From Candidatus Nitrosocaldaceae archaeon (GTDB taxonomy: Archaea; Thermoproteota; Nitrososphaeria; Nitrososphaerales; Nitrosocaldaceae), in NCBI GenBank assembly GCA_026002835.1, contig BPGC01000008.1, forward strand, positions 13,979 to 77,978: a stretch of DNA of 64,000 nt, in the 5' to 3' direction. Shown here piece after piece: positions 1-64,000 of this stretch. Each line of letters opens with the position of its first letter. Position 1 is the stretch's first letter. Under the pieces are notes generated by a model that was given only the letters and a program-made list of their open reading frames with translations, was not told where the DNA came from and did not search any database. The position numbers and the translations under genes are program-made.

Positions 1-862
<862 letters not shown>

Positions 863-1041
863 CGATTATTTGGGAGTACGGCTTGATTAGTATAAGACCG
901 AGCTTTATACTAACATATGACCCATATCAGATCCAACAGTGTTGGATCCTCATCAATTGTTAGCGTAATTGGAGGTCTATAACGCATCTTGTGGGCTATG
1001 CCCAACTACTTGTTATAGACGCCGCCGAACTATTACGCTAA
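863..1041 (-). other. 16S rRNA 5' leader with nested stem-loops
   Basis: The leader between the inferred transcription start and the 16S 5' end is rich in inverted repeats. TTAGCGTAAT (960-969) pairs with ATTACGCTAA (1032-1041). Inside it GTCTATAAC (975-983) pairs with GTTATAGAC (1012-1020), and TGGGC/GCCCA closes a 3-nt loop (992-1004). Nearer the 16S gene, GATCCAAC/GTTGGATC surrounds 3 nt (930-948) and AGTATAA/TTATACT lies around 890-911. These are probably pre-rRNA processing or folding elements. No tRNA lies in the leader. Confidence 0.6.
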
Positions 1042-1062
1042 ATTATATCTTTTATTTATGGA

Positions 1063-1072
1063 GATATAAATC
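1063..1072 (-). promoter_or_regulatory. Probable TATA box of the rRNA operon
   Basis: On the minus strand GATTTATATC is centred about 26 nt before position 1041, where the outer stem of the leader hairpin begins. The spacing suits an archaeal TATA box and would start the transcript at the first base of that stem. Other AT-rich matches lie further upstream, so the choice is an inference. Confidence 0.4.
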
Positions 1073-1222
1073 TTGTGTACGCTACAAACCTATAAATAAT
1101 CGATGAAAATTGATAGATTTATAGATCTATTTTAGTAACATATCTTTATAAAAGTATTTATATCTTTATTATAAACATTAAATAACTAATATTTGATATA
1201 TTAAATACTAGTGATAAAGCTC

Positions 1223-1982
1223 ATGCAATTCGCATTAGAAGTATGAGGGAACGATTATGACAGAATTAAACAAACATGTATTTAAGCTGAGGGATACTAT
1301 GCATTTTATTATGAAGAATCATTAACTGATAATATAAGGTTATGACCTGTAATAACTTATATAAACCATGCTTATAGAAGCATAGCATTACTGGCTAAGA
1401 TGACAATAACATTACAAAACATATGGTAGATTTAATTTCAGAACTGATGCTGGTGCTACATTACAATATGCTAAAGAATGGTGGTATCCTTATGGTATAG
1501 AATATCCTAATGGATCAGAAAAAGTATATTAGAAGAAGGTTTGAAAATATTAAAAAGTTTATGGACTGATGGTTTCGTTAACTTTGGAAAACATTTTAGA
1601 ATAAATATTAATATGCGAAAACCTTACTCTAATATTCCAATAACTATAGCTGTTAAAGGGAAAAAGATGTTAAAGATTGCAGAGTTATATACAGATATAA
1701 TAGAATTCTCCTATTTGTTATCAGAAACAATAAATGAAGTTTCTGATAAAATACAAAGATCACTTGATGTTATAATAGGAAGAAATGAACAAGAAGAAGC
1801 AGTTTGCTATGAAGTATGGTCTCAACATTCTTTATCATGCTAATAAATATGGCTTAATAGAAACTCTAGAGATTATAATCAAGAAGATCGCGCAATATAA
1901 AAATGCTGGCATAGATCAGTTATTACTTGCATTTCAAGATCCTTTAGATATATACATTGAGATTGTTCATGGATACAACTAG
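1223..1982 (+). pseudogene. Decayed luciferase-like (LLM-class) flavin oxidoreductase
   Basis: Fragments in several frames line up in order with the LLM / F420-dependent oxidoreductase fold. The N-terminus is MQFALEV at 1223. A piece with LLAKMTITLQNI follows near 1390-1430, then AGATLQYAKEW and YPYGIEYPNGSEK, then ILKSLWTDGFVNF from about 1545, KGKKMLKIA, and a tail with GIDQLLLAFQDP. In-frame stops and shifts separate the pieces, so no full product can be made. A TATA-like box at about 1195-1205 sits 25 nt before the original ATG, as expected of a former leaderless gene. Family recognition rests on motif order only. Confidence 0.75.
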
Positions 1983-2107
1983 TACATTATAAATCTATAT
2001 TGTACATAAACAATGATGTCTTATCTAGTAATATATTTCCAAAAAGTATATTGAGAATGTATTACAATTTCCAAAATTATTTATACCTAGACTAACCGAT
2101 ATACATT

Positions 2108-3232
2108 ATGAAAATACCTAAAGAGATACCTTTTTTTGAAGAGGATGATATAGAAAGTATAAGTAATGATGTCAAGAATATACTGAAGTCTAAAAGATTA
2201 GTATTAGGAAATTATACTAGGGAGTTTGAGAACAAGTTCGCAGAATATATAGGAACAAAACATGCAGTGGCTGTAAATAGTTGTACAGCTGCATTACAGA
2301 TATCATTAATGTACGCAGATGTTAAAAACAAAGAAGTGTTAGTGCCAACTAATACATTTATAGCTTGTCCTAACACAGTTATCTATAGTGGAGGTAAACC
2401 AGTATTTGTTGATATAGATAAAGATACATTCTGTATGGATATCAACGATTTGCAAAATAAGATAAATTCTAATACTAGAGCTATAATGCCTGTGCATCTT
2501 GGTGGTTTACCAATTCCAGAGATGAATGCAATAATAGATCTATGTAAAGATCATAACTTGTATCTTGTTGAAGATTGTTCTCATGCACATGGAGCCATGA
2601 TTGATGATAAGAAAGTAGGAAGTTTAGGAGATGCTGGATGTTTTAGCTTATTTGCTACAAAAATAATGAGTGTTGGAGTAGGAGGAATCTTAACTACAAA
2701 CGACTCTAATTTGGCACAGTTTGCTGAAGAGTTAAGACATCAAGGAGGACTAGGAGGACCAGGTAAGATCGAATCGTTTGACAAATTTGGTTATGATTGG
2801 ATGATGAGTGAGATAACCGCATCTATAGGAATTCATCAGTTGAATAAGTTAGAGAAACAGTTAGAAAGAAGGAATAGAATTGCCGAAGAGTATAGAAAAC
2901 ATCTAACAAATATTGATGGAATAGAATTGCCACCTAGTTATGATAATATACGTAACTCATATTGGAGATTTATAATCAAACTTGACAAAAGTATAGATAG
3001 AGATCAATTAAAAGATAAGTTAAGAAAAGATTACAACATAGAAGCGGGAGTATTATATCCATTACCATGTCATCTACAACCACTATATCGTAAGATGGGT
3101 CATAAAGAAGGTGAATGTCCAGTAGTAGAAGAAGAATTGAAAAGACAATTAACATTACCAATAAACTCATACATGGACGATGAAGCTATATCATATGTTA
3201 TATCAACGTTAGATAACCTTTTACAAAGGTAA
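2108..3232 (+). CDS. DegT/DnrJ/EryC1/StrS family aminotransferase
   Basis: This is a PLP-dependent sugar aminotransferase of the nucleotide-sugar type (ArnB / perosamine synthase relatives). Such enzymes put an amino group on a keto-sugar for surface polysaccharide or protein glycosylation. The 374 residues are full length. NSCTAALQ (57-64) is the phosphate-binding region, VEDCSHAHG (154-162) carries the Asp that contacts the pyridine nitrogen, and Lys185 in LFATK is the expected Schiff-base lysine. No other sugar genes adjoin it, so the substrate cannot be named. It is flanked by a decayed oxidoreductase and a 189-bp gap. Confidence 0.9.
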   Translation: MKIPKEIPFFEEDDIESISNDVKNILKSKRLVLGNYTREFENKFAEYIGTKHAVAVNSCTAALQISLMYADVKNKEVLVPTNTFIACPNTVIYSGGKPVFVDIDKDTFCMDINDLQNKINSNTRAIMPVHLGGLPIPEMNAIIDLCKDHNLYLVEDCSHAHGAMIDDKKVGSLGDAGCFSLFATKIMSVGVGGILTTNDSNLAQFAEELRHQGGLGGPGKIESFDKFGYDWMMSEITASIGIHQLNKLEKQLERRNRIAEEYRKHLTNIDGIELPPSYDNIRNSYWRFIIKLDKSIDRDQLKDKLRKDYNIEAGVLYPLPCHLQPLYRKMGHKEGECPVVEEELKRQLTLPINSYMDDEAISYVISTLDNLLQR

Positions 3233-3421
3233 TACAATCAATTTTATTATTTTATACTATGTATTGAGTATCAATAAGTATTTTATGTTATATTAGATAA
3301 TGAGTTAGCTCACAAACATTCTTTATGCCATTTTGTAACTTGAATTATAGTGCTACTTACATATCCATAACAATAGTATTTACAAACATTCAATAACTAA
3401 TACTTCATTTATTAAATTAAT

Positions 3422-3880
3422 ATGAAGAAACTAGTAGCTGCTGGAGGCACGTTTGATATAATACATAAGGGTCATCTTGCATTATTAGAATTAGCATTTA
3501 GTATAGGAGAGCATGTTATAATTGGAGTTAGTAGTGATGAATTTGCTAAGAAAAGAGGAAAAGTTGTTACTAATAGATTTGAAGATAGAGTAAAAAGATT
3601 AAAAGATATCCTTGATAAAAGGTATGCTAATAGATATACTATAACTAAATTAGAAGAAGATTTTGGACCAGCATTATTCAAAGATGATATAGAAGCATTG
3701 GTAGTTAGTAAAGAGACTGAAGAGAAAGGCAAGTTATTAAATGAGTTAAGGAAGGAGAGAGGTTTAAAACCTTTAGAGATTGTAGTTATGGATATGGTAT
3801 TAGCTAAAGATGGTAAACCTATCTCTAGTAGCAGGATAAAGAAAGGAGAGATAGATCCTAATGGTAACTTAAGACTCTAG
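3422..3880 (+). CDS. coaD: Phosphopantetheine adenylyltransferase (archaeal type)
   Basis: This enzyme transfers AMP from ATP to 4'-phosphopantetheine, the penultimate step of coenzyme A synthesis. The 152-residue protein is a nucleotidyltransferase-fold enzyme. GGTFDIIHKGH (8-18) holds the HxGH motif, and ISSSR (134-138) is the second nucleotide-binding motif. It matches the archaeal/eukaryotic COG1019 branch rather than bacterial CoaD. The 3' end overlaps the convergent trpS gene by 12 bp. AT-rich DNA before the ATG suits a leaderless message. Confidence 0.92.
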   Translation: MKKLVAAGGTFDIIHKGHLALLELAFSIGEHVIIGVSSDEFAKKRGKVVTNRFEDRVKRLKDILDKRYANRYTITKLEEDFGPALFKDDIEALVVSKETEEKGKLLNELRKERGLKPLEIVVMDMVLAKDGKPISSSRIKKGEIDPNGNLRL

Positions 3881-4978
3881 CATATATTCATCTATGAGAT
3901 CTTTAGCTTTTTCTCTTCTTCGCTTGAAATCTTTTAGATAAACTATAGATGAATCAATAAGATCTTGCTTACATTCATAGCATAACAAACCTCCACTCTT
4001 GCATTTTACATATCGTTCATCAGAGCTCTTCTCATCTTCAAACATATACTTTAGATACCAGAAGACTGGACAATTATTCGGGTTTCCTCCTAGCATCTTC
4101 TGCAACTTTATTGTTGCTTGTCCTCCAGTAAATGAGTTCTTTACCTTCCTCTCTATAGCTTCTTCATCATCAGTAGTAAATATTGCAGTCTCTGGTTTTG
4201 AACTAGACATCTTTCCATGCATTCCTAATCCTGGGACAAATCTTGAATGTATTTGGGCTGGTTTATAATAACCTAATTTATTAGCAATATCTCTAGTTAC
4301 TCTCCAATATGGATCTTGATCTATCGCTGCTGGTATTAAACATGGAGTTGGCTTACCTTCGATCTTTGAAGGCAAAAAGCATGGCGCGGCTTGAATTGCT
4401 GGAAATGCGATCATACCTATATTAGTAGAATTTGTAAATCCAAACGTTGCTTTTACAGTTGAGAATGTTATCCTCTTTGCTATCTCAATAGCTATTGGAT
4501 ACAAATGATTTATATGCTTAGTATCTACTATTATCTTTGTCTTCTCTTTCTTAAAACCTATAGCTATTATATCAAGTATATTTTCATATGTATACTTGTT
4601 TATCTCATCCATACTTTTATCATCATTATACAAGAACTTCTCATCATCTGTAACTTGGAATAATAGATTAACATCGAATGCATCTTGTAAATATTTTGTA
4701 AATATCCATGGAAGTATATGTCCTAGATGTATGTTTCCAGATGGACCTCTCCCAGTATAAAGGTAGAATTTTTCACCATCTTCATACTTTTTTAGTATCC
4801 AATCTAGATCTCTATGACTAAAGAAGTATTTTAATCTTAATAATGGATGAATATACTTAGCATGCTTCTTTATTCTATCCAATAATTCATCTGTTATTAA
4901 TTGAGTGCCAAACTCTTTTACTAATTTTTCATAATCTATCTCACCTTCAACACTCCATGGAGTAACGGTATAACTCAT
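3869..4978 (-). CDS. trpS: Tryptophanyl-tRNA synthetase
   Basis: This class Ic synthetase charges tRNA-Trp. The HIGH-type motif is HLGH, about residues 84-87, preceded by GRGPSGNI. The KMSKS motif is KMSSS near 256-260. The length of about 369 aa and the N-terminal extension before the catalytic domain fit the archaeal/eukaryotic type. A cluster of cysteines near the C-terminus (CKSGG, CYEC) may bind a metal. The ATG at 4978 is preferred over an in-frame TTG six bases upstream. It converges on coaD. Confidence 0.95.
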   Translation of the reverse strand: MSYTVTPWSVEGEIDYEKLVKEFGTQLITDELLDRIKKHAKYIHPLLRLKYFFSHRDLDWILKKYEDGEKFYLYTGRGPSGNIHLGHILPWIFTKYLQDAFDVNLLFQVTDDEKFLYNDDKSMDEINKYTYENILDIIAIGFKKEKTKIIVDTKHINHLYPIAIEIAKRITFSTVKATFGFTNSTNIGMIAFPAIQAAPCFLPSKIEGKPTPCLIPAAIDQDPYWRVTRDIANKLGYYKPAQIHSRFVPGLGMHGKMSSSKPETAIFTTDDEEAIERKVKNSFTGGQATIKLQKMLGGNPNNCPVFWYLKYMFEDEKSSDERYVKCKSGGLLCYECKQDLIDSSIVYLKDFKRRREKAKDLIDEYMLES

Positions 4979-5015
4979 AAACAAAATGTCTGATGCTTTT
5001 GAATTTATTTCTTTG

Positions 5016-5663
5016 CTATCTGCTAGTTGAGATTAACAATTTTCCTAATGTTGTTATCCTTACCTTTACTTTGCCTCTAGATATCCTCTCAACTTCAACA
5101 AGTCCTAATTCTGCCAATCCTTTTGACTCTTTTGAACCTTGTATATGATAGCTTAATAATGGCTTGCCATACTTTGATACATTACTTAACGCTTCTAAAC
5201 TTTCAACCTCTCCACCAGCATTATCTATAGCTTTAAGTATATCGATCTTTGCATCTGATACTATCTCACTATAACTCATCTTTAATACAGGCATTATCAA
5301 TGGTGTATAATTTTTGCTCATGCCAAATGCTTGTATTCCATTAACGAACGCTGCTGATAATGCTGCGCAACCAATCAACTTCTCACCAGAACTAACATTT
5401 ATCAATATCTGATCAAATTCATTCTCTTCTTTTAATATACTAGCGATCTTTTCTAATGTATCTTTGATAACATTATTCTCAGATACATTCAGATAATTTA
5501 CTGGTATAGATAAAGTACTGCTTATCCTTCTTCCAAACTCTTCTGCTCTCTTCCTATCATCTTCATAACAGAGTAAGATAAGTTTATGTATAGGAAAATT
5601 CTTTATGCCTAGAGTTATACCTTCTTGATCTTCTCCATATGTAGCAATCTGTAATACTCTCAT
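5016..5663 (-). CDS. Stand-alone CARF-like domain plus winged-helix regulator
   Basis: The first 130 residues look like a Rossmann-type CARF domain: an alternating strand/helix pattern with INVSSGEKLIG after the fourth strand, resembling the nucleotide-binding loop of Csa3-type proteins. The last 80 residues resemble a winged helix (LSNVSKYGKPLLSYHI, then KGLAELGLVEVER). By analogy with Csa3/DUF6293 proteins it may be a transcription factor gated by a cyclic oligoadenylate or another nucleotide. No cas gene is in the window. The ATG at 5663 is favoured because ATATTTA at 5685-5691 sits 25 nt upstream. An ATG at 5678 is also in frame. Confidence 0.65.
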   Translation of the reverse strand: MRVLQIATYGEDQEGITLGIKNFPIHKLILLCYEDDRKRAEEFGRRISSTLSIPVNYLNVSENNVIKDTLEKIASILKEENEFDQILINVSSGEKLIGCAALSAAFVNGIQAFGMSKNYTPLIMPVLKMSYSEIVSDAKIDILKAIDNAGGEVESLEALSNVSKYGKPLLSYHIQGSKESKGLAELGLVEVERISRGKVKVRITTLGKLLISTSR

Positions 5664-5707
5664 ACTATTTAATAACATTATAACTAAATATGGTTTTTCT
5701 TTAACTG

Positions 5708-6613
5708 TTAAATATTCATTTTAACTTTAGTTCCAGCATCTCCTTTAATAGCATCTATAGCACTCTCTATATCTGCAATAATTGCATCATTCCCTGTATT
5801 CTTAACAAATCTAATTGCTGCTATAACTTTAGGTTCCATACTTCCTTTACCAAACTCTCCTTCTTTTAGATAAACCTCGAGTTCATTTACAGATACCTCC
5901 TTTAATAATACCCGATCCTTACTAGCATAATTCAAGTATACACCAGGAACATTTGTTAATATTACAAATCTCGATGCATTTATAGCCGTTGCTAATCTCT
6001 CGCTAGCCAGATCTTTATCAACTACAGCATCCACAAATTTATTATCTGCAATAGGAATTCCTCCTCCACCAACCGTTATTACTGTAAACCCATTTTTCAA
6101 TAACATTTTAATTGAATCTATCTCAAGAATCTCGATAGGATCTGGAGAAGGAACTACTCTCCTATATTTATCGTCTATCTTTATAAACTTGATATCTGGA
6201 TTATTCTTTAATATATTAAGCATCTCTTCTTTGCTATAAAAAGGTCCTATAGGTTTAGTTGGATTCTTGAATGCTGGATCTTTACTTGATACTCTAACTC
6301 TAGATATTAAACTGATTATCTTATTACTCGATGCTAGATTGCTTAAAGCAGATTGTATCATGAAACCTAACAAACCTTGAGTCTCTGCTACACATGCAAA
6401 TAGTGGTAATTGTGGTATGAAATCTTTAGCGATCTCATTTCTTAATAATTCGTCTCCAACTTGAGGACCATTACCGTGAGTTATTACTAGATTATATCCT
6501 TCTTTTATTATTGTTGATATCTTGCTCATGGTTTGATATATTGTTTGGTATTGATCTTCAAACCTCCTAGATCTGCTAACTAGAGCATTCCCTCCTAAAG
6601 CTACTACTATCAC
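5708..6613 (-). CDS. arcC: Carbamate kinase
   Basis: The protein belongs to the amino acid kinase family. It converts carbamoyl phosphate and ADP to ATP and carbamate, or the reverse. The 301 aa match the usual carbamate kinase length. VVALGGNAL starts the protein, THGNGPQVG is near residues 45-53, a GGGGIP segment lies near 183, and GSMEPKV is near the C-terminus. Carbamoyl phosphate links it to carAB further along the window. It ends about 45 bp before the CARF regulator gene and may share a transcript with it. Confidence 0.9.
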   Translation of the reverse strand: MIVVALGGNALVSRSRRFEDQYQTIYQTMSKISTIIKEGYNLVITHGNGPQVGDELLRNEIAKDFIPQLPLFACVAETQGLLGFMIQSALSNLASSNKIISLISRVRVSSKDPAFKNPTKPIGPFYSKEEMLNILKNNPDIKFIKIDDKYRRVVPSPDPIEILEIDSIKMLLKNGFTVITVGGGGIPIADNKFVDAVVDKDLASERLATAINASRFVILTNVPGVYLNYASKDRVLLKEVSVNELEVYLKEGEFGKGSMEPKVIAAIRFVKNTGNDAIIADIESAIDAIKGDAGTKVKMNI

Positions 6614-6678
6614 AATATAGCTATGAATCTTTATAATTTATAATCTTACATATATCTTATATCATTCATTCTTCATAA

Positions 6679-6891
6679 TTATATTATGAAGAATATACCT
6701 ATAATCTCAAATATAAAAAACATGGTCATTATGCATTACAACTTCCAAAAGAGCGTATATTAATTAGTAATGAACCACAGTTATTTAAATGGAGATTTGA
6801 ACCACTAGAGCAAACTAAATACGGTAAGATAATTTTTATAATCAATACTGATATAGGCGACTATAGAAAAGAGATACATTACAGAATGTAA
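6679..6891 (+). pseudogene. Orphan 70-codon open frame without a start codon
   Basis: Between arcC and tRNA-Glu one frame stays open from the TAA at 6676 to a TAA at 6889-6891. It has plausible protein composition (ALQLPKERILISNEP, FKWRFEPLEQTKYG, IIFIINTDIGDYRKEI), but its only methionine is the last residue. It looks like the C-terminal remnant of a lost gene. I do not recognise the family. The rest of the gap holds nothing I can name. Confidence 0.35.
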
Positions 6892-6902
6892 AATCTGAAT
6901 AG

Positions 6903-6978
6903 TGCTCCGGCCGGGATTTGAACCCGGGATCAGCGGCTCGAGAGGCCGCTATGCTTAACCGGACTACACCACCGGAGC
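6903..6978 (-). tRNA. tRNA-Glu (anticodon CTC)
   Basis: A 76-nt cloverleaf with acceptor stem GCTCCGG/CCGGAGC and encoded discriminator A. The anticodon stem is GCGGC/GCCGC with loop CTCTCGA, giving anticodon CTC. The T arm is CGGG TTCAAAT CCCG. No intron is present and CCA is not encoded. An AT-rich box at 7005-7014 lies 26 nt before its 5' region and can also serve the divergent gene at 7035. Confidence 0.95.
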
Positions 6979-7004
6979 ATTACATCATAACTTCTAGTGT
7001 AACC

Positions 7005-7014
7005 ATTATTTAAT
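7005..7014. promoter_or_regulatory. Possible shared bidirectional TATA box
   Basis: The sequence ATTATTTAAT is nearly symmetrical. Its centre (7010) is 25 nt from the ATG at 7035 on the plus strand and about 30 nt from the tRNA-Glu 5' end on the minus strand. One element could position TBP for both divergent transcripts. This is an inference from spacing. Confidence 0.4.
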
Positions 7015-7034
7015 CCGTTGCATACATTTTACTC

Positions 7035-7832
7035 ATGCTTGATGTGATAAAGGATATGTATAAAGGTTATAGCATAATCTTAACAGGTTGTAGAGCTCTT
7101 AATTTAAATTATGAGTGCTGTGAATATGATATAATAATTCTAGAAGATTGTAAAGAAGAGGTTATCAAGATTGATGATATGTATATCGAGGTTCATAAGT
7201 TAAGTAATAACAAGATAGATAAAGTTATGCAATTATACAAAGCAGAGATCATACAAGATCCTCATCTAACACTAGCATCTTTGCTTAAATATTTAGATAT
7301 GGATATGTTAAAAATGCACGCTAAAGATTTGCTAATTGATGCTATGCTAGATGCTAGTTACGCTAAAAATAATCTTAATGCATTAGAAGGTTCATTCCTT
7401 CTAAAGAGAAGTGCTTATAAATATCTGAGTGCTATGCTTGTATTTAATAAGATAAAACCGTCTCCTTTACATATACTAACTCAACTTAGAGAATTAGATC
7501 TAGATCTAACATTACCGTTTGAATGTTTAGGAGTTAAGCATGCTAATAGTTCCTCAATAATTAGAGCATGTAATATGCTTTATCAATTAACCAATTCTAG
7601 ATTAGTAAGCAAGAAGTTATTATATCTCTATGAGAGGCAAAAATATGTTGATTGTAGTTTATACCTAACTTATATAGGTATAAATCAAGCAAATTATAGT
7701 AAGATTATAGACAAACTTAGAGTTTTAATGAATCTTAACATAGATCAAGGTTTAATAAAGCAACAAAGCAAATTATTATTAGAGGAATGCAAATCTATGC
7801 TTAAGAAATATTTTAATAATCATACTCTCTAG
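7035..7832 (+). CDS. Hypothetical protein, 265 aa, possible nucleotidyltransferase-like N-terminus
   Basis: I do not recognise this protein with confidence. The first 60 residues (GYSIILTGCRALNL, then YDIIILED) recall a minimal nucleotidyltransferase fold, with a G-S-like turn replaced by GCRAL and an acidic strand. The remainder is helical and rich in Leu and Ala, without membrane segments. The ATG follows a TATA-like box by 25 nt, suggesting a leaderless message. The next gene starts 7 bp downstream on the same strand, so the two probably form an operon. Confidence 0.6.
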   Translation: MLDVIKDMYKGYSIILTGCRALNLNYECCEYDIIILEDCKEEVIKIDDMYIEVHKLSNNKIDKVMQLYKAEIIQDPHLTLASLLKYLDMDMLKMHAKDLLIDAMLDASYAKNNLNALEGSFLLKRSAYKYLSAMLVFNKIKPSPLHILTQLRELDLDLTLPFECLGVKHANSSSIIRACNMLYQLTNSRLVSKKLLYLYERQKYVDCSLYLTYIGINQANYSKIIDKLRVLMNLNIDQGLIKQQSKLLLEECKSMLKKYFNNHTL

Positions 7833-7839
7833 TTAGAGT

Positions 7840-8322
7840 ATGGAATTAAAAGCTATCAAATTAGATATTCCAGAAGGTTTGAATATAATTCTAGGACAAG
7901 CACATTTCATAAAGACTGTAGAAGATCTTTATGAAGCATTGATAAGCAGTAGCATAAGTATAAAGTTTGGCATAGCATTTGCTGAAGCTAGTGGGAAAGC
8001 ATTGATAAGACATGATGGTAATGATAAAGAATTAGAAGAGTTAGCAGTTAAAGAGTTATCAAAATTGGCTGCCGGTCATTCATTCTTAATTGTATTAAAA
8101 GACGGATTTCCTATCAATGTATTGAATAGGATAAAAATGGTTGAGGAGGTAGTTAATATATACTGTGCAACAGCAAATCCAGTCGAGGTTATAATTATAG
8201 AAACAGAGCAAGGAAGAGGAATTTTAGGAGTTGTCGATGGTATAAAGAGTAAAGGAGTAGAAGGAGATGAGGATAAGAGAGAAAGATATGAGTTTCTAAG
8301 GAAGATAGGATATAAGAAATAA
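7840..8322 (+). CDS. Adenosine-specific kinase family protein (DUF355 / PF04008)
   Basis: The 160-residue protein matches the small archaeal and bacterial family annotated as adenosine-specific kinase (COG1839). It has [20 protein letters not shown] near residues 13-32, [11 protein letters not shown] near 42, [14 protein letters not shown] near 86-99, NIYCATANP near 107-115 and [10 protein letters not shown] near 126. The family is a compact alpha/beta trimer whose true substrate is still poorly defined. It probably shares a transcript with the hypothetical gene 7 bp upstream. Confidence 0.85.
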
Positions 8323-8339
8323 ATTGTTGGTTGGAATTT

Positions 8340-8591
8340 TTAACTAACCTTTACACTCTTTACAGTGAATGGAGGTACGTTCATTGATACGAATTCATCA
8401 ATTCTGAACTTTATATCCTCAGCAGTGGTATCCTCCATACCTGGAGCATTTACATCGAACGTTATCTGATTAGAACTTATGTTTATATTTTCTACACTTA
8501 GATCTGCATACTGATTAGCAATCTCTTCTATGAATGCTCTCGCTGCATCATTATCACTTACACCCTCTACTTCTAGTGTAACTTTTGGCAT
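8340..8591 (-). CDS. Small conserved hypothetical protein, 83 aa
   Basis: An acidic soluble protein starting MPKVTLEVEGVSDNDAARAF. The alternation of short strands and helices (VTLEVEG, AARAFIEEIANQYADL, NINISSNQITFDV, IKFRIDEFV, FTVKSVKVS) suggests a small alpha/beta sandwich. The ATG at 8591 is favoured over an upstream in-frame start at 8633, because the extra residues (MFINSRYFIWYGG) look unlike a folded domain. Function is unknown. It converges with the kinase-like gene, leaving 17 bp. Confidence 0.6.
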   Translation of the reverse strand: MPKVTLEVEGVSDNDAARAFIEEIANQYADLSVENINISSNQITFDVNAPGMEDTTAEDIKFRIDEFVSMNVPPFTVKSVKVS

Positions 8592-8802
8592 CTTTCCACC
8601 ATACCAAATAAAGTATCTAGAGTTAATAAACATTTTTAGAATGTGAATGAGTATTTTTAATCATATGATACGCTATAACCGCAGATTTAAATTACTTTAA
8701 AATGTATTTAAACTATCATTGCTATACACTAATTATTCCTGTTAAAGATTAATCATATAATTTAAATAACACAAACCCTTTTTGCTCTATAGGGTAGAGA
8801 GA

Positions 8803-9336
8803 ATGCCAATAAATCCAGACTTTCCAAAAGGTTATGAAGTAATAGGCAAACACTATAACAAGGACGGTGAGCACTTCCACTTTGTATGGGGACCAGGAAG
8901 GCTTGCTGATGCTGCTGAGAACGAAGAGTGTAAGAGAGATTATGCAGCTAGAGGTGAAGAGATAGTTCCAGTCGGAGTTCATGGAACCATGGTAGCTGTA
9001 GACTGGGATGTATGTGTTGCTGATGGAGCGTGTATTGAAGCATGCCCAGTTCAAGTATTCGAATGGTATAGAACTGCTAACGATGTTCCAAATGCTGAAG
9101 CATGGAAGCATCCAGGAGGAGATGGAGAAACCGTAAAAGAGAATAGAAAAGACTTTACTGATAAGGCTGATCCAATAAGAGAACATGATTGTATATGGTG
9201 CATGGCATGTGTATCAGTATGTCCACCACAGGCAATTAAAGTAGATCAAGCAAATCTAGAGTATCATGAAAAGGCTGCAGGAACATACAATGAAACATTA
9301 GCAAAGAGTTCACAACCACCACCTCATCACCACTAG
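8803..9336 (+). CDS. zfx: Zinc-type seven-iron ferredoxin
   Basis: This is a soluble electron carrier of the Sulfolobus/Thermoplasma zinc-ferredoxin type. Numbered from the ATG at 8803 (177 aa), the first cluster motif is C71-x5-C77-x3-C81-P (CVADGACIEACP), the pattern of a [3Fe-4S] or labile cluster. The second is C130-x2-C133-x2-C136-x3-C140-P, a [4Fe-4S] motif. A long N-terminal extension with several His residues fits the zinc-binding part. The C-terminus ends in PPPHHH. An in-frame start at 8782 exists, but 8803 gives the usual N-terminus. Confidence 0.93.
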   Translation: MPINPDFPKGYEVIGKHYNKDGEHFHFVWGPGRLADAAENEECKRDYAARGEEIVPVGVHGTMVAVDWDVCVADGACIEACPVQVFEWYRTANDVPNAEAWKHPGGDGETVKENRKDFTDKADPIREHDCIWCMACVSVCPPQAIKVDQANLEYHEKAAGTYNETLAKSSQPPPHHH

Positions 9337-9337
9337 A

Positions 9338-9868
9338 CTATCTGTCAAATATCCTAGTTAATTTTTTAACATCTAATACTACAACTTTATCTGGTAATCT
9401 TAATGATAACATATCTTCTTCTGGCATATTAAATTTTAGTGTATGAACAAGCATATTCTTATTTTTAACCTTCCTCTTCTCAAGTTTGATCTCTGGTTTA
9501 AATAACACATCGAATATATGTATATACATACTTCCCCATATGTTAAATGAATATTCGACTCTATAATACGGTATAGATAACCTCGGCATTAATAAATTAC
9601 TTGAAGAATGCAAGACTTCATTAGTATTGTATAAATGCTTATGAAATTCATCAAGAAACGGTATCTTTGCATATACAGTATGCTTATATCGCTTTCTATA
9701 ACATATAGAATTATATTTCTCGAATTCTTGATCTGGTAATGTTGCTAAACCGTATCTATGATCATCTTGTAAACTAATTCTTCTATTAACTACAAACTTA
9801 TTACCAGATTCAATTAATCTTCTAACATTTTCTATAAATTGATTCTCATTACACTCATATATGCTCAA
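9338..9868 (-). CDS. Hypothetical protein, 176 aa
   Basis: A basic, soluble protein I do not recognise. It has a helical N-terminus (NENQFIENVRRLIESG), a central segment with many Tyr, His and Arg residues (CYRKRYKHTVYAKIP), and beta-rich C-terminal parts (YRVEYSFNIWGSMYIHIFDV). No membrane segment or metal motif is evident. It overlaps the upstream 86-aa gene by 4 bp (ATGA), so the two are translated from one message. Confidence 0.6.
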   Translation of the reverse strand: MSIYECNENQFIENVRRLIESGNKFVVNRRISLQDDHRYGLATLPDQEFEKYNSICYRKRYKHTVYAKIPFLDEFHKHLYNTNEVLHSSSNLLMPRLSIPYYRVEYSFNIWGSMYIHIFDVLFKPEIKLEKRKVKNKNMLVHTLKFNMPEEDMLSLRLPDKVVVLDVKKLTRIFDR

Positions 9869-10125
9869 ACCAGCACCTCTACTACCTTTTCTATTGTATG
9901 TTCAGAGCCATATATTGTAACTATTGGATCTTTTGGATATGCATCGCCTATCTCTTCTGATACAAATATTATCTCTTCTCCTCTAGTATATAACATTCTA
10001 TGCCAGAATTTACCATCGCTAACTATTGTTGAGGTATCTTTTAAAGTAAAACCCAACTCTATTAATGTATTTTCTACACTATCCAACGATGCAAACGATG
10101 CTATAGATTTTACTTTTAGTGCCAT
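9865..10125 (-). CDS. Small hypothetical protein, 86 aa
   Basis: A soluble protein starting MALKVKSIASFASL. One helix (SVENTLIELGFTL) is followed by strands (GKFWHRMLYTRGEEIIFVSEEI, PIVTIYG) and a final helix (TIEKVVEVLV), compatible with a ferredoxin-like or ACT-like fold. It is the first gene of a two-gene operon and overlaps the 176-aa gene by 4 bp. Function is unknown. Confidence 0.6.
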   Translation of the reverse strand: MALKVKSIASFASLDSVENTLIELGFTLKDTSTIVSDGKFWHRMLYTRGEEIIFVSEEIGDAYPKDPIVTIYGSEHTIEKVVEVLV

Positions 10126-10216
10126 ATATTATAGATGATCATTCCTATATAAAAATCTCTAGATGACTATACGAAAAGATTATTTAATCTATCTTCAGAA
10201 GGTATGGTAGATAGTA

Positions 10217-11350
10217 TTGAGCGATTGGGAATTACTGGTTCCTGGAATCGGTTTGACCATAATAGGTATGGTTGGAGTAGGATTATCTCTAGCTGGTATA
10301 GCTAGAACCTTCTTAGAAGGGATGCATTCTATAAGCGCTTTAGTAATGTTTGTTGGTATGATATTCTTAGCAGCTGGTTTACTTAAAGGTGGTTTGCCAA
10401 CAACACCTCGTGCAAAGGCAGCAGCATCTATAATCTTAGGTTTGATGATAGCATTTGGTGCATTTGCTGCAAGTGTGTCTACAGTTCCAAGCTTACCATT
10501 ATTCATTGGAGTATTATTGATAATCATAGCACCATCTATAGTAATAGCATTCGCTATGAGTAGAAATAGTAAATATACTAAAGCAATATCTATATTATTC
10601 ATAAGTGCTTCAGCTGTAGGTATGATAACATTCTTAGCATTCAACGCTGCTACTCAACCTACAATTGCTGAAGAAGAGGAAAGAGTAACAGTACCAGAAG
10701 GTCCAAGGGTAGAGATAATAATACCAGAAGGAGCTGCTATACAAGGTAATATACCTTACTTACCACAAGAGATAACTGTAAAACAAGGAGTATTATTAGT
10801 ATGGATAAATAATGATACAATAGCTCATACAGTAACAAGTGGATCTGGGTTTAGTGATCCAGATTTTGGCAAATTATTCGATAGTAGCCTTATAAACCTT
10901 GGTGAAGAGTTTGTATTAAATACAAATGAATTAGATTTAGGAACTTATGCTTACTTTTGTACATTACATCCATTCATGGTAGGACAGTTTACAATAGAAG
11001 AAGCTGTTGTTAGTGAAGCAACTATACCAGAAGAAAGTATTACAGTTGAGATAGTTAATGGTGCTGGACAGAGAGATCACCCAGAATTTTATAAACCTGA
11101 TCTAGTTACTATTAATGTAGGAGATACAGTAACATGGATAAATAATGATATAGTTCCTCATACAGTAACTGGTGCAATAGATGCTCAAGATCCTAATACA
11201 TGGGGAGGCATAACTATTGCTGGAGAAAAGTTCGATTCTGGAGTCTTTCTGCCTGATGAGAGATGGAGTTTTACATTCAATGAGAAAGGAGCATATGAAT
11301 ATGTATGTGCATTACATCCATGGATGACTGGAGAAGTTAGAGTAGAGTAA
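10217..11350 (+). CDS. Membrane protein with two cupredoxin (plastocyanin-like) domains
   Basis: About five hydrophobic segments occupy residues 1-145. Two blue-copper domains follow. The first has AHTVTSG near 202 and YFCTLHPFM near 250. The second has PHTVTGA near 316 and YVCALHPWM near 362. Each supplies the His, Cys, His and Met ligands of a type 1 site. The protein is probably an outward-facing, membrane-tethered electron carrier. Such copper proteins are abundant in ammonia-oxidising thaumarchaea, but its partner is not visible here. The start is TTG because an in-frame TAG lies just upstream, and a TATA-like box precedes it by about 28 nt. It overlaps the JAMM gene by one base. Confidence 0.85.
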   Translation: MSDWELLVPGIGLTIIGMVGVGLSLAGIARTFLEGMHSISALVMFVGMIFLAAGLLKGGLPTTPRAKAAASIILGLMIAFGAFAASVSTVPSLPLFIGVLLIIIAPSIVIAFAMSRNSKYTKAISILFISASAVGMITFLAFNAATQPTIAEEEERVTVPEGPRVEIIIPEGAAIQGNIPYLPQEITVKQGVLLVWINNDTIAHTVTSGSGFSDPDFGKLFDSSLINLGEEFVLNTNELDLGTYAYFCTLHPFMVGQFTIEEAVVSEATIPEESITVEIVNGAGQRDHPEFYKPDLVTINVGDTVTWINNDIVPHTVTGAIDAQDPNTWGGITIAGEKFDSGVFLPDERWSFTFNEKGAYEYVCALHPWMTGEVRVE

Positions 11351-11763
11351 TGATAAGAAGGTTAATAATACAAGATAAGGATCTCAATAGACTAAAAGAG
11401 TTAGCAAAGTCAGCTCTGCCTCTAGAGGCATGTGCATTATTGATAGGAAGCATTAAGGATGAAGATGGTATAGTAGAAGAGATTAAGAAGATGCAAAATA
11501 CTGCTAACTCTAGTATAATGTTTATCCTAGATCCAGATGAGTTTTATAATACATATAAAGAGATTAGAGATGATGGTAAAGAGTTAGTATCTATATTTCA
11601 TGCTCATCCAAGCAAAGCAGAACCATCACAGACTGATATAAAGTATATGATTATAAATCAGATTCCATGGTTGATAATGTCTAATACAGATTATAGTATT
11701 AATGCCTATGCTTATTATGATAGACTTGAAAAATTGGAATTGGTTCTCTTAGATTCCAGCTAA
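11350..11763 (+). CDS. JAMM/MPN metalloprotease (desampylase-like)
   Basis: A 137-residue MPN+ domain alone. Glu26 (PLEACALLIG) and H84-x-H86-P with S93-x2-D96 (HAHPSKAEPSQTD) form the complete zinc-binding JAMM motif. In archaea such proteins remove ubiquitin-like SAMP tags or act in sulfur transfer. Which of these applies here is open. The ATG overlaps the stop of the cupredoxin gene (TAATG), so translation is probably coupled. The 3' end overlaps the convergent hppA gene by 15 bp. Confidence 0.88.
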   Translation: MIRRLIIQDKDLNRLKELAKSALPLEACALLIGSIKDEDGIVEEIKKMQNTANSSIMFILDPDEFYNTYKEIRDDGKELVSIFHAHPSKAEPSQTDIKYMIINQIPWLIMSNTDYSINAYAYYDRLEKLELVLLDSS

Positions 11764-13815
11764 GCCTATGAAGATTGGTACGAATACTATCGCAACTGTA
11801 TTTAATAGTTTGATAACAGTATTCAAGGCTGGTCCAGCTGTATCTTTATATGGATCGCCAATGAGATCTCCAACTACAGCTACTGCATGCTCTTCGGTTC
11901 CTTTCTTACCTTCTAACTCGATAAACTTTTTAGCATTATCCCATGCTCCTCCACTATTAGCCATATGATATGCAAGAAATATACCACTAACAACAGCTCC
12001 CATAAGTAAACCAGCAACCGCGGTTGGACCTAAGATAACTCCTAATATTATTGGACTTGCTACAGTTACTATTGCTGGAGCAAACAATTGTTTAATACTA
12101 GCACTAGTTGCTATATCTATGCATCTAGCATAGTCTGGTTTTACTTTACCATCTAATATCTCAGGTTTTTCTCTAAACTGTCTTCTAACCTCATCAACCA
12201 ATCTTCCAGCAGCTCTATTTACTCCAGCAATAAGTTGGCTAGATATGAAGAATGGTAATAAACCTCCAACTAACAAGCCAATTATCACATTTGGATTTGA
12301 TAAGCTATAATCTAATACTATATCTACAAATATATTTGCTGCTTCATGTTGGAATGCTTGTATCATTGCTAATGCTGCTAATCCAGCACTAGCTATAGCG
12401 AAACCTTTTGTAACTGCTTTTGTTGTATTGCCTACAGCATCTATCTTATCTGTTATCTTTCTATTCTCTTCTGGCATGCCAGTCATCTCAACTATACCTC
12501 CAGCGTTATCACTTATAGGCCCAAATGAATCTATGCTTAATACTATACCAGCTAAACTTAACATAGCCATAGCAGCTATTGCTGTTCCATATATACCAAC
12601 TAAAGGTTCTCCAGTTGCAGTATATGTTATTGCATACGATATTGCTAGAGTTACTATAATCGCAACCATAAATGGCATAGTAGATCTCATACCAGTAATT
12701 ATTCCTTGCAGCATATTTGCAGCATAGCCCCATTTAGTAGATTCTCCTATCTCTTTAACAGGTTTATATTTATAATTTGTATAATAATCTGTTATTCTTT
12801 GTATTATTGGAACTAATATTACTCCTAATATACTAGCACCAAATAATGAGTAAGCAAATGTATTTGAACCTAGGATTGTTATCGTTAACACACCATTAAT
12901 TATTATTGCAATTATAGCACTAACTATGAATGCTAGATTCAAAGGTTTCATTGGATCATCGATCTTTCTAGGAGTTACTGTCAATGCTCCAATGATAGAT
13001 GCAAATAACCCAGATGCGCCTATTACTATTGGATATATAATAAGATTTGTTAAATCGAACTCTATACTTGCTGGAGCTATATCAAGAATCAACGCTCCTA
13101 AAAGCATTGCTGCTAATAATGTTACTATATATGATTCATAGACATCAGAACCCATACCAGCAGCATCTCCAACATTATCTCCAACATTATCTGCTATAGT
13201 TGCTGGATTTCTAGGATCATCTTCTGGTATACCAGCCTCAACTTTACCTACTAGATCTGCTCCTAGATCTGCTGCTTTTGTAAATATGCCTCCTCCAGCT
13301 CTTATGAATAATGCAATAAGACTTGCTCCTATACCAACTCCAGCTATCATTATTGGTTCTCTAAATATTAGATATAGTATAGTTACACCAATTAATGCCA
13401 TAGCTGGTATTGATAATCCTACAGTAGCGCCTCCTCTAAATGCAGTTACTAATGTATGACCTAACCCTTTGGTAGTTGCTTGAGCTGCCCTAACTGCAGC
13501 TTTTACTGTAATCTTCATAGCTATCAATCCAGCAATACCAGATAAAGCTGCTCCAACCGCAAATGATATGCCATTAGATATACCAGAAGCAGCTGCAATA
13601 GCTACTGCTAATCCTATGGCTATTGGAGTTATAACTTTAAACTCACGTTTTAAGAATGCTGATGCACCAGCTCTAACAGCTTCGCTAATATCCTTCATAG
13701 CATTGCTTCCAGCATGTTGTTTGCCAACCCATACAGCCATGAACCCAGCCAAACCTAGAGATATTATTGATGCTACAATTGATACTATAGAATCTATCCC
13801 TAAGACACTCATCAA
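11749..13815 (-). CDS. hppA: Membrane-bound proton-translocating pyrophosphatase, K+-independent type
   Basis: The enzyme hydrolyses cytoplasmic pyrophosphate and pumps protons across the membrane. The 688 aa and about 16 hydrophobic helices match the H+-PPase family. The catalytic loop reads DLGADLVGKVEAGIPEDDP, followed by NPATIADNVGDNVGD. The segment GNTTKAVTKG has Lys where K+-dependent enzymes carry Ala, which predicts a K+-independent proton pump. It would recover energy from PPi made by acetyl-CoA synthetase and tRNA charging. A cytoplasmic pyrophosphatase is also encoded at 59349. Confidence 0.96.
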   Translation of the reverse strand: MMSVLGIDSIVSIVASIISLGLAGFMAVWVGKQHAGSNAMKDISEAVRAGASAFLKREFKVITPIAIGLAVAIAAASGISNGISFAVGAALSGIAGLIAMKITVKAAVRAAQATTKGLGHTLVTAFRGGATVGLSIPAMALIGVTILYLIFREPIMIAGVGIGASLIALFIRAGGGIFTKAADLGADLVGKVEAGIPEDDPRNPATIADNVGDNVGDAAGMGSDVYESYIVTLLAAMLLGALILDIAPASIEFDLTNLIIYPIVIGASGLFASIIGALTVTPRKIDDPMKPLNLAFIVSAIIAIIINGVLTITILGSNTFAYSLFGASILGVILVPIIQRITDYYTNYKYKPVKEIGESTKWGYAANMLQGIITGMRSTMPFMVAIIVTLAISYAITYTATGEPLVGIYGTAIAAMAMLSLAGIVLSIDSFGPISDNAGGIVEMTGMPEENRKITDKIDAVGNTTKAVTKGFAIASAGLAALAMIQAFQHEAANIFVDIVLDYSLSNPNVIIGLLVGGLLPFFISSQLIAGVNRAAGRLVDEVRRQFREKPEILDGKVKPDYARCIDIATSASIKQLFAPAIVTVASPIILGVILGPTAVAGLLMGAVVSGIFLAYHMANSGGAWDNAKKFIELEGKKGTEEHAVAVVGDLIGDPYKDTAGPALNTVIKLLNTVAIVFVPIFIGLAGI

Positions 13816-13869
13816 TTTCTGAGAAACTTTTAGTAATATATATGCGTTATTAACTTATTATTGCTACAT

Positions 13870-14991
13870 TTATATACTATTAATCATATCAATCAAACTA
13901 TCAATAGCATTTTTATCTGTTATATTAGGTAATATATGCTTCTCATCTATACTCTTAGTAGCATTTGAAAGTATAATAGCATACTTTAATAATAATTCCT
14001 CATCTATCTTCTTTATCCTTTTATCTAATACCATTCTCATTAAGAATGGAAATGCTAAAAGGTTATTAACTTGGTTATAATAATCAGATCTTCCAGTTGC
14101 TATTATCCTAGCCTCATCCGCCTCCTCTGGAGTTATCTCTGGATCTGGATTTGATAATGCAAATATTATAGGATCTCTATTCATCAATCTTATCATATCT
14201 CTAGTTAATAGATTAGGTTTACCAGATACTCCTATGAAAATATCTGCGTCTTTTATAGCATCTATCAAAGAGCCTTCTATTCCTTCTCTATTTGTAATGC
14301 TACCTATTCTCCGCTTGTATCTATCTTCCCTATTCTCTTTAGTTATTATACCCTTCGAGTCTAATGCAATTATATTTTTGAATCCATAAGCATGTAATAG
14401 GTTAATTATACCATACCCAGCAGCTCCAGCTCCTGCAACTATTATCTTTACATCTAAATCCTTATTAACGATCTTTAATGCATTAATTAATGCTGCTAGA
14501 GTGACAACTGCAGTCCCATGCTGATCATCATGAAATATTGGCAAATCTATATCTAATGCATCAACTATCTCTAAACATTTTGGAGATTCTATATCTTCTA
14601 TATTAATAGCAGCAAACGAAGGAGTTATACCTTTTATTATATCGATTATTGCATCTTTATCTTTAGTTGATAAACATATAGGATATGCATCTATGTTACC
14701 AAATTGCTTGTATAGCATAGATTTGCCTTCCATTACTGGCAATGCAGCTTCTCCTCCTAAATCTCCTAAACCTAATAACCTAGAACCATCAGTAACTATA
14801 GCTATATTATTCCATTTTGATGTATAATCATAAACAAGATCTTTATTATCATAAATCGCTTTGGAGACATCTGCTACATGAGGGGTATAAACTAGGCTTA
14901 AATCTTTTGTATCATTGATAAACATTTTTGGTTTTATCTCTATCTTACCTCGCAATCTTTTATGAAGGTTCATAGCTGATTCATCATTCAT
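13870..14991 (-). CDS. NAD(P)-dependent malic enzyme (decarboxylating malate dehydrogenase)
   Basis: This enzyme oxidises and decarboxylates malate to pyruvate. The 373-aa size is the short archaeal/bacterial SfcA type. IVTDGSRLLGLGDLG lies near residues 64-78. HDDQHGTAVVTLAAL near 154 contains metal-binding acidic residues. GAGAAGYGIINLL near 191 is the dinucleotide-binding loop. FALSNPDPEITPEEA near 285 is a family signature. It stands alone, with AT-rich gaps on both sides. Confidence 0.93.
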   Translation of the reverse strand: MNDESAMNLHKRLRGKIEIKPKMFINDTKDLSLVYTPHVADVSKAIYDNKDLVYDYTSKWNNIAIVTDGSRLLGLGDLGGEAALPVMEGKSMLYKQFGNIDAYPICLSTKDKDAIIDIIKGITPSFAAINIEDIESPKCLEIVDALDIDLPIFHDDQHGTAVVTLAALINALKIVNKDLDVKIIVAGAGAAGYGIINLLHAYGFKNIIALDSKGIITKENREDRYKRRIGSITNREGIEGSLIDAIKDADIFIGVSGKPNLLTRDMIRLMNRDPIIFALSNPDPEITPEEADEARIIATGRSDYYNQVNNLLAFPFLMRMVLDKRIKKIDEELLLKYAIILSNATKSIDEKHILPNITDKNAIDSLIDMINSI

Positions 14992-15158
14992 ATAATATTA
15001 TACTAAAGTCTATAATAATAGCCTTTATCAAATCATTGATTAATATTAAATAGAAATTTTATAATGCTAATGCTAAAGATTGTTTAGACGTTTTTATAAT
15101 ATGTTAAGTTAGTGTTATATCAAAAATCTTTTATTAAGTTAGAATCTTATCTAATGTG

Positions 15159-17084
15159 ATGAGTTTAGCAAAGTTGTATGAAGAAAGTATGAAGATGAAG
15201 TTTTATGGAGAACCAAAAGCAGTAGAAGAGCTTAAGAAGATTAGAGAAGAAGCATTGAGAGATCCAGAAGGTTTTTGGGCTAACGAAGCATCTAATCTTA
15301 GATGGTTTGAAAGATGGGATAAAGTTCTAGAATGGAATAAGCCATTTGCAAAATGGTTTGTAGGAGGAAAGATAAATGCATCATACAATGCATTAGATGT
15401 TCAGATCGACAATAAGAAAGCATACATATGGATTGGAGAGAATGGAGAGAGAAGAGAGATAACATATAATGAATTGTATAACGAGGTTAATAAGTTAGCA
15501 AATGGATTAAAGGAGTTAGGAGTAAGGAAAGGAGATAGAGTTACTATCTATATGCCTATGATCCCAGAGTTACCTATATCTATGCTTGCATGTGCTAGGA
15601 TTGGAGCCATTCATAGTGTTGTATTCTCTGGTTTTAGTGCTGAAGCTTTAGCAGATAGGATAAACGATGCTGAGGCTAAAGTGCTTATAACTGCCGATGG
15701 AGGTTATAGAAGAGGAAAAATAATAAGATTAAAAGATATAGCAGATCAAGCGTTGAAGAATTGCAAAAGCATAGAGCATACTATTGTTTACAAAAGAGCA
15801 AATATAGATGTTAATATGAGCGAAGATGATATATTCTGGAATGATGCTGTTAGAGAAGGTATATGTGAAGCAGAACCAGTAGAGAGCGAGCATCCATTAT
15901 TCATATTATATACCTCTGGAACGACAGGAAAGCCTAAAGGAATAGTTCATGATACTGGTGGTTATCTTACATTAGCAGATGCTAGCACAAGATGGATATT
16001 TGATATTAATGATGAAGATGTATACTGGTGTACTGCAGATATAGGATGGGTTACTGGTCATACATACATAGTATATGGTCCATTGCTACAACATGCTACT
16101 ATATTGATGTATGAAGGAGCACCAGACTATCCTAATGCTGATATATGGTGGAAGATAATCGAAGAGAATAAAGTTAGTATATTCTATACAACTCCAACAG
16201 CATTAAGAATGTTTATGAGATTAGGAGATGAGTTGATAAATAAACACGATCTAAGTTCATTAAGACTATTAGGTACAGTAGGTGAGCCTATAAACCCTGA
16301 TGTATGGCTATGGTATAATAAAACTATAGGCAAAGAAAGATTACCTATAGTTGATACATGGTGGCAGACTGAAACTGGAGCAGCCATGATAAGTCCTTTG
16401 CCTGGTTTAGCATTAGTTCCATTAAAACCAGGTTCTGCTACTTATCCTTTACCAGCAATTGATGCTGCTGTAGTAGATGAAGAAGGTAATGAAGTAAGTG
16501 CAAAGACTAAAGGTTATTTGGTAATAAGGAAGCCATGGCCTGGAATGCTTCTAACTATATGGAGAGATGATGAAAGATATAAGCAAGTATATTGGAGTAA
16601 ATTCAAAGATTATTACTATTCTGGAGATTATGCTATGATTGATGAAGATGGTTATTTCTGGATTTTAGGAAGAGCGGATGATGTGTTGAAAGTAGCTGGA
16701 CATAGATTAGGAACAATGGAGATTGAGAGTGCTTTAGTAGATCATGAGGCAGTTGCTGAGGCTGCTGTAAGCTCTAAACCTCATGAGGTTAAAGGAGAAT
16801 CTATAGTAGCATTTGTAGTCTTGAGAGCAAATTATAAGAAGAGCGATGATCTTATAGATGAACTAAAGAAGCATGTTAGAAATACAGTAGGCCCAATCGC
16901 TGTTCCAGATGATATATTCATTGTAGATAAACTGCCAAAGACTAGGAGTGGCAAGATAATGAGGAGATTACTAAAAGCAATAGTTAGCGAGCAGACTATA
17001 GGAGATATAACAACGTTAGAAGATGAGGCTGCAGTTGAAGAAGTTAAGAAGGCATATGAGGAACTGAAGAAAGCAATCAGATGA
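15159..17084 (+). CDS. acs: Acetyl-CoA synthetase (AMP-forming)
   Basis: This ANL-superfamily enzyme activates acetate, or a related short acid such as propionate or 3-hydroxypropionate, to its CoA thioester via an acyl-[14 protein letters not shown] is near residue 251, WWQTETG near 402, the hinge region [15 protein letters not shown] near 507, and [11 protein letters not shown] near 595 with the lysine that deacetylase systems usually regulate. The 641-aa length is typical. The ATG at 15159 lies 26 nt after TTTTATTAAG, so it is favoured over a GTG one codon upstream. Confidence 0.94.
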
Positions 17085-17118
17085 TTCATTTATATTAGAC
17101 ATCTCAAATTATTTTATT

Positions 17119-17391
17119 ATGCCAGCATTTCTAGTCTTTTATCAATTCAAGACTATGAATGAAGAAGAAGCAAGAAAAGCTAAAGAAGAATGGGAGAATA
17201 TCAAGAAGAATCTTCCAGCTGGTTTAGAATTGGCTGGAGAGTATGATCATGCATGGGGCACTGAATATAATGGATTTCTTATCTTTCATGCTAGCGATGC
17301 TGATACATTCCTAAACTGGTGGCCTACATTTAAAGATAGCATAAGATGGTATGTTACAAAGACACATACAATAACAGCAAAGAAGCGTTAA
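17119..17391 (+). CDS. DUF3303-like small protein, 90 aa
   Basis: A single-domain protein with the look of a ferredoxin-like dimeric barrel: MPAFLVFYQFK, a charged helix (EEEARKAKEEWENIKKNL), GTEYNGFLIFHASDA, FLNWWPTFKDSIRWYV and THTITAKKR. It resembles PF11746 (DUF3303). The function is unknown. It follows acs by 34 bp on the same strand and converges with the PDCD5-like gene, overlapping by 4 bp. Confidence 0.7.
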   Translation: MPAFLVFYQFKTMNEEEARKAKEEWENIKKNLPAGLELAGEYDHAWGTEYNGFLIFHASDADTFLNWWPTFKDSIRWYVTKTHTITAKKR

Positions 17392-17753
17392 TCTTCTTTC
17401 AATTTTTCTGACAATGACTTGAATTTGCCATGTTCAACATACTTTATGCTAGTATTAAGCCTTACATTCAACCCTATAGTTCTTAATATCGCTAATAGAT
17501 CTGCACCAGATATCTTGCTGGATATCTCTCCCCTTCTTAATACAGCAGCAAGCCTAGGTATTATTAATCGCATCTGTGCTGGATATTGACTTTCGGCAGC
17601 CTTTAATACCTCATCTCCTCTATCCGTTAGATAATCTAGTAATAAACTTCTATCATCTTTCTCTTTCTTATCAAGTCTTCCTTCTTGTAACCTCTTCCTT
17701 AACTCTTTCATCTTCTTAGCTTTTATTATCTCTAACTCTATATCCTCATCCAT
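17388..17753 (-). CDS. TFAR19/PDCD5-like DNA-binding protein
   Basis: The protein has the architecture of the archaeal/eukaryotic PDCD5 family. An N-terminal charged helix (ELEIIKAKKMKELRKRLQEG) precedes a triple-helix core (RSLLLDYLTDRGDEVLKAAES, QMRLIIPRLAAVLRRGEI) and a basic tail. The family binds double-stranded DNA in archaea, while its cellular role is unsettled. The ATG at 17753 starts 5 bp after the rtcB stop. An upstream in-frame start at 17777 would overlap rtcB by 20 bp. The two genes are clearly co-transcribed. Confidence 0.8.
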   Translation of the reverse strand: MDEDIELEIIKAKKMKELRKRLQEGRLDKKEKDDRSLLLDYLTDRGDEVLKAAESQYPAQMRLIIPRLAAVLRRGEISSKISGADLLAILRTIGLNVRLNTSIKYVEHGKFKSLSEKLKED

Positions 17754-17757
17754 GTTA

Positions 17758-19239
17758 TCATCCTTTGATAACTCCAATTGGGACTAGTCTAGCAACCTTT
17801 GTAGCTATACCAACTCTATGACTCACATCTGCTACTGCATCAACATCCTTATATGCTTCTGGAGTCTCTTCTACAACTCCTTCTTTTGTTAATGCTTTTA
17901 TGTATATGCCTCTACTCTCTAACCTACTTTGGACCTCTCTAGCAGTATAACTCCTCTTTGCTGCCCTTCTACTCATCGTTCTCCCAGCACCATGTGCTGT
18001 TGATCCAAATGTCAACTCCATAGATTTTGGTGATCCTAATAATATGTAACTAGCAGTACCCATAGAACCTGGGATCAATACAGGTTGTCCAAACTCTCTA
18101 TACTTACTTGGCACCTCTTCTCTTCCAGCTGGAAATGCTCTAGTAGCACCTTTTCTATGAACTACAACATCAAGCAAATCGCTATTAACTTTATGCTTCT
18201 CTATTTTTGCTATATTATGAGCAACATCATAGACCAATTTCATACCTAATTGATCTTCATCCATCTTGAATACTCTTTCAAATGCTTTCCTAGTCCAATG
18301 TGTAATCATCTGTCTATTACTCCATGCAAAGTTTAATGCACAATACATAGCCTTTCTATATGCTTCGCCTTCTTCACTCTTATTTGGTACACATGCTAAC
18401 TCTCTATCTGGTAACTCTATTCCATACTTCTTTAATGCTCGTTCAGATATTCTTAGATAATCGGAACATACTTGATGTCCAAATCCTCTAGAGCCACAAT
18501 GTATCAATACCGTAACTTGCCCTTCATGTTCTATGCCAAATCTCTTTGCTGCTTCCTCATCAAATATCTTATCTACTTTCTGCACTTCTAGAAAATGATT
18601 TCCAGATCCTAAGGTTCCTAATTGTGGAGCTCCTCTCTTCCTAGCAGTTTGAGATACCTTACTAGGATCTGCTCCTTTCATCTGTCCATTCTCCTCACAA
18701 ACCTCAGCATCTTCTTTATTCCCATAACCATGCTCGATAGCCCAATTAACTCCTCTAGTTAATACCTCATCTAATTCATTAGATGATAACTTTATTACTC
18801 CCTCACTCCCAACACCAGAAGGAACTGCTCTAAATAATTCGTTAACCAACTCCTTTAACCTTGTTCTAACATCTTGTTCAGTAAGGTTAGTTCTTAACAA
18901 TCTAACACCGCAGTTTATATCATAGCCAACTCCGCCAGGACTTATTACACCTTCTTCTAGATCCATAGCTGCCACTCCTCCTACTGGAAATCCATAGCCT
19001 TCATGCCCATCGGGTAATACTACTACATGCTTTACTACTCCTGGTAGAGTAGCAACGTTAGTAGCTTGCAAAATAGTTCTATCTTGTAACATCTTGCTTA
19101 GTAATTGCTCATTAGCATATATTGTAACTGGAACCTTCATACCTTTCTCTTTAATTGGTTCTACTCTATATTCAACATCGCTAACTTTTTTAACCATATC
19201 TGCTAAACTCATGTCATAAATACTATCTATTAATGGCAA
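17758..19239 (-). CDS. rtcB: RNA-splicing ligase RtcB
   Basis: A GTP- and Mn2+-dependent ligase that joins 2',3'-cyclic phosphate and 5'-OH RNA ends. It seals tRNA exons after intron removal. The 493 aa include LPDGHEGYGFPVGG (near 76-89), SPGGVGYDINCGVRL (near 100) with the metal-binding Asp and Cys, GTLGSGNHFLEVQ, HCGSRGFGHQV, and STAHGAGRTMSRR near the C-terminus, which contains the guanylylated His. The tRNA-Met gene at 24173 needs this activity. It is followed by the PDCD5-like gene. No archease is present in the window. Confidence 0.96.
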   Translation of the reverse strand: MPLIDSIYDMSLADMVKKVSDVEYRVEPIKEKGMKVPVTIYANEQLLSKMLQDRTILQATNVATLPGVVKHVVVLPDGHEGYGFPVGGVAAMDLEEGVISPGGVGYDINCGVRLLRTNLTEQDVRTRLKELVNELFRAVPSGVGSEGVIKLSSNELDEVLTRGVNWAIEHGYGNKEDAEVCEENGQMKGADPSKVSQTARKRGAPQLGTLGSGNHFLEVQKVDKIFDEEAAKRFGIEHEGQVTVLIHCGSRGFGHQVCSDYLRISERALKKYGIELPDRELACVPNKSEEGEAYRKAMYCALNFAWSNRQMITHWTRKAFERVFKMDEDQLGMKLVYDVAHNIAKIEKHKVNSDLLDVVVHRKGATRAFPAGREEVPSKYREFGQPVLIPGSMGTASYILLGSPKSMELTFGSTAHGAGRTMSRRAAKRSYTAREVQSRLESRGIYIKALTKEGVVEETPEAYKDVDAVADVSHRVGIATKVARLVPIGVIKG

Positions 19240-19288
19240 TTTAAACTATAAGGCAAGGTTTATTTTTAAGAGCATAGATGCAAAAGGT

Positions 19289-20644
19289 ATGCCTATTCTA
19301 CCTATAGATGCTGGAAGGTATGGCAGTAAAGAGATAAGAGCTATATTTGATGAACAAAGAACATTAGATTACCAGTTAGAGTTTGAGATGGTAGTTGCTG
19401 AAGCACAAAGCGAACTTGGTTTGATACCAAAAGATGCTAGCAGAGAGATAGCAGAGATTGTTAAAAGTAAGAAGATAACAACTGATATTGTTAAAGAGTT
19501 AGAGAAGAAGACTGAACATGATACAGCTGCAATGGTTCAAGCAATAAGCGATCTAGCAAATATAGCAAAGCCATGGATCCATTATGGATTAACTAGTTAT
19601 GATGTCATAGATAGCAGAATATCCATGCAAGTTAGAGATGCTTTGAATATAATTGAACCAAAGATAAAAGAGTTATTATCTCTGCTTATTGATCATGCAT
19701 TAAAATATAAAGAGTTACCAGCAGTTGGTAGAACTCACGGTCAGCACGCTAGTATAATATCATTTGGTTTAAAGTTTGGAGTTTGGATATCAGATATGAT
19801 AGCTCATCTTCAACATCTTAATGAATTAAAACCTAGAGTATTACTCTGCAAAACTTTAGGAGTAGTTGGAACTGGTTCTTTGATGAATAAAGATGCTTTG
19901 AGAGTTCAAGAACTAGTAGCAAAGAAATTAGGGTTATATCCAATAGACGCTGCTACTCAAGTCATCTCTAGAGAGAGGCATGCCGAGTTATTGCAATTCA
20001 TAGCATTGTTAGGAGGAACCTTAGATAAGATTGCTGTAGAGATAAGGAATCTACAAAGAAGTGAGATCTATGAGGTATCTGAGCCATTCAAAGAAGGGCA
20101 GATGGGAAGTAGTGCAGTCCCAGTTAAAAGAAATCCTATAAAGAGTGAGAGAGTATCATCATTAGCAAGAATATTAAAGGCTAATGCACAAGTTGCCTTG
20201 GATAACATATCTTTATGGCATGAAAGAGACCTTAGCAACTCAGCAAATGAACGTTTTATTATACCAATATCATTAATATTATTGGATGAGATGCTTGAGA
20301 GCATGATAAAAGTTATGAAAGGTTTAAGAGTTAATGAAGATAGGATTAAAAAGAATATAGAGTTAAGTAAAGGACATATATTTGCAGAGTTTGTCTTAGA
20401 GGCTATGGTAAAGAAAGGTATTGCTAGGTTAGATGCTTATAGATTAATACAAGAGATAGCATTTGATGCTTATGATAAAGATATCCATCTACTAGATGCG
20501 TTGAAAGCAGATAATAGAGTCCTTGAGATACTAAATAAAGATGAATTAGATGCCATATTTGATGCTAAAAATCATCTAGGAGCATCTATGCTTATAATAG
20601 ATAACGTTGTAAATAAGGCGAGAAGATGGATAAACGATACCTAA
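19289..20644 (+). CDS. purB: Adenylosuccinate lyase
   Basis: This enzyme of the fumarase/aspartase superfamily acts twice in purine synthesis, splitting SAICAR and adenylosuccinate. The 451 residues carry TEHDTAAMV (near 73), GRTHGQHAS (near 147) and the flexible catalytic loop GSSAVPVKRNPIKSE (near 270-284), the superfamily signature. The gene diverges from rtcB with only 49 bp between the starts. Its last 19 bases overlap a small membrane-protein gene. Confidence 0.95.
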   Translation: MPILPIDAGRYGSKEIRAIFDEQRTLDYQLEFEMVVAEAQSELGLIPKDASREIAEIVKSKKITTDIVKELEKKTEHDTAAMVQAISDLANIAKPWIHYGLTSYDVIDSRISMQVRDALNIIEPKIKELLSLLIDHALKYKELPAVGRTHGQHASIISFGLKFGVWISDMIAHLQHLNELKPRVLLCKTLGVVGTGSLMNKDALRVQELVAKKLGLYPIDAATQVISRERHAELLQFIALLGGTLDKIAVEIRNLQRSEIYEVSEPFKEGQMGSSAVPVKRNPIKSERVSSLARILKANAQVALDNISLWHERDLSNSANERFIIPISLILLDEMLESMIKVMKGLRVNEDRIKKNIELSKGHIFAEFVLEAMVKKGIARLDAYRLIQEIAFDAYDKDIHLLDALKADNRVLEILNKDELDAIFDAKNHLGASMLIIDNVVNKARRWINDT

Positions 20645-20787
20645 GGAAGATAACCTTACTAGGATTAGGATTATCATTTATAGCTATAATATTATCAGCG
20701 TTAAACCAATTCATTCTTGCTTGTATTGTATTCATAATAGTAGTAATAATAGGAGCGTTTGGTATATTAAAAATGTATAAGAAATAA
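20626..20787 (+). CDS. Small membrane protein, 53 aa
   Basis: A short open frame starts at an ATG inside the end of purB and encodes MDKRYLRKITLLGLGL, then two hydrophobic segments (about residues 9-27 and 29-47), and ends KMYKK. A basic N-terminus, paired membrane helices and a basic C-terminus give a credible hairpin membrane protein. Translation is likely coupled to purB through the 19-bp overlap. I know no family for it. Confidence 0.5.
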   Translation: MDKRYLRKITLLGLGLSFIAIILSALNQFILACIVFIIVVIIGAFGILKMYKK

Positions 20788-20838
20788 CTAATTATAATAG
20801 AATAATTACAGCTTATTTCTTAATCTATAAGCTTAGTT

Positions 20839-20878
20839 AAATTTATAAACAATTCTTGTAAAATATATATTGAGGTGA
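20839..20878 (+). promoter_or_regulatory. TATA box and Shine-Dalgarno sequence for the gene at 20884
   Basis: AAATTTATAAAC (20839-20850) is a good archaeal TATA box with an expected start near 20871. GAGGTGA (20872-20878) lies 5 nt before the ATG at 20884 and decides that start over the in-frame GTG at 20875. It is one of the few clear Shine-Dalgarno sequences in this window. Confidence 0.6.
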
Positions 20879-20883
20879 ATAAA

Positions 20884-21420
20884 ATGGAGAGTGTTTGGGC
20901 AAAAAGATTCATGATTGCTGCTATAATACAAGGTTTGATAGCATTAATTCTAACCTCTGGTATAATATTAGGTCAGATGTATATTAAACCAGAATTTTCA
21001 AGAGTTATAGCATTTGGTAGTGCTGGTATGTGGTTCACAGTTGGTTATATAATGTATATTGTAGTAGGAGTTATAGGAACTGCTGTATCAGCATTATTCT
21101 ATCATTATATAGAAGATGTTCTAAGAAAGTCATATAAAGGCATGGCTAATGCTTTTGCGGCATCTCATCTAATATTGATGAGTGTAGGTATACTAGCATC
21201 TACATTTATGATGATGTATGGAGGCTATGAAGGAGCAAAAGCTATGCTACCAGTAGAGGTTGGAGGATTAGGTTTAGGACCAGAAAAAGCTCATGAGATA
21301 CTTGCTCCATTAATAATACCAATAGCAATATCTATCAGCATATTATTAGTTGGAATATTGTTAGGAGGTATAGGATTTGTATATACATATAGAAAGAAGG
21401 AATTGGTTAGAAATATCTAA
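20884..21420 (+). CDS. Four-helix membrane protein, 178 aa, function unknown
   Basis: The protein has four membrane segments, about residues 9-29, 43-70, 87-112 and 144-168, and a short cytoplasmic tail ending RKKELVRNI. Conserved-looking polar residues inside the membrane (FYHYIED near 80, ASHLILMS near 98) could bind a metal or haem. This arrangement recalls small haem-copper-oxidase-related membrane proteins, but I cannot assign it. It has its own TATA box and Shine-Dalgarno sequence, a sign of strong expression. It is a monocistronic unit. Confidence 0.6.
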   Translation: MESVWAKRFMIAAIIQGLIALILTSGIILGQMYIKPEFSRVIAFGSAGMWFTVGYIMYIVVGVIGTAVSALFYHYIEDVLRKSYKGMANAFAASHLILMSVGILASTFMMMYGGYEGAKAMLPVEVGGLGLGPEKAHEILAPLIIPIAISISILLVGILLGGIGFVYTYRKKELVRNI

Positions 21421-21428
21421 CAATATTT

Positions 21429-21617
21429 TTATTTCATAAATATTGCTAGAAAGAAGAATGGTATAGTTATTATTATTAATACTGTTATAATTGCAGTTAT
21501 AGCTTCGGGAGGAATGGTAACTCCTAGAAATGGTAAAATTGGTATAGGGAACATAGCTACAAACCATAATATTCCCAAGCCAGTTAATCTCTTCCATCTT
21601 CTCCTTAATAGACTCAT
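21429..21617 (-). CDS. Small membrane protein, 62 aa
   Basis: The basic N-terminus MSLLRRRWKRLTG is followed by two hydrophobic segments (LGILWFVAMFPIPILPFLGV and AITAIITVLIIITIPFFFLAIF). Prolines in the turn suggest a helical hairpin. The ATG at 21617 is chosen because a TATA-like ATATAAATT lies about 60 nt upstream with room for a leader. An in-frame TTG at 21665 sits too close to that box. The gene converges with the four-helix protein, leaving 8 bp. Confidence 0.5.
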   Translation of the reverse strand: MSLLRRRWKRLTGLGILWFVAMFPIPILPFLGVTIPPEAITAIITVLIIITIPFFFLAIFMK

Positions 21618-21804
21618 AACATTTATTACAATAAACCCAAATTTATCTATTTCAATCTTTTTCAATAATTTATATCATATAGTTTTCTTATAAGTTATCG
21701 ATTATCTTATTTAAATGTATTAATTTATAATAAAACTTTAATAATTATTGCTAGCATTATGGAATAGATAGGTATTTTAAAAGCATCTTTTATACATAAG
21801 ATGT

Positions 21805-22425
21805 TTGAATCCCATATGCTTTGTAGAACTAGATGGTATAGAGGAATTAGCGAGGTTTGCATGTGCTTTCGAAAGGATAGCTATGCCTATATATCATACA
21901 AAATTAGATAATGATATATTAGCAATTCAGAGCGAAGATATAAACAAAAGATTAATCTATTATTATGTAAATTATGATAAAATAGATGAATTCTTAGCAT
22001 ATAAGATAGTTGGATGCAAGGAAGATATTAGACTTGCAAACTCTATTACAGAACCATCTTATACTTATGCTCCAATAATATCAATAAAAGAGTTACCAGA
22101 TGAACTTATAAAGGAAGAAGAGATTAAGGATAGGTGTAAAAAGATATTATTACATGATCTAAAAAGTTTAGCAAAACTATGTAGTTATAAAACTATGATA
22201 GATGAATCACCTACTACGTTATTATATTTTAGTAATCATCTTGGAATGTTTCTATCATTGGATGATGAGACATTCTTCTATTGTATAAATGACAAGCCAT
22301 CAGCAAACTTTCTTAGATACAATACATTAACAGCAGAAGCATCTTATACAAATAGAGTTGAAGAGCATGGTTATGTATATACTAAAATAGTAAAGTTGAA
22401 GGATCATCCGTTAGTGGAATTATGA
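21805..22425 (+). CDS. Hypothetical protein upstream of pyrF, 206 aa
   Basis: A soluble protein I do not recognise. It starts at TTG (MNPICFVELDGIEELARFACAFERI), about 26 nt after a TATA-like box. No ATG lies in frame near the start. Central regions mix short strands and helices (KRLIYYYVNYDKIDEFLAYKIVG, KKILLHDLKSLAKLCSYK). No catalytic motif stands out. It overlaps pyrF by 4 bp (ATGA), so it is probably co-translated with it. Confidence 0.6.
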   Translation: MNPICFVELDGIEELARFACAFERIAMPIYHTKLDNDILAIQSEDINKRLIYYYVNYDKIDEFLAYKIVGCKEDIRLANSITEPSYTYAPIISIKELPDELIKEEEIKDRCKKILLHDLKSLAKLCSYKTMIDESPTTLLYFSNHLGMFLSLDDETFFYCINDKPSANFLRYNTLTAEASYTNRVEEHGYVYTKIVKLKDHPLVEL

Positions 22426-23156
22426 AGAAACCTTTCGCTACTATAATGCAAGAACTTAAAGATAGGAAGCAGAGTAGAATAATCCTTGCATTAGATAAAG
22501 ATCCATCTAGAGTTAATAAAGAGCAGATATTTAAAGATGCTATAAGGCTTATTACTGAACTTAATGAAGATATTATAAGCATAAAGATGAATATGCATAT
22601 GCTATTACCTTTATCTGAGGAAGAGATTAGTAAGATAAATAGGATTGCTCATGAATATGATATAACTAGCATAGCTGATATCAAACTTAATGATATACCA
22701 AATACAAACAGAGCAGCAATATATAATTTAGTAAAGATGGGATTTGATGCAGTCATAATAAATCCATTTATAGGCTTCCAAGCATTATATGAAACAATAG
22801 ATTATGCTAGACTAGAAGGAATTGGTGTAATAACTCTAGTATTCATGAGCCATAAAGGAGCAGAGAATACATATGGACTAATGGTTAATAATAAACGGTT
22901 ATACCAAATATTCTTAGAATGGAGTCAAAATTTAGGTGTTGATGGTATAGTAGTTGGTGCTACTTATCCAGATATCATAGCAAGATGCTATAGATCAAAG
23001 ATACCCATATATTCACCTGGTATATCTGTACAAGGAGGAGATCCTTCCATAGCTGTAAAGAATGGAGTTGAGTATCTAATAATAGGAAGGAAGATCATTA
23101 ATGCTGAGAATCCTAAAGAGATATCTAAAAGACTAAAGATATCTACCTATAAATAA
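22422..23156 (+). CDS. pyrF: Orotidine 5'-phosphate decarboxylase
   Basis: This enzyme makes UMP from OMP, the last step of pyrimidine synthesis. The 244-residue TIM barrel has the catalytic Asp-Lys-x-x-Asp pattern in ADIKLNDIPNT (near residues 85-95). ILALDKDPSRV lies near 20 and a phosphate-binding end IIGRKIINAENP near 224. The early carbamoyl phosphate supply for this pathway is encoded by carAB at 46590-50901. It is translationally coupled to the 206-aa gene upstream. Confidence 0.93.
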   Translation: MKKPFATIMQELKDRKQSRIILALDKDPSRVNKEQIFKDAIRLITELNEDIISIKMNMHMLLPLSEEEISKINRIAHEYDITSIADIKLNDIPNTNRAAIYNLVKMGFDAVIINPFIGFQALYETIDYARLEGIGVITLVFMSHKGAENTYGLMVNNKRLYQIFLEWSQNLGVDGIVVGATYPDIIARCYRSKIPIYSPGISVQGGDPSIAVKNGVEYLIIGRKIINAENPKEISKRLKISTYK

Positions 23157-23238
23157 TATTAGTTTTAAACCCATAATACGGTATTAAATTGTGAATGAAT
23201 AATAAACGATTATATTATTCTAAGACTTATTGTTAATC

Positions 23239-24141
23239 ATGCAAAGAACTATATTATTATCAATAATATCTATAGCATTAATACTGTCAATGATTATTAT
23301 GTATGGAATTGATTCTTCATCTACAGAATCTTCAGAACTAGTAATAATGTCATTTAATGTATTAGTACCTGCAGGACTTATTAACAATACGATGTATTCA
23401 TGGCAAGATAGAATATCTGTAGGTATTGATATAATAGAGAAGTATGATCCAGACTTTATAGGGTTGCAAGAAGCCCATAAAGAACAACTCGATATTTTAT
23501 TATCATCTAAATATGATTTTGTAGGTCAAGGCAATAGAGGCATTAAAGGTGAATATGGCGCGATATTGTATAACAAGTATAGGTTTGTTGTTTTAGATAA
23601 CGGAACATTATGGTTATCTCCAACTCCTAATAAACCTAGTACTGGCTGGGGATCCAACACTCCTAGAACGATAGTATGGGCTTTATTTTTGGATAAATAT
23701 GCTAATAGAAAGGTAATGATTGCTAATACTCATTTAGAGCAAGGATCGGGAGATGCGTTTACAGCTAGGCAAGAAAGCATAAAAATATTTCTTGATAAGA
23801 TATGGCCGAAGATGAGAGAAGAGAGATATTATGCATTTATAGGTGATTTTAATATGCGTAATGGAGGTTTGCCTATAGATAATAGAAGTAAATGGCAAGT
23901 AGAGAGTGAATATCTATGGAAGGTATTAACTGGTAAAGAATACCTAGATGGTAAACAAGCAACTCTAGTGGATGCATGGGATATTGCATCAAAGAAAATA
24001 AATGCTAGAGCTACAATAGATTGGATATTATTATCTAATAATTTTGATGTGATAGAAGTAATAAATCTAGAAGGTTATAGCAAAGATGGAATTCCTGCTA
24101 CAGACCATTCTCCTGTAATTGCTATTGTAAAATATAACTAA
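23239..24141 (+). CDS. Secreted or membrane-anchored endonuclease/exonuclease/phosphatase family protein
   Basis: An N-terminal hydrophobic segment (about residues 4-24) acts as a signal or anchor. An EEP domain follows with MSFNVLVP, FIGLQEAH (the metal-binding Glu), ANTHLEQG, IGDFNMR and TDHSP, the full catalytic series. The domain thus lies outside the cell. Substrates of this family range from nucleic acids to phosphoinositides, so the exact reaction is open. The ATG at 23239 is preferred to a TTG 9 bases upstream. Confidence 0.85.
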   Translation: MQRTILLSIISIALILSMIIMYGIDSSSTESSELVIMSFNVLVPAGLINNTMYSWQDRISVGIDIIEKYDPDFIGLQEAHKEQLDILLSSKYDFVGQGNRGIKGEYGAILYNKYRFVVLDNGTLWLSPTPNKPSTGWGSNTPRTIVWALFLDKYANRKVMIANTHLEQGSGDAFTARQESIKIFLDKIWPKMREERYYAFIGDFNMRNGGLPIDNRSKWQVESEYLWKVLTGKEYLDGKQATLVDAWDIASKKINARATIDWILLSNNFDVIEVINLEGYSKDGIPATDHSPVIAIVKYN

Positions 24142-24172
24142 TTTTTCTTTATAAAAATACGTTTAAAATAAA

Positions 24173-24268
24173 TGGGCCCGAGGGGACTTGAACCCCCGAC
24201 CTACCGGTTATGAGCCGGTCGCTCTTCCAGGCTAAGCATCCCGCTATCATAATGATAGATACGGGCCC
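24173..24268 (-). tRNA. tRNA-Met (CAT) with a 22-nt intron at position 9/10
   Basis: The 5' exon is 24268-24260 (GGGCCCGTA), the intron 24259-24238, and the 3' exon 24237-24173 starts GCTTAGCCTGG. Acceptor stem GGGCCCG/CGGGCCC, anticodon stem ACCGG/CCGGT with loop CTCATAA, and T arm with TTCAAGT give a normal elongator tRNA-Met of 74 nt. CCCG pairs with CGGG as the central 4-bp helix of a bulge-helix-bulge, with bulges TA^T and AT^G cut at the canonical places. The intron itself folds as CTATCA-TTA-TGATAG. CCA is not encoded. Confidence 0.92.
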
Positions 24269-24342
24269 ACCTACCGGCTCATAGATTGAGTGTAATCTAA
24301 CTCTAATATATTTTGTTATTCAAGAGCTAAATTTTATATCTC

Positions 24343-24361
24343 GATAAGATGTTATCTTATC
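24343..24361 (+). promoter_or_regulatory. Palindromic operator candidate before the XRE-CBS gene
   Basis: GATAAGAT-GTT-ATCTTATC is a perfect 8-bp inverted repeat with a 3-nt centre. It lies between a TATA-like box (AATTTTATATC, near 24331-24340) and the ATG at 24363, over the expected transcription start. Binding there would block transcription, so autoregulation by the XRE protein it precedes is likely. That is an inference. Confidence 0.5.
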
Positions 24362-24362
24362 T

Positions 24363-24914
24363 ATGCTGCCAAGATTAGAGTATATACGAGAGGCTAGAAT
24401 TAGATTAAATATAACACAGAAAAAACTAGCACAATTATCTGGTATAAGTACTTCAATGTTAAATCAGATAGAATCTGGCAGATGTAAGCCTAGTTATGAT
24501 ACCGCCAAAAGAATATTCGAGGCGTTAAGCATGATAGAAGATAGAAAAGCTTTACGTGTTGGGGATATATGTAGCAAAAAACTTATCTATGCTAATAAAG
24601 ATGATTCGCTTCTTAAAGCAATAAAATGTATGAAGAAACACTCATTTAGTCAGATACCTGTATTCGATGATTCAAAGCCTATTGGATTGATAAGCGATGA
24701 TGGTTTGATCAAACATTTGTTAAATAATAATATAGATCCAAAAAAAGTGAGAGTTGAGGATGTGATGGATCCTGCTCCTCCAATTGTGGATATATCAACA
24801 CCAGCAAAGGCAATTGTACCATTGCTAAGATTCTCCAAATGTATGCTTGTAAGTGAGAAAGGTAACCTTGTTGGTATACTAACAATAGCTGATACACTTA
24901 AGATGATGGAGTAA
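24363..24914 (+). CDS. XRE-type HTH regulator fused to a CBS-domain pair
   Basis: Residues 3-55 form an XRE helix-turn-helix (LNITQKKLAQLSGISTSMLNQIESGR). Residues 65-183 hold two CBS repeats (VGDICSKKLIYANKDDSLLKA and VEDVMDPAPPIVDISTPAKA). CBS pairs usually bind adenine nucleotides or SAM, so DNA binding may respond to such a ligand. The architecture is common in archaea. An operator-like palindrome sits at its own promoter. The 3' end overlaps the convergent HTH gene by 17 bp. Confidence 0.88.
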   Translation: MLPRLEYIREARIRLNITQKKLAQLSGISTSMLNQIESGRCKPSYDTAKRIFEALSMIEDRKALRVGDICSKKLIYANKDDSLLKAIKCMKKHSFSQIPVFDDSKPIGLISDDGLIKHLLNNNIDPKKVRVEDVMDPAPPIVDISTPAKAIVPLLRFSKCMLVSEKGNLVGILTIADTLKMME

Positions 24915-25368
24915 TTAATGCTTTTGTTAACGCTTGATTAATAAGTTCGGCTATAATATATTCCTTTGAATGATCTGTATTACAATATTCACATGAGTCA
25001 TTAGAATCTTCTATGTATCTCTTCTCTATAACATTAATGATCTTTAATAATTTTCTAGATATATCATCTATATTACTTGCATCTATCTTTCTTGCATTAA
25101 ACCCTAAAAAGTGGATATTAGATTTATAATATTTTTCTAGTGTGCCTCTCTTCTCTTTAGTATATGCTATATCAATTAATCCAGCATTCTTTAATACATC
25201 TATATGATGTCTTATTGTTGGAACGGATTTCTTATAATTATGTTTTGTTAGTTCATTAACGATATCATCAACCGTTAATATTTTATGTGATAATATATTA
25301 ATTATCATAGCTCTTATTGGATCGCCTAGTGCTTTACATTCATCGATGCCAAGTGTTACTATCTTCAT
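24898..25368 (-). CDS. ArsR-like winged-helix transcriptional regulator
   Basis: An N-terminal winged helix of the ArsR/HTH_20 type: CKALGDPIRAMIINILSHKILTVDDIV near residues 11-37, then KSVPTIRHHIDVLKNAGLIDI near 47-67 as the recognition helix and turn. The C-terminal half contains CEYCNTDH, a CxxC-x3-H pattern that could bind a metal. A small coiled-coil protein is encoded upstream on the same strand. Its target is unknown. Confidence 0.8.
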   Translation of the reverse strand: MKIVTLGIDECKALGDPIRAMIINILSHKILTVDDIVNELTKHNYKKSVPTIRHHIDVLKNAGLIDIAYTKEKRGTLEKYYKSNIHFLGFNARKIDASNIDDISRKLLKIINVIEKRYIEDSNDSCEYCNTDHSKEYIIAELINQALTKALITPSS

Positions 25369-25403
25369 ACACTTAACTCCAAATAAAGTTTTAATAATTT
25401 TAA

Positions 25404-25754
25404 CTATGGTACTTTACTCTCTACCTTAACCAATCTTTCATTCATATAATCTAGTTTATCTTCTATAATGTTTACACTATTTTCAACAGAATCTAATCTA
25501 TTATCTATAAGTTTTATCTCAATAGAATTGGATTCTACCTTAGAATTTATTAATGCCAATGCCTTATCTAATTTATCAGTTAATTCAACACGTAATCTTA
25601 TAATAGCATCTAACTTCTCATCTAGTTTGCTAGATATTGAATCTATAGATCCGTCTAATTGTGTATTAGTAAGCGTGCCATAACTGCTTAAACTAAGCGA
25701 TATAATTAAAAGTATCTGAATAAGCTTCTCATTAGATAGATTGTTCAATGCCAT
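25404..25754 (-). CDS. Membrane-anchored or secreted coiled-coil protein, 116 aa
   Basis: A hydrophobic segment (residues 11-24, ILLIISLSLSSYG) follows a short N-terminus. The rest is one long predicted coiled coil with heptad-like Leu/Ile spacing (LDGSIDSISSKLDEKLDAIIRL and similar) to the end. It could be exported or tethered. The downstream regulator gene lies 35 bp away on the same strand, so co-transcription is possible. No family is recognised. Confidence 0.6.
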   Translation of the reverse strand: MALNNLSNEKLIQILLIISLSLSSYGTLTNTQLDGSIDSISSKLDEKLDAIIRLRVELTDKLDKALALINSKVESNSIEIKLIDNRLDSVENSVNIIEDKLDYMNERLVKVESKVP

Positions 25755-25880
25755 AATGGATCCTCCTCTACAAGTTTTGATAATACAGATATAGCCATAT
25801 TATATTTATAGTAATTGATGAATTTAAATGAGTATTATCTATAGTTTATTAGTAGATTTTTTAGTTAATATTCAAATTAA

Positions 25881-26663
25881 TTATACTCCGAACCTTCTAT
25901 GCCTTCTCTGATATGTTCTTATAGCTCTCATCAGATCTATCTTCCTAAACTCTGGCCAAAATATATCCATAAATACTAGTTCGCTATAAGCACTCTGCCA
26001 TATCAAAAAACCACTTAATCTTTGTTCTCCTGAGGTTCTTAATATTAGATCTGGTGATGGTTGTGGAAGATGTGAAGTGTATAAGCAAGATTCTATGAGA
26101 TCTTTATCTATATCCTCTACATTGATCTTACCATCTTTAACCATATTTGCTATCTTTTTAACAGCATCTACTAATTCTGTCTGTCCACCATATGCAATAG
26201 CTATATTGAAATACATGCCATCATAATTCTTAGTAACCTCTTCTAATTCTGCTATTACTTCTTGCATACTTTTTGGTAGTTTATTTATCTTGCCTAATCC
26301 TTTAACCCTCATCTTATACTTATGCAATTTGGGTTCATGAAGCAGCTTTCTTAATTTATCTTCCATCAATCGAAATAGATAGTCTATTTCGTCATGTCTC
26401 TTCTCCAAATTTTCAGTTGATAAACCATATATGGTTATTATCTTAATGCCCAATTCTCTACACCAATCTATAAGATCTTCTACTCTATCTGCTCCTTTCT
26501 CATGACCAACCTTTTGTATATACATATTCTTTCTAGCCCATCTCCTATTTCCATCTAATATAACTGCTATATGTTTAGGAATCTCATATTTTTTAATCTC
26601 TTTCTTGAGATAATGTTCGTAATACTTGTATATTCCTAATGAATTGAGTATTGTATTCTTCAC
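25881..26663 (-). CDS. uppS: cis-Prenyltransferase (polyprenyl diphosphate synthase)
   Basis: It extends an allylic diphosphate with cis isoprene units to make the lipid carrier for glycans. HIAVILDGNRRWARKN (near residues 32-47) holds the catalytic Asp and diphosphate-binding Arg residues. YGLSTENL is near 99, and the end has RTSGEQRLSGFLIWQSAYSE with the SGEqRLS motif, then FWPEF. The 260-aa length is typical. DUF373 and an ABC ATPase gene lie upstream on the same strand with short gaps. Confidence 0.94.
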   Translation of the reverse strand: MKNTILNSLGIYKYYEHYLKKEIKKYEIPKHIAVILDGNRRWARKNMYIQKVGHEKGADRVEDLIDWCRELGIKIITIYGLSTENLEKRHDEIDYLFRLMEDKLRKLLHEPKLHKYKMRVKGLGKINKLPKSMQEVIAELEEVTKNYDGMYFNIAIAYGGQTELVDAVKKIANMVKDGKINVEDIDKDLIESCLYTSHLPQPSPDLILRTSGEQRLSGFLIWQSAYSELVFMDIFWPEFRKIDLMRAIRTYQRRHRRFGV

Positions 26664-26674
26664 TTAAGACCACT

Positions 26675-27769
26675 TTATTCATGTTCTTTCCTTTTTACTA
26701 TGTAATATTTGTATACTAGAGAGGCTGCTACTAAAGTAACCGCTAAGCCTATAAGAAGTGAAGATACAAGCGTAAATGGATTACTAACATCTCCAGTAAG
26801 CATGAGGATAAATTGTTGTACTGGTACATAGAATAATGCTAATACAATTAATCTTAGCATATCTCCTAAAGTATGTAAAGTAAACCTTTCCTTGAATATA
26901 CTACTTAACATTCTACCTCCAAAGATGGTTCCTAGTCCAGCCCATAGTAATGGAAGCATGCCATAAGCAAAATGACCTACGATCTCTAGATTTAATATAT
27001 CCATAGATTCATCTATGAACTTGATGGCATTACTATAACCACTCTGCAATGATGCTAATATTATTAATATACCAGCAGATAACGAGAATATTCTGATATA
27101 ACTTGATGGACTACTGATCTTAGTAAGATTTTTCAATGCTTTATCTATATCAAAGCCTCTTATTATCAGCGCTGCTCCCAATATACCTGCAATTACTGGA
27201 GCTGCAAATCTACCAAGATCTAATAGAAATGCTAATGCTCCTGCAATCAATAACGCTCCGGGCACTCCTAAGAAGAATTTAGAGTATCTAGGATCAAATA
27301 CTAATGTTTTAAGATATCTTGCGAGAATTGCGTATGAGTATTCTACACTTCTACTATGTTTTATTACAACCCTTTGGACAGATACTACAGGAATTATATT
27401 TTGTATTACTGGTAATACTAGCTCATCCTCTCCTCCATCTGATACTATTATAGCACCATCCGCCTTGAACCTTTGGAGCACATCTTGTAATTGATAAGCG
27501 ATCTTCTGATCCGCTTCTACACCTCCTTTATAACTTCCAGATAATAATGCTACTTCAGATCTATAACCTTTACTTATCAACTCTTCATAAGTTCTAACAG
27601 CAGCAAATATGGCATTTGCATCTGCTTCCTCTGGATCCATTACCGCTAAATTAACTCCAGCATTTATACAACTATCTCTGCCTATTACAGGTGTTTTTAT
27701 ACCGCCCTTTGAGCCTATATCATCATCTCTATCTATACATATCACTAGCAAGTTCTTATTATTCTCCAT
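26675..27769 (-). CDS. DUF373 family membrane protein
   Basis: An archaeal DUF373 protein. The soluble N-terminal third starts ENNKNLLVICIDRDDDIG and contains the family motif IVSDGGEDELVLPVIQ. About seven hydrophobic helices follow. The function is unknown. The gene commonly stands near prenyl or lipid genes, and here it ends 12 bp before uppS, suggesting an operon. An in-frame ATG at 27796 adds nine residues. The shorter start gives the usual N-terminus. Confidence 0.85.
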   Translation of the reverse strand: MENNKNLLVICIDRDDDIGSKGGIKTPVIGRDSCINAGVNLAVMDPEEADANAIFAAVRTYEELISKGYRSEVALLSGSYKGGVEADQKIAYQLQDVLQRFKADGAIIVSDGGEDELVLPVIQNIIPVVSVQRVVIKHSRSVEYSYAILARYLKTLVFDPRYSKFFLGVPGALLIAGALAFLLDLGRFAAPVIAGILGAALIIRGFDIDKALKNLTKISSPSSYIRIFSLSAGILIILASLQSGYSNAIKFIDESMDILNLEIVGHFAYGMLPLLWAGLGTIFGGRMLSSIFKERFTLHTLGDMLRLIVLALFYVPVQQFILMLTGDVSNPFTLVSSLLIGLAVTLVAASLVYKYYIVKRKEHE

Positions 27770-27829
27770 CTCTATATATAGTAAGAAGATCTTCATTCTT
27801 TATTAATTTAATCGATGAATTGTCTATAG

Positions 27830-28801
27830 TTAATAAAGGAAGCATGCTACCTTATGCTCTTTCTCAATCTCTAATAATTTAGGTTCGTTCTTACATTTAT
27901 CCATAGCATATATACATCTATTATAAAATCTACAACCAGAATCTGCAATTTCAAAACTCTCATCCTTTATCTCTAGCATTTTCTCTCTATACAAGTTATT
28001 AGGATCTGGTTCAGATATTGCATTTACTAATGCTTTAGTATATGGATGTAATGGGTTTAATAATACCTTATCTATATATCCATATTCTACTATCTTTCCT
28101 TTGTAAAGGATAGCTATATTATCACCAATATATCTAGCAGTTGAGAGATCATGGGTTATGTATAGATAGCTTATCTTATATTTTTCTTGTAAGCGTTTCA
28201 TAAGATCTAGAATCTCAGCTCTTACAGATATATCAAGCATTGATACTGGCTCATCAGCAATTATCAACTTTGGTTTCAATACCAATGCTCTAGCTATAGC
28301 TACTCTCTGTCTCTGCCCTCCAGATAGCATATGAGGATATCTATATGCTATCTCTTCTACTGGTTCTAACCTAACCTCTTCTAAAGCCTTTAATACTTTA
28401 TCTTCCTGCTCTTCTTTACCGCTTGTATCATGAACTGTAAGAGGTTCCCTTACAACATCAATTATCTTCATCCTTGGGTTTATACTAGCATAAGGATCTT
28501 GGTGAACCATCTGTGCATTCCTTCTAAACCATTTCAACTCTTTACCTTTAAGGTTAGTTACATCTCTGCCATCAAATATTATTTGCCCATCATCTAATGC
28601 TATAGCCTTTAGTATTAATCTTGCAATTGTACTTTTACCAGAGCCAGACTCTCCAGCAAGTACAAAGACCGAACCCTTCTTTATATCGAATGATACATCA
28701 TCAACAGCTTTAATTATTTTATCCTTCTTATTAATAAAATCAAGGAATGAACCTTTTACTATAAACCATTTCTTAAGGTTTCTAACTTCTAATATATTCA
28801 T
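27830..28801 (-). CDS. Orphan oligopeptide-type ABC transporter ATP-binding protein
   Basis: The protein resembles DppF/OppF. Walker A is GESGSGKST (near 50-58), the Q loop is QDPYASINPR, the signature is LSGGQRQRVAIARAL, and Walker B is PKLIIADEP. The C-terminal oligopeptide-type extension carries CRFYNRCIYAMDKC with spaced cysteines. No permease, binding protein or second ATPase is beside it, so it must pair with subunits encoded elsewhere or serve another role. DUF373 and uppS follow on the same strand. Confidence 0.88.
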   Translation of the reverse strand: MNILEVRNLKKWFIVKGSFLDFINKKDKIIKAVDDVSFDIKKGSVFVLAGESGSGKSTIARLILKAIALDDGQIIFDGRDVTNLKGKELKWFRRNAQMVHQDPYASINPRMKIIDVVREPLTVHDTSGKEEQEDKVLKALEEVRLEPVEEIAYRYPHMLSGGQRQRVAIARALVLKPKLIIADEPVSMLDISVRAEILDLMKRLQEKYKISYLYITHDLSTARYIGDNIAILYKGKIVEYGYIDKVLLNPLHPYTKALVNAISEPDPNNLYREKMLEIKDESFEIADSGCRFYNRCIYAMDKCKNEPKLLEIEKEHKVACFLY

Positions 28802-28837
28802 CTGTTAAGTAATAAGAGAATGGATCTTAATTTATGC

Positions 28838-29326
28838 TTATCCAATATAACTAATATTTGATGTATCGAACTCTTTGATTAATCTAAACTCATTACTGAA
28901 TTTGATATTAATTAAATTCCTAATCTCTGGATACAATGATGAAGGATCGCTAGAAGCCATCTTTGTTGCTGGATGATCATCATCTAATAATTCTTTACAT
29001 ATATTGTACGTTAATCTTCTAACACTCATCTCATCTGTTAAGCCTAAGCTATGAAGGTATTCATGCATAATTACTACAAACAGATAGGAATTGTACTCTT
29101 CATCACTCTTTGCTAACTCTTTTATTGCATTTAATACAGTTCTGTTAACTACTATATAGTTTGAGCCAACTACATGATATGCTCCAATATATCCTGGCAT
29201 ATCTTGTAATAATAAAGTTAAACCTACTCTCCTCATACCAGTCTGCTCTTCAACTGCTCTTCTTGCTAATTCAAACGCATCATTGAAACTCTTTATCTCT
29301 CTTATCTTTTGCTTGTAATCTATCAT
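28838..29326 (-). CDS. Putative zinc metalloprotease, 162 aa
   Basis: The sequence MHEYLHSLGLTDE contains HExxHxxGxxD, a metzincin/archaemetzincin-like zinc site. It is preceded by VVNRTVLNAIKEL and followed by helices. There is no signal peptide, so the protein is probably cytoplasmic. The sequence around the site is minimal and activity is unproven. It diverges from no neighbour and has its own AT-rich upstream DNA. Confidence 0.65.
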   Translation of the reverse strand: MIDYKQKIREIKSFNDAFELARRAVEEQTGMRRVGLTLLLQDMPGYIGAYHVVGSNYIVVNRTVLNAIKELAKSDEEYNSYLFVVIMHEYLHSLGLTDEMSVRRLTYNICKELLDDDHPATKMASSDPSSLYPEIRNLINIKFSNEFRLIKEFDTSNISYIG

Positions 29327-29399
29327 TGTTTATAATACTCATAATCTAGATATAAATCTCACTAATATCACTCACATGAAGCATTTCACTCAATTATTC

Positions 29400-30020
29400 T
29401 TAAATTAATCTTATTATGATTGATAAACCTCTCTTATCAATCTGTATATTCTTATCATTTAACTCTTCAACTGCTAGAGTTATGCTTATTATATCAGATG
29501 GTTTTGCATTACTAGCATCTAATATGATACTATCATAAATTCTATAAGCTGGTTTAAATTCATCATATTCTAGTCTAACATCAGCTGAGGATAATATATT
29601 AGCAAACTCATCTTTTCGAAGATTCGTAACTCTTACCATTCTATTTTCTTTACTAGCTTCTGCTATTATATCTAACCTTATCTTTCCAACTTTATGACTA
29701 ACATATAACTCTTGATCATTAACATATATATGAAATTTGAATGGATAACCAGCAGTAAAACCAGCCATCTTACTCAAACCATCATCTTTGATTATATCTA
29801 TCTTCTTTATAGTATCTCCATACTTTATAATCCATAAGTTTGTATTCTTTACTATGTAATCTATCATCTCTATTCTAAAGTTATGTTCATCTTCTTGCAG
29901 TTTGTATCTATTAACCCAATCTTTATAATCATTACTTATATCTTCTATGAACTGAACGCATGTCTGTTGATAATCCTCTATACTAGTTGCTCTCTCCGAA
30001 TCTTTGTCAATAGCGAACAT
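29400..30020 (-). CDS. Hypothetical protein, 206 aa
   Basis: A soluble, acidic and Ile-rich protein I do not recognise. It begins MFAIDKDSERATSIEDYQQTC. Its beta-rich C-terminal half (GKIRLDIIAEASKENRMVRVTNL, KPSDIISITLAVEEL) might form a small barrel. It diverges from the hypothetical gene at 30083. The intergenic DNA has TATA-like sequences in both directions. Confidence 0.55.
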   Translation of the reverse strand: MFAIDKDSERATSIEDYQQTCVQFIEDISNDYKDWVNRYKLQEDEHNFRIEMIDYIVKNTNLWIIKYGDTIKKIDIIKDDGLSKMAGFTAGYPFKFHIYVNDQELYVSHKVGKIRLDIIAEASKENRMVRVTNLRKDEFANILSSADVRLEYDEFKPAYRIYDSIILDASNAKPSDIISITLAVEELNDKNIQIDKRGLSIIIRLI

Positions 30021-30082
30021 TATTACTTCTTCTTATGTCTTGTTTATAAACTATTAATTAGAGTCTATTGATATTAATAGCA

Positions 30083-30544
30083 ATGAAGTTTACTAGCATC
30101 ATAAACGATCTACATAGTATAATTGAACAGTATAAGGATACTCTTAAAACCATAAAAAATCAGTATAGGATTTATACAGAATTAATAAGATTAGCCAATA
30201 TAGTTGGAGATAAGTACAATGTTAATATACAATTAAACTTTCCATATCCAGAAAAGTTGAAGGATTATGATAGTTATGGAAAAGAGAATATAACAATAGT
30301 TATAGATAAGCATAGGAAACAGTTCCCAATAAGTAGAGATATGATAAAAGCTAAGGCTAAAGAGATCTTTAATGATGTTAATATAAAAGATGCTTATATG
30401 TATGAAGATAAAGAAGGAGTAAAGATATTCTTTAATGATGGAAGAATCGATATATTGCCTGGTTCATTACATATATGGAGAAAGATAGATAGTAAAGTAG
30501 AAGAGTTTTGTAATTGGTTATTCGATGAATGCTATAAACTATAG
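30083..30544 (+). CDS. Hypothetical protein, 153 aa
   Basis: A soluble protein with an N-terminal coiled region (IINDLHSIIEQYKDTLKTIKNQYRIYTEL) and a mixed C-terminal domain (ITIVIDKHRKQFPISRDMIKAKAKEIF, GVKIFFNDGRIDILPG). The ATG at 30083 is preferred to a TTG at 30068. It faces away from the 206-aa gene and converges with a membrane-anchored protein, overlapping by 13 bp. Its function is unknown. Confidence 0.55.
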   Translation: MKFTSIINDLHSIIEQYKDTLKTIKNQYRIYTELIRLANIVGDKYNVNIQLNFPYPEKLKDYDSYGKENITIVIDKHRKQFPISRDMIKAKAKEIFNDVNIKDAYMYEDKEGVKIFFNDGRIDILPGSLHIWRKIDSKVEEFCNWLFDECYKL

Positions 30545-31170
30545 GATAATAATTCGTATCTAAAGATGAGATCGTTATCTTGATCTCTAACCTCAGCCTT
30601 TACTGGCAGAGGCATATCTTTAACTATCCATAACTCTCCTCCTCCTTGATAGCCTAGGTAGTATGCTAATTTATAAGCAGTAAAGTCTCCAGCTACTATA
30701 GATATATCTTCTTTTGCTACCAATTTCAATTCTACAGTTCTAAACTCTAGGTTAATTGTACTCCATACAGAATTGCCTACTAATGGTCTAGGTTCGTATA
30801 CAAAATCTACTATCCAGAACAATGATTTTCTTATATCGTTCCATTCCTCAAAATTCTCTGGTATATCTACAGCAACTAAATTCTCTGATAATACAACCTC
30901 TCTACTAACTCCATCTGCTGTTATAGTAGCCTTCCAATTATTATCTATCTTTTCATCAAATCTTATATTTACAATCATACTCTTATTTGCTAAATCTATC
31001 TTATATTCAAGCATATTGCCTTCTTTTATACCATTTCCAGTTACCCACATGCCTTCAGATACACCTTCAAATCCAGCCGGTCTAGTTAACTCTCCATAAA
31101 GTATAAACCCTAGAATTATAGCTATTGCTATACCTACTGATGATCCTAATACTTTTACTCTAGGATCCAT
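30532..31170 (-). CDS. Membrane-anchored extracellular protein, paralogue of the neighbour upstream
   Basis: One N-terminal membrane segment (residues 9-27, VGIAIAIILGFILYGEL) is followed by an outer domain. The order GMWVTGNGIKEGNMLEYKID, a Trp-rich centre, VGNSVWSTI and LPLPVKAEV matches that of the protein at 31196-32362 (GWYPGKGLQKGLLVKYRVQ, VGSTWGSI, FPLPIHGF). The two therefore share a domain, but this copy is anchored at the N-terminus and lacks the PEF tail. A TATA-like box is about 28 nt upstream. It belongs to a three-gene surface-protein run. Confidence 0.65.
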   Translation of the reverse strand: MDPRVKVLGSSVGIAIAIILGFILYGELTRPAGFEGVSEGMWVTGNGIKEGNMLEYKIDLANKSMIVNIRFDEKIDNNWKATITADGVSREVVLSENLVAVDIPENFEEWNDIRKSLFWIVDFVYEPRPLVGNSVWSTINLEFRTVELKLVAKEDISIVAGDFTAYKLAYYLGYQGGGELWIVKDMPLPVKAEVRDQDNDLIFRYELLSYSL

Positions 31171-31195
31171 AGCATATAATAAAAATATGTATGTT

Positions 31196-32362
31196 TTATA
31201 TCTTTGGTATGTTTATCTGTTTGAATCTGCTTACTGCTATTACAACTGCTACAATACTAGCCATGGCTATTATTGCTCCTATTGGGAATTCTGGAACTAC
31301 TATAATATTAAATTCTGCCCTCTCTACAAACCCAGTCTCCTCAGGTGTTGGTGCTATACTTCCAAATTGACAACTAGTACATTCTACTATAACTTTATAA
31401 CTACCACCTTGTTCAAATGTGATCTCAGCAGTCTTGCCTATGCCACCTTCAGCTATCTGATTCTTTTGACTAAATACCTCAGTTCCTTCCTCATCTATTA
31501 TTATCAAGTTATAGATAGCATTATTCAATAATTCTCCTTGTGCAGTCCTAATAATTGGAGCCATCTGTATTGTTTGTCCAGGTTCAATAAGTTCTGGAGC
31601 CCATCTAAGTTCAAATAAGAAACCGCCAGATCTAGTTAATTGCGATAATGGTGGCTTTGGTATCTCGATCTCTTCCTTTGGTGGTATAGGTTGCTCATCT
31701 GTTATGCTATATACTAAAAGATCAAATTGGAACTGAATAGGGATCGGCTCTTGTGCAGATTGTGCATATGAGAATCCGTGTATAGGCAATGGGAAGTTAT
31801 CATTTATCCATATCTCACTTGGAAGATCTCTCTTATGGAACCATTTCAATATACTTACATCCCATGTCTCTCCAGCAGCAGTAACTTGTGTCTGCTCTGA
31901 GATAGTTAATGTTATTCCTCCTCCTCCAATAGCTGCTATTGAACCCCATGTTGAACCAACACTTAATGATTTTGGTTCATCTGCTGATGTATATCCAGAA
32001 ACCCAAACTATCGAATCTTTAAATATTTGTCTAGCTCTATCTAGATCTGGATCATCTACAAAACCTTGAGGTCTAAGATTCTTTGGAGACATTTGTGTCC
32101 ATCCATCTATAACTCTGCCCTCTTCTTCCATTATAATATATACATTCCAATTACCATCTTCAGTCTGGTTCTTGAACCATAAAGTAAGTGTTACTGGTTT
32201 GTCATTTGTTATCTCAAAACCTTGTACTCTGTATTTGACCAATAATCCTTTTTGCAATCCTTTTCCAGGATACCAACCTTCCTCAACAACCTGTGCTAGG
32301 CTTATGCTAGTAGATAACATTACAGCAAGTGTTGCTGCTATTACTATCCTTAAACCCTTCAT
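31196..32362 (-). CDS. Secreted protein with C-terminal PEF sorting signal
   Basis: A signal peptide (MKGLRIVIAATLAVMLSTSI...AQ) is followed by a domain shared with the protein downstream, then a beta-rich Ig-like region with a CTSCQ motif. The tail reads VVPEFPIGAII, a hydrophobic helix and a basic end (SRFKQINIPK). That tail resembles archaeosortase-type PEF signals, so the protein is probably anchored at the surface. The ATG at 32362 is chosen because a TATA-like box (32386-32395) lies 26 nt upstream; the longer frame would start inside it. Confidence 0.7.
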   Translation of the reverse strand: MKGLRIVIAATLAVMLSTSISLAQVVEEGWYPGKGLQKGLLVKYRVQGFEITNDKPVTLTLWFKNQTEDGNWNVYIIMEEEGRVIDGWTQMSPKNLRPQGFVDDPDLDRARQIFKDSIVWVSGYTSADEPKSLSVGSTWGSIAAIGGGGITLTISEQTQVTAAGETWDVSILKWFHKRDLPSEIWINDNFPLPIHGFSYAQSAQEPIPIQFQFDLLVYSITDEQPIPPKEEIEIPKPPLSQLTRSGGFLFELRWAPELIEPGQTIQMAPIIRTAQGELLNNAIYNLIIIDEEGTEVFSQKNQIAEGGIGKTAEITFEQGGSYKVIVECTSCQFGSIAPTPEETGFVERAEFNIIVVPEFPIGAIIAMASIVAVVIAVSRFKQINIPKI

Positions 32363-32401
32363 TATCAATTCAGAATCAAATCTCACTTATAATGTTTTAT
32401 T

Positions 32402-32878
32402 TCATAAATCTGAACCTAACTTATTTTTATTTATAAGAGTTAATCTTGTTAATGCGATAGTTATAGCTATTAAAGTTACTGCTACTATAATACTGCCCAT
32501 AGGAAACTCTGGAGTAACCTTAAGATCAAATGATAAACTATCTTTAATTTTACTATTTTCTAGTATATTTATAATAATACTAAATGAGCCAGAAGAAGGG
32601 AATTCTACTATATGAGTAGCTTTACCATCAATAGCAAACGAATTTCTAACCTCTTTAATTGTTACATCATCTTTAACTACAATGAAATCATAATTTGTAT
32701 TAATATGTGTATTATTTTTCATAAAGTTTAACTCGAAATTAACTAACTCATTTGGTTTAATCTCTATAGGTTCCCATTTAACATATATATCTACATCATT
32801 TGATGAAAGTATCATAGTATTATCTATTTCAGCATATGCAATATTACTTAACAATAATAATAGTAATAGCATCATCAT
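32402..32878 (-). CDS. Secreted protein with C-terminal PEF sorting signal, short
   Basis: The 158-aa protein begins MMMLLLLLLLSNIAYA, a clear signal peptide. GGAG lies 4 nt before the first of three ATG codons, which fixes the start at 32878 within a longer open frame. The mature part is about 100 residues of beta-rich sequence (VDIYVKWEPIEIKPNELVNFEL). The end is VTPEFPMGSII, a membrane helix and a lysine-rich tail. It resembles the last domain of its larger neighbour and is probably co-expressed with it. Confidence 0.65.
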   Translation of the reverse strand: MMMLLLLLLLSNIAYAEIDNTMILSSNDVDIYVKWEPIEIKPNELVNFELNFMKNNTHINTNYDFIVVKDDVTIKEVRNSFAIDGKATHIVEFPSSGSFSIIINILENSKIKDSLSFDLKVTPEFPMGSIIVAVTLIAITIALTRLTLINKNKLGSDL

Positions 32879-32950
32879 AACACTCCTAAACAATTTTTCA
32901 TATAAATGAATTTCTAGTATATAGATAGATATATTATACACTAGGTATAG

Positions 32951-33127
32951 ATGGATATTATGTGTAGATGTCCAAGAGTTCACTTTTATGAGGTAGAGTT
33001 CAAGTTAGATGGTATGAAGAGTTTGGCATATCATAAAAATTGTGGTGAAGTGTTATCTGATCAACAGTTTAGTGAATTCAAGAAGCAGTTATTAAGGAGT
33101 TGGGGTATAAAAGAGGAAGAGGAGTAA
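32951..33127 (+). CDS. Small cysteine-containing protein, 58 aa
   Basis: A short open frame encodes MDIMCRCPRVHFYEVEFK, then SLAYHKNCGEVLSDQQFSEF, and ends in an acidic tail (KEEEE). The CRC and NCG pairs could bind a metal. GATATATTATAC near 32927 lies about 26 nt before the second in-frame ATG (32960), so the leaderless start may be there instead. The composition looks like a real protein. Its function is unknown. Confidence 0.5.
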   Translation: MDIMCRCPRVHFYEVEFKLDGMKSLAYHKNCGEVLSDQQFSEFKKQLLRSWGIKEEEE

Positions 33128-33163
33128 TAAGCATATATTATAGATAAGTTTAATTAATCAATA

Positions 33164-33385
33164 TTGAGCTATACTGAAAGGAAAAGAAGTGTTCTATGGT
33201 ATCTATTACCTATATTCCTTGGAATAATAGGAGGAGCTATAGGGTATTTTGCTATTAGACATGATGATCCAACCATGGCAAAGAGGATGCTAATACTAGG
33301 GATAATAGTATCTGCAATAGGATTGATAATAGGATTTAGCACAGTTCCTAATGTACAATTACCTAGCGCCAATACAAATAACTAG
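33164..33385 (+). CDS. Small two-helix membrane protein, 73 aa
   Basis: The start is TTG, about 26 nt after a TATA-like ATATTATAGA. A charged N-terminus (SYTERKRS) precedes two hydrophobic segments (residues 11-30 and 41-61) separated by RHDDPTMAKR. A hydrophilic end follows (QLPSANTNN). It looks like a conserved thaumarchaeal small membrane protein, but I cannot name a role. It is followed by aIF6 after 34 bp. Confidence 0.6.
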   Translation: MSYTERKRSVLWYLLPIFLGIIGGAIGYFAIRHDDPTMAKRMLILGIIVSAIGLIIGFSTVPNVQLPSANTNN

Positions 33386-33419
33386 CAAGATTCATATTTA
33401 CTAAACAAAGAGTATTATC

Positions 33420-34091
33420 ATGCTACAGATGGGCATTTACAAATATAATATATATAGAACTCCAAATATAGGAATATTTCTAAAGGTTAATGATAAATTT
33501 CTATTAGCACCAAAAGGACTTGCAAATACCAAGATTAACAAACTTGAATCGTTCTTAGGTGTTAAATGTATAAATGTTTCAATAGCACATACCAGACTCT
33601 TAGGACCATTAATGGCTATGAATAATAATACAATAATCTTACCTAGGATAATAGATGAGATAGAATTAGAAGAATTTAAAGCAATTGGTTTAGATATCAT
33701 ACTATTAGATATAAAGCAAACTGCGTTAGGAAATCTGATTGTTATGAATGATAAAGGTGCTGTAGTAGCATCTACAATTCCTAAAGATGTTATTAATATG
33801 TTAAAAGATAGATTAGGCATAGAGGTTATACCTATGCAATTAGGAGAATATTATCAAGTAGGTGCTATGATAGTTGCAACCAATAATGGTGCTGCTGTTC
33901 ATCCTAATATTACTGATGATGAATTAAAGGTTATAATGGATGTATTAAAGGTATATGCAGAACCGTCTACTGTAAATGGAGGAGTTCCATTCTTATCATC
34001 GGGTTTAGTTGCTAACTCTAATAATGTAGTTGTTGGAGAATTAACTACTGGTCCAGAGTTAGTTATGCTTAGTAGAGCGTTTAAGGTTTGA
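33420..34091 (+). CDS. eif6: Translation initiation factor aIF6
   Basis: aIF6 binds the 50S subunit and prevents premature joining of subunits. The 223 residues show the five-fold repeat pattern of the family: NIGIFLKVNDKFLLAPKG, GPLMAMNNNTIILPR, TALGNLIVMNDKGAVVAST, VGAMIVATNNGAAVHPN, and SSGLVANSNNVVVGELTTGPEL. The 3' end overlaps the convergent hisS by 11 bp. A second in-frame ATG lies at 33429. Confidence 0.95.
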   Translation: MLQMGIYKYNIYRTPNIGIFLKVNDKFLLAPKGLANTKINKLESFLGVKCINVSIAHTRLLGPLMAMNNNTIILPRIIDEIELEEFKAIGLDIILLDIKQTALGNLIVMNDKGAVVASTIPKDVINMLKDRLGIEVIPMQLGEYYQVGAMIVATNNGAAVHPNITDDELKVIMDVLKVYAEPSTVNGGVPFLSSGLVANSNNVVVGELTTGPELVMLSRAFKV

Positions 34092-35322
34092 TATAATCCC
34101 AAGGCTTTTCCATAAAAGCATTTATATCTATCATCTCTTCTTCTTTCTTGCTCAAATCTCTTAATATGATCTTATTATTATAATATTCACGCTCTGCCAG
34201 TATTATGACTTTAGTAAAATTATTCTTTAATGCATAATCCATCTGCTTCCTTAACGATCTCTTTCCTAGCTCTGAAGATGCTATTATATTCTTCTTCCTT
34301 AAGATAGATGCTAATGATATAGCATTATTCTTCAATTTATCATGAGTATATGCCACATATACTTTCTCTTCTTCTTTCTTTCCTTCTTTAAGTAATGATA
34401 GTATACGTTCAATTCCTCCTGCAGCTCCAGTTGCTCCTAAATCATCTCTATTGAAGATCTTTGGCAACTTATCATACCTTCCTCCTCCTACTATAGCATT
34501 TTTACTCTCATTACTAAATACTTCAAATACTATGCTAGAGTAATAATCTAAACCTCTTACTATTCCTAAGTTAATCTTGACATTCTTTACATCTCTACTC
34601 TTTAATGAATCTAGTAACTGTTCTATTCTATTACAATCCATCTTTAACTCTTTTAATCTATCCAATGTTATGCTTTCTTTACTTAATGCTAATAATTGCT
34701 CTAATATGTTGCTATCTAGCATGGAGTATTCTTCCAATAATTCTTCTTCACTCTTCTTAGATGCCTTATCTATAGCTCTAAAATACTCATCTATATCATT
34801 AACTCCAAATCCTTTAAGATAATTTTCTAGCATCTCTCTATCATTGATCTCTATCCTAATACCAGTCAAACCTATCTTATTCATGAAATATTCAGTAAAC
34901 TCTATAACCTCGGCATCCGATTCTGTATTAAAGTTATCATAGATCTCTATATCCCATTGATGAAACCATCTATATCTCCCTAATTGTGGTTCATCATACC
35001 TCCAAACTCCAGCAAAACTTCCAAATTTTGCTGGTATTGATAACTCTCTTCTGCTAGTAACATATCTAGTTATTCCTACTGTTAAATCGAATCTTAAAGC
35101 TATATCTCTATTGCTCTTATCTTTAAAAGCATAGATCTCATTCTTTATCATAGGTCCGCTCTTTGCTTCTAGAGTTGCTAACATCTCAATAGGAGATGGT
35201 TCCATAATCTTGAAATCGAATAGTTTAGCAGTATCTAGGAATATATCTCTAAGATAGTTTATCCTATTATACTCATCTGGCTCTATATCTCTAATACCTC
35301 TAGGCAGTTCAAATTTCATCAT
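34081..35322 (-). CDS. hisS: Histidyl-tRNA synthetase
   Basis: A class II synthetase. Motif 1 is in the N-terminal region (FELPRGIRDI). Motif 2 is FAGVWRYDEPQLGRYRWFHQWDIEIY. The His-binding loop is LGIVRGLDYYSSIVFEV, and motif 3 is ATGAAGGIERIL. A C-terminal anticodon-binding domain follows. The ATG pair at 35322/35319 gives the usual MMKFELPRG start, while the open frame extends 24 residues further with a poor sequence. It diverges from the alcohol dehydrogenase gene. Confidence 0.95.
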   Translation of the reverse strand: MMKFELPRGIRDIEPDEYNRINYLRDIFLDTAKLFDFKIMEPSPIEMLATLEAKSGPMIKNEIYAFKDKSNRDIALRFDLTVGITRYVTSRRELSIPAKFGSFAGVWRYDEPQLGRYRWFHQWDIEIYDNFNTESDAEVIEFTEYFMNKIGLTGIRIEINDREMLENYLKGFGVNDIDEYFRAIDKASKKSEEELLEEYSMLDSNILEQLLALSKESITLDRLKELKMDCNRIEQLLDSLKSRDVKNVKINLGIVRGLDYYSSIVFEVFSNESKNAIVGGGRYDKLPKIFNRDDLGATGAAGGIERILSLLKEGKKEEEKVYVAYTHDKLKNNAISLASILRKKNIIASSELGKRSLRKQMDYALKNNFTKVIILAEREYYNNKIILRDLSKKEEEMIDINAFMEKPWDYIKP

Positions 35323-35396
35323 AAGCACTTGATAATTAATAGCATTAAAAGATTTGCACTCTACATTAAAATATAAGGTTATTATAATTAGCAATT

Positions 35397-36389
35397 ATGA
35401 GAGCAATGCTTTTAGAGAAACCAGCAAAGATTGAAAGTAAACCATTAAAATTGGTTGATTTAGACATGCCAACTATAAGTAAGGATGAATTATTGATTAG
35501 AATAAAGACTTGTGGTGTTTGTAGATCTAATCTACATCTTATTGAAGGAGATTGGTTAAAGTATGGCATACCTCCTAAATTGCCTATAATTCCTGGTCAT
35601 GAGATAGTTGGAATAGTTGAAGAGATTGGTGAAGATGTTAGATACTTTAAGAAAGGTGATAGAGTTGGTATACAGCCTTTATATGAATCATGTCTGAATT
35701 GTGATTATTGCTTAACTGGTAATGAGCATCTGTGTGATAATAGAAGGATTACTGGTGATACTGAGAATGGAGGTTATGCAGAATATATAAGCATTAGAGA
35801 ACAGTTTGCTTATAAGATACCAGATAGCATAAATGATGTAGAAGCTGCTCCATTATTCTGCCCAGGTGTTACAGCTTATAGAGCAGTCAAACTTGCTGAA
35901 TTGAACCCTAATGAAAGGGTAGGAATATTTGGCATAGGTGGAGTTGGGCATATTGCATTACAAATTGCAAAATTGTATAATGCTAGAGTAGTAGCAGTAA
36001 CTAGAAGCAAATTACATCAAGAAGTAGCAGAAAAGTTATCTGCTGATGAGATATATTCAAATAATGATGATCTAGGCTTGTTAGATAAAGCTATAATATT
36101 TGCTCCTTCTGATGAGGCTATAAGCAAGGCTATAAGATCTGTTAAGAAGAAAGGTACAATAATCTTAGGAGTGTTTGGTTGTATAGGTGATGACTTTATG
36201 TTCATAGATGAGAAGATAATAAAAGGTAGTGTAATAGGCTCTAGAAAAGATATGAGAGATGTATTGACATTAGCCTCTAGAGGATTGATAAAGATAATTA
36301 CTAAAGAGTTTCCATTAGAAGATGCCAATGAAGTACTTGAAGCATTAAAGTATAGTAAGATAGAGGCTAGAGCTGTATTAAAAGTTTAG
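35397..36389 (+). CDS. Zinc-dependent alcohol dehydrogenase (MDR family)
   Basis: CGVCRSNLHLIEGDW near residue 40 and GHEIVG near 62 supply the catalytic zinc ligands. CLNCDYCLTGNEHLC near 100 is the four-cysteine structural zinc loop. GIGGVGHIALQIAK near 180 is the dinucleotide-binding loop. The 330-aa length is standard. The substrate cannot be told. It converges with a zinc-finger gene, overlapping by 4 bp. A second MDR enzyme lies at 43676. Confidence 0.9.
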   Translation: MRAMLLEKPAKIESKPLKLVDLDMPTISKDELLIRIKTCGVCRSNLHLIEGDWLKYGIPPKLPIIPGHEIVGIVEEIGEDVRYFKKGDRVGIQPLYESCLNCDYCLTGNEHLCDNRRITGDTENGGYAEYISIREQFAYKIPDSINDVEAAPLFCPGVTAYRAVKLAELNPNERVGIFGIGGVGHIALQIAKLYNARVVAVTRSKLHQEVAEKLSADEIYSNNDDLGLLDKAIIFAPSDEAISKAIRSVKKKGTIILGVFGCIGDDFMFIDEKIIKGSVIGSRKDMRDVLTLASRGLIKIITKEFPLEDANEVLEALKYSKIEARAVLKV

Positions 36390-36736
36390 AATCCAATATA
36401 ATGTGCTCTTATATGAACCATCATCTCTTCTTCATATTTACTAACCTTACCACAATGTGGGCAGATCAATAGATTATCCTCTTTATACTCATTATATATG
36501 TTAGATAATATTGTAACTTTGATCTTATTACCTTCTTTGCTTACAATACCTTCAATACTATGAATAGATAAGAAGTTCTTAATTGTATCTATAAGGTCAT
36601 CAATAGTTATAGGTATTATTGGATCTATATCTATAGCCTTATGCTTAATAGCAGCTATTACTTGTAAACGCTCCATTATATATACTGCCAAATTATGTAT
36701 TACTCCTTTATTAGTATCTATCTCTATTGTAAGCAT
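36386..36736 (-). CDS. Hypothetical protein with a C-terminal C2H2 zinc finger
   Basis: The first 80 residues form an alpha/beta domain I do not recognise (MLTIEIDTNKGVIHNLAVYI, NKIKVTILSNIY). The C-terminus is CPHCGKVSKYEEEMMVHIRAH, a C-x2-C-x12-H-x3-H finger of the classical eukaryotic type. It may bind nucleic acid or mediate a protein contact. It lies 50 bp upstream of the hydrolase gene on the same strand. Confidence 0.6.
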   Translation of the reverse strand: MLTIEIDTNKGVIHNLAVYIMERLQVIAAIKHKAIDIDPIIPITIDDLIDTIKNFLSIHSIEGIVSKEGNKIKVTILSNIYNEYKEDNLLICPHCGKVSKYEEEMMVHIRAHYIGF

Positions 36737-36786
36737 ACGATAAATTGTTAGTGCTATTATATATAGAATAGCTTTAGATAATAATA

Positions 36787-37620
36787 TTAATCGTTATCCT
36801 TTATAAATTCAATGACAAATTTACAAAACTCTTCTGGTTTCTCTTCAAAAGGAACATGTCCTACACATTTCATAATTATTATTTTAGCATTCCTCATCTT
36901 CTTAAATTCGTCTGCATATTCTACTGGCAATAATTTATCTTTCTCACCCCAGATTATCAATGTTCTCACTTTTATCTTATCTAGTCTATCCTTAAGGTTA
37001 GGAGCTCGTTTGCTTCCCATCAAAGCTGCTAGAAATGCATATTTTGCATTTGGTAACTTCATCCTATTAACAAAATTTTTTATATAATTCATATCTATTG
37101 CATCTGGATCTGTAGCCATTTCTTTAAATGCTTCAATAGCATTATCTAATGTAGGATACATAGCTGCTAAGATATAATCGTTTAATGCTTTGGTTCCATG
37201 CTTAACTATACCTGCTGGACTAACTAGTATAAGATTTGATAATACATCTGGATATTTTATAGCAAATTCGGCAGCTATATGACCTCCTAAAGAAGAGCCT
37301 AGTAATGTTATCTTCTTCCCTTTAAGGTTCATGGATTCAATAAACTTCATAATGAAATCTACAAAGAAATCTATTGTATAACTAGCCTCTGGTTTTTCGC
37401 TATAACCAAAACCTATTATATCTGGAGCTATTACATAGAAATGTTTTGATAGGATAGGAATAACTTTTAACCACCGATCTGATGATGCTCCAATACCATG
37501 GAGTAATATCATAACATCATTATTACTAGGATCACCTTGAGCTAAATATAATATATTATAGCCATCAACCTTTCTTATATGTGGCGTTATATTCATAGAA
37601 ATCTTGGTTTGTATAGCCAT
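36787..37620 (-). CDS. Alpha/beta hydrolase
   Basis: A 277-aa single-domain hydrolase. The oxyanion region is ILLHGIGASSDRW. The nucleophile elbow is GSSLGGH near residue 108 with Ser as nucleophile. Asp in IIWGEKDKLLP and His in VGHVPFEEKPEEF complete the triad. The fold suits an esterase, lipase or C-C hydrolase. It follows gatB by 21 bp, on the same strand, so it may be the last gene of the GatCAB operon. Confidence 0.88.
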   Translation of the reverse strand: MAIQTKISMNITPHIRKVDGYNILYLAQGDPSNNDVMILLHGIGASSDRWLKVIPILSKHFYVIAPDIIGFGYSEKPEASYTIDFFVDFIMKFIESMNLKGKKITLLGSSLGGHIAAEFAIKYPDVLSNLILVSPAGIVKHGTKALNDYILAAMYPTLDNAIEAFKEMATDPDAIDMNYIKNFVNRMKLPNAKYAFLAALMGSKRAPNLKDRLDKIKVRTLIIWGEKDKLLPVEYADEFKKMRNAKIIIMKCVGHVPFEEKPEEFCKFVIEFIKDND

Positions 37621-37641
37621 ATATGTATGTAGTTTATAATC

Positions 37642-39045
37642 TCATCTCTCAAGTAGGATACTAATCTTACGCTTTATTAACTCTAATGCTATTTTTGGAT
37701 CAGCTTTACCCTTTGTATGCTTCATAACTTTACCTAATAAGAAATTGATAGCTTTCTCATTTCTCATGGCATCTTCTACAGCTTTCTTATCTTCATCAAA
37801 TACTTTATCGATTATATTTATCAGTTCTTCTTTATCACTTATCTGCTCAGCATTAAGTCTTTTTGCTATTAAACTTGGCATCTCTCCTGTCTTGATGATC
37901 TCAGATAAGATCTGTTTTGCTACAGTTCTATTTATGATTGCATTATCTACCATCTTTGCTAACTCTGCTATATGTTTGCTAGTAACCTTTACTTTATCAA
38001 AGCCTAATCTTTCAATATATCCTTTAAGATCGCCAACAATCCAATTTGCTATCTCTCTAGCATTGTTATAATAATTTAATGCATCATCAAATATATCAGC
38101 TAATACTTTATCATCCACAAGCACTTGAGCTACGTTTTCTGATAGTCCTATCTTAAGTAACCTTTCTTTCCTCTCATCAGGTAACTCTGGCATTATACTC
38201 TTAACTTTATTAATTATATCTCTATCTATTATAAGAGATGGGATATCTGGTTCTGGGAAATATCTATAATCTTCTTCTTCTTCCTTACTTCTAGATTGTA
38301 TGGTAACTTTCCTCTTATCATCCCAATGTCTAGTCTCTGCTTGAACGCTTATACCTTTAGATAGTAAACTCTTCTGCCTAGATATCTCAAATAGTAATGC
38401 TTTCTCAACATCTTTAAATGAATTAACATTCTTTATCTCTACTCTATTACCTTCATCTATAGATACATTAGCATCACATCTTACAGCTCCTTCTAACTCT
38501 GGATCTATGTTAAGATGAGTTAATATACTACTCAACTTATTTAGAAATATTCTAACTAACTTTGGATCATCAAAGTCTGGTTCAGTTACTATCTCTACTA
38601 ATGGAATGCCAGCCCTATTATAATCTACATATGTGTAATTCTTGCTATCATAAACTAATCTTCCTGGATCTTCTTCTAACTGTATTCTTCTAATCCTTAT
38701 CTCTTTGCCTTCTATCATAACCTTTCCTTCATAACCTATACTACTTATTCCATATGCATTATACTGTGTAATCTGAAAATTCTTAGGTAGATCTGGATAG
38801 AAGTAATTCTTCCTATAAAACATTATCCTATCTGGTATCTTACAATTCAATGCTAATGCTATAGTTATAGCATATCTTACTGCTTCTTTATTTAGTAAAG
38901 GTAATGAACCTGGTAACCCCATGCATATTGTACATATATTTGTATTTGGCATCTTACTTCTATAATCTGTTGAGCAAGAACAGAATAGTTTACTCTTTAA
39001 AGCATTTATTTGGCAATGGATCTCTAATCCAATCTTTATACTCAT
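37642..39045 (-). CDS. gatB: Glutamyl/aspartyl-tRNA amidotransferase subunit B
   Basis: GatB activates the misacylated tRNA and binds it through its tail domain. The 467 residues begin IGLEIHCQINALKSKLFCSC. They continue with DLPKNFQITQYNAYG, EDPGRLVYD, NRAGIPLVEIVTEPD, and a helical C-terminal YqeY-like tail. The ATG overlaps the gatA stop by 4 bp. The operon order alaX-aspS-gatC-gatA-gatB implies joint production of Asn-tRNA from Asp-tRNA(Asn). Confidence 0.96.
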   Translation of the reverse strand: MSIKIGLEIHCQINALKSKLFCSCSTDYRSKMPNTNICTICMGLPGSLPLLNKEAVRYAITIALALNCKIPDRIMFYRKNYFYPDLPKNFQITQYNAYGISSIGYEGKVMIEGKEIRIRRIQLEEDPGRLVYDSKNYTYVDYNRAGIPLVEIVTEPDFDDPKLVRIFLNKLSSILTHLNIDPELEGAVRCDANVSIDEGNRVEIKNVNSFKDVEKALLFEISRQKSLLSKGISVQAETRHWDDKRKVTIQSRSKEEEEDYRYFPEPDIPSLIIDRDIINKVKSIMPELPDERKERLLKIGLSENVAQVLVDDKVLADIFDDALNYYNNAREIANWIVGDLKGYIERLGFDKVKVTSKHIAELAKMVDNAIINRTVAKQILSEIIKTGEMPSLIAKRLNAEQISDKEELINIIDKVFDEDKKAVEDAMRNEKAINFLLGKVMKHTKGKADPKIALELIKRKISILLER

Positions 39046-40460
39046 ATCTTAGGTTCACCTCTAATATCATTAATATCCTCAAATGCTTTACCTATGCTGA
39101 GAAGTAACCCTTCTTCATCATGCTTTGCCATGAATTGTATACCTATTGGTAAACCATCTTTGAATGATGAAGGCATTGATAGAGCTGGTATACCAGTTAT
39201 ATTTGCTAATACTGTATCTATATCTGAGAGATATAATTTGATAGGATCGTTTATCCTCTCTCCTATCTTGAATGGGAGTATAGGCATTGTAGGCGCTACT
39301 AATATATTATAATCCTTGAATCTCATTAACAATTCCCTTCTTATCATACTTCGAACCTTTTGTGCTTTTAGATAATATTTACCATAATAGCCAGATGATA
39401 AGACATACGTTCCTAGAATTATCCTTCTCTTCACCTCGTCACCAAAATTGCTTCTGATCATCATATAATATCTGTTCCATTCTATGCCTTCTGGTTCAAT
39501 ACTTTTCCCATATCTTATACCATCATATCTAGCAAGGTTACTACTAGCCTCAGCCATAGCTGTTGTATAGTATGCTGCTAACGCATATTTCAATGAAGGC
39601 AGAGATATCTCATCGATCTTTATCCCTAAAGTCGATAATTTATCCAATGATGAATATATGGATTTTACAATATCTTCATCAGCACCCTCGATCATCTCTT
39701 TAACCAATGCTATCTTCATACCTTTAACATCCTTGAATTGCATATAATCTTTAGAAGTATGAGTTGTATTATCATACTCATCAATACCAGCAATAGTTTG
39801 TAGCATCAAAGCAGCGTCATAAACAGATCTAGTTAAAGGACCGATTATCTCCATACTATTTGCATATGATACCAAGCCGTATCTACTAACCAAGCCGTAT
39901 GTAGGTTTCAAGCCTACACATGAGCAAAACGATGCTGGACATCTTATTGAACCTCCAGTATCAGATCCTAATGCTATACAAGATTCATATGCTACTACTG
40001 ACGCAGCTGATCCTCCAGATGAGCCTCCAGTAACTCTTGACTGATCCCATGGATTTCTAGATGGACCAATAATACTGAATTCCGTACTAGAACCCATACC
40101 AAATTCATCCATATTGGTTTTACCTATTATTATAGCACCTTCCTTCTTTAGCCTAGCAATTACTGTAGCATCATATGGAGGGATAAAATTTTCTAGCATC
40201 TTTGAGGCACAAGTAGTTCTAATACCTTTAGTACATATATTATCTTTAACTGCTAGAGGTACTCCTGCTAACTTTCCTTTCCTTTCTTTATCAACTTTCC
40301 TTGCTTCATCTATTGCTCTCTTATTTATAGTAATAAATGCATTTATCTTCTTATCAGTCTTTTCTATATGCTCTAATAACCTTGCAATATGATCTTCAGC
40401 ACTTATATTACCATCTCTGATCTCTTGAGCAAGTTGATAAGCATTCAATTTTAGACTCAT
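39042..40460 (-). CDS. gatA: Glutamyl/aspartyl-tRNA amidotransferase subunit A
   Basis: GatA is the glutaminase that supplies ammonia. Its amidase signature runs GGSSGGSAASVV, then SDTGGSIRCPASFC. The catalytic Ser/cis-Ser/Lys triad is complete (Lys in PLAVKDNI, the cis-Ser in GGSSGGS, the nucleophilic Ser in GGSIR). The 472-aa length is typical. It overlaps gatB by 4 bp and follows gatC with one base between the genes. Confidence 0.97.
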   Translation of the reverse strand: MSLKLNAYQLAQEIRDGNISAEDHIARLLEHIEKTDKKINAFITINKRAIDEARKVDKERKGKLAGVPLAVKDNICTKGIRTTCASKMLENFIPPYDATVIARLKKEGAIIIGKTNMDEFGMGSSTEFSIIGPSRNPWDQSRVTGGSSGGSAASVVAYESCIALGSDTGGSIRCPASFCSCVGLKPTYGLVSRYGLVSYANSMEIIGPLTRSVYDAALMLQTIAGIDEYDNTTHTSKDYMQFKDVKGMKIALVKEMIEGADEDIVKSIYSSLDKLSTLGIKIDEISLPSLKYALAAYYTTAMAEASSNLARYDGIRYGKSIEPEGIEWNRYYMMIRSNFGDEVKRRIILGTYVLSSGYYGKYYLKAQKVRSMIRRELLMRFKDYNILVAPTMPILPFKIGERINDPIKLYLSDIDTVLANITGIPALSMPSSFKDGLPIGIQFMAKHDEEGLLLSIGKAFEDINDIRGEPKI

Positions 40461-40461
40461 C

Positions 40462-40734
40462 TTAACTCATCTTTGGTGCTTTAACAAAACCATCCTTCTT
40501 ATTAATAACAACACTAAATATATCATCTTTACTCTCAATAGCGATATCATCTCTTAACTGATCTATCTCTGCTATAAGATAATTAGGTTCATCCTCAGCT
40601 TGTGCTTCATCTAATATATTAAGATAATCTATTATCTTGTTTATCTGTTCTACATAAATATCTAGTGCATTATCATCTAACTCAATTCTAGCAAGCCATG
40701 CTAAATGTTTAACTTTATCCTTATCTATATTCAT
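40462..40734 (-). CDS. gatC: Glutamyl/aspartyl-tRNA amidotransferase subunit C
   Basis: GatC is the small subunit that wraps GatA and GatB. The 90-aa protein has the family start KVKHLAWLARIELDD, then QINKIIDYLNILDEAQ, and an extended loop to the end. It overlaps aspS by 4 bp and precedes gatA directly, fixing its role. Confidence 0.93.
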   Translation of the reverse strand: MNIDKDKVKHLAWLARIELDDNALDIYVEQINKIIDYLNILDEAQAEDEPNYLIAEIDQLRDDIAIESKDDIFSVVINKKDGFVKAPKMS

Positions 40735-42041
40735 GGACTTAACCTCTCTATATCTCTAGGATAAAATGTAGCATCCCTAATATTATCTAGATTAGCAATA
40801 ATCATTAGAAATCTTTCCAAACCTAATCCAAATCCAGCATGAGGAGGCATTCCATAATCAAATACCTTTAGATGATATTCAAATGCATCTGGATTCAAAC
40901 CTTGCATCTTCATCCTTTCTACTAATTCATTCTTCCTATTTATTCTAGTACTTCCAGATGAGAGTTCTAATTCATTATACATAAGATCGAATGTCTCACT
41001 TATCTTAGGATCATTCCTCTTTGGTTTTGCATAGAATGGTTTTGCTGAAGTTGGCCAATCGGTTATAAAATAATATCCATTGATCAATTTACCTAATAAT
41101 TTCAGATTTTCAGTATTTAGATCATCTCCCCATTCTATCTTTGCGCCATTATCTTTAAGCATATTTATCAATTGATCATAAGTATAACGAGGGAATGGTA
41201 ATTCTGGTTTTATCAATTTAACATCCAACTCTTCAAGTTCTTTACTGTTATGATTATTGATATAATCTATTACATAAACAATAAGCTCTTCTAATATATT
41301 CATAACATCATTATAATCTGCAAATGATTTTTCAATATCAATAGATGTAGCCTCTGCTAGATGTCTAGTAGTTCTTGAAGGCTCAGCTCTAAAGATAGGT
41401 CCGATCTCAAATACATTATCAAATGCCATTGTCAATTGCTCTTTATATAACTGTGGGCTTTGAGCGAGGAAAGCTTCTTTATTAAAGTAGAATATTGGGA
41501 ATAACGCTGCTCCTCCTTCGGTAGCAGATGCTATCATCTTAGGAGTATTAACCTCAATGAAATTATTTTTATCCAAATATTCTCTTACCGCTTTTAATAT
41601 GTTATACCTTATCTTGAATACAGATCTTAATATCCTCCTTCTAAGATCTACTGCTCTAAGATCTAACCTTATATCTGTATTAGGAACTGTTTTACTATAT
41701 ACAGAGAATGGAGGTATCTTCTTTGCTAATGCGAATATCTTGAGTTCGATAGGTATTATCTCAACACCTCTAGGAGCATTCTTTCTGCTCTTTACAACTC
41801 CTTTTACACCTATACACGAATGTTCCTTTATCTCTTTAAATATTTCAAATAAATTCGAATCTTTCTTAATAGTTAATTGGATCTCATCGTCTTTATCTGC
41901 TAACATTACAAAGATTATATTGCCATGATCCCTAATACTAGCAACCCATCCCATAAGTATAACCTCTTTATCATCTAATTCTGGAGTTATTTCGCTAGTG
42001 TAATGAGTCCTCCTCCATGAATCTAGATCTTCTTCCATCAT
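40731..42041 (-). CDS. aspS: Aspartyl-tRNA synthetase, predicted non-discriminating
   Basis: A class IIb synthetase of the archaeal type with an N-terminal OB-fold anticodon domain (residues 1-105). The catalytic domain contains FIEVNTPKMIASATEGGA, AQSPQLYKEQL, the motif 2 segment GPIFRAEPSRTTRHL, and motif 3 GFGLGLERFLM. Residues 34 (Ala) and 90 (Pro) align with Trp26 and Lys85 of the discriminating T. kodakarensis enzyme as I recall it. Both changes predict that tRNA-Asn is also charged with Asp. It overlaps gatC and alaX by 4 bp each. Confidence 0.94.
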   Translation of the reverse strand: MMEEDLDSWRRTHYTSEITPELDDKEVILMGWVASIRDHGNIIFVMLADKDDEIQLTIKKDSNLFEIFKEIKEHSCIGVKGVVKSRKNAPRGVEIIPIELKIFALAKKIPPFSVYSKTVPNTDIRLDLRAVDLRRRILRSVFKIRYNILKAVREYLDKNNFIEVNTPKMIASATEGGAALFPIFYFNKEAFLAQSPQLYKEQLTMAFDNVFEIGPIFRAEPSRTTRHLAEATSIDIEKSFADYNDVMNILEELIVYVIDYINNHNSKELEELDVKLIKPELPFPRYTYDQLINMLKDNGAKIEWGDDLNTENLKLLGKLINGYYFITDWPTSAKPFYAKPKRNDPKISETFDLMYNELELSSGSTRINRKNELVERMKMQGLNPDAFEYHLKVFDYGMPPHAGFGLGLERFLMIIANLDNIRDATFYPRDIERLSP

Positions 42042-42967
42042 GCTACACTATTATTAGTTTTATAAATTTGAGTCTTTATATTCTCTTCTAGCAATCTTAA
42101 GCATTCATCTTCTCTATCAGCAGGTATTGAGCCACTAGCAAATGCATCTTTACCTCCTCCTTTACCTCCAACTCTAGATAATGCATTGGATAATATAGAT
42201 GAGCAGTCTATACTATCTGATGCCAATATTACAGTACATCTATCCTCTTTCTTATTGCTTATTAATAAAATGCTATTATCTTTTATAACTTCTCTTACTT
42301 GCTTCATTATAATCCTATCATCTAGATCTTCAAATTGAATGCTATAGAACTTTATCCCATCTATAACATCTGGCTTTATACTCTCCAATACCTTTCTACT
42401 TAGTTTAGCTAAACTCTTCTTATACGATTCTAGATCTCGCTTCATATTTTTTATTGTATCTTCTAATGTATTCATACTAACTTGTAGATGATCTATCAAT
42501 CTTAAGCATGTAATTCCAAACTCTAATGCTTGTTTTTTAGCCTTGTTACCAGCTAGGAACTCAATTTCGTATAGATTCTTCTCTCTTGATATATGTTTAA
42601 TGATAAAGAATTCACATTCCTTGGTATTTCTTACATGATCTTTTATGCATGCTGCATGATCGTGATCAGCTATCTCTACAACTCTCACCTTATTGCTTAT
42701 TCTCTCTTCATACGCTCTTAGATCTGGGAATCTATCCTTTGCATCTTTTAATGAATTGAATATATACTCTCTAACTTCTCTACCAGCATCAATTATATCA
42801 TTAGTTATACATTCAGCAATATAGATATCATCTAATGTTAGATTGTTACATTCAACATATATCTTATTTATCTCTCCATGTTCTACCTTCTTTACAAAGA
42901 CATCTTTGCCTAGATTCTGCAATGATCTCATGAATATATGTTCAGCGGTATGTTCAACTTCATACAT
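42038..42967 (-). CDS. AlaX-like alanyl-tRNA editing protein with DHHA1 domain
   Basis: The protein resembles the editing and C-terminal domains of AlaRS. HTAEH (near residue 7) and CIKDH (near 111) form the zinc-binding editing site that removes Ser from tRNA-Ala. A coiled coil covers about 160-200. A DHHA1 domain ends with GGKGGGKDAFASGS near 268. No synthetase domain is present, so it is a stand-alone trans-editing factor. It is the first gene of the aspS-gatCAB operon and overlaps aspS by 4 bp. Confidence 0.85.
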   Translation of the reverse strand: MYEVEHTAEHIFMRSLQNLGKDVFVKKVEHGEINKIYVECNNLTLDDIYIAECITNDIIDAGREVREYIFNSLKDAKDRFPDLRAYEERISNKVRVVEIADHDHAACIKDHVRNTKECEFFIIKHISREKNLYEIEFLAGNKAKKQALEFGITCLRLIDHLQVSMNTLEDTIKNMKRDLESYKKSLAKLSRKVLESIKPDVIDGIKFYSIQFEDLDDRIIMKQVREVIKDNSILLISNKKEDRCTVILASDSIDCSSILSNALSRVGGKGGGKDAFASGSIPADREDECLRLLEENIKTQIYKTNNSVA

Positions 42968-43045
42968 ATCATAGCATATTATAGATGCATATATTATTCA
43001 TCTTCTCCAATAATTTATAAACCGAAAAGATTGAAATGTTAGCAA

Positions 43046-43119
43046 GGGTGCGTCGTCTAGTCGGTTAGGATACCTGCCTTACACGCAGGTGGTCGGCGGT
43101 TCGAGTCCGCCCGCACCCA
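43046..43119 (+). tRNA. tRNA-Val (anticodon TAC)
   Basis: A 74-nt cloverleaf with acceptor stem GGGTGCG/CGCACCC and encoded discriminator A. The anticodon stem is CCTGC/GCAGG with loop CTTACAC. The T arm is GGCGG TTCGAGT CCGCC. No intron. A TATA-like ATTTATAAACC (about 43012-43022) precedes it. The stop codon of the transposase remnant on the other strand begins one base after its 3' end. Confidence 0.96.
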
Positions 43120-43597
43120 TTAAGCATGTGTGTTTGGATTCTCTAAAATTATCTTCTTATTTGGTAATGTTGCCTTATAGATAAATCCATAATTCATTAT
43201 CAATACCTCCGCTTCATCAGCCTCTACTTCTCCTTTTAATATATCATCCTTTATAGAATAGTTATAGATCTTCTCCCTAATTATAGTATATATCTTATAT
43301 GTAGTACGATATGCTAATCCTAGTTCTTTACTAGCCTTTAATACTGGTATCTCTAACTCAAATAGCTTTAATGCTCCTATGAACTTTGTGAATTGTATCC
43401 TTATCCATATAGTATGCTATCTCTACACTCCATTCCTTCTTGCATCTATAGCATCTATAGCAGTTATCCTTAACTCTGCCTATATGCTCATTATTACAGT
43501 ATATGCATCTATCAAACCTCTTAAGTATACCCTTATCCCTTAACCACTCCTCTGCCTTCTTCTCATCGTTTATCTTTGCTAGTTCTATTAGTTTCAT
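43120..43597 (-). pseudogene. Truncated, frameshifted IS1595/ISXO2-like transposase
   Basis: The N-terminal frame (43597 to 43358) holds a zinc ribbon, CIYCNNEHIG and CYRCYRCKKEW, typical of IS1595-type transposases. About 43391-43396 a one-base shift moves the reading to a second frame with FIGALKLFELEI, ASKELGLAYRTTYKIY and GEVEADEAE, matching the first catalytic Asp region. That frame stops at 43120, next to tRNA-Val. The remaining catalytic part is absent, so the element is dead. Confidence 0.75.
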
Positions 43598-43675
43598 ATA
43601 CTGTTATTATATAGATGGGTATTATTAACCAATCACCATATATATTGTATGTTATAATTAACCCACAAGCATTAT

Positions 43676-44692
43676 TTATAGTATTTGCAAAACGATCTTC
43701 CCAAAATGTTTACTTTCTTCCATCTTTTTATGAGCTTCTCTAACTTTATCTAATGGAAATATGCTATCAATTACAGGTTTAATCTTATTATCTTCCATAA
43801 ACTTTAACATATCAATCAACTGTTTTTTAGTTCCTAGATATATGCCATATAATGTTAACTGCTTATTGTAAAACGTTCTAATATTCATATTAGTATCCTC
43901 TCCAGATGTAGCACCACAATTTGCTAACTCTCCTCCAATCCTTAATGCTTGCAGATTTATATTCCAAACCTTGGCTCCTACATGATCTATAACAGCATCA
44001 ACACCATAATTAGTAAATTTCATAATACTAGTTAGAATATCTTCTTTACTTCTATCAATTATTAGATCTGCTCCTAGAGCTTTAGCCTTTTCTATCTTAC
44101 TAGCATCTCCTACTGTAGTTATTATTTTACAACCTAGAGCCTTTGCAAATTGTATCGCTGCTGAACCAACTCCACTTCCAGCAGCATAGATCAATACTGT
44201 TTTATCTTTAGCATTAACCTTCTCTAACATATTCCATGCAGTTAGATATGATATGTTTATGCTCGCAGCCTCTTCATAGCTTAGCCAATCTGGTATAGGA
44301 ATTATATTATCTTCAGGAACTTTAACATACTCAGCATATCCTCCTTGAGTATCATTTAAACCTCCGATTATAGTAAACTCTTTACATAAGGTTTCTCTGC
44401 CTTCTAAACAATATTTACATCTCCTACAACTCAAGCCTGGATATATCAATACTCTACTGCCTTTCTTCAAACCGTTTATATCATTCATCAACTCGCCCGA
44501 TATATCAGATCCAGGTATATGAGGAAATTTTATTCTCTTATTAGCAACACCTTCTCTAACCCATATATCTAGATGATTTAAAGAACAAGCATGAACCTTG
44601 ATCAGTGCTCCATCATTAGGCGTTGGATCTGGATAGTCTTGATATTGTAATTCTTCAATTCCGCCGTGTCTATGCAATACTACAGCCTTCAT
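43676..44692 (-). CDS. Zinc-binding alcohol dehydrogenase / quinone-reductase-like MDR enzyme
   Basis: A 338-aa MDR enzyme. HIPGSDISG and CSLNHLDIWVREG are in the catalytic domain. CRRCKYCLEGRETLC is the structural zinc loop. AAGSGVGSAAIQFAKALG near 170 is the cofactor loop. Some members of this branch lack catalytic zinc and reduce quinones or enones. The substrate is open. It diverges from pcc1 with 53 bp between the starts. Confidence 0.88.
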   Translation of the reverse strand: MKAVVLHRHGGIEELQYQDYPDPTPNDGALIKVHACSLNHLDIWVREGVANKRIKFPHIPGSDISGELMNDINGLKKGSRVLIYPGLSCRRCKYCLEGRETLCKEFTIIGGLNDTQGGYAEYVKVPEDNIIPIPDWLSYEEAASINISYLTAWNMLEKVNAKDKTVLIYAAGSGVGSAAIQFAKALGCKIITTVGDASKIEKAKALGADLIIDRSKEDILTSIMKFTNYGVDAVIDHVGAKVWNINLQALRIGGELANCGATSGEDTNMNIRTFYNKQLTLYGIYLGTKKQLIDMLKFMEDNKIKPVIDSIFPLDKVREAHKKMEESKHFGKIVLQIL

Positions 44693-44745
44693 TACTATTG
44701 ATAAAATATAATAAGTTTATTATACTTTATTGCTTATCAATCTTA

Positions 44746-44961
44746 ATGTTCGAAGGTGAAATACAATTGATATTAGATGAAAAGGAAGCTATCTATAAAG
44801 CATTAAAACCAGATGTTCTTAATGATAAAGATGCTTCAATAGTCAAAGATGAGCAGATAAAGATAATCATAAATGCTGAAAAGATATCAGATCTAAGAGC
44901 AAAGGTTAATTCATATCTTAGGCTAATTGAGGTTGCTATAAATGCTCTTAAGATAGAGTAA
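44746..44961 (+). CDS. pcc1: KEOPS complex subunit Pcc1
   Basis: A 71-residue protein with the Pcc1 fold order: GEIQLILDEKEAIYKALKPD, then IVKDEQIKIIINAEKI, then DLRAKVNSYLRLIEVAINAL. Pcc1 mediates dimerisation of KEOPS, which makes t6A37 on ANN-reading tRNAs such as tRNA-Met(CAT). The ATG at 44746 is taken; the open frame runs further upstream inside the adjacent dehydrogenase gene on the other strand. The 3' end overlaps endA by 14 bp. Confidence 0.85.
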   Translation: MFEGEIQLILDEKEAIYKALKPDVLNDKDASIVKDEQIKIIINAEKISDLRAKVNSYLRLIEVAINALKIE

Positions 44962-45502
44962 ACTTTTTCAGTTTATCAAATCTTATCTTTGATATCTTGT
45001 AATAGATAACCTCTCCTCTCCTCTCTATAACAGCGATAACTGGTTCTTTACCCATCTTTGATATCTGATCTATCAACTCTCCTACATTGCTAACGGGAAC
45101 TTTCCTTCCTTCATTTAAACCAAATACAACATATTTGGCTGGTTTGCTCCCATACTCACCTCTAGCGTATACTCTAAAATCTACTCCAAAACCGAATCCT
45201 TCTCTAGCAACATAACCTCTACTTCTTAGATCTCTATATACTAAGAACTTTGTCCATAAATTCTCATCATATTTTAATCCTATTCCTACTAATTGATCGA
45301 ATGTTATCTCTCTACCATCCTTATAAACTTCTAACTTATTTATATACATGAGATATAACGCTTCATAGATATAAAGATAATAGTATTTGTCTTTAAAACC
45401 ATAACCTCTCTTCTGAAGCTCATCTATACCTTTACCATCTTTAATTAAGATTTTATCACCAATTAACTCTCCATTTATAGCATACTCAATCTCTTGTGTC
45501 AT
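44948..45502 (-). CDS. endA: tRNA-splicing endonuclease subunit (EndA-like) without the catalytic histidine
   Basis: The C-terminal domain matches EndA: FLVYRDLRSRGYVAREG, GVDFRVYARG with Tyr112, AKYVVFGLNEG, and the strand AVIERRGEVIYYKIS with Lys152 just before it. The usual His lies three residues before the KYxV tyrosine, where this protein has Pro121. The whole 184-aa protein contains no histidine. It may be the structural subunit of a heteromeric enzyme, or a divergent catalytic one. It converges with pcc1. Confidence 0.85.
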   Translation of the reverse strand: MTQEIEYAINGELIGDKILIKDGKGIDELQKRGYGFKDKYYYLYIYEALYLMYINKLEVYKDGREITFDQLVGIGLKYDENLWTKFLVYRDLRSRGYVAREGFGFGVDFRVYARGEYGSKPAKYVVFGLNEGRKVPVSNVGELIDQISKMGKEPVIAVIERRGEVIYYKISKIRFDKLKKFTLS

Positions 45503-45528
45503 AGCATTATTTAGATTATATGCACCAT

Positions 45529-45840
45529 TTAATCGTTTAAATTCATAGCATATTTAGTAAGATCTAACAGCAATGCTAGTAAAAATTTATTATATTCCTC
45601 ATCATTAAACTCGATTATATCAATATTATCTTTATTAGCAAGAGATAATGCCTTTAGATGATGACATTCTTCATCAATCTTCATATATTTGAAATAGTAA
45701 CCTTTACATGAACAGAAATTTATTTTAGGTTCTAACCAATACTCCTCATTACTAACTATAGTAAAGATCCTCCTTTTACTAGGTAAAAATAGGTGCATCT
45801 TGATACACTTATTTTGCAATAACTTTTCTATCTTTTCCAC
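45529..45840 (-). CDS. SWIM zinc-finger protein, 103 aa
   Basis: CSCKGYYFKYMKIDEECHHLKAL fits the SWIM pattern CxC-x(n)-CxH. The remainder is a short N-terminal strand region (IFTIVSNEEYWLEP) and a helical C-terminus. In eukaryotes and some archaea such small SWIM proteins pair with RecA/Rad51 paralogues, but no such gene is adjacent. It diverges from the phosphoesterase gene and lies 26 bp upstream of endA on the same strand. Confidence 0.65.
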   Translation of the reverse strand: MEKIEKLLQNKCIKMHLFLPSKRRIFTIVSNEEYWLEPKINFCSCKGYYFKYMKIDEECHHLKALSLANKDNIDIIEFNDEEYNKFLLALLLDLTKYAMNLND

Positions 45841-45874
45841 AAACTAATTTATGTATAATATAATAAGTATCTTT

Positions 45875-46606
45875 ATGAGAGTAAAGCCTTTACATCCATA
45901 TCCAGCATTATTACTTTATGATGATAATGAAAGGTATGTGATAATAAGCGATCTTCATATAGGATTCGAGGAGCAATATACTAAGAAAGGGATAACTATA
46001 GATGATAACTATATCTATGATATGGTTGAAGAGTTAAAAATTATAAATAATACAGTAAAACCCAATGAATTTATATTATTAGGAGATATAAAAGATAGTA
46101 TAGCAAAGATAAATAAGAATGAATGGAGATTAGTGCCAGAATTTTTAGAATGTTTAAAAGAGGTAAATGATATAACTATAATACCTGGAAACCATGATAA
46201 TAATATAGATAGTTTAACTCCTGCTGGAATAAATATAACATCTCCACAAGGTTTGGTTATTGATGATACATTATTGATACATGGCCATACAATACCAAAG
46301 TATCTTAATGTTAAAAGGATAGTTATGGGTCATTTACATCCAAAGATAGTAAAAGAGGGGAGTGTATTAAATGGAGAAAGGGTATGGATCTTTGTAAGGA
46401 TAGATAAGAGCATATTTGCTGAGAATGGTGTTTTAGATATAATAATACTGCCTACATTCAATAAATACTTGAACTCTAATAGAAGATATGATAATACAAT
46501 AGCACCATTATTAAAAAGAGTAAATGAGAAGATCCTAGACTGTCTGATTGTAACTCTAGATGGTTCAATTGTAGGCAACAAGGATATGCTTAATCATCTA
46601 ATTTAG
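45875..46606 (+). CDS. Metallophosphoesterase (calcineurin-like)
   Basis: The protein belongs to the small archaeal phosphoesterases of COG1407. SDLHIGFEEQ, LLGDIKDS, IPGNHDNN, LIHGHT and MGHLHP supply the two-metal site in order. The substrate is unknown. The ATG at 45875 lies about 25 nt after a TATA-like TATGTATAATA, so it is preferred to the in-frame ATG at 45851 inside that box. It converges with carB, overlapping by 17 bp. Confidence 0.88.
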   Translation: MRVKPLHPYPALLLYDDNERYVIISDLHIGFEEQYTKKGITIDDNYIYDMVEELKIINNTVKPNEFILLGDIKDSIAKINKNEWRLVPEFLECLKEVNDITIIPGNHDNNIDSLTPAGINITSPQGLVIDDTLLIHGHTIPKYLNVKRIVMGHLHPKIVKEGSVLNGERVWIFVRIDKSIFAENGVLDIIILPTFNKYLNSNRRYDNTIAPLLKRVNEKILDCLIVTLDGSIVGNKDMLNHLI

Positions 46607-49600
46607 CATATGGTTTAAGAAGATCTATACTAGGTTCATTCTCTCTAAGCCATTGTAATGTTTTTACAAAAGAGTTTGCTGCTTCTAATGTTGTTAATAC
46701 TGGCAAACCTAGTTCAACTGCCTTTCTTCTAATAAGATATTCATCATCAAGCATCTCAACAAACTTTTCAATTGTAGATGTGTTAGGTATATTGATTATA
46801 AGATCGATCTCTCTGTTGTATAATAGATCTACAATATTGGGTTTCCTTTCTGGTTCACTAATCTTGTAAACTATATTTACATCATCAAAACCATGCTCGA
46901 TCAGAAAATCTGCAGTATGCTCAGTAGCAAGGATCCTAAATCCTAATGATTTTAGTAATGATACAAGTGGCAAGATCTTCTTCTTCATCTCACTACCTCC
47001 TACTGTTATCAATGCAGAACCTTTAACTGGCATATTATAATTTGCAGCAATTAATGCTTTTGATAAGGCATCGTATAATGTATTTCCAAAACATGCTACT
47101 TCCCCAGTAGACTGCATCTCAACTCCTAGAATAATATCTGCTCCTTCTAGTTGCATGAATGAGAATTGTGGAACCTTAACTCCAAAGCCATTAGTCTTTA
47201 GCCATAGCTCGTCTATCTTATTAGAAGCATCTTTATTTAATATGAATCTAGATGCTAATTCAATAAGATTTAATGTTGTAAATTTGGATACAAAAGGCAT
47301 AGATCTTGAGGATCTAACATTACACTCAATTACATATACATTATCATCCTTAACGATATATTGTATATTAAACGGTCCTTTTATTCTCAAAGCTTTTGCT
47401 ATCTTATATGTATAATCCTTTATATCTTCGATATTCTTCCTACTTAACCTCCATGAAGGGATTACCATCATTGCATCTCCAGAGTGTATTCCAGCACTCT
47501 CTATATGTTCAATTATCGAGCCTATAACTACTCTAGAACCATTAGATACACCATCTACCTCAACCTCTAAAGCATCTGTTATGAACTTACTTATAACAAC
47601 TGGATGTTCCTTACTTACCTTAGTTGCTAACTTTAAGAATTCTTCTAATTGTTTATCATTCCATACAACACGCATAGCTGCTCCACTTAGAACATATGAT
47701 GGTCTAACTAAGACTGGATATCTTACATACTCTACAAATCTCTTTGCTTCGCTAATATCGGTAAACTTTTGCCATGCTGGTTGTTTTATGCCAAGTGTAT
47801 CAAGTAACCTACTAAACTTTGTTCTATCTTCAGCATTATCAACATCCTCTGGCTTTGTTCCAATTATCTGACAATTATGCTTTGCTAGTTTAGGAGTTAG
47901 ATTATTAGCAACTTGTCCTCCAACACATGTTATTATACCTTCAGCATTCTCTTTCTCGTAGATATCTAATACTCTCTCTAATGTTAATTCTTCAAAGTAT
48001 AATCTATCACATATATCATAATCTGTAGATACAGTTTCTGGATTGCAATTAATTAATGCTATATCATAATTACTATAATCTCTCAAACCAAATACCATAT
48101 TTACTGTAGCCCAATCAAACTCTACACTTGAACCTATCCTATATGGTCCAGCCCCTAGAACTATACATGATTTCTTATCTTTAATGCTTATATCATCTTC
48201 ATCTCCTCCATATGTTAGATATAGATAATTTGTCTTCGCTGGCCATTCTGCTGCTAAAGTATCTACCTGTTTTATTACTGGCTTTATATTGTTATCCTTT
48301 CTGAAGTTTCGTATATCATCCTCTTCTAAATTTAATAATCTGGCTATCGTTTTGTCAGAGAAGCCTAACTTCTTTGCCTCCTTTATAACATTCTTATTCA
48401 ACCTTTCTTTCTTTATCCTTTCAGCAGTTCTTATAATTCTATCAAACCTTGCTATAAACCAAGGATCTATCGATGATAGTTTAGATATTCTATCTATGCT
48501 TAAGCCATTCAATAACGCATCTGTTATTGTAAATATTATATCGTTATCTGGTCTTACAAGCTTATCTTCAATAGCCTCTATATCTTTATTAATTTCATCA
48601 TTAAGCACTCCATCATATCCTATATCAAGCATCCTAACTGCTTTCTGTATCGCTTCTTCAAAACACCTACCTATAGCCATAACCTCACCTACAGACTTCA
48701 TCTGAGTTCCTAACTTTCTATTAACGCTCTCGAACTTGCTGAAATCCCATCTAGGAACCTTTACTACTATATAATCTAACGATGGCTCAAAACATGCAGT
48801 AGTTATCTTTGTTATCTTATTCAACAACTCTGGTAGAGGATAGCCTAAGGCTATCTTAGCAGCCATGTATGCAATTGGATAACCAGTAGCCTTTGATGCT
48901 AATGCTGAAGATCTAGATAATCTTGGATTGATCTCAATTGCACAATATCTCTCAGAATTTGGCTCTAACGCAAATTGTATATTACACTCTCCAATTATGT
49001 TACAAACACTAGTAGCATGTAGAGCTGCTGTTCTTAACATATGATACTCATCGTTGTTTAACGTTTGAGATGGAGCAACTACTATATTATCTCCTGTATG
49101 GACTTTCATACCTAACATATTCTCCATATTACAGATAGTAATGCTATTTCCTTTGCTATCTCTCATGACTTCATACTCGATCTGTTTCCATTCTCCTATG
49201 TATTCTTCTAACAATACTTGATGAATCATACTAGCATTTAAACCTCTTTGGACTATATCATGTAATTCATACTCGTTTCTAGCAACGCCTCCTCCTTTTC
49301 CTCCAAGAGTGTATGCTACTCTTATCATTACTGGATAACCCAATTCTTTAACGATAGATAATGCTTCTTCTATGCTTTTAGCTGGTTTACCTTTAGCAAC
49401 TGGTATTCCATTCTTTAGCATAGTCTTCATAAATAACTCTCTATCTTCGGTAACCTCTATACTATCTATGCTAGTGCCTAATACTTTAATGCCATACTTT
49501 TCTAATATTCCTTGCTTTGCTAATGATACTCCACAATTTAATGCTGTTTGACCACCAAATGCTAACATTATCCCATCTGGTCTTTCTCTCTCAATTACTT

Positions 49601-49817
49601 TGCTAACAAACTCTGGTATTACTGGTAAAAGATATACTTTATCTGCTAATCTTGTATCTGTTTGTATAGTAGCAACGTTAGGATTAACCAATATGCTTTT
49701 GATTCCTTCTTCCTTTAATGCTTTTAAGCATTGACTACCAGAATAATCGAACTCTCCAGCCTCTCCTATCTTTATAGCTCCACTTCCTAATACTAGAACT
49801 TTATCCAATCTTCTCAC
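46590..49817 (-). CDS. carB: Carbamoyl-phosphate synthase large subunit
   Basis: CarB makes carbamoyl phosphate for pyrimidines and arginine. The 1075 residues hold two ATP-grasp halves, starting VLVLGSGAIKIGEAGEFDYSG and CIVLGAGPYRIGSSVEFDW. GGQTALNCG, YTLGGKGGG and EINPRLSRSSALASKATGYPIA lie in the first, NVRSSRSMPFVSK in the second. A C-terminal regulatory domain follows (GFRILATEHTADFL). Its start overlaps the end of carA by 17 bp. Confidence 0.97.
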   Translation of the reverse strand: MRRLDKVLVLGSGAIKIGEAGEFDYSGSQCLKALKEEGIKSILVNPNVATIQTDTRLADKVYLLPVIPEFVSKVIERERPDGIMLAFGGQTALNCGVSLAKQGILEKYGIKVLGTSIDSIEVTEDRELFMKTMLKNGIPVAKGKPAKSIEEALSIVKELGYPVMIRVAYTLGGKGGGVARNEYELHDIVQRGLNASMIHQVLLEEYIGEWKQIEYEVMRDSKGNSITICNMENMLGMKVHTGDNIVVAPSQTLNNDEYHMLRTAALHATSVCNIIGECNIQFALEPNSERYCAIEINPRLSRSSALASKATGYPIAYMAAKIALGYPLPELLNKITKITTACFEPSLDYIVVKVPRWDFSKFESVNRKLGTQMKSVGEVMAIGRCFEEAIQKAVRMLDIGYDGVLNDEINKDIEAIEDKLVRPDNDIIFTITDALLNGLSIDRISKLSSIDPWFIARFDRIIRTAERIKKERLNKNVIKEAKKLGFSDKTIARLLNLEEDDIRNFRKDNNIKPVIKQVDTLAAEWPAKTNYLYLTYGGDEDDISIKDKKSCIVLGAGPYRIGSSVEFDWATVNMVFGLRDYSNYDIALINCNPETVSTDYDICDRLYFEELTLERVLDIYEKENAEGIITCVGGQVANNLTPKLAKHNCQIIGTKPEDVDNAEDRTKFSRLLDTLGIKQPAWQKFTDISEAKRFVEYVRYPVLVRPSYVLSGAAMRVVWNDKQLEEFLKLATKVSKEHPVVISKFITDALEVEVDGVSNGSRVVIGSIIEHIESAGIHSGDAMMVIPSWRLSRKNIEDIKDYTYKIAKALRIKGPFNIQYIVKDDNVYVIECNVRSSRSMPFVSKFTTLNLIELASRFILNKDASNKIDELWLKTNGFGVKVPQFSFMQLEGADIILGVEMQSTGEVACFGNTLYDALSKALIAANYNMPVKGSALITVGGSEMKKKILPLVSLLKSLGFRILATEHTADFLIEHGFDDVNIVYKISEPERKPNIVDLLYNREIDLIINIPNTSTIEKFVEMLDDEYLIRRKAVELGLPVLTTLEAANSFVKTLQWLRENEPSIDLLKPYAKLDD

Positions 49818-50901
49818 CTCTAATTAATTTATCAAATGCTTCAAATACGAACATACAATCATATGGTCCTGGTGAAGCTTCAGGATGAAATTGTACAGCA
49901 ATATAAGGTTCTTCTTTATGAATAATCCCTTCTACAGTCTTATCATCAGCGTTCTTGAACCAGATCTCAAACTCTGTACTCTCTAACTTTTTAGGATCTA
50001 CACAATATCCATGATTTTGGCTAGTTACATATGCTCTCCCCTTATTATCAATACATGGTTTATTCTGACCTCGATGACCATATTTCAATTTATAAGTATC
50101 AGCATTGGCTGCTAAAGCCATGATCTGATTTCCTAAGCATATGCCAAGTATAGGCAATCCTTCATCAAACAATTCTTTACTCAATTTTATAGTCTCGTTG
50201 CATAACTTCGGATCTCCAGGTCCATTACTCAATAATACTCCTTTTGGTTTATACCTTCTTATATCATCAATAGTAGCATTATATGGTAACCTAACAACCT
50301 TGTAATTTAATCTTAATAGATTCCTTATTATGCTATATTTAACACCAGTATCTATCAATACTATAACATCATCATTGATACCATACTCTTTTGCCTCTTT
50401 GACTGATACCTCTGGAACAAAGTTGATCTCATCATATCTAGCATTCTTCTTCAACTCTTCGAACAATTCTCCTTCATCTATCCTATCCTTTGAAACCTTT
50501 AATGCTCCCATCATAACTCCATTTACCCTCAACTTTTTTGTTAGGCTTCTAGTATCTATTCCATGAATGCCTGGTATACGCTCTTCATAAAGCCATTCAT
50601 CTAATGTTTTTGAACAAGACCAATGACTAGCAATTGGTGATAATTCATGAATAATCAATGCTTTAGGTTGTATATGTTCAGCCTCGAAGTATTTAGGAAT
50701 GTTATATTCATCTCTGATGTTATAACTCGGAACTCCATAATTACCAACCATGGGATATGTTAGAGTTAACATCTGACCTCTATACGATGGATCCGTTAAT
50801 GCTTCAGTATAACCTACCATACCCGTATTAAATACAACCTCTCCTACAACCTTAGTAGGGTAACCAAATCCAATACCATCGAGTACAGTTCCATCCTCCA
50901 A
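49801..50901 (-). CDS. carA: Carbamoyl-phosphate synthase small subunit
   Basis: The glutaminase subunit. An N-terminal domain (DGIGFGYPTKVVGEVVFNTGMVGYTEALTDPSY) precedes a class I amidotransferase domain with LSNGPGDP, GICLGNQ (catalytic Cys), and VQFHPEASPGP with His and Glu. The only standard start in frame is TTG at 50901, yet the frame upstream encodes NAKLVL, which belongs to the usual CarA N-terminus. The real start may be a rare codon further upstream, up to about 50945. carB follows with a 17-bp overlap. Confidence 0.95.
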   Translation of the reverse strand: MEDGTVLDGIGFGYPTKVVGEVVFNTGMVGYTEALTDPSYRGQMLTLTYPMVGNYGVPSYNIRDEYNIPKYFEAEHIQPKALIIHELSPIASHWSCSKTLDEWLYEERIPGIHGIDTRSLTKKLRVNGVMMGALKVSKDRIDEGELFEELKKNARYDEINFVPEVSVKEAKEYGINDDVIVLIDTGVKYSIIRNLLRLNYKVVRLPYNATIDDIRRYKPKGVLLSNGPGDPKLCNETIKLSKELFDEGLPILGICLGNQIMALAANADTYKLKYGHRGQNKPCIDNKGRAYVTSQNHGYCVDPKKLESTEFEIWFKNADDKTVEGIIHKEEPYIAVQFHPEASPGPYDCMFVFEAFDKLIRGEKIG

Positions 50902-51102
50902 TACAAGTTTAGCATTTAAACCATCATACCTAGCATATCTAACTGGAATTTTTAACCCTCATAACATTCTATCTAATCCAGATATAAGTATTATGCTTTA
51001 ATAAAGTTCATATAACAACTAATGTTTCTTCTAAATTCTTTATCCGATGTCTAAATTCATATACATAGGTTAGTTATGAAATAGATATTCTAAAATACAT
51101 AC

Positions 51103-52087
51103 TAGTGTGTCGAATAACTGATAGATCACTAGCAACATAAAAGATATTGATCACCATTATAATTAAGATGATATGCCTAGAGATTGGAAATCGTATAATG
51201 AAGCATTAGTAAGAAGAGGAGAGATATTATTATCATTAGATTTCATTAATAATTGGGATAAGGAATTAGAAGAGATGAATAAAGGTAAAGAAGGCAAACC
51301 TTATCAATATCCTAACTCATTCATATCATTACTAGCAATAATACATGCATATCTATTACCATATAGACAGTTAGAAGGTTTCATTAGAGCATTAAGCAAT
51401 TATACTAACATTAAGGTTCCAGATTATACTAGCATAGCATGGAGAGTTAATAGATTAAATGTTAAGATGGATAATAATATCAATACAAATGAACCTATTA
51501 TTATAGTAGTAGATTCTTCTGGTATTAAAGTAGCTAATAGAGGAGAATGGATGAATAAGAAATGGAAGGTAAGAAGAGGCTTTATAAAGATGCATATAGC
51601 TGTTGATATCAAAAATAAGAAGATAATAGCATTAGAGATAACTAGAGAAGATGTTCATGATAATAAGAAGTTTAAAGACCTTATAGATAATATAGATGCT
51701 AAAATAGATAAGGTTATAGTTGATGGAGCATATGATAGTAATGATAACTTTAATTATCTAACAGATAAAGGTATAGAACCAGTAATTAGAGTAAGAAGTA
51801 ATTCTATAATCAATAATAGTATAAGGGATATGCATGTATTAGATCAATTGAGTGATTATACTAGATGGAAGCATAAGCATGATTATGGTAAGAGATGGAT
51901 AGCAGAATCTGTATTCTCATCATTTAAGAGAATGTTTGGAGAGTATATTAAATCAGTAAGATGGGATAATATGGTTAAAGAGTTGATGGTTAAAGCAAGT
52001 GCATATAACTTGTTTATATCTATGAGTAATGGATATGGTTAAGAGATATATGATATGTACTCTGTTAATGAGTTATTCAACACAGCA
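51103..52087 (+). mobile_element. IS5-like insertion sequence, copy 1 (985 bp)
   Basis: The left end TAGTGTGTCGAATAAC and right end (reverse complement) TGCTGTGTTGAATAAC match at 13 of 16 positions. The same boundaries delimit the second copy at 56125. The element is 985 bp with one transposase gene. Its right flank TAGCAATTG (52088-52096) is the inverted copy of the outer flank of copy 2, and its left flank AATACATAC has no partner. Confidence 0.85.
51173..52042 (+). CDS. IS5-like DDE transposase (copy 1)
   Basis: The 289-residue transposase is identical to the one at 56170. Residues around VVDSSGIKV, VIVDGAYDSNDNF and KRWIAESVFSSFKRMF carry the DDE triad. The last has the R-x3-E-x6-K arrangement of the IS5 family. 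The frame is intact, and identity with the second copy suggests recent activity. It is about 45% identical by eye to the transposase at 54013. Confidence 0.93.
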   Translation: MPRDWKSYNEALVRRGEILLSLDFINNWDKELEEMNKGKEGKPYQYPNSFISLLAIIHAYLLPYRQLEGFIRALSNYTNIKVPDYTSIAWRVNRLNVKMDNNINTNEPIIIVVDSSGIKVANRGEWMNKKWKVRRGFIKMHIAVDIKNKKIIALEITREDVHDNKKFKDLIDNIDAKIDKVIVDGAYDSNDNFNYLTDKGIEPVIRVRSNSIINNSIRDMHVLDQLSDYTRWKHKHDYGKRWIAESVFSSFKRMFGEYIKSVRWDNMVKELMVKASAYNLFISMSNGYG

Positions 52088-52096
52088 TAGCAATTG

Positions 52097-52245
52097 CAAT
52101 ATTCTTAGGAATCGGATTATGGCTAATTAGACAGCTTAGACTGTTTAATGTCATTAATCTAATTAGACGTCGTATAATACTGGGTATTATTCTTATTATA
52201 AGTGAAATAGGAATAATATATTATGTTATTATAACAATACAATAG
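52097..52245 (+). pseudogene. 3' fragment of a membrane-protein gene split by IS inversion
   Basis: Beginning right after the 9-bp duplication, the frame encodes IFLGIGLWLIRQLRLF, then a second hydrophobic segment (IILGIILIISEIGIIYYVII), and stops at 52243-52245. Its 5' part is on the other strand at 57110-57206. The two pieces rejoin in frame across one copy of TAGCAATTG to give exactly 82 codons. Confidence 0.75.
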
Positions 52246-52424
52246 CACTAATCTATGTTATAATAAAGAATATCAACTAATCATCAATAATAACCAAGGT
52301 CAATAACAAATACTAACAAAATATTATTAAAAACTGCAAATAGAACATTTATAGATATTTACCTAGAGTTATGTGATATATTGCTAATATAATATTTATA
52401 AGATATTAATTAACAATAACTGAT

Positions 52425-53930
52425 ATGAAAGGTAAGAAATACGTTCTTAGTGCTGATAGAACGTTAATGTCTCATTATAGAGATAACATGCTTTTTGGAT
52501 TCATAGCAACCTTTCCAGCAGAGAAGATACCTCCATTCATATACAAAACTGTATTCTGCCCAACTATAGAGTTTGATAAGGATACTGGAGAAGCATTTGT
52601 AGCACCTCTCGGCTTAAGAAGAGTTGAGAGTGGCTTATTAAAAGAGTTCGATAAGCAAGATGTATTCATAGCACATCCAGATTATATTGAGAAGGCTATA
52701 GGAGAGGATACAAAGATAGTAGGGTTGAATGTTATGGATCCTAGAGGTATAGGACCAGTTCCATCTGCATTAACACAAGGTAAGATGACTCCAATAAATA
52801 GAATATCATTCAGAAATTTATGCAATAGGGTTAAAGAGTTGAAGAAAAAGTATAACTTCAAAGTTGTTGTTGGAGGTCCAGGAGCATGGCAGTTCTCATT
52901 TAGCAAAAGCGAGAGGGAAGAGTATGGTATAGATCATGTAGTTATTGGAGAAGCTGATGATAAGATAGTTAACATATATAATGATATAATACATGATAAA
53001 GCTGATGAGGTTATATTCTCAAGAACATATACTCTAGAAGAGATACCATACATAAAAGGTCCTACTACTAATGGTTGTATTGAAGCTATGAGAGGCTGCG
53101 GTAGAGGTTGTGATTTCTGTGATCCAAATCTTAGGAAGAAGCGAGACTTTCCTATTGATAGATTGAAAGAAGAGGCTATGATTAACCTTAGATATGGTAT
53201 TACTAGTGTATGGTTACAATCAGAAGAGATATTGTTATATGGATCGGATAATAAAGAGTTAATACCTAACAAAGATGCAGTAACAGAATTGTTCAAAGAA
53301 TTGAAATCGTTACCAAACGTCAATTATGTAGGAGCAATACATCTAACATTCTCATCTGCTATGGCAGAACCAGAATGTGTGAAAGCTATGAGCACTATAA
53401 ACAATTTCGGGCCAGATAGATGGAACGGAGTTCAAGTTGGATTAGAAACAGCATCACCAAGCCTCATAGCAAAGCATATGCCTTATAAGGTAAAACCTTT
53501 CAGCCCAGAAGAATGGCCATGGGTTGTAAGGAATGGAATAAAATTATTGAACGATAATTACTACTTTGTAGCAAATACATTGATCATAGGTTTACCAGGA
53601 GAGACTGATGATGATGTCAGAGATACAATCGAATTATTAAAAAGTTTAGATGGAATGGCTACAGTAGTGGCTCCTATGTTCTATACAGATTATCATGATC
53701 CTACTAGATCATTATATGGAGAAAATATGACTAAGATGCAATGGGAATTATACTTTAGATGTTGGTATCTTACAGCAAAAACAGTATCAAATTGGTTCTG
53801 GTATGGAACTGCACATTTCAGTCCAATTATGAGGATGATAGCTGCTACATTCGGTAAATTTGGTTCATGGTATGTTCTTAAACTGATCCGTGATGGAGCA
53901 AAGAAGCATGCTGGGATTTATTTAGACTGA
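52425..53930 (+). CDS. B12-binding radical SAM protein
   Basis: The 501-aa protein has an N-terminal cobalamin-binding-like Rossmann region (KIVGLNVMDPRGIGP, KVVVGGPGAWQF, VVIGEADDKI). A radical SAM core follows with the cluster motif CGRGCDFC (C-x3-C-x2-C, near residue 226) and later LIIGLPGETDDDV. The general architecture resembles archaeal lipid-modifying radical SAM enzymes such as GrsA/GrsB or Tes. Which substrate it acts on is not shown by the sequence. A TATA-like box (about 52390-52401) precedes the ATG. Confidence 0.85.
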   Translation: MKGKKYVLSADRTLMSHYRDNMLFGFIATFPAEKIPPFIYKTVFCPTIEFDKDTGEAFVAPLGLRRVESGLLKEFDKQDVFIAHPDYIEKAIGEDTKIVGLNVMDPRGIGPVPSALTQGKMTPINRISFRNLCNRVKELKKKYNFKVVVGGPGAWQFSFSKSEREEYGIDHVVIGEADDKIVNIYNDIIHDKADEVIFSRTYTLEEIPYIKGPTTNGCIEAMRGCGRGCDFCDPNLRKKRDFPIDRLKEEAMINLRYGITSVWLQSEEILLYGSDNKELIPNKDAVTELFKELKSLPNVNYVGAIHLTFSSAMAEPECVKAMSTINNFGPDRWNGVQVGLETASPSLIAKHMPYKVKPFSPEEWPWVVRNGIKLLNDNYYFVANTLIIGLPGETDDDVRDTIELLKSLDGMATVVAPMFYTDYHDPTRSLYGENMTKMQWELYFRCWYLTAKTVSNWFWYGTAHFSPIMRMIAATFGKFGSWYVLKLIRDGAKKHAGIYLD

Positions 53931-53959
53931 TTTCTGTATTATAATTTTTCATAATTTTA

Positions 53960-54932
53960 TGCTTTGTGGACTAACCGATAACCTTATTGATCAGTGATAT
54001 ATATACTATGATATGAATTGGCATGATATAGATGAAAGATTAATCAAAAGAGGTGAGATATTATTATCACTAGATTTTATTGATAACTATGATAAAGAGT
54101 TAGAAGAGTTAAATAAGCATAAGGTAGGAAGACCATATCAGATTACCAATAATTATGCACAATTCCTAGCAATAATAAGGTATATGCTAGATATACCATA
54201 TAGACAGTTAGAAGGTTTTACTATAGCATTAAATAGATTAATACCTAAACTTAAACCAGTAGATTACTCTGAAATAAGGAAGAGGTTAATCAAACTAGAT
54301 TATAAATTTGATATAAAGAATGATGATAATAAGCCTATAAGTATAGCATTAGACTCATCTGGTGTTAAAGTTCATAAATCATATGGATGGATTGAAAGGA
54401 AACATGGTATAAAGAAGCATTACATAAAGATACATTTTGCTGTTAATATCAATACTAAAGAGATTATAGATATGCAAATAACTAGAGATGATATAACAGA
54501 TAGTAAAGCAGCATTAGATATTATGAATGATATAATTAATGATAAGATAGATAAGGTATATGCTGATGGTGCTTATGATACATTACCATTGTATAAGTTA
54601 TTAGAAGATAATAATATAGAAGCAATTATCAAGCCTAGAAGGAATGCTAGATATACAAATTATAAAGATAGAAATGATAATGTTAGATGTATTAAGCAAT
54701 TAGGATATAAGCAATGGTCTAAATTAAAAGGGTATGGCAAAAGATGGATGGTAGAAACTGTATATTCATCATTTAAAAGAATGTTTAATGAGTATTGTTT
54801 GGCAAGATCATTTGAGTATATAAAGAAGGAGATTATTACTAAGGTATGTATATACAATATGCTTATCAACCTTAGATGATTATTATAATAATAATTATCT
54901 AGTTATGTAGATGATAATTGATCCACAAAGCA
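53960..54932 (+). mobile_element. Second, related IS5-like insertion sequence (973 bp)
   Basis: The ends TGCTTTGTGGA (left) and its complement TCCACAAAGCA (right) form an 11-bp terminal inverted repeat. Direct repeats of TAATTTTA, 53952-53959 and 54933-54940, flank the element. CA also precedes each repeat, so the duplication is 8 to 10 bp. The inserted element follows the radical SAM stop by 29 bp. Its terminus TGCTTTGTGGACTAAC resembles TGCTGTGTTGAATAAC of the other IS, so the two are relatives. Confidence 0.8.
54013..54879 (+). CDS. IS5-like DDE transposase, divergent relative
   Basis: The 288-aa protein shares the order of the other transposase: [30 protein letters not shown] (first Asp), VYADGAYDTLPLY (second Asp), KRWMVETVYSSFKRMF (Glu with the downstream Lys). 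The frame is intact and may be functional. Its difference from the 985-bp element indicates a separate subfamily. Confidence 0.92.
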   Translation: MNWHDIDERLIKRGEILLSLDFIDNYDKELEELNKHKVGRPYQITNNYAQFLAIIRYMLDIPYRQLEGFTIALNRLIPKLKPVDYSEIRKRLIKLDYKFDIKNDDNKPISIALDSSGVKVHKSYGWIERKHGIKKHYIKIHFAVNINTKEIIDMQITRDDITDSKAALDIMNDIINDKIDKVYADGAYDTLPLYKLLEDNNIEAIIKPRRNARYTNYKDRNDNVRCIKQLGYKQWSKLKGYGKRWMVETVYSSFKRMFNEYCLARSFEYIKKEIITKVCIYNMLINLR

Positions 54933-54999
54933 TAATTTTATTATATTTCATATCATCATATCATAAAATATATATGTAGAGTTACTGTTATCATAAATT

Positions 55000-56061
55000 A
55001 TGCTGAAAACAATAATTGCTATAATTACTTTAAGTACAGTATTATTAGCAGCAAATGCACAAGCACAAATACCCATACCAAATATCGAGATTAAAACGGT
55101 TGAAGGTAAATATGTTAATGAAGAATTGGGTATAGAGATCACATTACCAGAAGGCTGGTCTGGTATGGAGTTTCCATCTATGGTATTACCAAGTTCACCA
55201 TTAATTGCAGGTTTTGGAGCTGCGCCTGGGGGTATTGATATGACAGGTATGTCAGTAGGCTCTCCAATGATGATGCTTGTAGTAATGGATGCTGAAAAGG
55301 CTAAAGAGATAAAAGCTGAACCTCCATCTACAGAAGAGTTTACAGAACCTACAGAACCAGAGACAGTAGAAAGTAAAGTAGAATGTAGAGTATTATCATT
55401 TAATCTAGTAGATGTTGATGGAGCTAAAGGAATGGAAGGCGTTGTAGAATGTGATACAGAGGATGAGAATGGAAATCCTATAACTATTAGAGCTAAAGGT
55501 TTATGGGTATCACAAGAGTTTGATAATACAATAAGAACAATACAAGTAATGTTCAGTTCTAAAGTCGAGGATTATGACAAGTATATTAATGACTTTGACA
55601 ATTCTCTGCAGACACTTAGAATATCTAATGCAAAACCATTATCGATGAACCTTGAGAAAGAGGTAGTTGAGAAGGTTATAATAGATGATACTGAAGTTGA
55701 TATAAAGATATCAAGTAATTCGGATATAAGCAATGTACAGTTTAATGAGGAAGATAAAAGCATCTCATTCAAAGTTGAAGGTAGTGATGGAAGTCTAGGT
55801 ATGGCTGAGATATATTTAAGTAATGTTCTAAAAGGTCCTTATACAGTAACAATAGATGGTGAACCTATAGATGCTATACCTATTGTAAACCCAGAAACCA
55901 ATGAAGAGGGTATAAAGATAGTATATATGCATAGCATACATGAGGTAAAGATTGTTGGAACAGAGGTAGTTCCAGAATTCCCATTAGCTGTGTTACCAAT
56001 ACTTGCAATAATAACTGGAACAATAATATTATTGACTAGAAAGAGCAGTTTGAATATTTAA
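55000..56061 (+). CDS. Secreted protein with PEF sorting tail, 353 aa
   Basis: A signal peptide (MLKTIIAIITLSTVLLAANAQA) is followed by a domain like the PsbP/DUF-type lipoprotein fold (GKYVNEELGIEITLPEGWSGME), a linker rich in Glu, Thr and Pro (about 110-125), and a beta-rich region. The tail is VVPEFPLAVLPILAIITG, a membrane helix and RKSSLNI. The protein is probably held at the cell surface like those at 31196 and 32402. A TATA-like AATATATAT lies about 27 nt before the ATG. The gene lies in the inverted IS-bounded segment. Confidence 0.75.
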   Translation: MLKTIIAIITLSTVLLAANAQAQIPIPNIEIKTVEGKYVNEELGIEITLPEGWSGMEFPSMVLPSSPLIAGFGAAPGGIDMTGMSVGSPMMMLVVMDAEKAKEIKAEPPSTEEFTEPTEPETVESKVECRVLSFNLVDVDGAKGMEGVVECDTEDENGNPITIRAKGLWVSQEFDNTIRTIQVMFSSKVEDYDKYINDFDNSLQTLRISNAKPLSMNLEKEVVEKVIIDDTEVDIKISSNSDISNVQFNEEDKSISFKVEGSDGSLGMAEIYLSNVLKGPYTVTIDGEPIDAIPIVNPETNEEGIKIVYMHSIHEVKIVGTEVVPEFPLAVLPILAIITGTIILLTRKSSLNI

Positions 56062-56124
56062 TAATTTTCCATATATTTTTGATTGTCTATTAATACAGTT
56101 ATACTATATTATATGCCATTACTC

Positions 56125-57109
56125 TGCTGTGTTGAATAACTCATTAACAGAGTACATATCATATATCTCTTAACCATATCCATTACTCATAGATATAAAC
56201 AAGTTATATGCACTTGCTTTAACCATCAACTCTTTAACCATATTATCCCATCTTACTGATTTAATATACTCTCCAAACATTCTCTTAAATGATGAGAATA
56301 CAGATTCTGCTATCCATCTCTTACCATAATCATGCTTATGCTTCCATCTAGTATAATCACTCAATTGATCTAATACATGCATATCCCTTATACTATTATT
56401 GATTATAGAATTACTTCTTACTCTAATTACTGGTTCTATACCTTTATCTGTTAGATAATTAAAGTTATCATTACTATCATATGCTCCATCAACTATAACC
56501 TTATCTATTTTAGCATCTATATTATCTATAAGGTCTTTAAACTTCTTATTATCATGAACATCTTCTCTAGTTATCTCTAATGCTATTATCTTCTTATTTT
56601 TGATATCAACAGCTATATGCATCTTTATAAAGCCTCTTCTTACCTTCCATTTCTTATTCATCCATTCTCCTCTATTAGCTACTTTAATACCAGAAGAATC
56701 TACTACTATAATAATAGGTTCATTTGTATTGATATTATTATCCATCTTAACATTTAATCTATTAACTCTCCATGCTATGCTAGTATAATCTGGAACCTTA
56801 ATGTTAGTATAATTGCTTAATGCTCTAATGAAACCTTCTAACTGTCTATATGGTAATAGATATGCATGTATTATTGCTAGTAATGATATGAATGAGTTAG
56901 GATATTGATAAGGTTTGCCTTCTTTACCTTTATTCATCTCTTCTAATTCCTTATCCCAATTATTAATGAAATCTAATGATAATAATATCTCTCCTCTTCT
57001 TACTAATGCTTCATTATACGATTTCCAATCTCTAGGCATATCATCTTAATTATAATGGTGATCAATATCTTTTATGTTGCTAGTGATCTATCAGTTATTC
57101 GACACACTA
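56125..57109 (-). mobile_element. IS5-like insertion sequence, copy 2 (985 bp, opposite orientation)
   Basis: The same length and termini as copy 1, read from the other strand. The right flank CAATTGCTA (57110-57118) is the reverse complement of the right flank of copy 1. Undoing an inversion between the copies would place CAATTGCTA directly on both sides of this copy, the hallmark of a 9-bp target duplication. Confidence 0.88.
56170..57039 (-). CDS. IS5-like DDE transposase (copy 2)
   Basis: The product is identical over all 289 residues to the transposase at 51173-52042, including VVDSSGIKV, VDGAYDSND and RWIAESVFSSFK. A perfect duplicate implies recent copying or gene conversion. Identical inverted copies 4 kb apart are a standing substrate for homologous recombination and inversion. 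Confidence 0.93.
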   Translation of the reverse strand: MPRDWKSYNEALVRRGEILLSLDFINNWDKELEEMNKGKEGKPYQYPNSFISLLAIIHAYLLPYRQLEGFIRALSNYTNIKVPDYTSIAWRVNRLNVKMDNNINTNEPIIIVVDSSGIKVANRGEWMNKKWKVRRGFIKMHIAVDIKNKKIIALEITREDVHDNKKFKDLIDNIDAKIDKVIVDGAYDSNDNFNYLTDKGIEPVIRVRSNSIINNSIRDMHVLDQLSDYTRWKHKHDYGKRWIAESVFSSFKRMFGEYIKSVRWDNMVKELMVKASAYNLFISMSNGYG

Positions 57110-57206
57110 CAATTGCTAAATAAAGAATGTTATCTATTAGATCATATAGTTCATTTTGTAAGAAAGTATCAAATAATATTATCATTATAGATAAAGTAGA
57201 TGTCAT
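57110..57206 (-). pseudogene. 5' fragment of a membrane-protein gene split by IS inversion
   Basis: An ATG at 57206-57204 starts MTSTLSIMIILFDTFLQNEL, and the frame runs into the IS at 57110 after YDLIDNILYLAI. The missing 3' part lies at 52097-52245. The joined reading frame of 246 nt encodes an 81-aa protein with two membrane helices. The ATG is 2 nt after the stop of the upstream frame, so the two were an operon. Confidence 0.75.
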
Positions 57207-57208
57207 TG

Positions 57209-57604
57209 CTATAAGAAGACTTTACCATCACATGTTGTATTACCACGTTTAATAGCTATTTCAGGAATATTTGTATCATTTGCACTTATCTTAATCTGTT
57301 TATCTGTTCTAGTTATATTAGTTATATCTAACCATGTAATACCATAATTATCTATCAGATATTATTTGAGTTTAGGAGGTATATTCTCAGACGTGCCATT
57401 TATAACATACTCCCATGTAAATAAATAATCATCAATTTGGATAGGTTGTAGTTTTATTTGTGCTATAATTGAAATCAATATAAATAATCCAGCTATAATA
57501 GTAGCATTAGCTTGTAATAATGTATTATTATCCCTATTCACATTAGCCATATCCAATCTAATTGATATGATAAAGTTATTTTCTGATCCTAAACATTTAT
57601 TCAT
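57209..57604 (-). pseudogene. Membrane-anchored protein interrupted by an in-frame TAA
   Basis: From the ATG at 57604 (or a TTG at 57616) the frame encodes a membrane segment (IIAGLFILISIIAQI) and stops at a TAA at 57364-57362 after PPKLK. The same frame continues without another stop for 49 codons (YLIDNYGITWLDIT, KQIKISANDTNIPEIAIKRGN) to TAG at 57211-57209. A nonsense mutation in a former 130-aa gene is the simplest reading. An intact 80-aa protein is possible. Confidence 0.5.
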
Positions 57605-57624
57605 AAAAATATTCAATTAAAGAC

Positions 57625-58317
57625 ATGAAAGCATGGATTGGCACTTCTGGCTATACTTATGATTGGAACAAAGCCAAACCATCAGCATTTGAATGGTATT
57701 TAATGCAAGGATTCAATAGTGTAGAGATCAATGCTAGTTTCTATAGGTTTCCTAGTAAAAATTGGATGAAAGCATGGAGTAAAGCTCCTAGCAGTTTCAG
57801 ATTTGCCATCAAGGTTCATAGATCGATCACTCATTATGCAAGATTAAGAGGAAGAGCAGTTGAACTATTCAATAAATTTGCTGATATACTGAAACCTATG
57901 GATTATAGAATTAGATTCTGGTTATTCCAGATGCCTCCTTCCTTTATATATAGTGATGATAACCTCAAGATCGTTAAAGAGTTTGCAAGTATGTTTGATG
58001 ATGATAGATTTGTTATTGAGTTCAGAGATCCTAGTTGGTGGCAATATGCTGATAAGATAAATGAGTTTGCAATCTTTTGCTCAGTAGATGCTCCAGATCT
58101 CCCTAGAGATATAATTGCTAGTAATAATAAAGTATATCTCAGATTACATGGGAGATATATCTGGTATTCATATCTTTATGAAGAGAATGAGTTGGATGAG
58201 ATAATAGATAATATTAATAATCTAGGATTAGAAGAGGTTGCTATCTATCTCAATAATGATCATGGCATGTTAGCAAATGGATTATACCTGCTTGAAAGGT
58301 TTAAGAATTATTTATAA
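57625..58317 (+). CDS. DUF72 family protein
   Basis: A TIM-barrel protein of 230 aa with the family start WIGTSGYTYDWNKA, then SVEINASFYRFPS, FRFAIKVHRSITH, FVIEFRDPSWW and YLRLHGRYIWY. DUF72 proteins resemble xylose-isomerase-like barrels, but no reaction is proven. It diverges closely from the broken membrane-protein gene. A TATA-like element near 57604 suits a leaderless ATG. Confidence 0.9.
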   Translation: MKAWIGTSGYTYDWNKAKPSAFEWYLMQGFNSVEINASFYRFPSKNWMKAWSKAPSSFRFAIKVHRSITHYARLRGRAVELFNKFADILKPMDYRIRFWLFQMPPSFIYSDDNLKIVKEFASMFDDDRFVIEFRDPSWWQYADKINEFAIFCSVDAPDLPRDIIASNNKVYLRLHGRYIWYSYLYEENELDEIIDNINNLGLEEVAIYLNNDHGMLANGLYLLERFKNYL

Positions 58318-58318
58318 G

Positions 58319-58339
58319 TTATCTATCCATAATAGATAA
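58319..58339 (+). promoter_or_regulatory. Inverted-repeat operator candidate before the HxlR gene
   Basis: TTATCTAT-CCATA-ATAGATAA is a perfect 8-bp inverted repeat with a 5-nt centre. It ends one base before the HxlR ATG at 58341 and begins two bases after the DUF72 stop. HxlR regulators bind such dyads as dimers, so autoregulation is likely. This is inferred from sequence and position. Confidence 0.45.
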
Positions 58340-58340
58340 T

Positions 58341-58697
58341 ATGAATGATGTAATATGCTTATGTCCGTTAGAAGGAATAATAGATCTGATAAGTAAGAAA
58401 TGGGCATTATTAATAATTAATGAGATAGGAAATCATGGTAGTATAAGATATAACGATCTTATGAAAGAGTTGCAACTCATAAGTCCTAAAACATTGGCAG
58501 ATATGCTAAAAGAGCTACAGAAAGAAGGCTTGGTTGAAAGGCATGCATACAATGAGATACCTCCTAGAGTAGAGTATACATTAACAGAACAAGGTAAGAG
58601 TTTAAGGAAAGCAATAATACCATTATTAGAATGGGCTATATCTAAGCAAGGAACGGTAGTAGCACGTTGTTCTTGTAGCATGATAAAGAGAGAGTAA
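58341..58697 (+). CDS. HxlR-family winged-helix regulator
   Basis: The 118-aa protein has the HxlR layout. An N-terminal Cys pair (ICLCPLEGIIDLISKKWALLIIN) starts it, then SIRYNDLMKELQLISPKTLADMLKELQKEGLVERH as recognition helix and turn, and a wing with EYTLTEQGKSL. Another Cys pair lies near the end (ARCSCS). The N-terminal cysteine in this family often senses electrophiles or redox state. A palindrome lies directly upstream. The HAD gene follows after 33 bp. Confidence 0.9.
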   Translation: MNDVICLCPLEGIIDLISKKWALLIINEIGNHGSIRYNDLMKELQLISPKTLADMLKELQKEGLVERHAYNEIPPRVEYTLTEQGKSLRKAIIPLLEWAISKQGTVVARCSCSMIKRE

Positions 58698-58730
58698 GGA
58701 ATATTATAACGCTAGAAATTCTCAAAGGTA

Positions 58731-59363
58731 ATGAAAGGTATAGTAGCGTTAGATATGGATGGAACTATCTTAAATGGTAGAACTGTATTCGCATTAGCAA
58801 AACTGAAGAATGTTATGGAGCAAATCAAATCTATCATGAATAGTAATGAGTATGGATATATAAAGACAGAGAAGATAGCAAGATTTTGGGAAGGTTTAAG
58901 CAAAGAAGATATCTTAGATGCAGTAGATAAGATACAATTAAACTATGGTGCTGAAGAATTGGTTAATGAATTGAAGAAAGATTATAGAGTTGGTATAATA
59001 AGCGATAGTTACACTCTAGTAACTGAGTATATTGCTAAAAAGTTAGGAGGTTTAGACTTTACATACGCTAATGATCTAGTTATGAATAATGATATTGTAA
59101 CTGGAGAGGTTAGAATGCCTCTAGGATGGGAAAAGATCAATTGTTATTGTAAAATATCAGTATGTAAGAGATATCATCTAGAAAAGGCTATGAAGGAATA
59201 TAATCTGAATTATAGTATTGCAGTAGGAGATACTAATGCTGATAGATGCATGATAGAGACTGCTAACATAGGTATAGCATTCGATCCTAAAGATGATATA
59301 ATAAGATCTACTGATAAGATAATAAATGATAAGAACTTGTTAAAAGTATTAGATTATCTCTGA
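58731..59363 (+). CDS. HAD-superfamily phosphatase (SerB-like)
   Basis: The protein starts GIVALDMDGTIL, with the nucleophile Asp and the acid/base Asp of motif I. Motif II is GIISDSYT, and motif IV is VGDTNADRCM near residue 166. A helical cap lies between motifs I and II. It resembles phosphoserine phosphatase, but the substrate cannot be fixed. It is downstream of HxlR in the same direction and converges with ppa, overlapping by 15 bp. Confidence 0.85.
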   Translation: MKGIVALDMDGTILNGRTVFALAKLKNVMEQIKSIMNSNEYGYIKTEKIARFWEGLSKEDILDAVDKIQLNYGAEELVNELKKDYRVGIISDSYTLVTEYIAKKLGGLDFTYANDLVMNNDIVTGEVRMPLGWEKINCYCKISVCKRYHLEKAMKEYNLNYSIAVGDTNADRCMIETANIGIAFDPKDDIIRSTDKIINDKNLLKVLDYL

Positions 59364-59894
59364 TCTTTTACCGAACTTCTCATTATACAACTCTATAGAT
59401 CTTATTATAACATTCTTTGCTTCATCTACATCATACCAACCTACGATCTCTACTTTTTTACCCTCCAAATCTTTATAAACTTGGAAAAAATGAGCCATCT
59501 CTTTTAATGTATGTAATTCCATATCATCTATCCCTCTCAAACTATCGTATCTAGGATCATCTTTAGGCACACATAATATCTTATCATCAATCACGCCAGA
59601 ATCATTCATCCTTAACAAGCCTATAGGTCTAGATTCTATAAGCACTCCTGGATATGTTGGATTTGTTACTAGCACTAATGCATCTAAAGGATCTCCATCC
59701 TCTCCTAGAGTTCTAGGGATCATCCCATAATCTCCAGGATAATGTAAAGGAGAGAATAATACTCTATCCAACTTTATAATATTATTCTCCTTATCATACT
59801 CATACTTATTCATCGAACCTTTAGGTATCTCTACTATAACATTGATTATATCTGGTGCATGTTTACCAATGTTTAGATCATGCCATAGATTCAT
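59349..59894 (-). CDS. ppa: Soluble inorganic pyrophosphatase
   Basis: A family I pyrophosphatase of 181 aa. It has IVEIPKGSMNKYEYDKE near residues 22-38, YPGDYGMIPRT near 52, and the metal-binding signature EDGDPLDALVL near 65. A later DDPRYDSLRGIDDM completes the site. It drains PPi in the cytoplasm beside the membrane proton pump encoded at 11749. Its start lies about 100 bp from the divergent methyltransferase gene. Confidence 0.95.
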   Translation of the reverse strand: MNLWHDLNIGKHAPDIINVIVEIPKGSMNKYEYDKENNIIKLDRVLFSPLHYPGDYGMIPRTLGEDGDPLDALVLVTNPTYPGVLIESRPIGLLRMNDSGVIDDKILCVPKDDPRYDSLRGIDDMELHTLKEMAHFFQVYKDLEGKKVEIVGWYDVDEAKNVIIRSIELYNEKFGKRSEII

Positions 59895-59992
59895 GGTTTG
59901 ATTATTAATAGATTGTAATTTTAGTCTTATGGTATTTATACAGTATTTTGAACAAACAAGGATTAATAATGAGGCTAGTGATCATTATATAG

Positions 59993-60982
59993 ATGGATAA
60001 GAATAGATTGAATGATCTTGATGGAAAAGATTGGATCAAGTTTACCAAGTCATGGGTAGTTTATAACTCAGATGGAGAGAAGGTAATCAATTATAACAAA
60101 CCAGAGAATAGAAGATTATCAGATAAGAGTTATTTTATTCATTCTCCTCCTCCTAGAAATGATGATAAGATTAAGCATCCTGCTAGTTTTCCAGAGTCAT
60201 TAGTAAAGGAATTCATACAATTCTTTACAAAGAAGGGAGAATGGATACTTGATCCTTTTCTAGGAAGTGGTTCAACATTGTTAGCAGCATTTGAGAGTAA
60301 TAGGAATGGTATAGGCATAGAGTTATCACAATACTGGGCTGATATGGCAAGGGAAAGATTAAAGCGAGCAAAAGAGCAGAACAAACTTGACAAGTTTATA
60401 GGTTATGAAGAATTGCAGCATATCATAATAGTTGGAGATTCTAGAGAGATAGATAAAATATGGACCAAGTATGACTTACCTAAGATAAAGTATGTAATAA
60501 CTTCACCCCCATATTGGAACCAATTAAAACGGAATTACATTAGGCAGAAGAAGAGGGCAGAGCAAGGCTTACATACTATATATTCTCAAGATCCGAGAGA
60601 CCTAGGAAATATAGATGATTATGCAGTATTTATAATTGAACAGAAGAGAATATTTGATAAGGTATATGATATAACAGAAGATAAAGGATATCTTACTATA
60701 ATAACCGATAATATATATGCTGATGGAAGGTTATATCCTTTAGCATTTGATACATTAATAACTTTGAGCGAGAGATGGATACCAAAGGATGAAAAATTAT
60801 GGTTACAAGATGATAAGCCATTGATACCTCTAGGAATATACTCTAGTTATATAGGCAATAGACACCATCAATACTGCTTAATATTTAGGAAAGAAGAGGA
60901 TAAATTGAAAGAGCAAAAAGAATATTTTAATAATATAATCAAGAATATCTATGTAAGATTGAGCAATGAATCTAACGCATGA
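59993..60982 (+). CDS. Site-specific DNA methyltransferase (SPPY type)
   Basis: Motif I, DPFLGSGSTLLAAFES, binds SAM near residue 86. Motif IV, TSPPYWNQLK near 171, is the catalytic motif, SPPY being typical of N4-cytosine enzymes. The motif order I then IV fits the alpha or gamma arrangement. The 329-aa frame is intact. The broken nuclease frame overlaps its last 17 bases, so the pair was a type II restriction-modification operon. The methylase may now act alone. Confidence 0.88.
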   Translation: MDKNRLNDLDGKDWIKFTKSWVVYNSDGEKVINYNKPENRRLSDKSYFIHSPPPRNDDKIKHPASFPESLVKEFIQFFTKKGEWILDPFLGSGSTLLAAFESNRNGIGIELSQYWADMARERLKRAKEQNKLDKFIGYEELQHIIIVGDSREIDKIWTKYDLPKIKYVITSPPYWNQLKRNYIRQKKRAEQGLHTIYSQDPRDLGNIDDYAVFIIEQKRIFDKVYDITEDKGYLTIITDNIYADGRLYPLAFDTLITLSERWIPKDEKLWLQDDKPLIPLGIYSSYIGNRHHQYCLIFRKEEDKLKEQKEYFNNIIKNIYVRLSNESNA

Positions 60983-62000
60983 TGAGTTTGTTGATGTGAT
61001 CTCAAGAAGTATATTAAATAATTATAAAGATATCTTCAAGGATGTATTTATATCACGAGTATCGATGGACTTTCCAAAACCAGATTTTGTATTCATACCA
61101 TTAAATATTAGAAAAGTATATTACCAGTAGCATTTGAGGTAAAGACACCATTTGTATATAAGCATGAATACCTTACTGGTTTAGGACAAACTATAGCCTA
61201 TAATAGCATATTTCCATTAGCGTATATAGTAATACCAGATACCAATATTGAAGGGTTTGACGTTGCTGATTATATAAAGGATGTTATAGCCATGAATAAT
61301 AAGCATAGGGTTATTCTCATATAAACAAGATGAACCAAGGAATGTAAGGCTTGAGAAAGAAGCAGATGTTATAAATATCGGTAAAGAGTACGTTAAGAAG
61401 GTTAAAGAGATAAAAAGATCATACTCATACTGGAGAGAGACAAGACCAGAAGAAGTATTTTATGCATTGGATATATCTAGTAGATTAAGGAAAGGTTATA
61501 CATTGAATACATTGTTAAATAAACTATGGAAAGATAAATTGGTAAATAGGTTCAAGAATGCAAAGAGAGCAAGTTCATTCCTATTGAATTACAAGCTATT
61601 CTTGATCCAGAATGCATTAATAGATGCTAATGGTAAATTAACATTGATAGGAAGATATACTTTAGAGTTAGGTAAGAGATATGGATACAAAAGCAATATT
61701 GGATATGATATAATAACATACATAATGCTAAAGTATGGAGGACATTATCTGTTATTATCAAAGATATACAAGGAGCAACTTGATATGGATAATAATGAGT
61801 TATCGAGATGGGAATCATGGATAGATTCTTTACTAACTGGACTAAACAATCAGAATTATTATATAAGCAAGGATGATTTTAGAATAGATCTACCTAGATT
61901 ACCATATGCTTACAAGAAGTACTTTAAGATAGCTAGATATGTTAAAGGTAGAGGCTTGTTAGTAGATTATCCAAGGGTAGTTGAGATACTTGAAATATAG
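60966..62000 (+). pseudogene. Frameshifted restriction endonuclease of the adjacent methyltransferase
   Basis: Three consecutive frames read as one protein. MNLTHDEFVDVISRSIL to PKPDFVFIPLN is in frame 1 (from 60966). VAFEVKTPFVYKHEYLTGL to NNKHRVILI is in frame 2 (from about 61115). SYKQDEPRNVRLEKEADVINI continues in frame 3 from about 61320 and ends at 62000. PDF plus EVK is a PD-(D/E)xK site. Shifts at about 61110 and 61315 inactivate it. The open frame from 61467 is only its C-terminal part. Confidence 0.75.
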
Positions 62001-62037
62001 TAAGTTGTTTGAGCCTATTGAATCTAGGCTTGAATAA

Positions 62038-62469
62038 TCATCTATAAGACTTTTGTTTCCTTCTTCTAGCTCCTGGTCCACCAAACTTTTTGGGTTCAAC
62101 TTGTCTAGGATCTCCAGACAATAGATGCTTATCATACTCTAATATCCTTTCCTTTATACTTTCTCTAGTTGCCTTTGGTAATGGATGTGCAGCCTCTGAT
62201 TTATAATTTGTTAATGCTCTAGATATAGCCATAGCAGATGCAACGGCTTGACCTATAACTCCTCCCCCTTGAACTCTAACATTTATATCTACATTATTTA
62301 TAGCGTCTCCAGCTAACTTTAATGGCGTTAATATTATATTTCTAGCCATCTCTGGCTCATATATCTCAACTGGTATATTGTTTATCCTAACCCTTCCTTT
62401 ACCTTTAACAATGCTAGCAATCGCTCTAGCAGTCTTTCTTGATGCTGAGTATAATTCTAATCTAGTCAT
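62038..62469 (-). CDS. rpsI: Small-subunit ribosomal protein uS9
   Basis: uS9 lines the decoding side of the 30S subunit through its C-terminal tail. The protein has KTARAIASIVKGKGRVRINN, VRVQGGGVIGQAVA, and the conserved end GPGARRRKQKSYR. The ATG at 62469 overlaps the L13 stop by 4 bp (ATGA). An in-frame ATG at 62478 is also possible. It ends the operon in this window; rpoN, often next in archaea, is not here. Confidence 0.95.
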   Translation of the reverse strand: MTRLELYSASRKTARAIASIVKGKGRVRINNIPVEIYEPEMARNIILTPLKLAGDAINNVDINVRVQGGGVIGQAVASAMAISRALTNYKSEAAHPLPKATRESIKERILEYDKHLLSGDPRQVEPKKFGGPGARRRKQKSYR

Positions 62470-62945
62470 GGCTCCCAACCTATCAGTCTAGCAATCTCAT
62501 ATATAGTTGTATAATATGCTACTGGCTTTCTTATCTTTGCATCTTCGATCTGTATAGCTCTTGCATTAGCATACTCTTCTGGCACTCCAATATACACTCT
62601 CAACCTCTTCATAGCCTTGATACCTTTTGGTTGCTTTCTAGGAACCATACCTCTAATCATTCTAGTAATTATGTTATCTGGTCTTCTAGGATGCCTAGGA
62701 GTATGTTTAGGATTTATTATACTTGCTATCTGTAGATACTCATGCTGCTCTTTCAGTATATTCGCTTTATTACCACTAACTACAGCCTTTTCAGCATTAA
62801 GGATGATAACTCTCTTACCATTTAACAATAGTTTTGCTGCATAAGAGCATAACCTCCCAGCGATATGCTCAGTGGCATCTATTATGATAGTATCTTTCTT
62901 CTGAGATATATCTTTCAATTCTTGTATACTAACTTGTCTAGCCAA
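62466..62945 (-). CDS. rplM: Large-subunit ribosomal protein uL13
   Basis: The 159-aa protein contains IIDATEHIAGRLCSYAAKLLLNGKRV, ILNAEKAVVSGNK, MIRGMVPRKQPKGIKAMKRLRVYIGVPEEY, the archaeal uL13 pattern. It overlaps rpl18e by 8 bp and rpsI by 4 bp, typical of the archaeal L18e-L13-S9 order. Confidence 0.96.
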   Translation of the reverse strand: MARQVSIQELKDISQKKDTIIIDATEHIAGRLCSYAAKLLLNGKRVIILNAEKAVVSGNKANILKEQHEYLQIASIINPKHTPRHPRRPDNIITRMIRGMVPRKQPKGIKAMKRLRVYIGVPEEYANARAIQIEDAKIRKPVAYYTTIYEIARLIGWEP

Positions 62946-63285
62946 TTATCATAACCTCCTTACCATCTGGGTATTTATTTGCCATCTCTTCTAATGTTAG
63001 AATCATACCTCCAGCCTCTTTAATCTTTCTTGCTGCTGCCTCTGATATAGCAAACGCTGCTAACTCTATCTTATGATCTATATTGCCTTTTGCTAATACT
63101 TTACCTGGTACTACTACCTTAGAACCATCTTTAGTATATCTTGCTATCCTATCTATATTAACCTCAACCCTTCTTGATCTGGATCTTTCTAACATTCTAG
63201 CAACTGCTAACCATATCTTAACGTTATTGCTCTTGCTAGCAACCTTTAACTTTTGTATTGTATCAATTAAGACTGGATTCTGCAT
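62938..63285 (-). CDS. rpl18e: Large-subunit ribosomal protein eL18 (L18e)
   Basis: A 115-aa eL18 protein with WLAVARMLERSRSRRVEVNIDRIARYTKDG, VVVPGKVLAKGNIDHKIELAAF and ISEAAARKIKEAGG. It overlaps the end of rpoD by 23 bp and the start of rplM by 8 bp. The order and overlap confirm one transcript. Confidence 0.95.
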   Translation of the reverse strand: MQNPVLIDTIQKLKVASKSNNVKIWLAVARMLERSRSRRVEVNIDRIARYTKDGSKVVVPGKVLAKGNIDHKIELAAFAISEAAARKIKEAGGMILTLEEMANKYPDGKEVMIIG

Positions 63286-63931
63286 ACTCTTTCTCCTCTT
63301 TCAATTTTGTTATCTTCTCACTAAACCTTCTCAGCTTCTCAGATAAAACTCTTATGCTTTCTAATAATATCTCAGTAGCAGTTAAAGAGCCAACTGACTC
63401 TAATGTTAATATGAATTCCTCTGGTTTATCTCCTTCTTTTAGAACTGCTACTGAAACTGGTTGCCATTTAGCATGCATCTTACCAGTTCCTAGCCTGGCA
63501 TATGCTTCAATCTTAACCTTTTGACCAGTTGCTAAAACGACAATTGGTATGTTAGGATTGATAGGCTTTACTATATCATCTTCAGATATCAGATCAGAAG
63601 ATAAAACTTGCCTTGGCTTATCTATAGCCTCTACATCTAGATAAAGCATGACTCTACAATTAGGACATCCTAGACTACTCTTACATGAGCATTCTTCAGC
63701 CTTTACGAATCTATTCAATTCTGTTCTTAATGGAATTAAACCTATTCTATGAACCAAAGCCTCATCATGCATCGCTGATGAGTTATAATGCATAACAACA
63801 TCATCAATAGCCATAATGGGAACTTCGCTTATAGCTATCCTTCTTAATGCATTAACATATTGTCTAGGAAAACCTACGAATTTTACTGATATTGTATTCT
63901 CTGATACATCAAGTATATCTATAGATACCAT
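63263..63931 (-). CDS. rpoD: DNA-directed RNA polymerase subunit D (Rpo3)
   Basis: Rpo3 nucleates polymerase assembly with Rpo11. The 222 residues contain the dimerisation motif FPRQYVNALRRIAISEVPIMAID and a CxC-x5-C-x2-C loop (ECSCKSSLGCPNC) near residue 82 like the Rpb3 zinc loop. The extra ferredoxin-like iron-sulfur domain of Sulfolobus Rpo3 is absent, as its cysteines are missing. It heads the rpoD-rpl18e-rplM-rpsI run. Confidence 0.95.
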   Translation of the reverse strand: MVSIDILDVSENTISVKFVGFPRQYVNALRRIAISEVPIMAIDDVVMHYNSSAMHDEALVHRIGLIPLRTELNRFVKAEECSCKSSLGCPNCRVMLYLDVEAIDKPRQVLSSDLISEDDIVKPINPNIPIVVLATGQKVKIEAYARLGTGKMHAKWQPVSVAVLKEGDKPEEFILTLESVGSLTATEILLESIRVLSEKLRRFSEKITKLKEEKEYAESSLN

Positions 63932-63946
63932 ATGTTATAGAAATGA

Positions 63947-63956
63947 CTTTTATACC
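63947..63956 (-). promoter_or_regulatory. TATA-like element upstream of rpoD
   Basis: The minus strand reads GGTATAAAAG, a strong TATA-box match, 16 to 25 nt before the rpoD ATG. It would start a very short or absent leader. If rpsK or rpsD genes precede rpoD outside the window, this would be an internal promoter. Confidence 0.4.
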
Positions 63957-64000
63957 ACTTAAAAATGTAGCGAAGTTATTCTAATGATCTTGCTACTTTA

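What the first reader, a model, noticed from the sequence alone, without database searches (positions are those of the whole stretch)
51094..57206. IS-driven inversion shown by one gene cut into two opposite-strand pieces
Two 985-bp IS copies with identical transposases lie inverted. TAGCAATTG follows copy 1 (52088-52096) and its reverse complement CAATTGCTA follows copy 2 (57110-57118). If the segment between the copies is flipped back, copy 2 has direct 9-bp repeats on both sides. The 97-nt frame at 57206-57110 then continues into the 149-nt frame at 52097-52245 to give 82 codons, an 81-aa two-helix membrane protein. Either recombination between copies or replicative intramolecular transposition explains it. 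In the ancestral order a small membrane operon, the radical SAM gene and the secreted-protein gene all read in one direction.
Basis: seen in the sequence. Interest (0 to 1): 0.8.

Follow-up and report, generated by a model that had tools for sequence, protein, structure and literature searches.

The report
IS-bounded inversion splitting small gene
In a hot-spring archaeon, a small jumping gene landed in a tiny membrane-protein gene and the 4-kb stretch between its two copies appears to have flipped, leaving the gene in two opposite-facing halves; it is a clear example of a well-known kind of genome rearrangement.

Summary
Two identical 985-bp IS5-family copies lie inverted (51103-52087 +, 56125-57109 -). 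Neither has its own target duplication; they share the 9-mer TAGCAATTG as an inverted pair, about 3e-5 per random pair of positions. Of 25 relative loci with a detected terminal-repeat pair, 19 have their own direct repeat of 8 bp or more, against 0 of 600 cross-paired flanks. Nitrosocaldaceae MAG, by its name from the HiFi metagenome of Katase hot spring. So the intact gene is most likely ancestral. New here: copy 1 has no duplication even in the restored order, so an earlier event probably touched it; and the 120 best of 1,721 transposase hits are at most 60% identical, so the IS looks absent from that MAG's annotation. One-step replicative inversion and insertion followed by recombination leave identical DNA; I favour the first, about 50:38. 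A misoriented assembly is not excluded. Ordinary mechanism, clean example.

The parts
51103..52087 (+). IS copy 1 (985 bp, IS5 family), upstream of carA; transposase ORF 51173-52042
   Evidence: NCBIfam NF033579 transpos_IS5_2 258.3 bits, cut-off 140
56125..57109 (-). IS copy 2 (985 bp, identical to copy 1); transposase ORF 56170-57039
52088..52096 (+). TAGCAATTG, one half of the 9-bp target duplication, now beside copy 1
57110..57118 (-). TAGCAATTG read on the minus strand, the other half of the target duplication, outside copy 2
57110..57206 (-). 5' part (codons 1-32 plus one base) of the split 81-aa gene; as it stands the frame runs into the IS and stops after 44 aa (57206-57072)
52097..52245 (+). 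3' part (last two bases of codon 33, codons 34-81 and the stop) of the split 81-aa gene
52088..56124 (.). inverted 4,037-bp segment: gene 3' part, radical SAM gene, inner IS, secreted-protein gene
51094..51102 (+). AATACATAC, outer flank of copy 1; a duplication of neither its present nor its restored partner (3 of 9 matches with each)
56116..56124 (-). GAGTAATGG read on the minus strand, inner flank of copy 2 and partner of copy 1 in the restored order; not a duplication of AATACATAC, but 6 of 9 like TAGCAATTG
52425..53930 (+). radical SAM protein, 501 aa (weak B12-binding match below cut-off), inside the flipped segment
   Evidence: PF04055 53.1 bits, cut-off 29.5; PF02310 21 bits, cut-off 32.1; 75-79% identity in 6 of 7 family genomes
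53960..54932 (+). second, different IS5-family element (transposase 54013-54879) with direct repeats of 8-9 bp at its ends (shared 11-mer CATAATTTTAT at 53950 and 54931); a separate simple insertion
   Evidence: exact ends ambiguous by a base or two
55000..56061 (+). secreted protein with a PEFG-CTERM sorting signal, 353 aa
   Evidence: TIGR04296 35.6 bits, cut-off 25

Best explanation
A 985-bp IS5-family element sat upstream of carA (copy 1). It transposed within the chromosome into a target about 4 kb away, inside an 81-aa membrane-protein gene, with a 9-bp staggered cut at TAGCAATTG. Most likely this was one replicative event: the IS was copied while joined to the target, the 4,037-bp segment between the two copies was inverted, and one copy of the 9-bp duplication ended up beside each IS in inverted sense. 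The gene was left as a 32-codon start and a 48-codon end on opposite strands, so the protein is lost. Shown: identical inverted copies, inverted duplication pair, identical intact protein in another record. Inferred: that the intact state came first, that it took one step, and the loss of function.
For: Identical copies and shared 9-mer in inverted sense. Intact 81-aa protein P0001, 100% identity over 100% of the query, from another record. Own direct repeats are the rule among relatives of this IS: 19 of 25 loci with a detected terminal-repeat pair, 0 of 600 cross-pairs. One step needs no separate recombination event and accounts for donor and target lying close together (inference). Replicative inversion as a product of intramolecular transposition is described in passages of PMC2723962; replicative as well as conservative transposition of IS5-family elements in the introduction of PMC11708052.
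Against: Two steps (ordinary insertion, then recombination between the copies) give the same DNA. Copy 1 lacks a duplication in the restored order, so this event is not the whole story. Lack of a duplication is not unique: 6 of the 25 relative loci had none, of which 2 look like false terminal-repeat pairs. I could not fetch the KatS3mg003 contig, so the other junction and the order of neighbours were not seen in an uninverted relative.
Confidence: 0.5

Rival explanations
1. Two steps: copy 2 inserted into the 81-aa gene by ordinary transposition with a 9-bp duplication, in opposite orientation to copy 1; later homologous recombination between the copies flipped the segment, perhaps reversibly in the population.
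For: Same DNA evidence. 985 bp of perfect identity 4 kb apart is good substrate (inference). The introduction of PMC11708052 calls recombination between dispersed IS copies a common cause of large rearrangements.
Against: Needs two events, and a second insertion by chance within about 4 kb of the first and in opposite orientation.
Confidence: 0.38
2. Assembly artefact: copy 2 is a simple insertion with direct repeats, and the assembler joined the segment between two identical copies in the wrong orientation.
For: Both traversals are equally valid for reads shorter than the 985-bp repeat (inference). The reads and the source record could not be seen (no genome held).
Against: A contig that runs through two exact 985-bp copies 4 kb apart suggests long reads, which fix the orientation (inference). 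Copy 2's insertion into the gene would be real in any case.
Confidence: 0.09
3. The two pieces are separate genes or chance frames, and the 9-mer is coincidence.
For: An open join of at least 81 codons arose in 17,285 of 100,000 random joins.
Against: 100% identity of the rejoined protein to an intact database protein; 9-mer chance about 3e-5.
Confidence: 0.01

Closest known systems
Replicative inversion by intramolecular transposition (passages of PMC2723962, which names Tn5, Mu and Tn3)
   Same: A new copy at the target, the segment between old and new copy inverted; target duplication split between the two copies (this last point recalled)
   Different: Here an IS5-family element in an archaeon, and the event is inferred from sequence, not observed
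Inversion by recombination between inverted IS copies (IS-IS recombination as a common cause of rearrangements: introduction of PMC11708052)
   Same: Breakpoints exactly at identical IS copies, duplications exchanged between them
   Different: Cannot be told from the first by this sequence
IS5-family insertion sequences (NCBIfam NF033579)
   Same: Transposase above the family cut-off; terminal repeats and 8-9 bp duplication as in relatives
   Different: At most 60% identity to the 120 best of 1,721 database hits, so probably an undescribed IS of the family; ISfinder was not available

Membership tests
IS5 family insertion sequence | Transposase above the curated family cut-off | tested here: met
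   NF033579 258.3 bits against cut-off 140; PF01609 and PF13737 above cut-off
IS5 family insertion sequence | Terminal inverted repeats at both ends | tested here: met
   TAGTGTGTCGAATAACT / TGCTGTGTTGAATAACT, 3 mismatches in 17
IS5 family insertion sequence | Short target duplication (mostly 8-9 bp, up to 11 read, in relatives here) | tested here: met
   9 bp for copy 2 after restoring the order; 19 of 25 relative loci with 8 bp or more. For copy 1: not met in either order
IS-driven inversion | Both breakpoints at inverted, near-identical IS copies | tested here: met
IS-driven inversion | Target duplication restored on flipping back | tested here: met
   for copy 2 only
IS-driven inversion | Uninverted order in a relative | tested here: inconclusive
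   The joined gene exists intact as a protein, which fixes the junction at the target; the other junction could not be read
Replicative inversion (one step) | No intermediate with the insertion but without the inversion | not testable with these tools
   needs sibling strains or reads

The most novel reading that the evidence does not exclude
A recently arrived IS5-family element in a thermophilic Nitrosocaldaceae archaeon made at least two successive replicative rearrangements at one locus: first one that removed or displaced DNA next to copy 1 (leaving it without a duplication), then a 4-kb replicative inversion through a membrane-protein gene, with both orientations possibly still present in the spring.
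Probability: 0.3. Interest if true: 0.35.

Novelty: new member of a known kind. Interest (0 to 1): 0.2.

Why it matters
It is an unusually complete forensic case: both breakpoints, the split duplication and an intact twin of the broken gene. It suggests that a small, apparently recent IS reshapes gene order and inactivates a gene in an uncultured member of a family of ammonia oxidisers, and the public HiFi contigs and reads named in PMC9671151 should allow the intact order to be read directly. The mechanism itself is textbook.

Tried and rejected
No whole genome of the window is held, so a copy count, third copies and the partner of AATACATAC could not be sought. In the 7 held family genomes the 81-aa protein had no match better than E 0.11, and the window's species seems not to be among them (best radical SAM identity 79%, best carA identity 80%), so they could not show the order at the locus. 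A conserved operon of radical SAM and secreted-protein genes was rejected: 660 kb apart in G002, on different contigs in G003, G004 and G006, and not together in any of the ten fetched stretches around one or the other; separate contigs alone would not exclude it. The open joined frame as proof by itself was rejected (17,285 of 100,000 random joins). Viral contigs held neither a 33-base stretch of the joined gene nor the 30-base IS end (exact matches only). Locus-tag numbers as a guide to gene order in KatS3mg003 failed: the identical match to the secreted protein carries no name or source. Limits of the duplication count: one search covered 400 genomes drawn evenly from a larger class, scored at most 6 candidates a genome, found 29 of 400 with a match at E 1e-60 and gave 30 loci; one search added copies chosen from three of those genomes. 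Of 38 loci, 13 were set aside (10 by length, taken as cut by a contig end; 3 with no terminal-repeat pair under the motif used, among them L102, for which one search had found terminal repeats and a 9-bp repeat). Of the 25 kept, 6 had no direct repeat: L103 and L139 look like false pairs, L106, L111, L118 and L128 are real misses. L136, L137, L138 and L141 repeat places already counted and were left out.

Full report
What is there. The window is archaeal (partial archaeal 16S rRNA gene at 1-862; G+C 32.6%). Its carA is 80% identical to that of G001, the genome that holds the Candidatus Nitrosothermus koennekii locus L001, and 69-71% to that of five other family genomes; the seventh, G007, has no such match. 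So it is probably a member of Ca. Nitrosocaldaceae near Nitrosothermus (inference). Two copies of a 985-bp element, identical base for base, lie inverted at 51103-52087 and 56125-57109. Their transposase passes the NCBIfam cut-off for IS5_2.

The duplication. An IS of this group normally stands between direct repeats of its target. Among relatives fetched here, 19 of 25 loci with a detected terminal-repeat pair have an own direct repeat of at least 8 bp; 0 of 600 cross-paired flanks do (38 loci examined, 13 set aside). The six copies taken from G103, of 38 first-look candidates there, each have one. The window's copies have none of their own; instead TAGCAATTG stands right of copy 1 and, in inverted sense, outside copy 2. 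Two random positions of the window share a 9-mer in 6 and 7 of 200,000 draws. Flipping 52088-56124 back puts TAGCAATTG on both sides of copy 2.

The gene. The pieces 57206-57110 and 52097-52245 then join, with one copy of the 9-mer, into an 81-aa frame with two hydrophobic stretches. An open join by itself is not rare (17,285 of 100,000 random joins). But a search of about 5.8 billion proteins, with 9 candidates scored, found one protein at E up to 1: KatS3mg003_0463 of a Candidatus Nitrosocaldaceae archaeon, on a 242,621-bp contig, identical over all 81 residues. PMC9671151 (passages seen) describes mg003 as a medium-quality archaeal MAG of the family Nitrosocaldaceae from PacBio HiFi reads of Katase hot spring sediment; that KatS3mg003 is this mg003 is my inference from the name. 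An IS insertion with a target duplication is the derived state, so the intact gene is most likely ancestral.

First, copy 1 has no duplication in the restored order either: AATACATAC and GAGTAATGG agree at 3 of 9 positions. As the two copies are identical and hence young, decay is unlikely; an earlier rearrangement at copy 1, such as an adjacent deletion or exchange with a third copy, is the simplest reason (inference). An insertion that left no duplication is another: the abstract of PMC11708052 proposes this for IS movements tied to large rearrangements, an IS5 case among them. In G001 a different gene lies just upstream of carA (L093 1016-2047); it was not found in the window, nor in the carA stretches fetched from five other family genomes. 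Second, the transposase search listed the best 120 of 1,721 hits, none above 60% identity, although the database holds the KatS3mg003 protein. So the element seems absent from that MAG's annotated proteins, and both copies probably came after the split from it; an unannotated or unassembled copy, or a protein the database does not hold, would escape this. Third, the block that becomes co-directional after flipping back is not conserved in the relatives held. Fourth, unexplained: the right-hand flanks of the two copies in the restored order, GAGTAATGGCA at copy 1 and TAGCAATTGCA at copy 2, agree at 8 of 11 positions, which 664 of 200,000 random pairs reach (6 of 9: 3,902 of 200,000). This comparison was chosen after seeing it; it may be target preference or chance.

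Mechanism. A single intramolecular replicative transposition from copy 1 into the 81-aa gene yields exactly this structure; so does ordinary insertion followed by recombination between the copies. Passages of PMC2723962 describe replicative inversions. The introduction of PMC11708052 states that IS5-family elements use replicative and conservative transposition and that recombination between IS copies is a common cause of rearrangement. I favour one step for economy and because donor and target are close, at about 0.5 to 0.38, with 0.09 for a misoriented assembly; these odds are judgement.

Verdict. The kind of event is well known. In the paper library, searches for Nitrosocaldaceae or KatS3mg (20 of 30 papers listed), archaea with insertion sequences and inversions (7 papers, none) and swapped duplications (one paper) showed no report of this locus that I could recognise from titles and beginnings of abstracts. 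A word search of PMC7819960, the paper on nine Nitrosocaldaceae MAGs, found no occurrence of transpos-, insertion sequence, mobile element, inversion or synteny. This is a limited search.

Noticed in passing
57616-57209 (minus strand): The small gene just upstream of the split gene has an in-frame TAA at 57364-57362 after 84 codons; the same frame then stays open for 50 more codons and ends 2 bases before the ATG of the 81-aa gene. It may be a broken gene or two short ones. No clear relative in 7 family genomes (best E 0.006 over 40 residues).
   Followed up: partly
53950-54941: A second, different IS5-family element sits inside the flipped segment with direct repeats of 8-9 bp, so the locus has been hit by at least two IS types.
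   Followed up: yes
55000-56061: The secreted PEFG-CTERM protein has an identical database entry on a 77,978-bp contig with source not shown, yet the window's transposase has no entry above 60% identity among those listed. Either another record of this species lacks the IS, or its gene was not called there.
   Followed up: partly
52088-52098 and 56114-56124: The right-hand flanks of the two IS copies in the restored order agree at 8 of 11 bases (664 of 200,000 random pairs do as well): target preference or chance.
   Followed up: partly
L093 1016-2047: In G001 a gene that looks by eye like an inositol-phosphate-synthase relative (recalled, no call) lies just upstream of carA; the window has IS copy 1 upstream of carA instead.
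   Followed up: partly
52425-53930: The radical SAM gene is 75-79% identical to genes in 6 family genomes, but the best match in G001, otherwise the closest by carA, is only 48%: loss there, an incomplete genome, or transfer.
   Followed up: no
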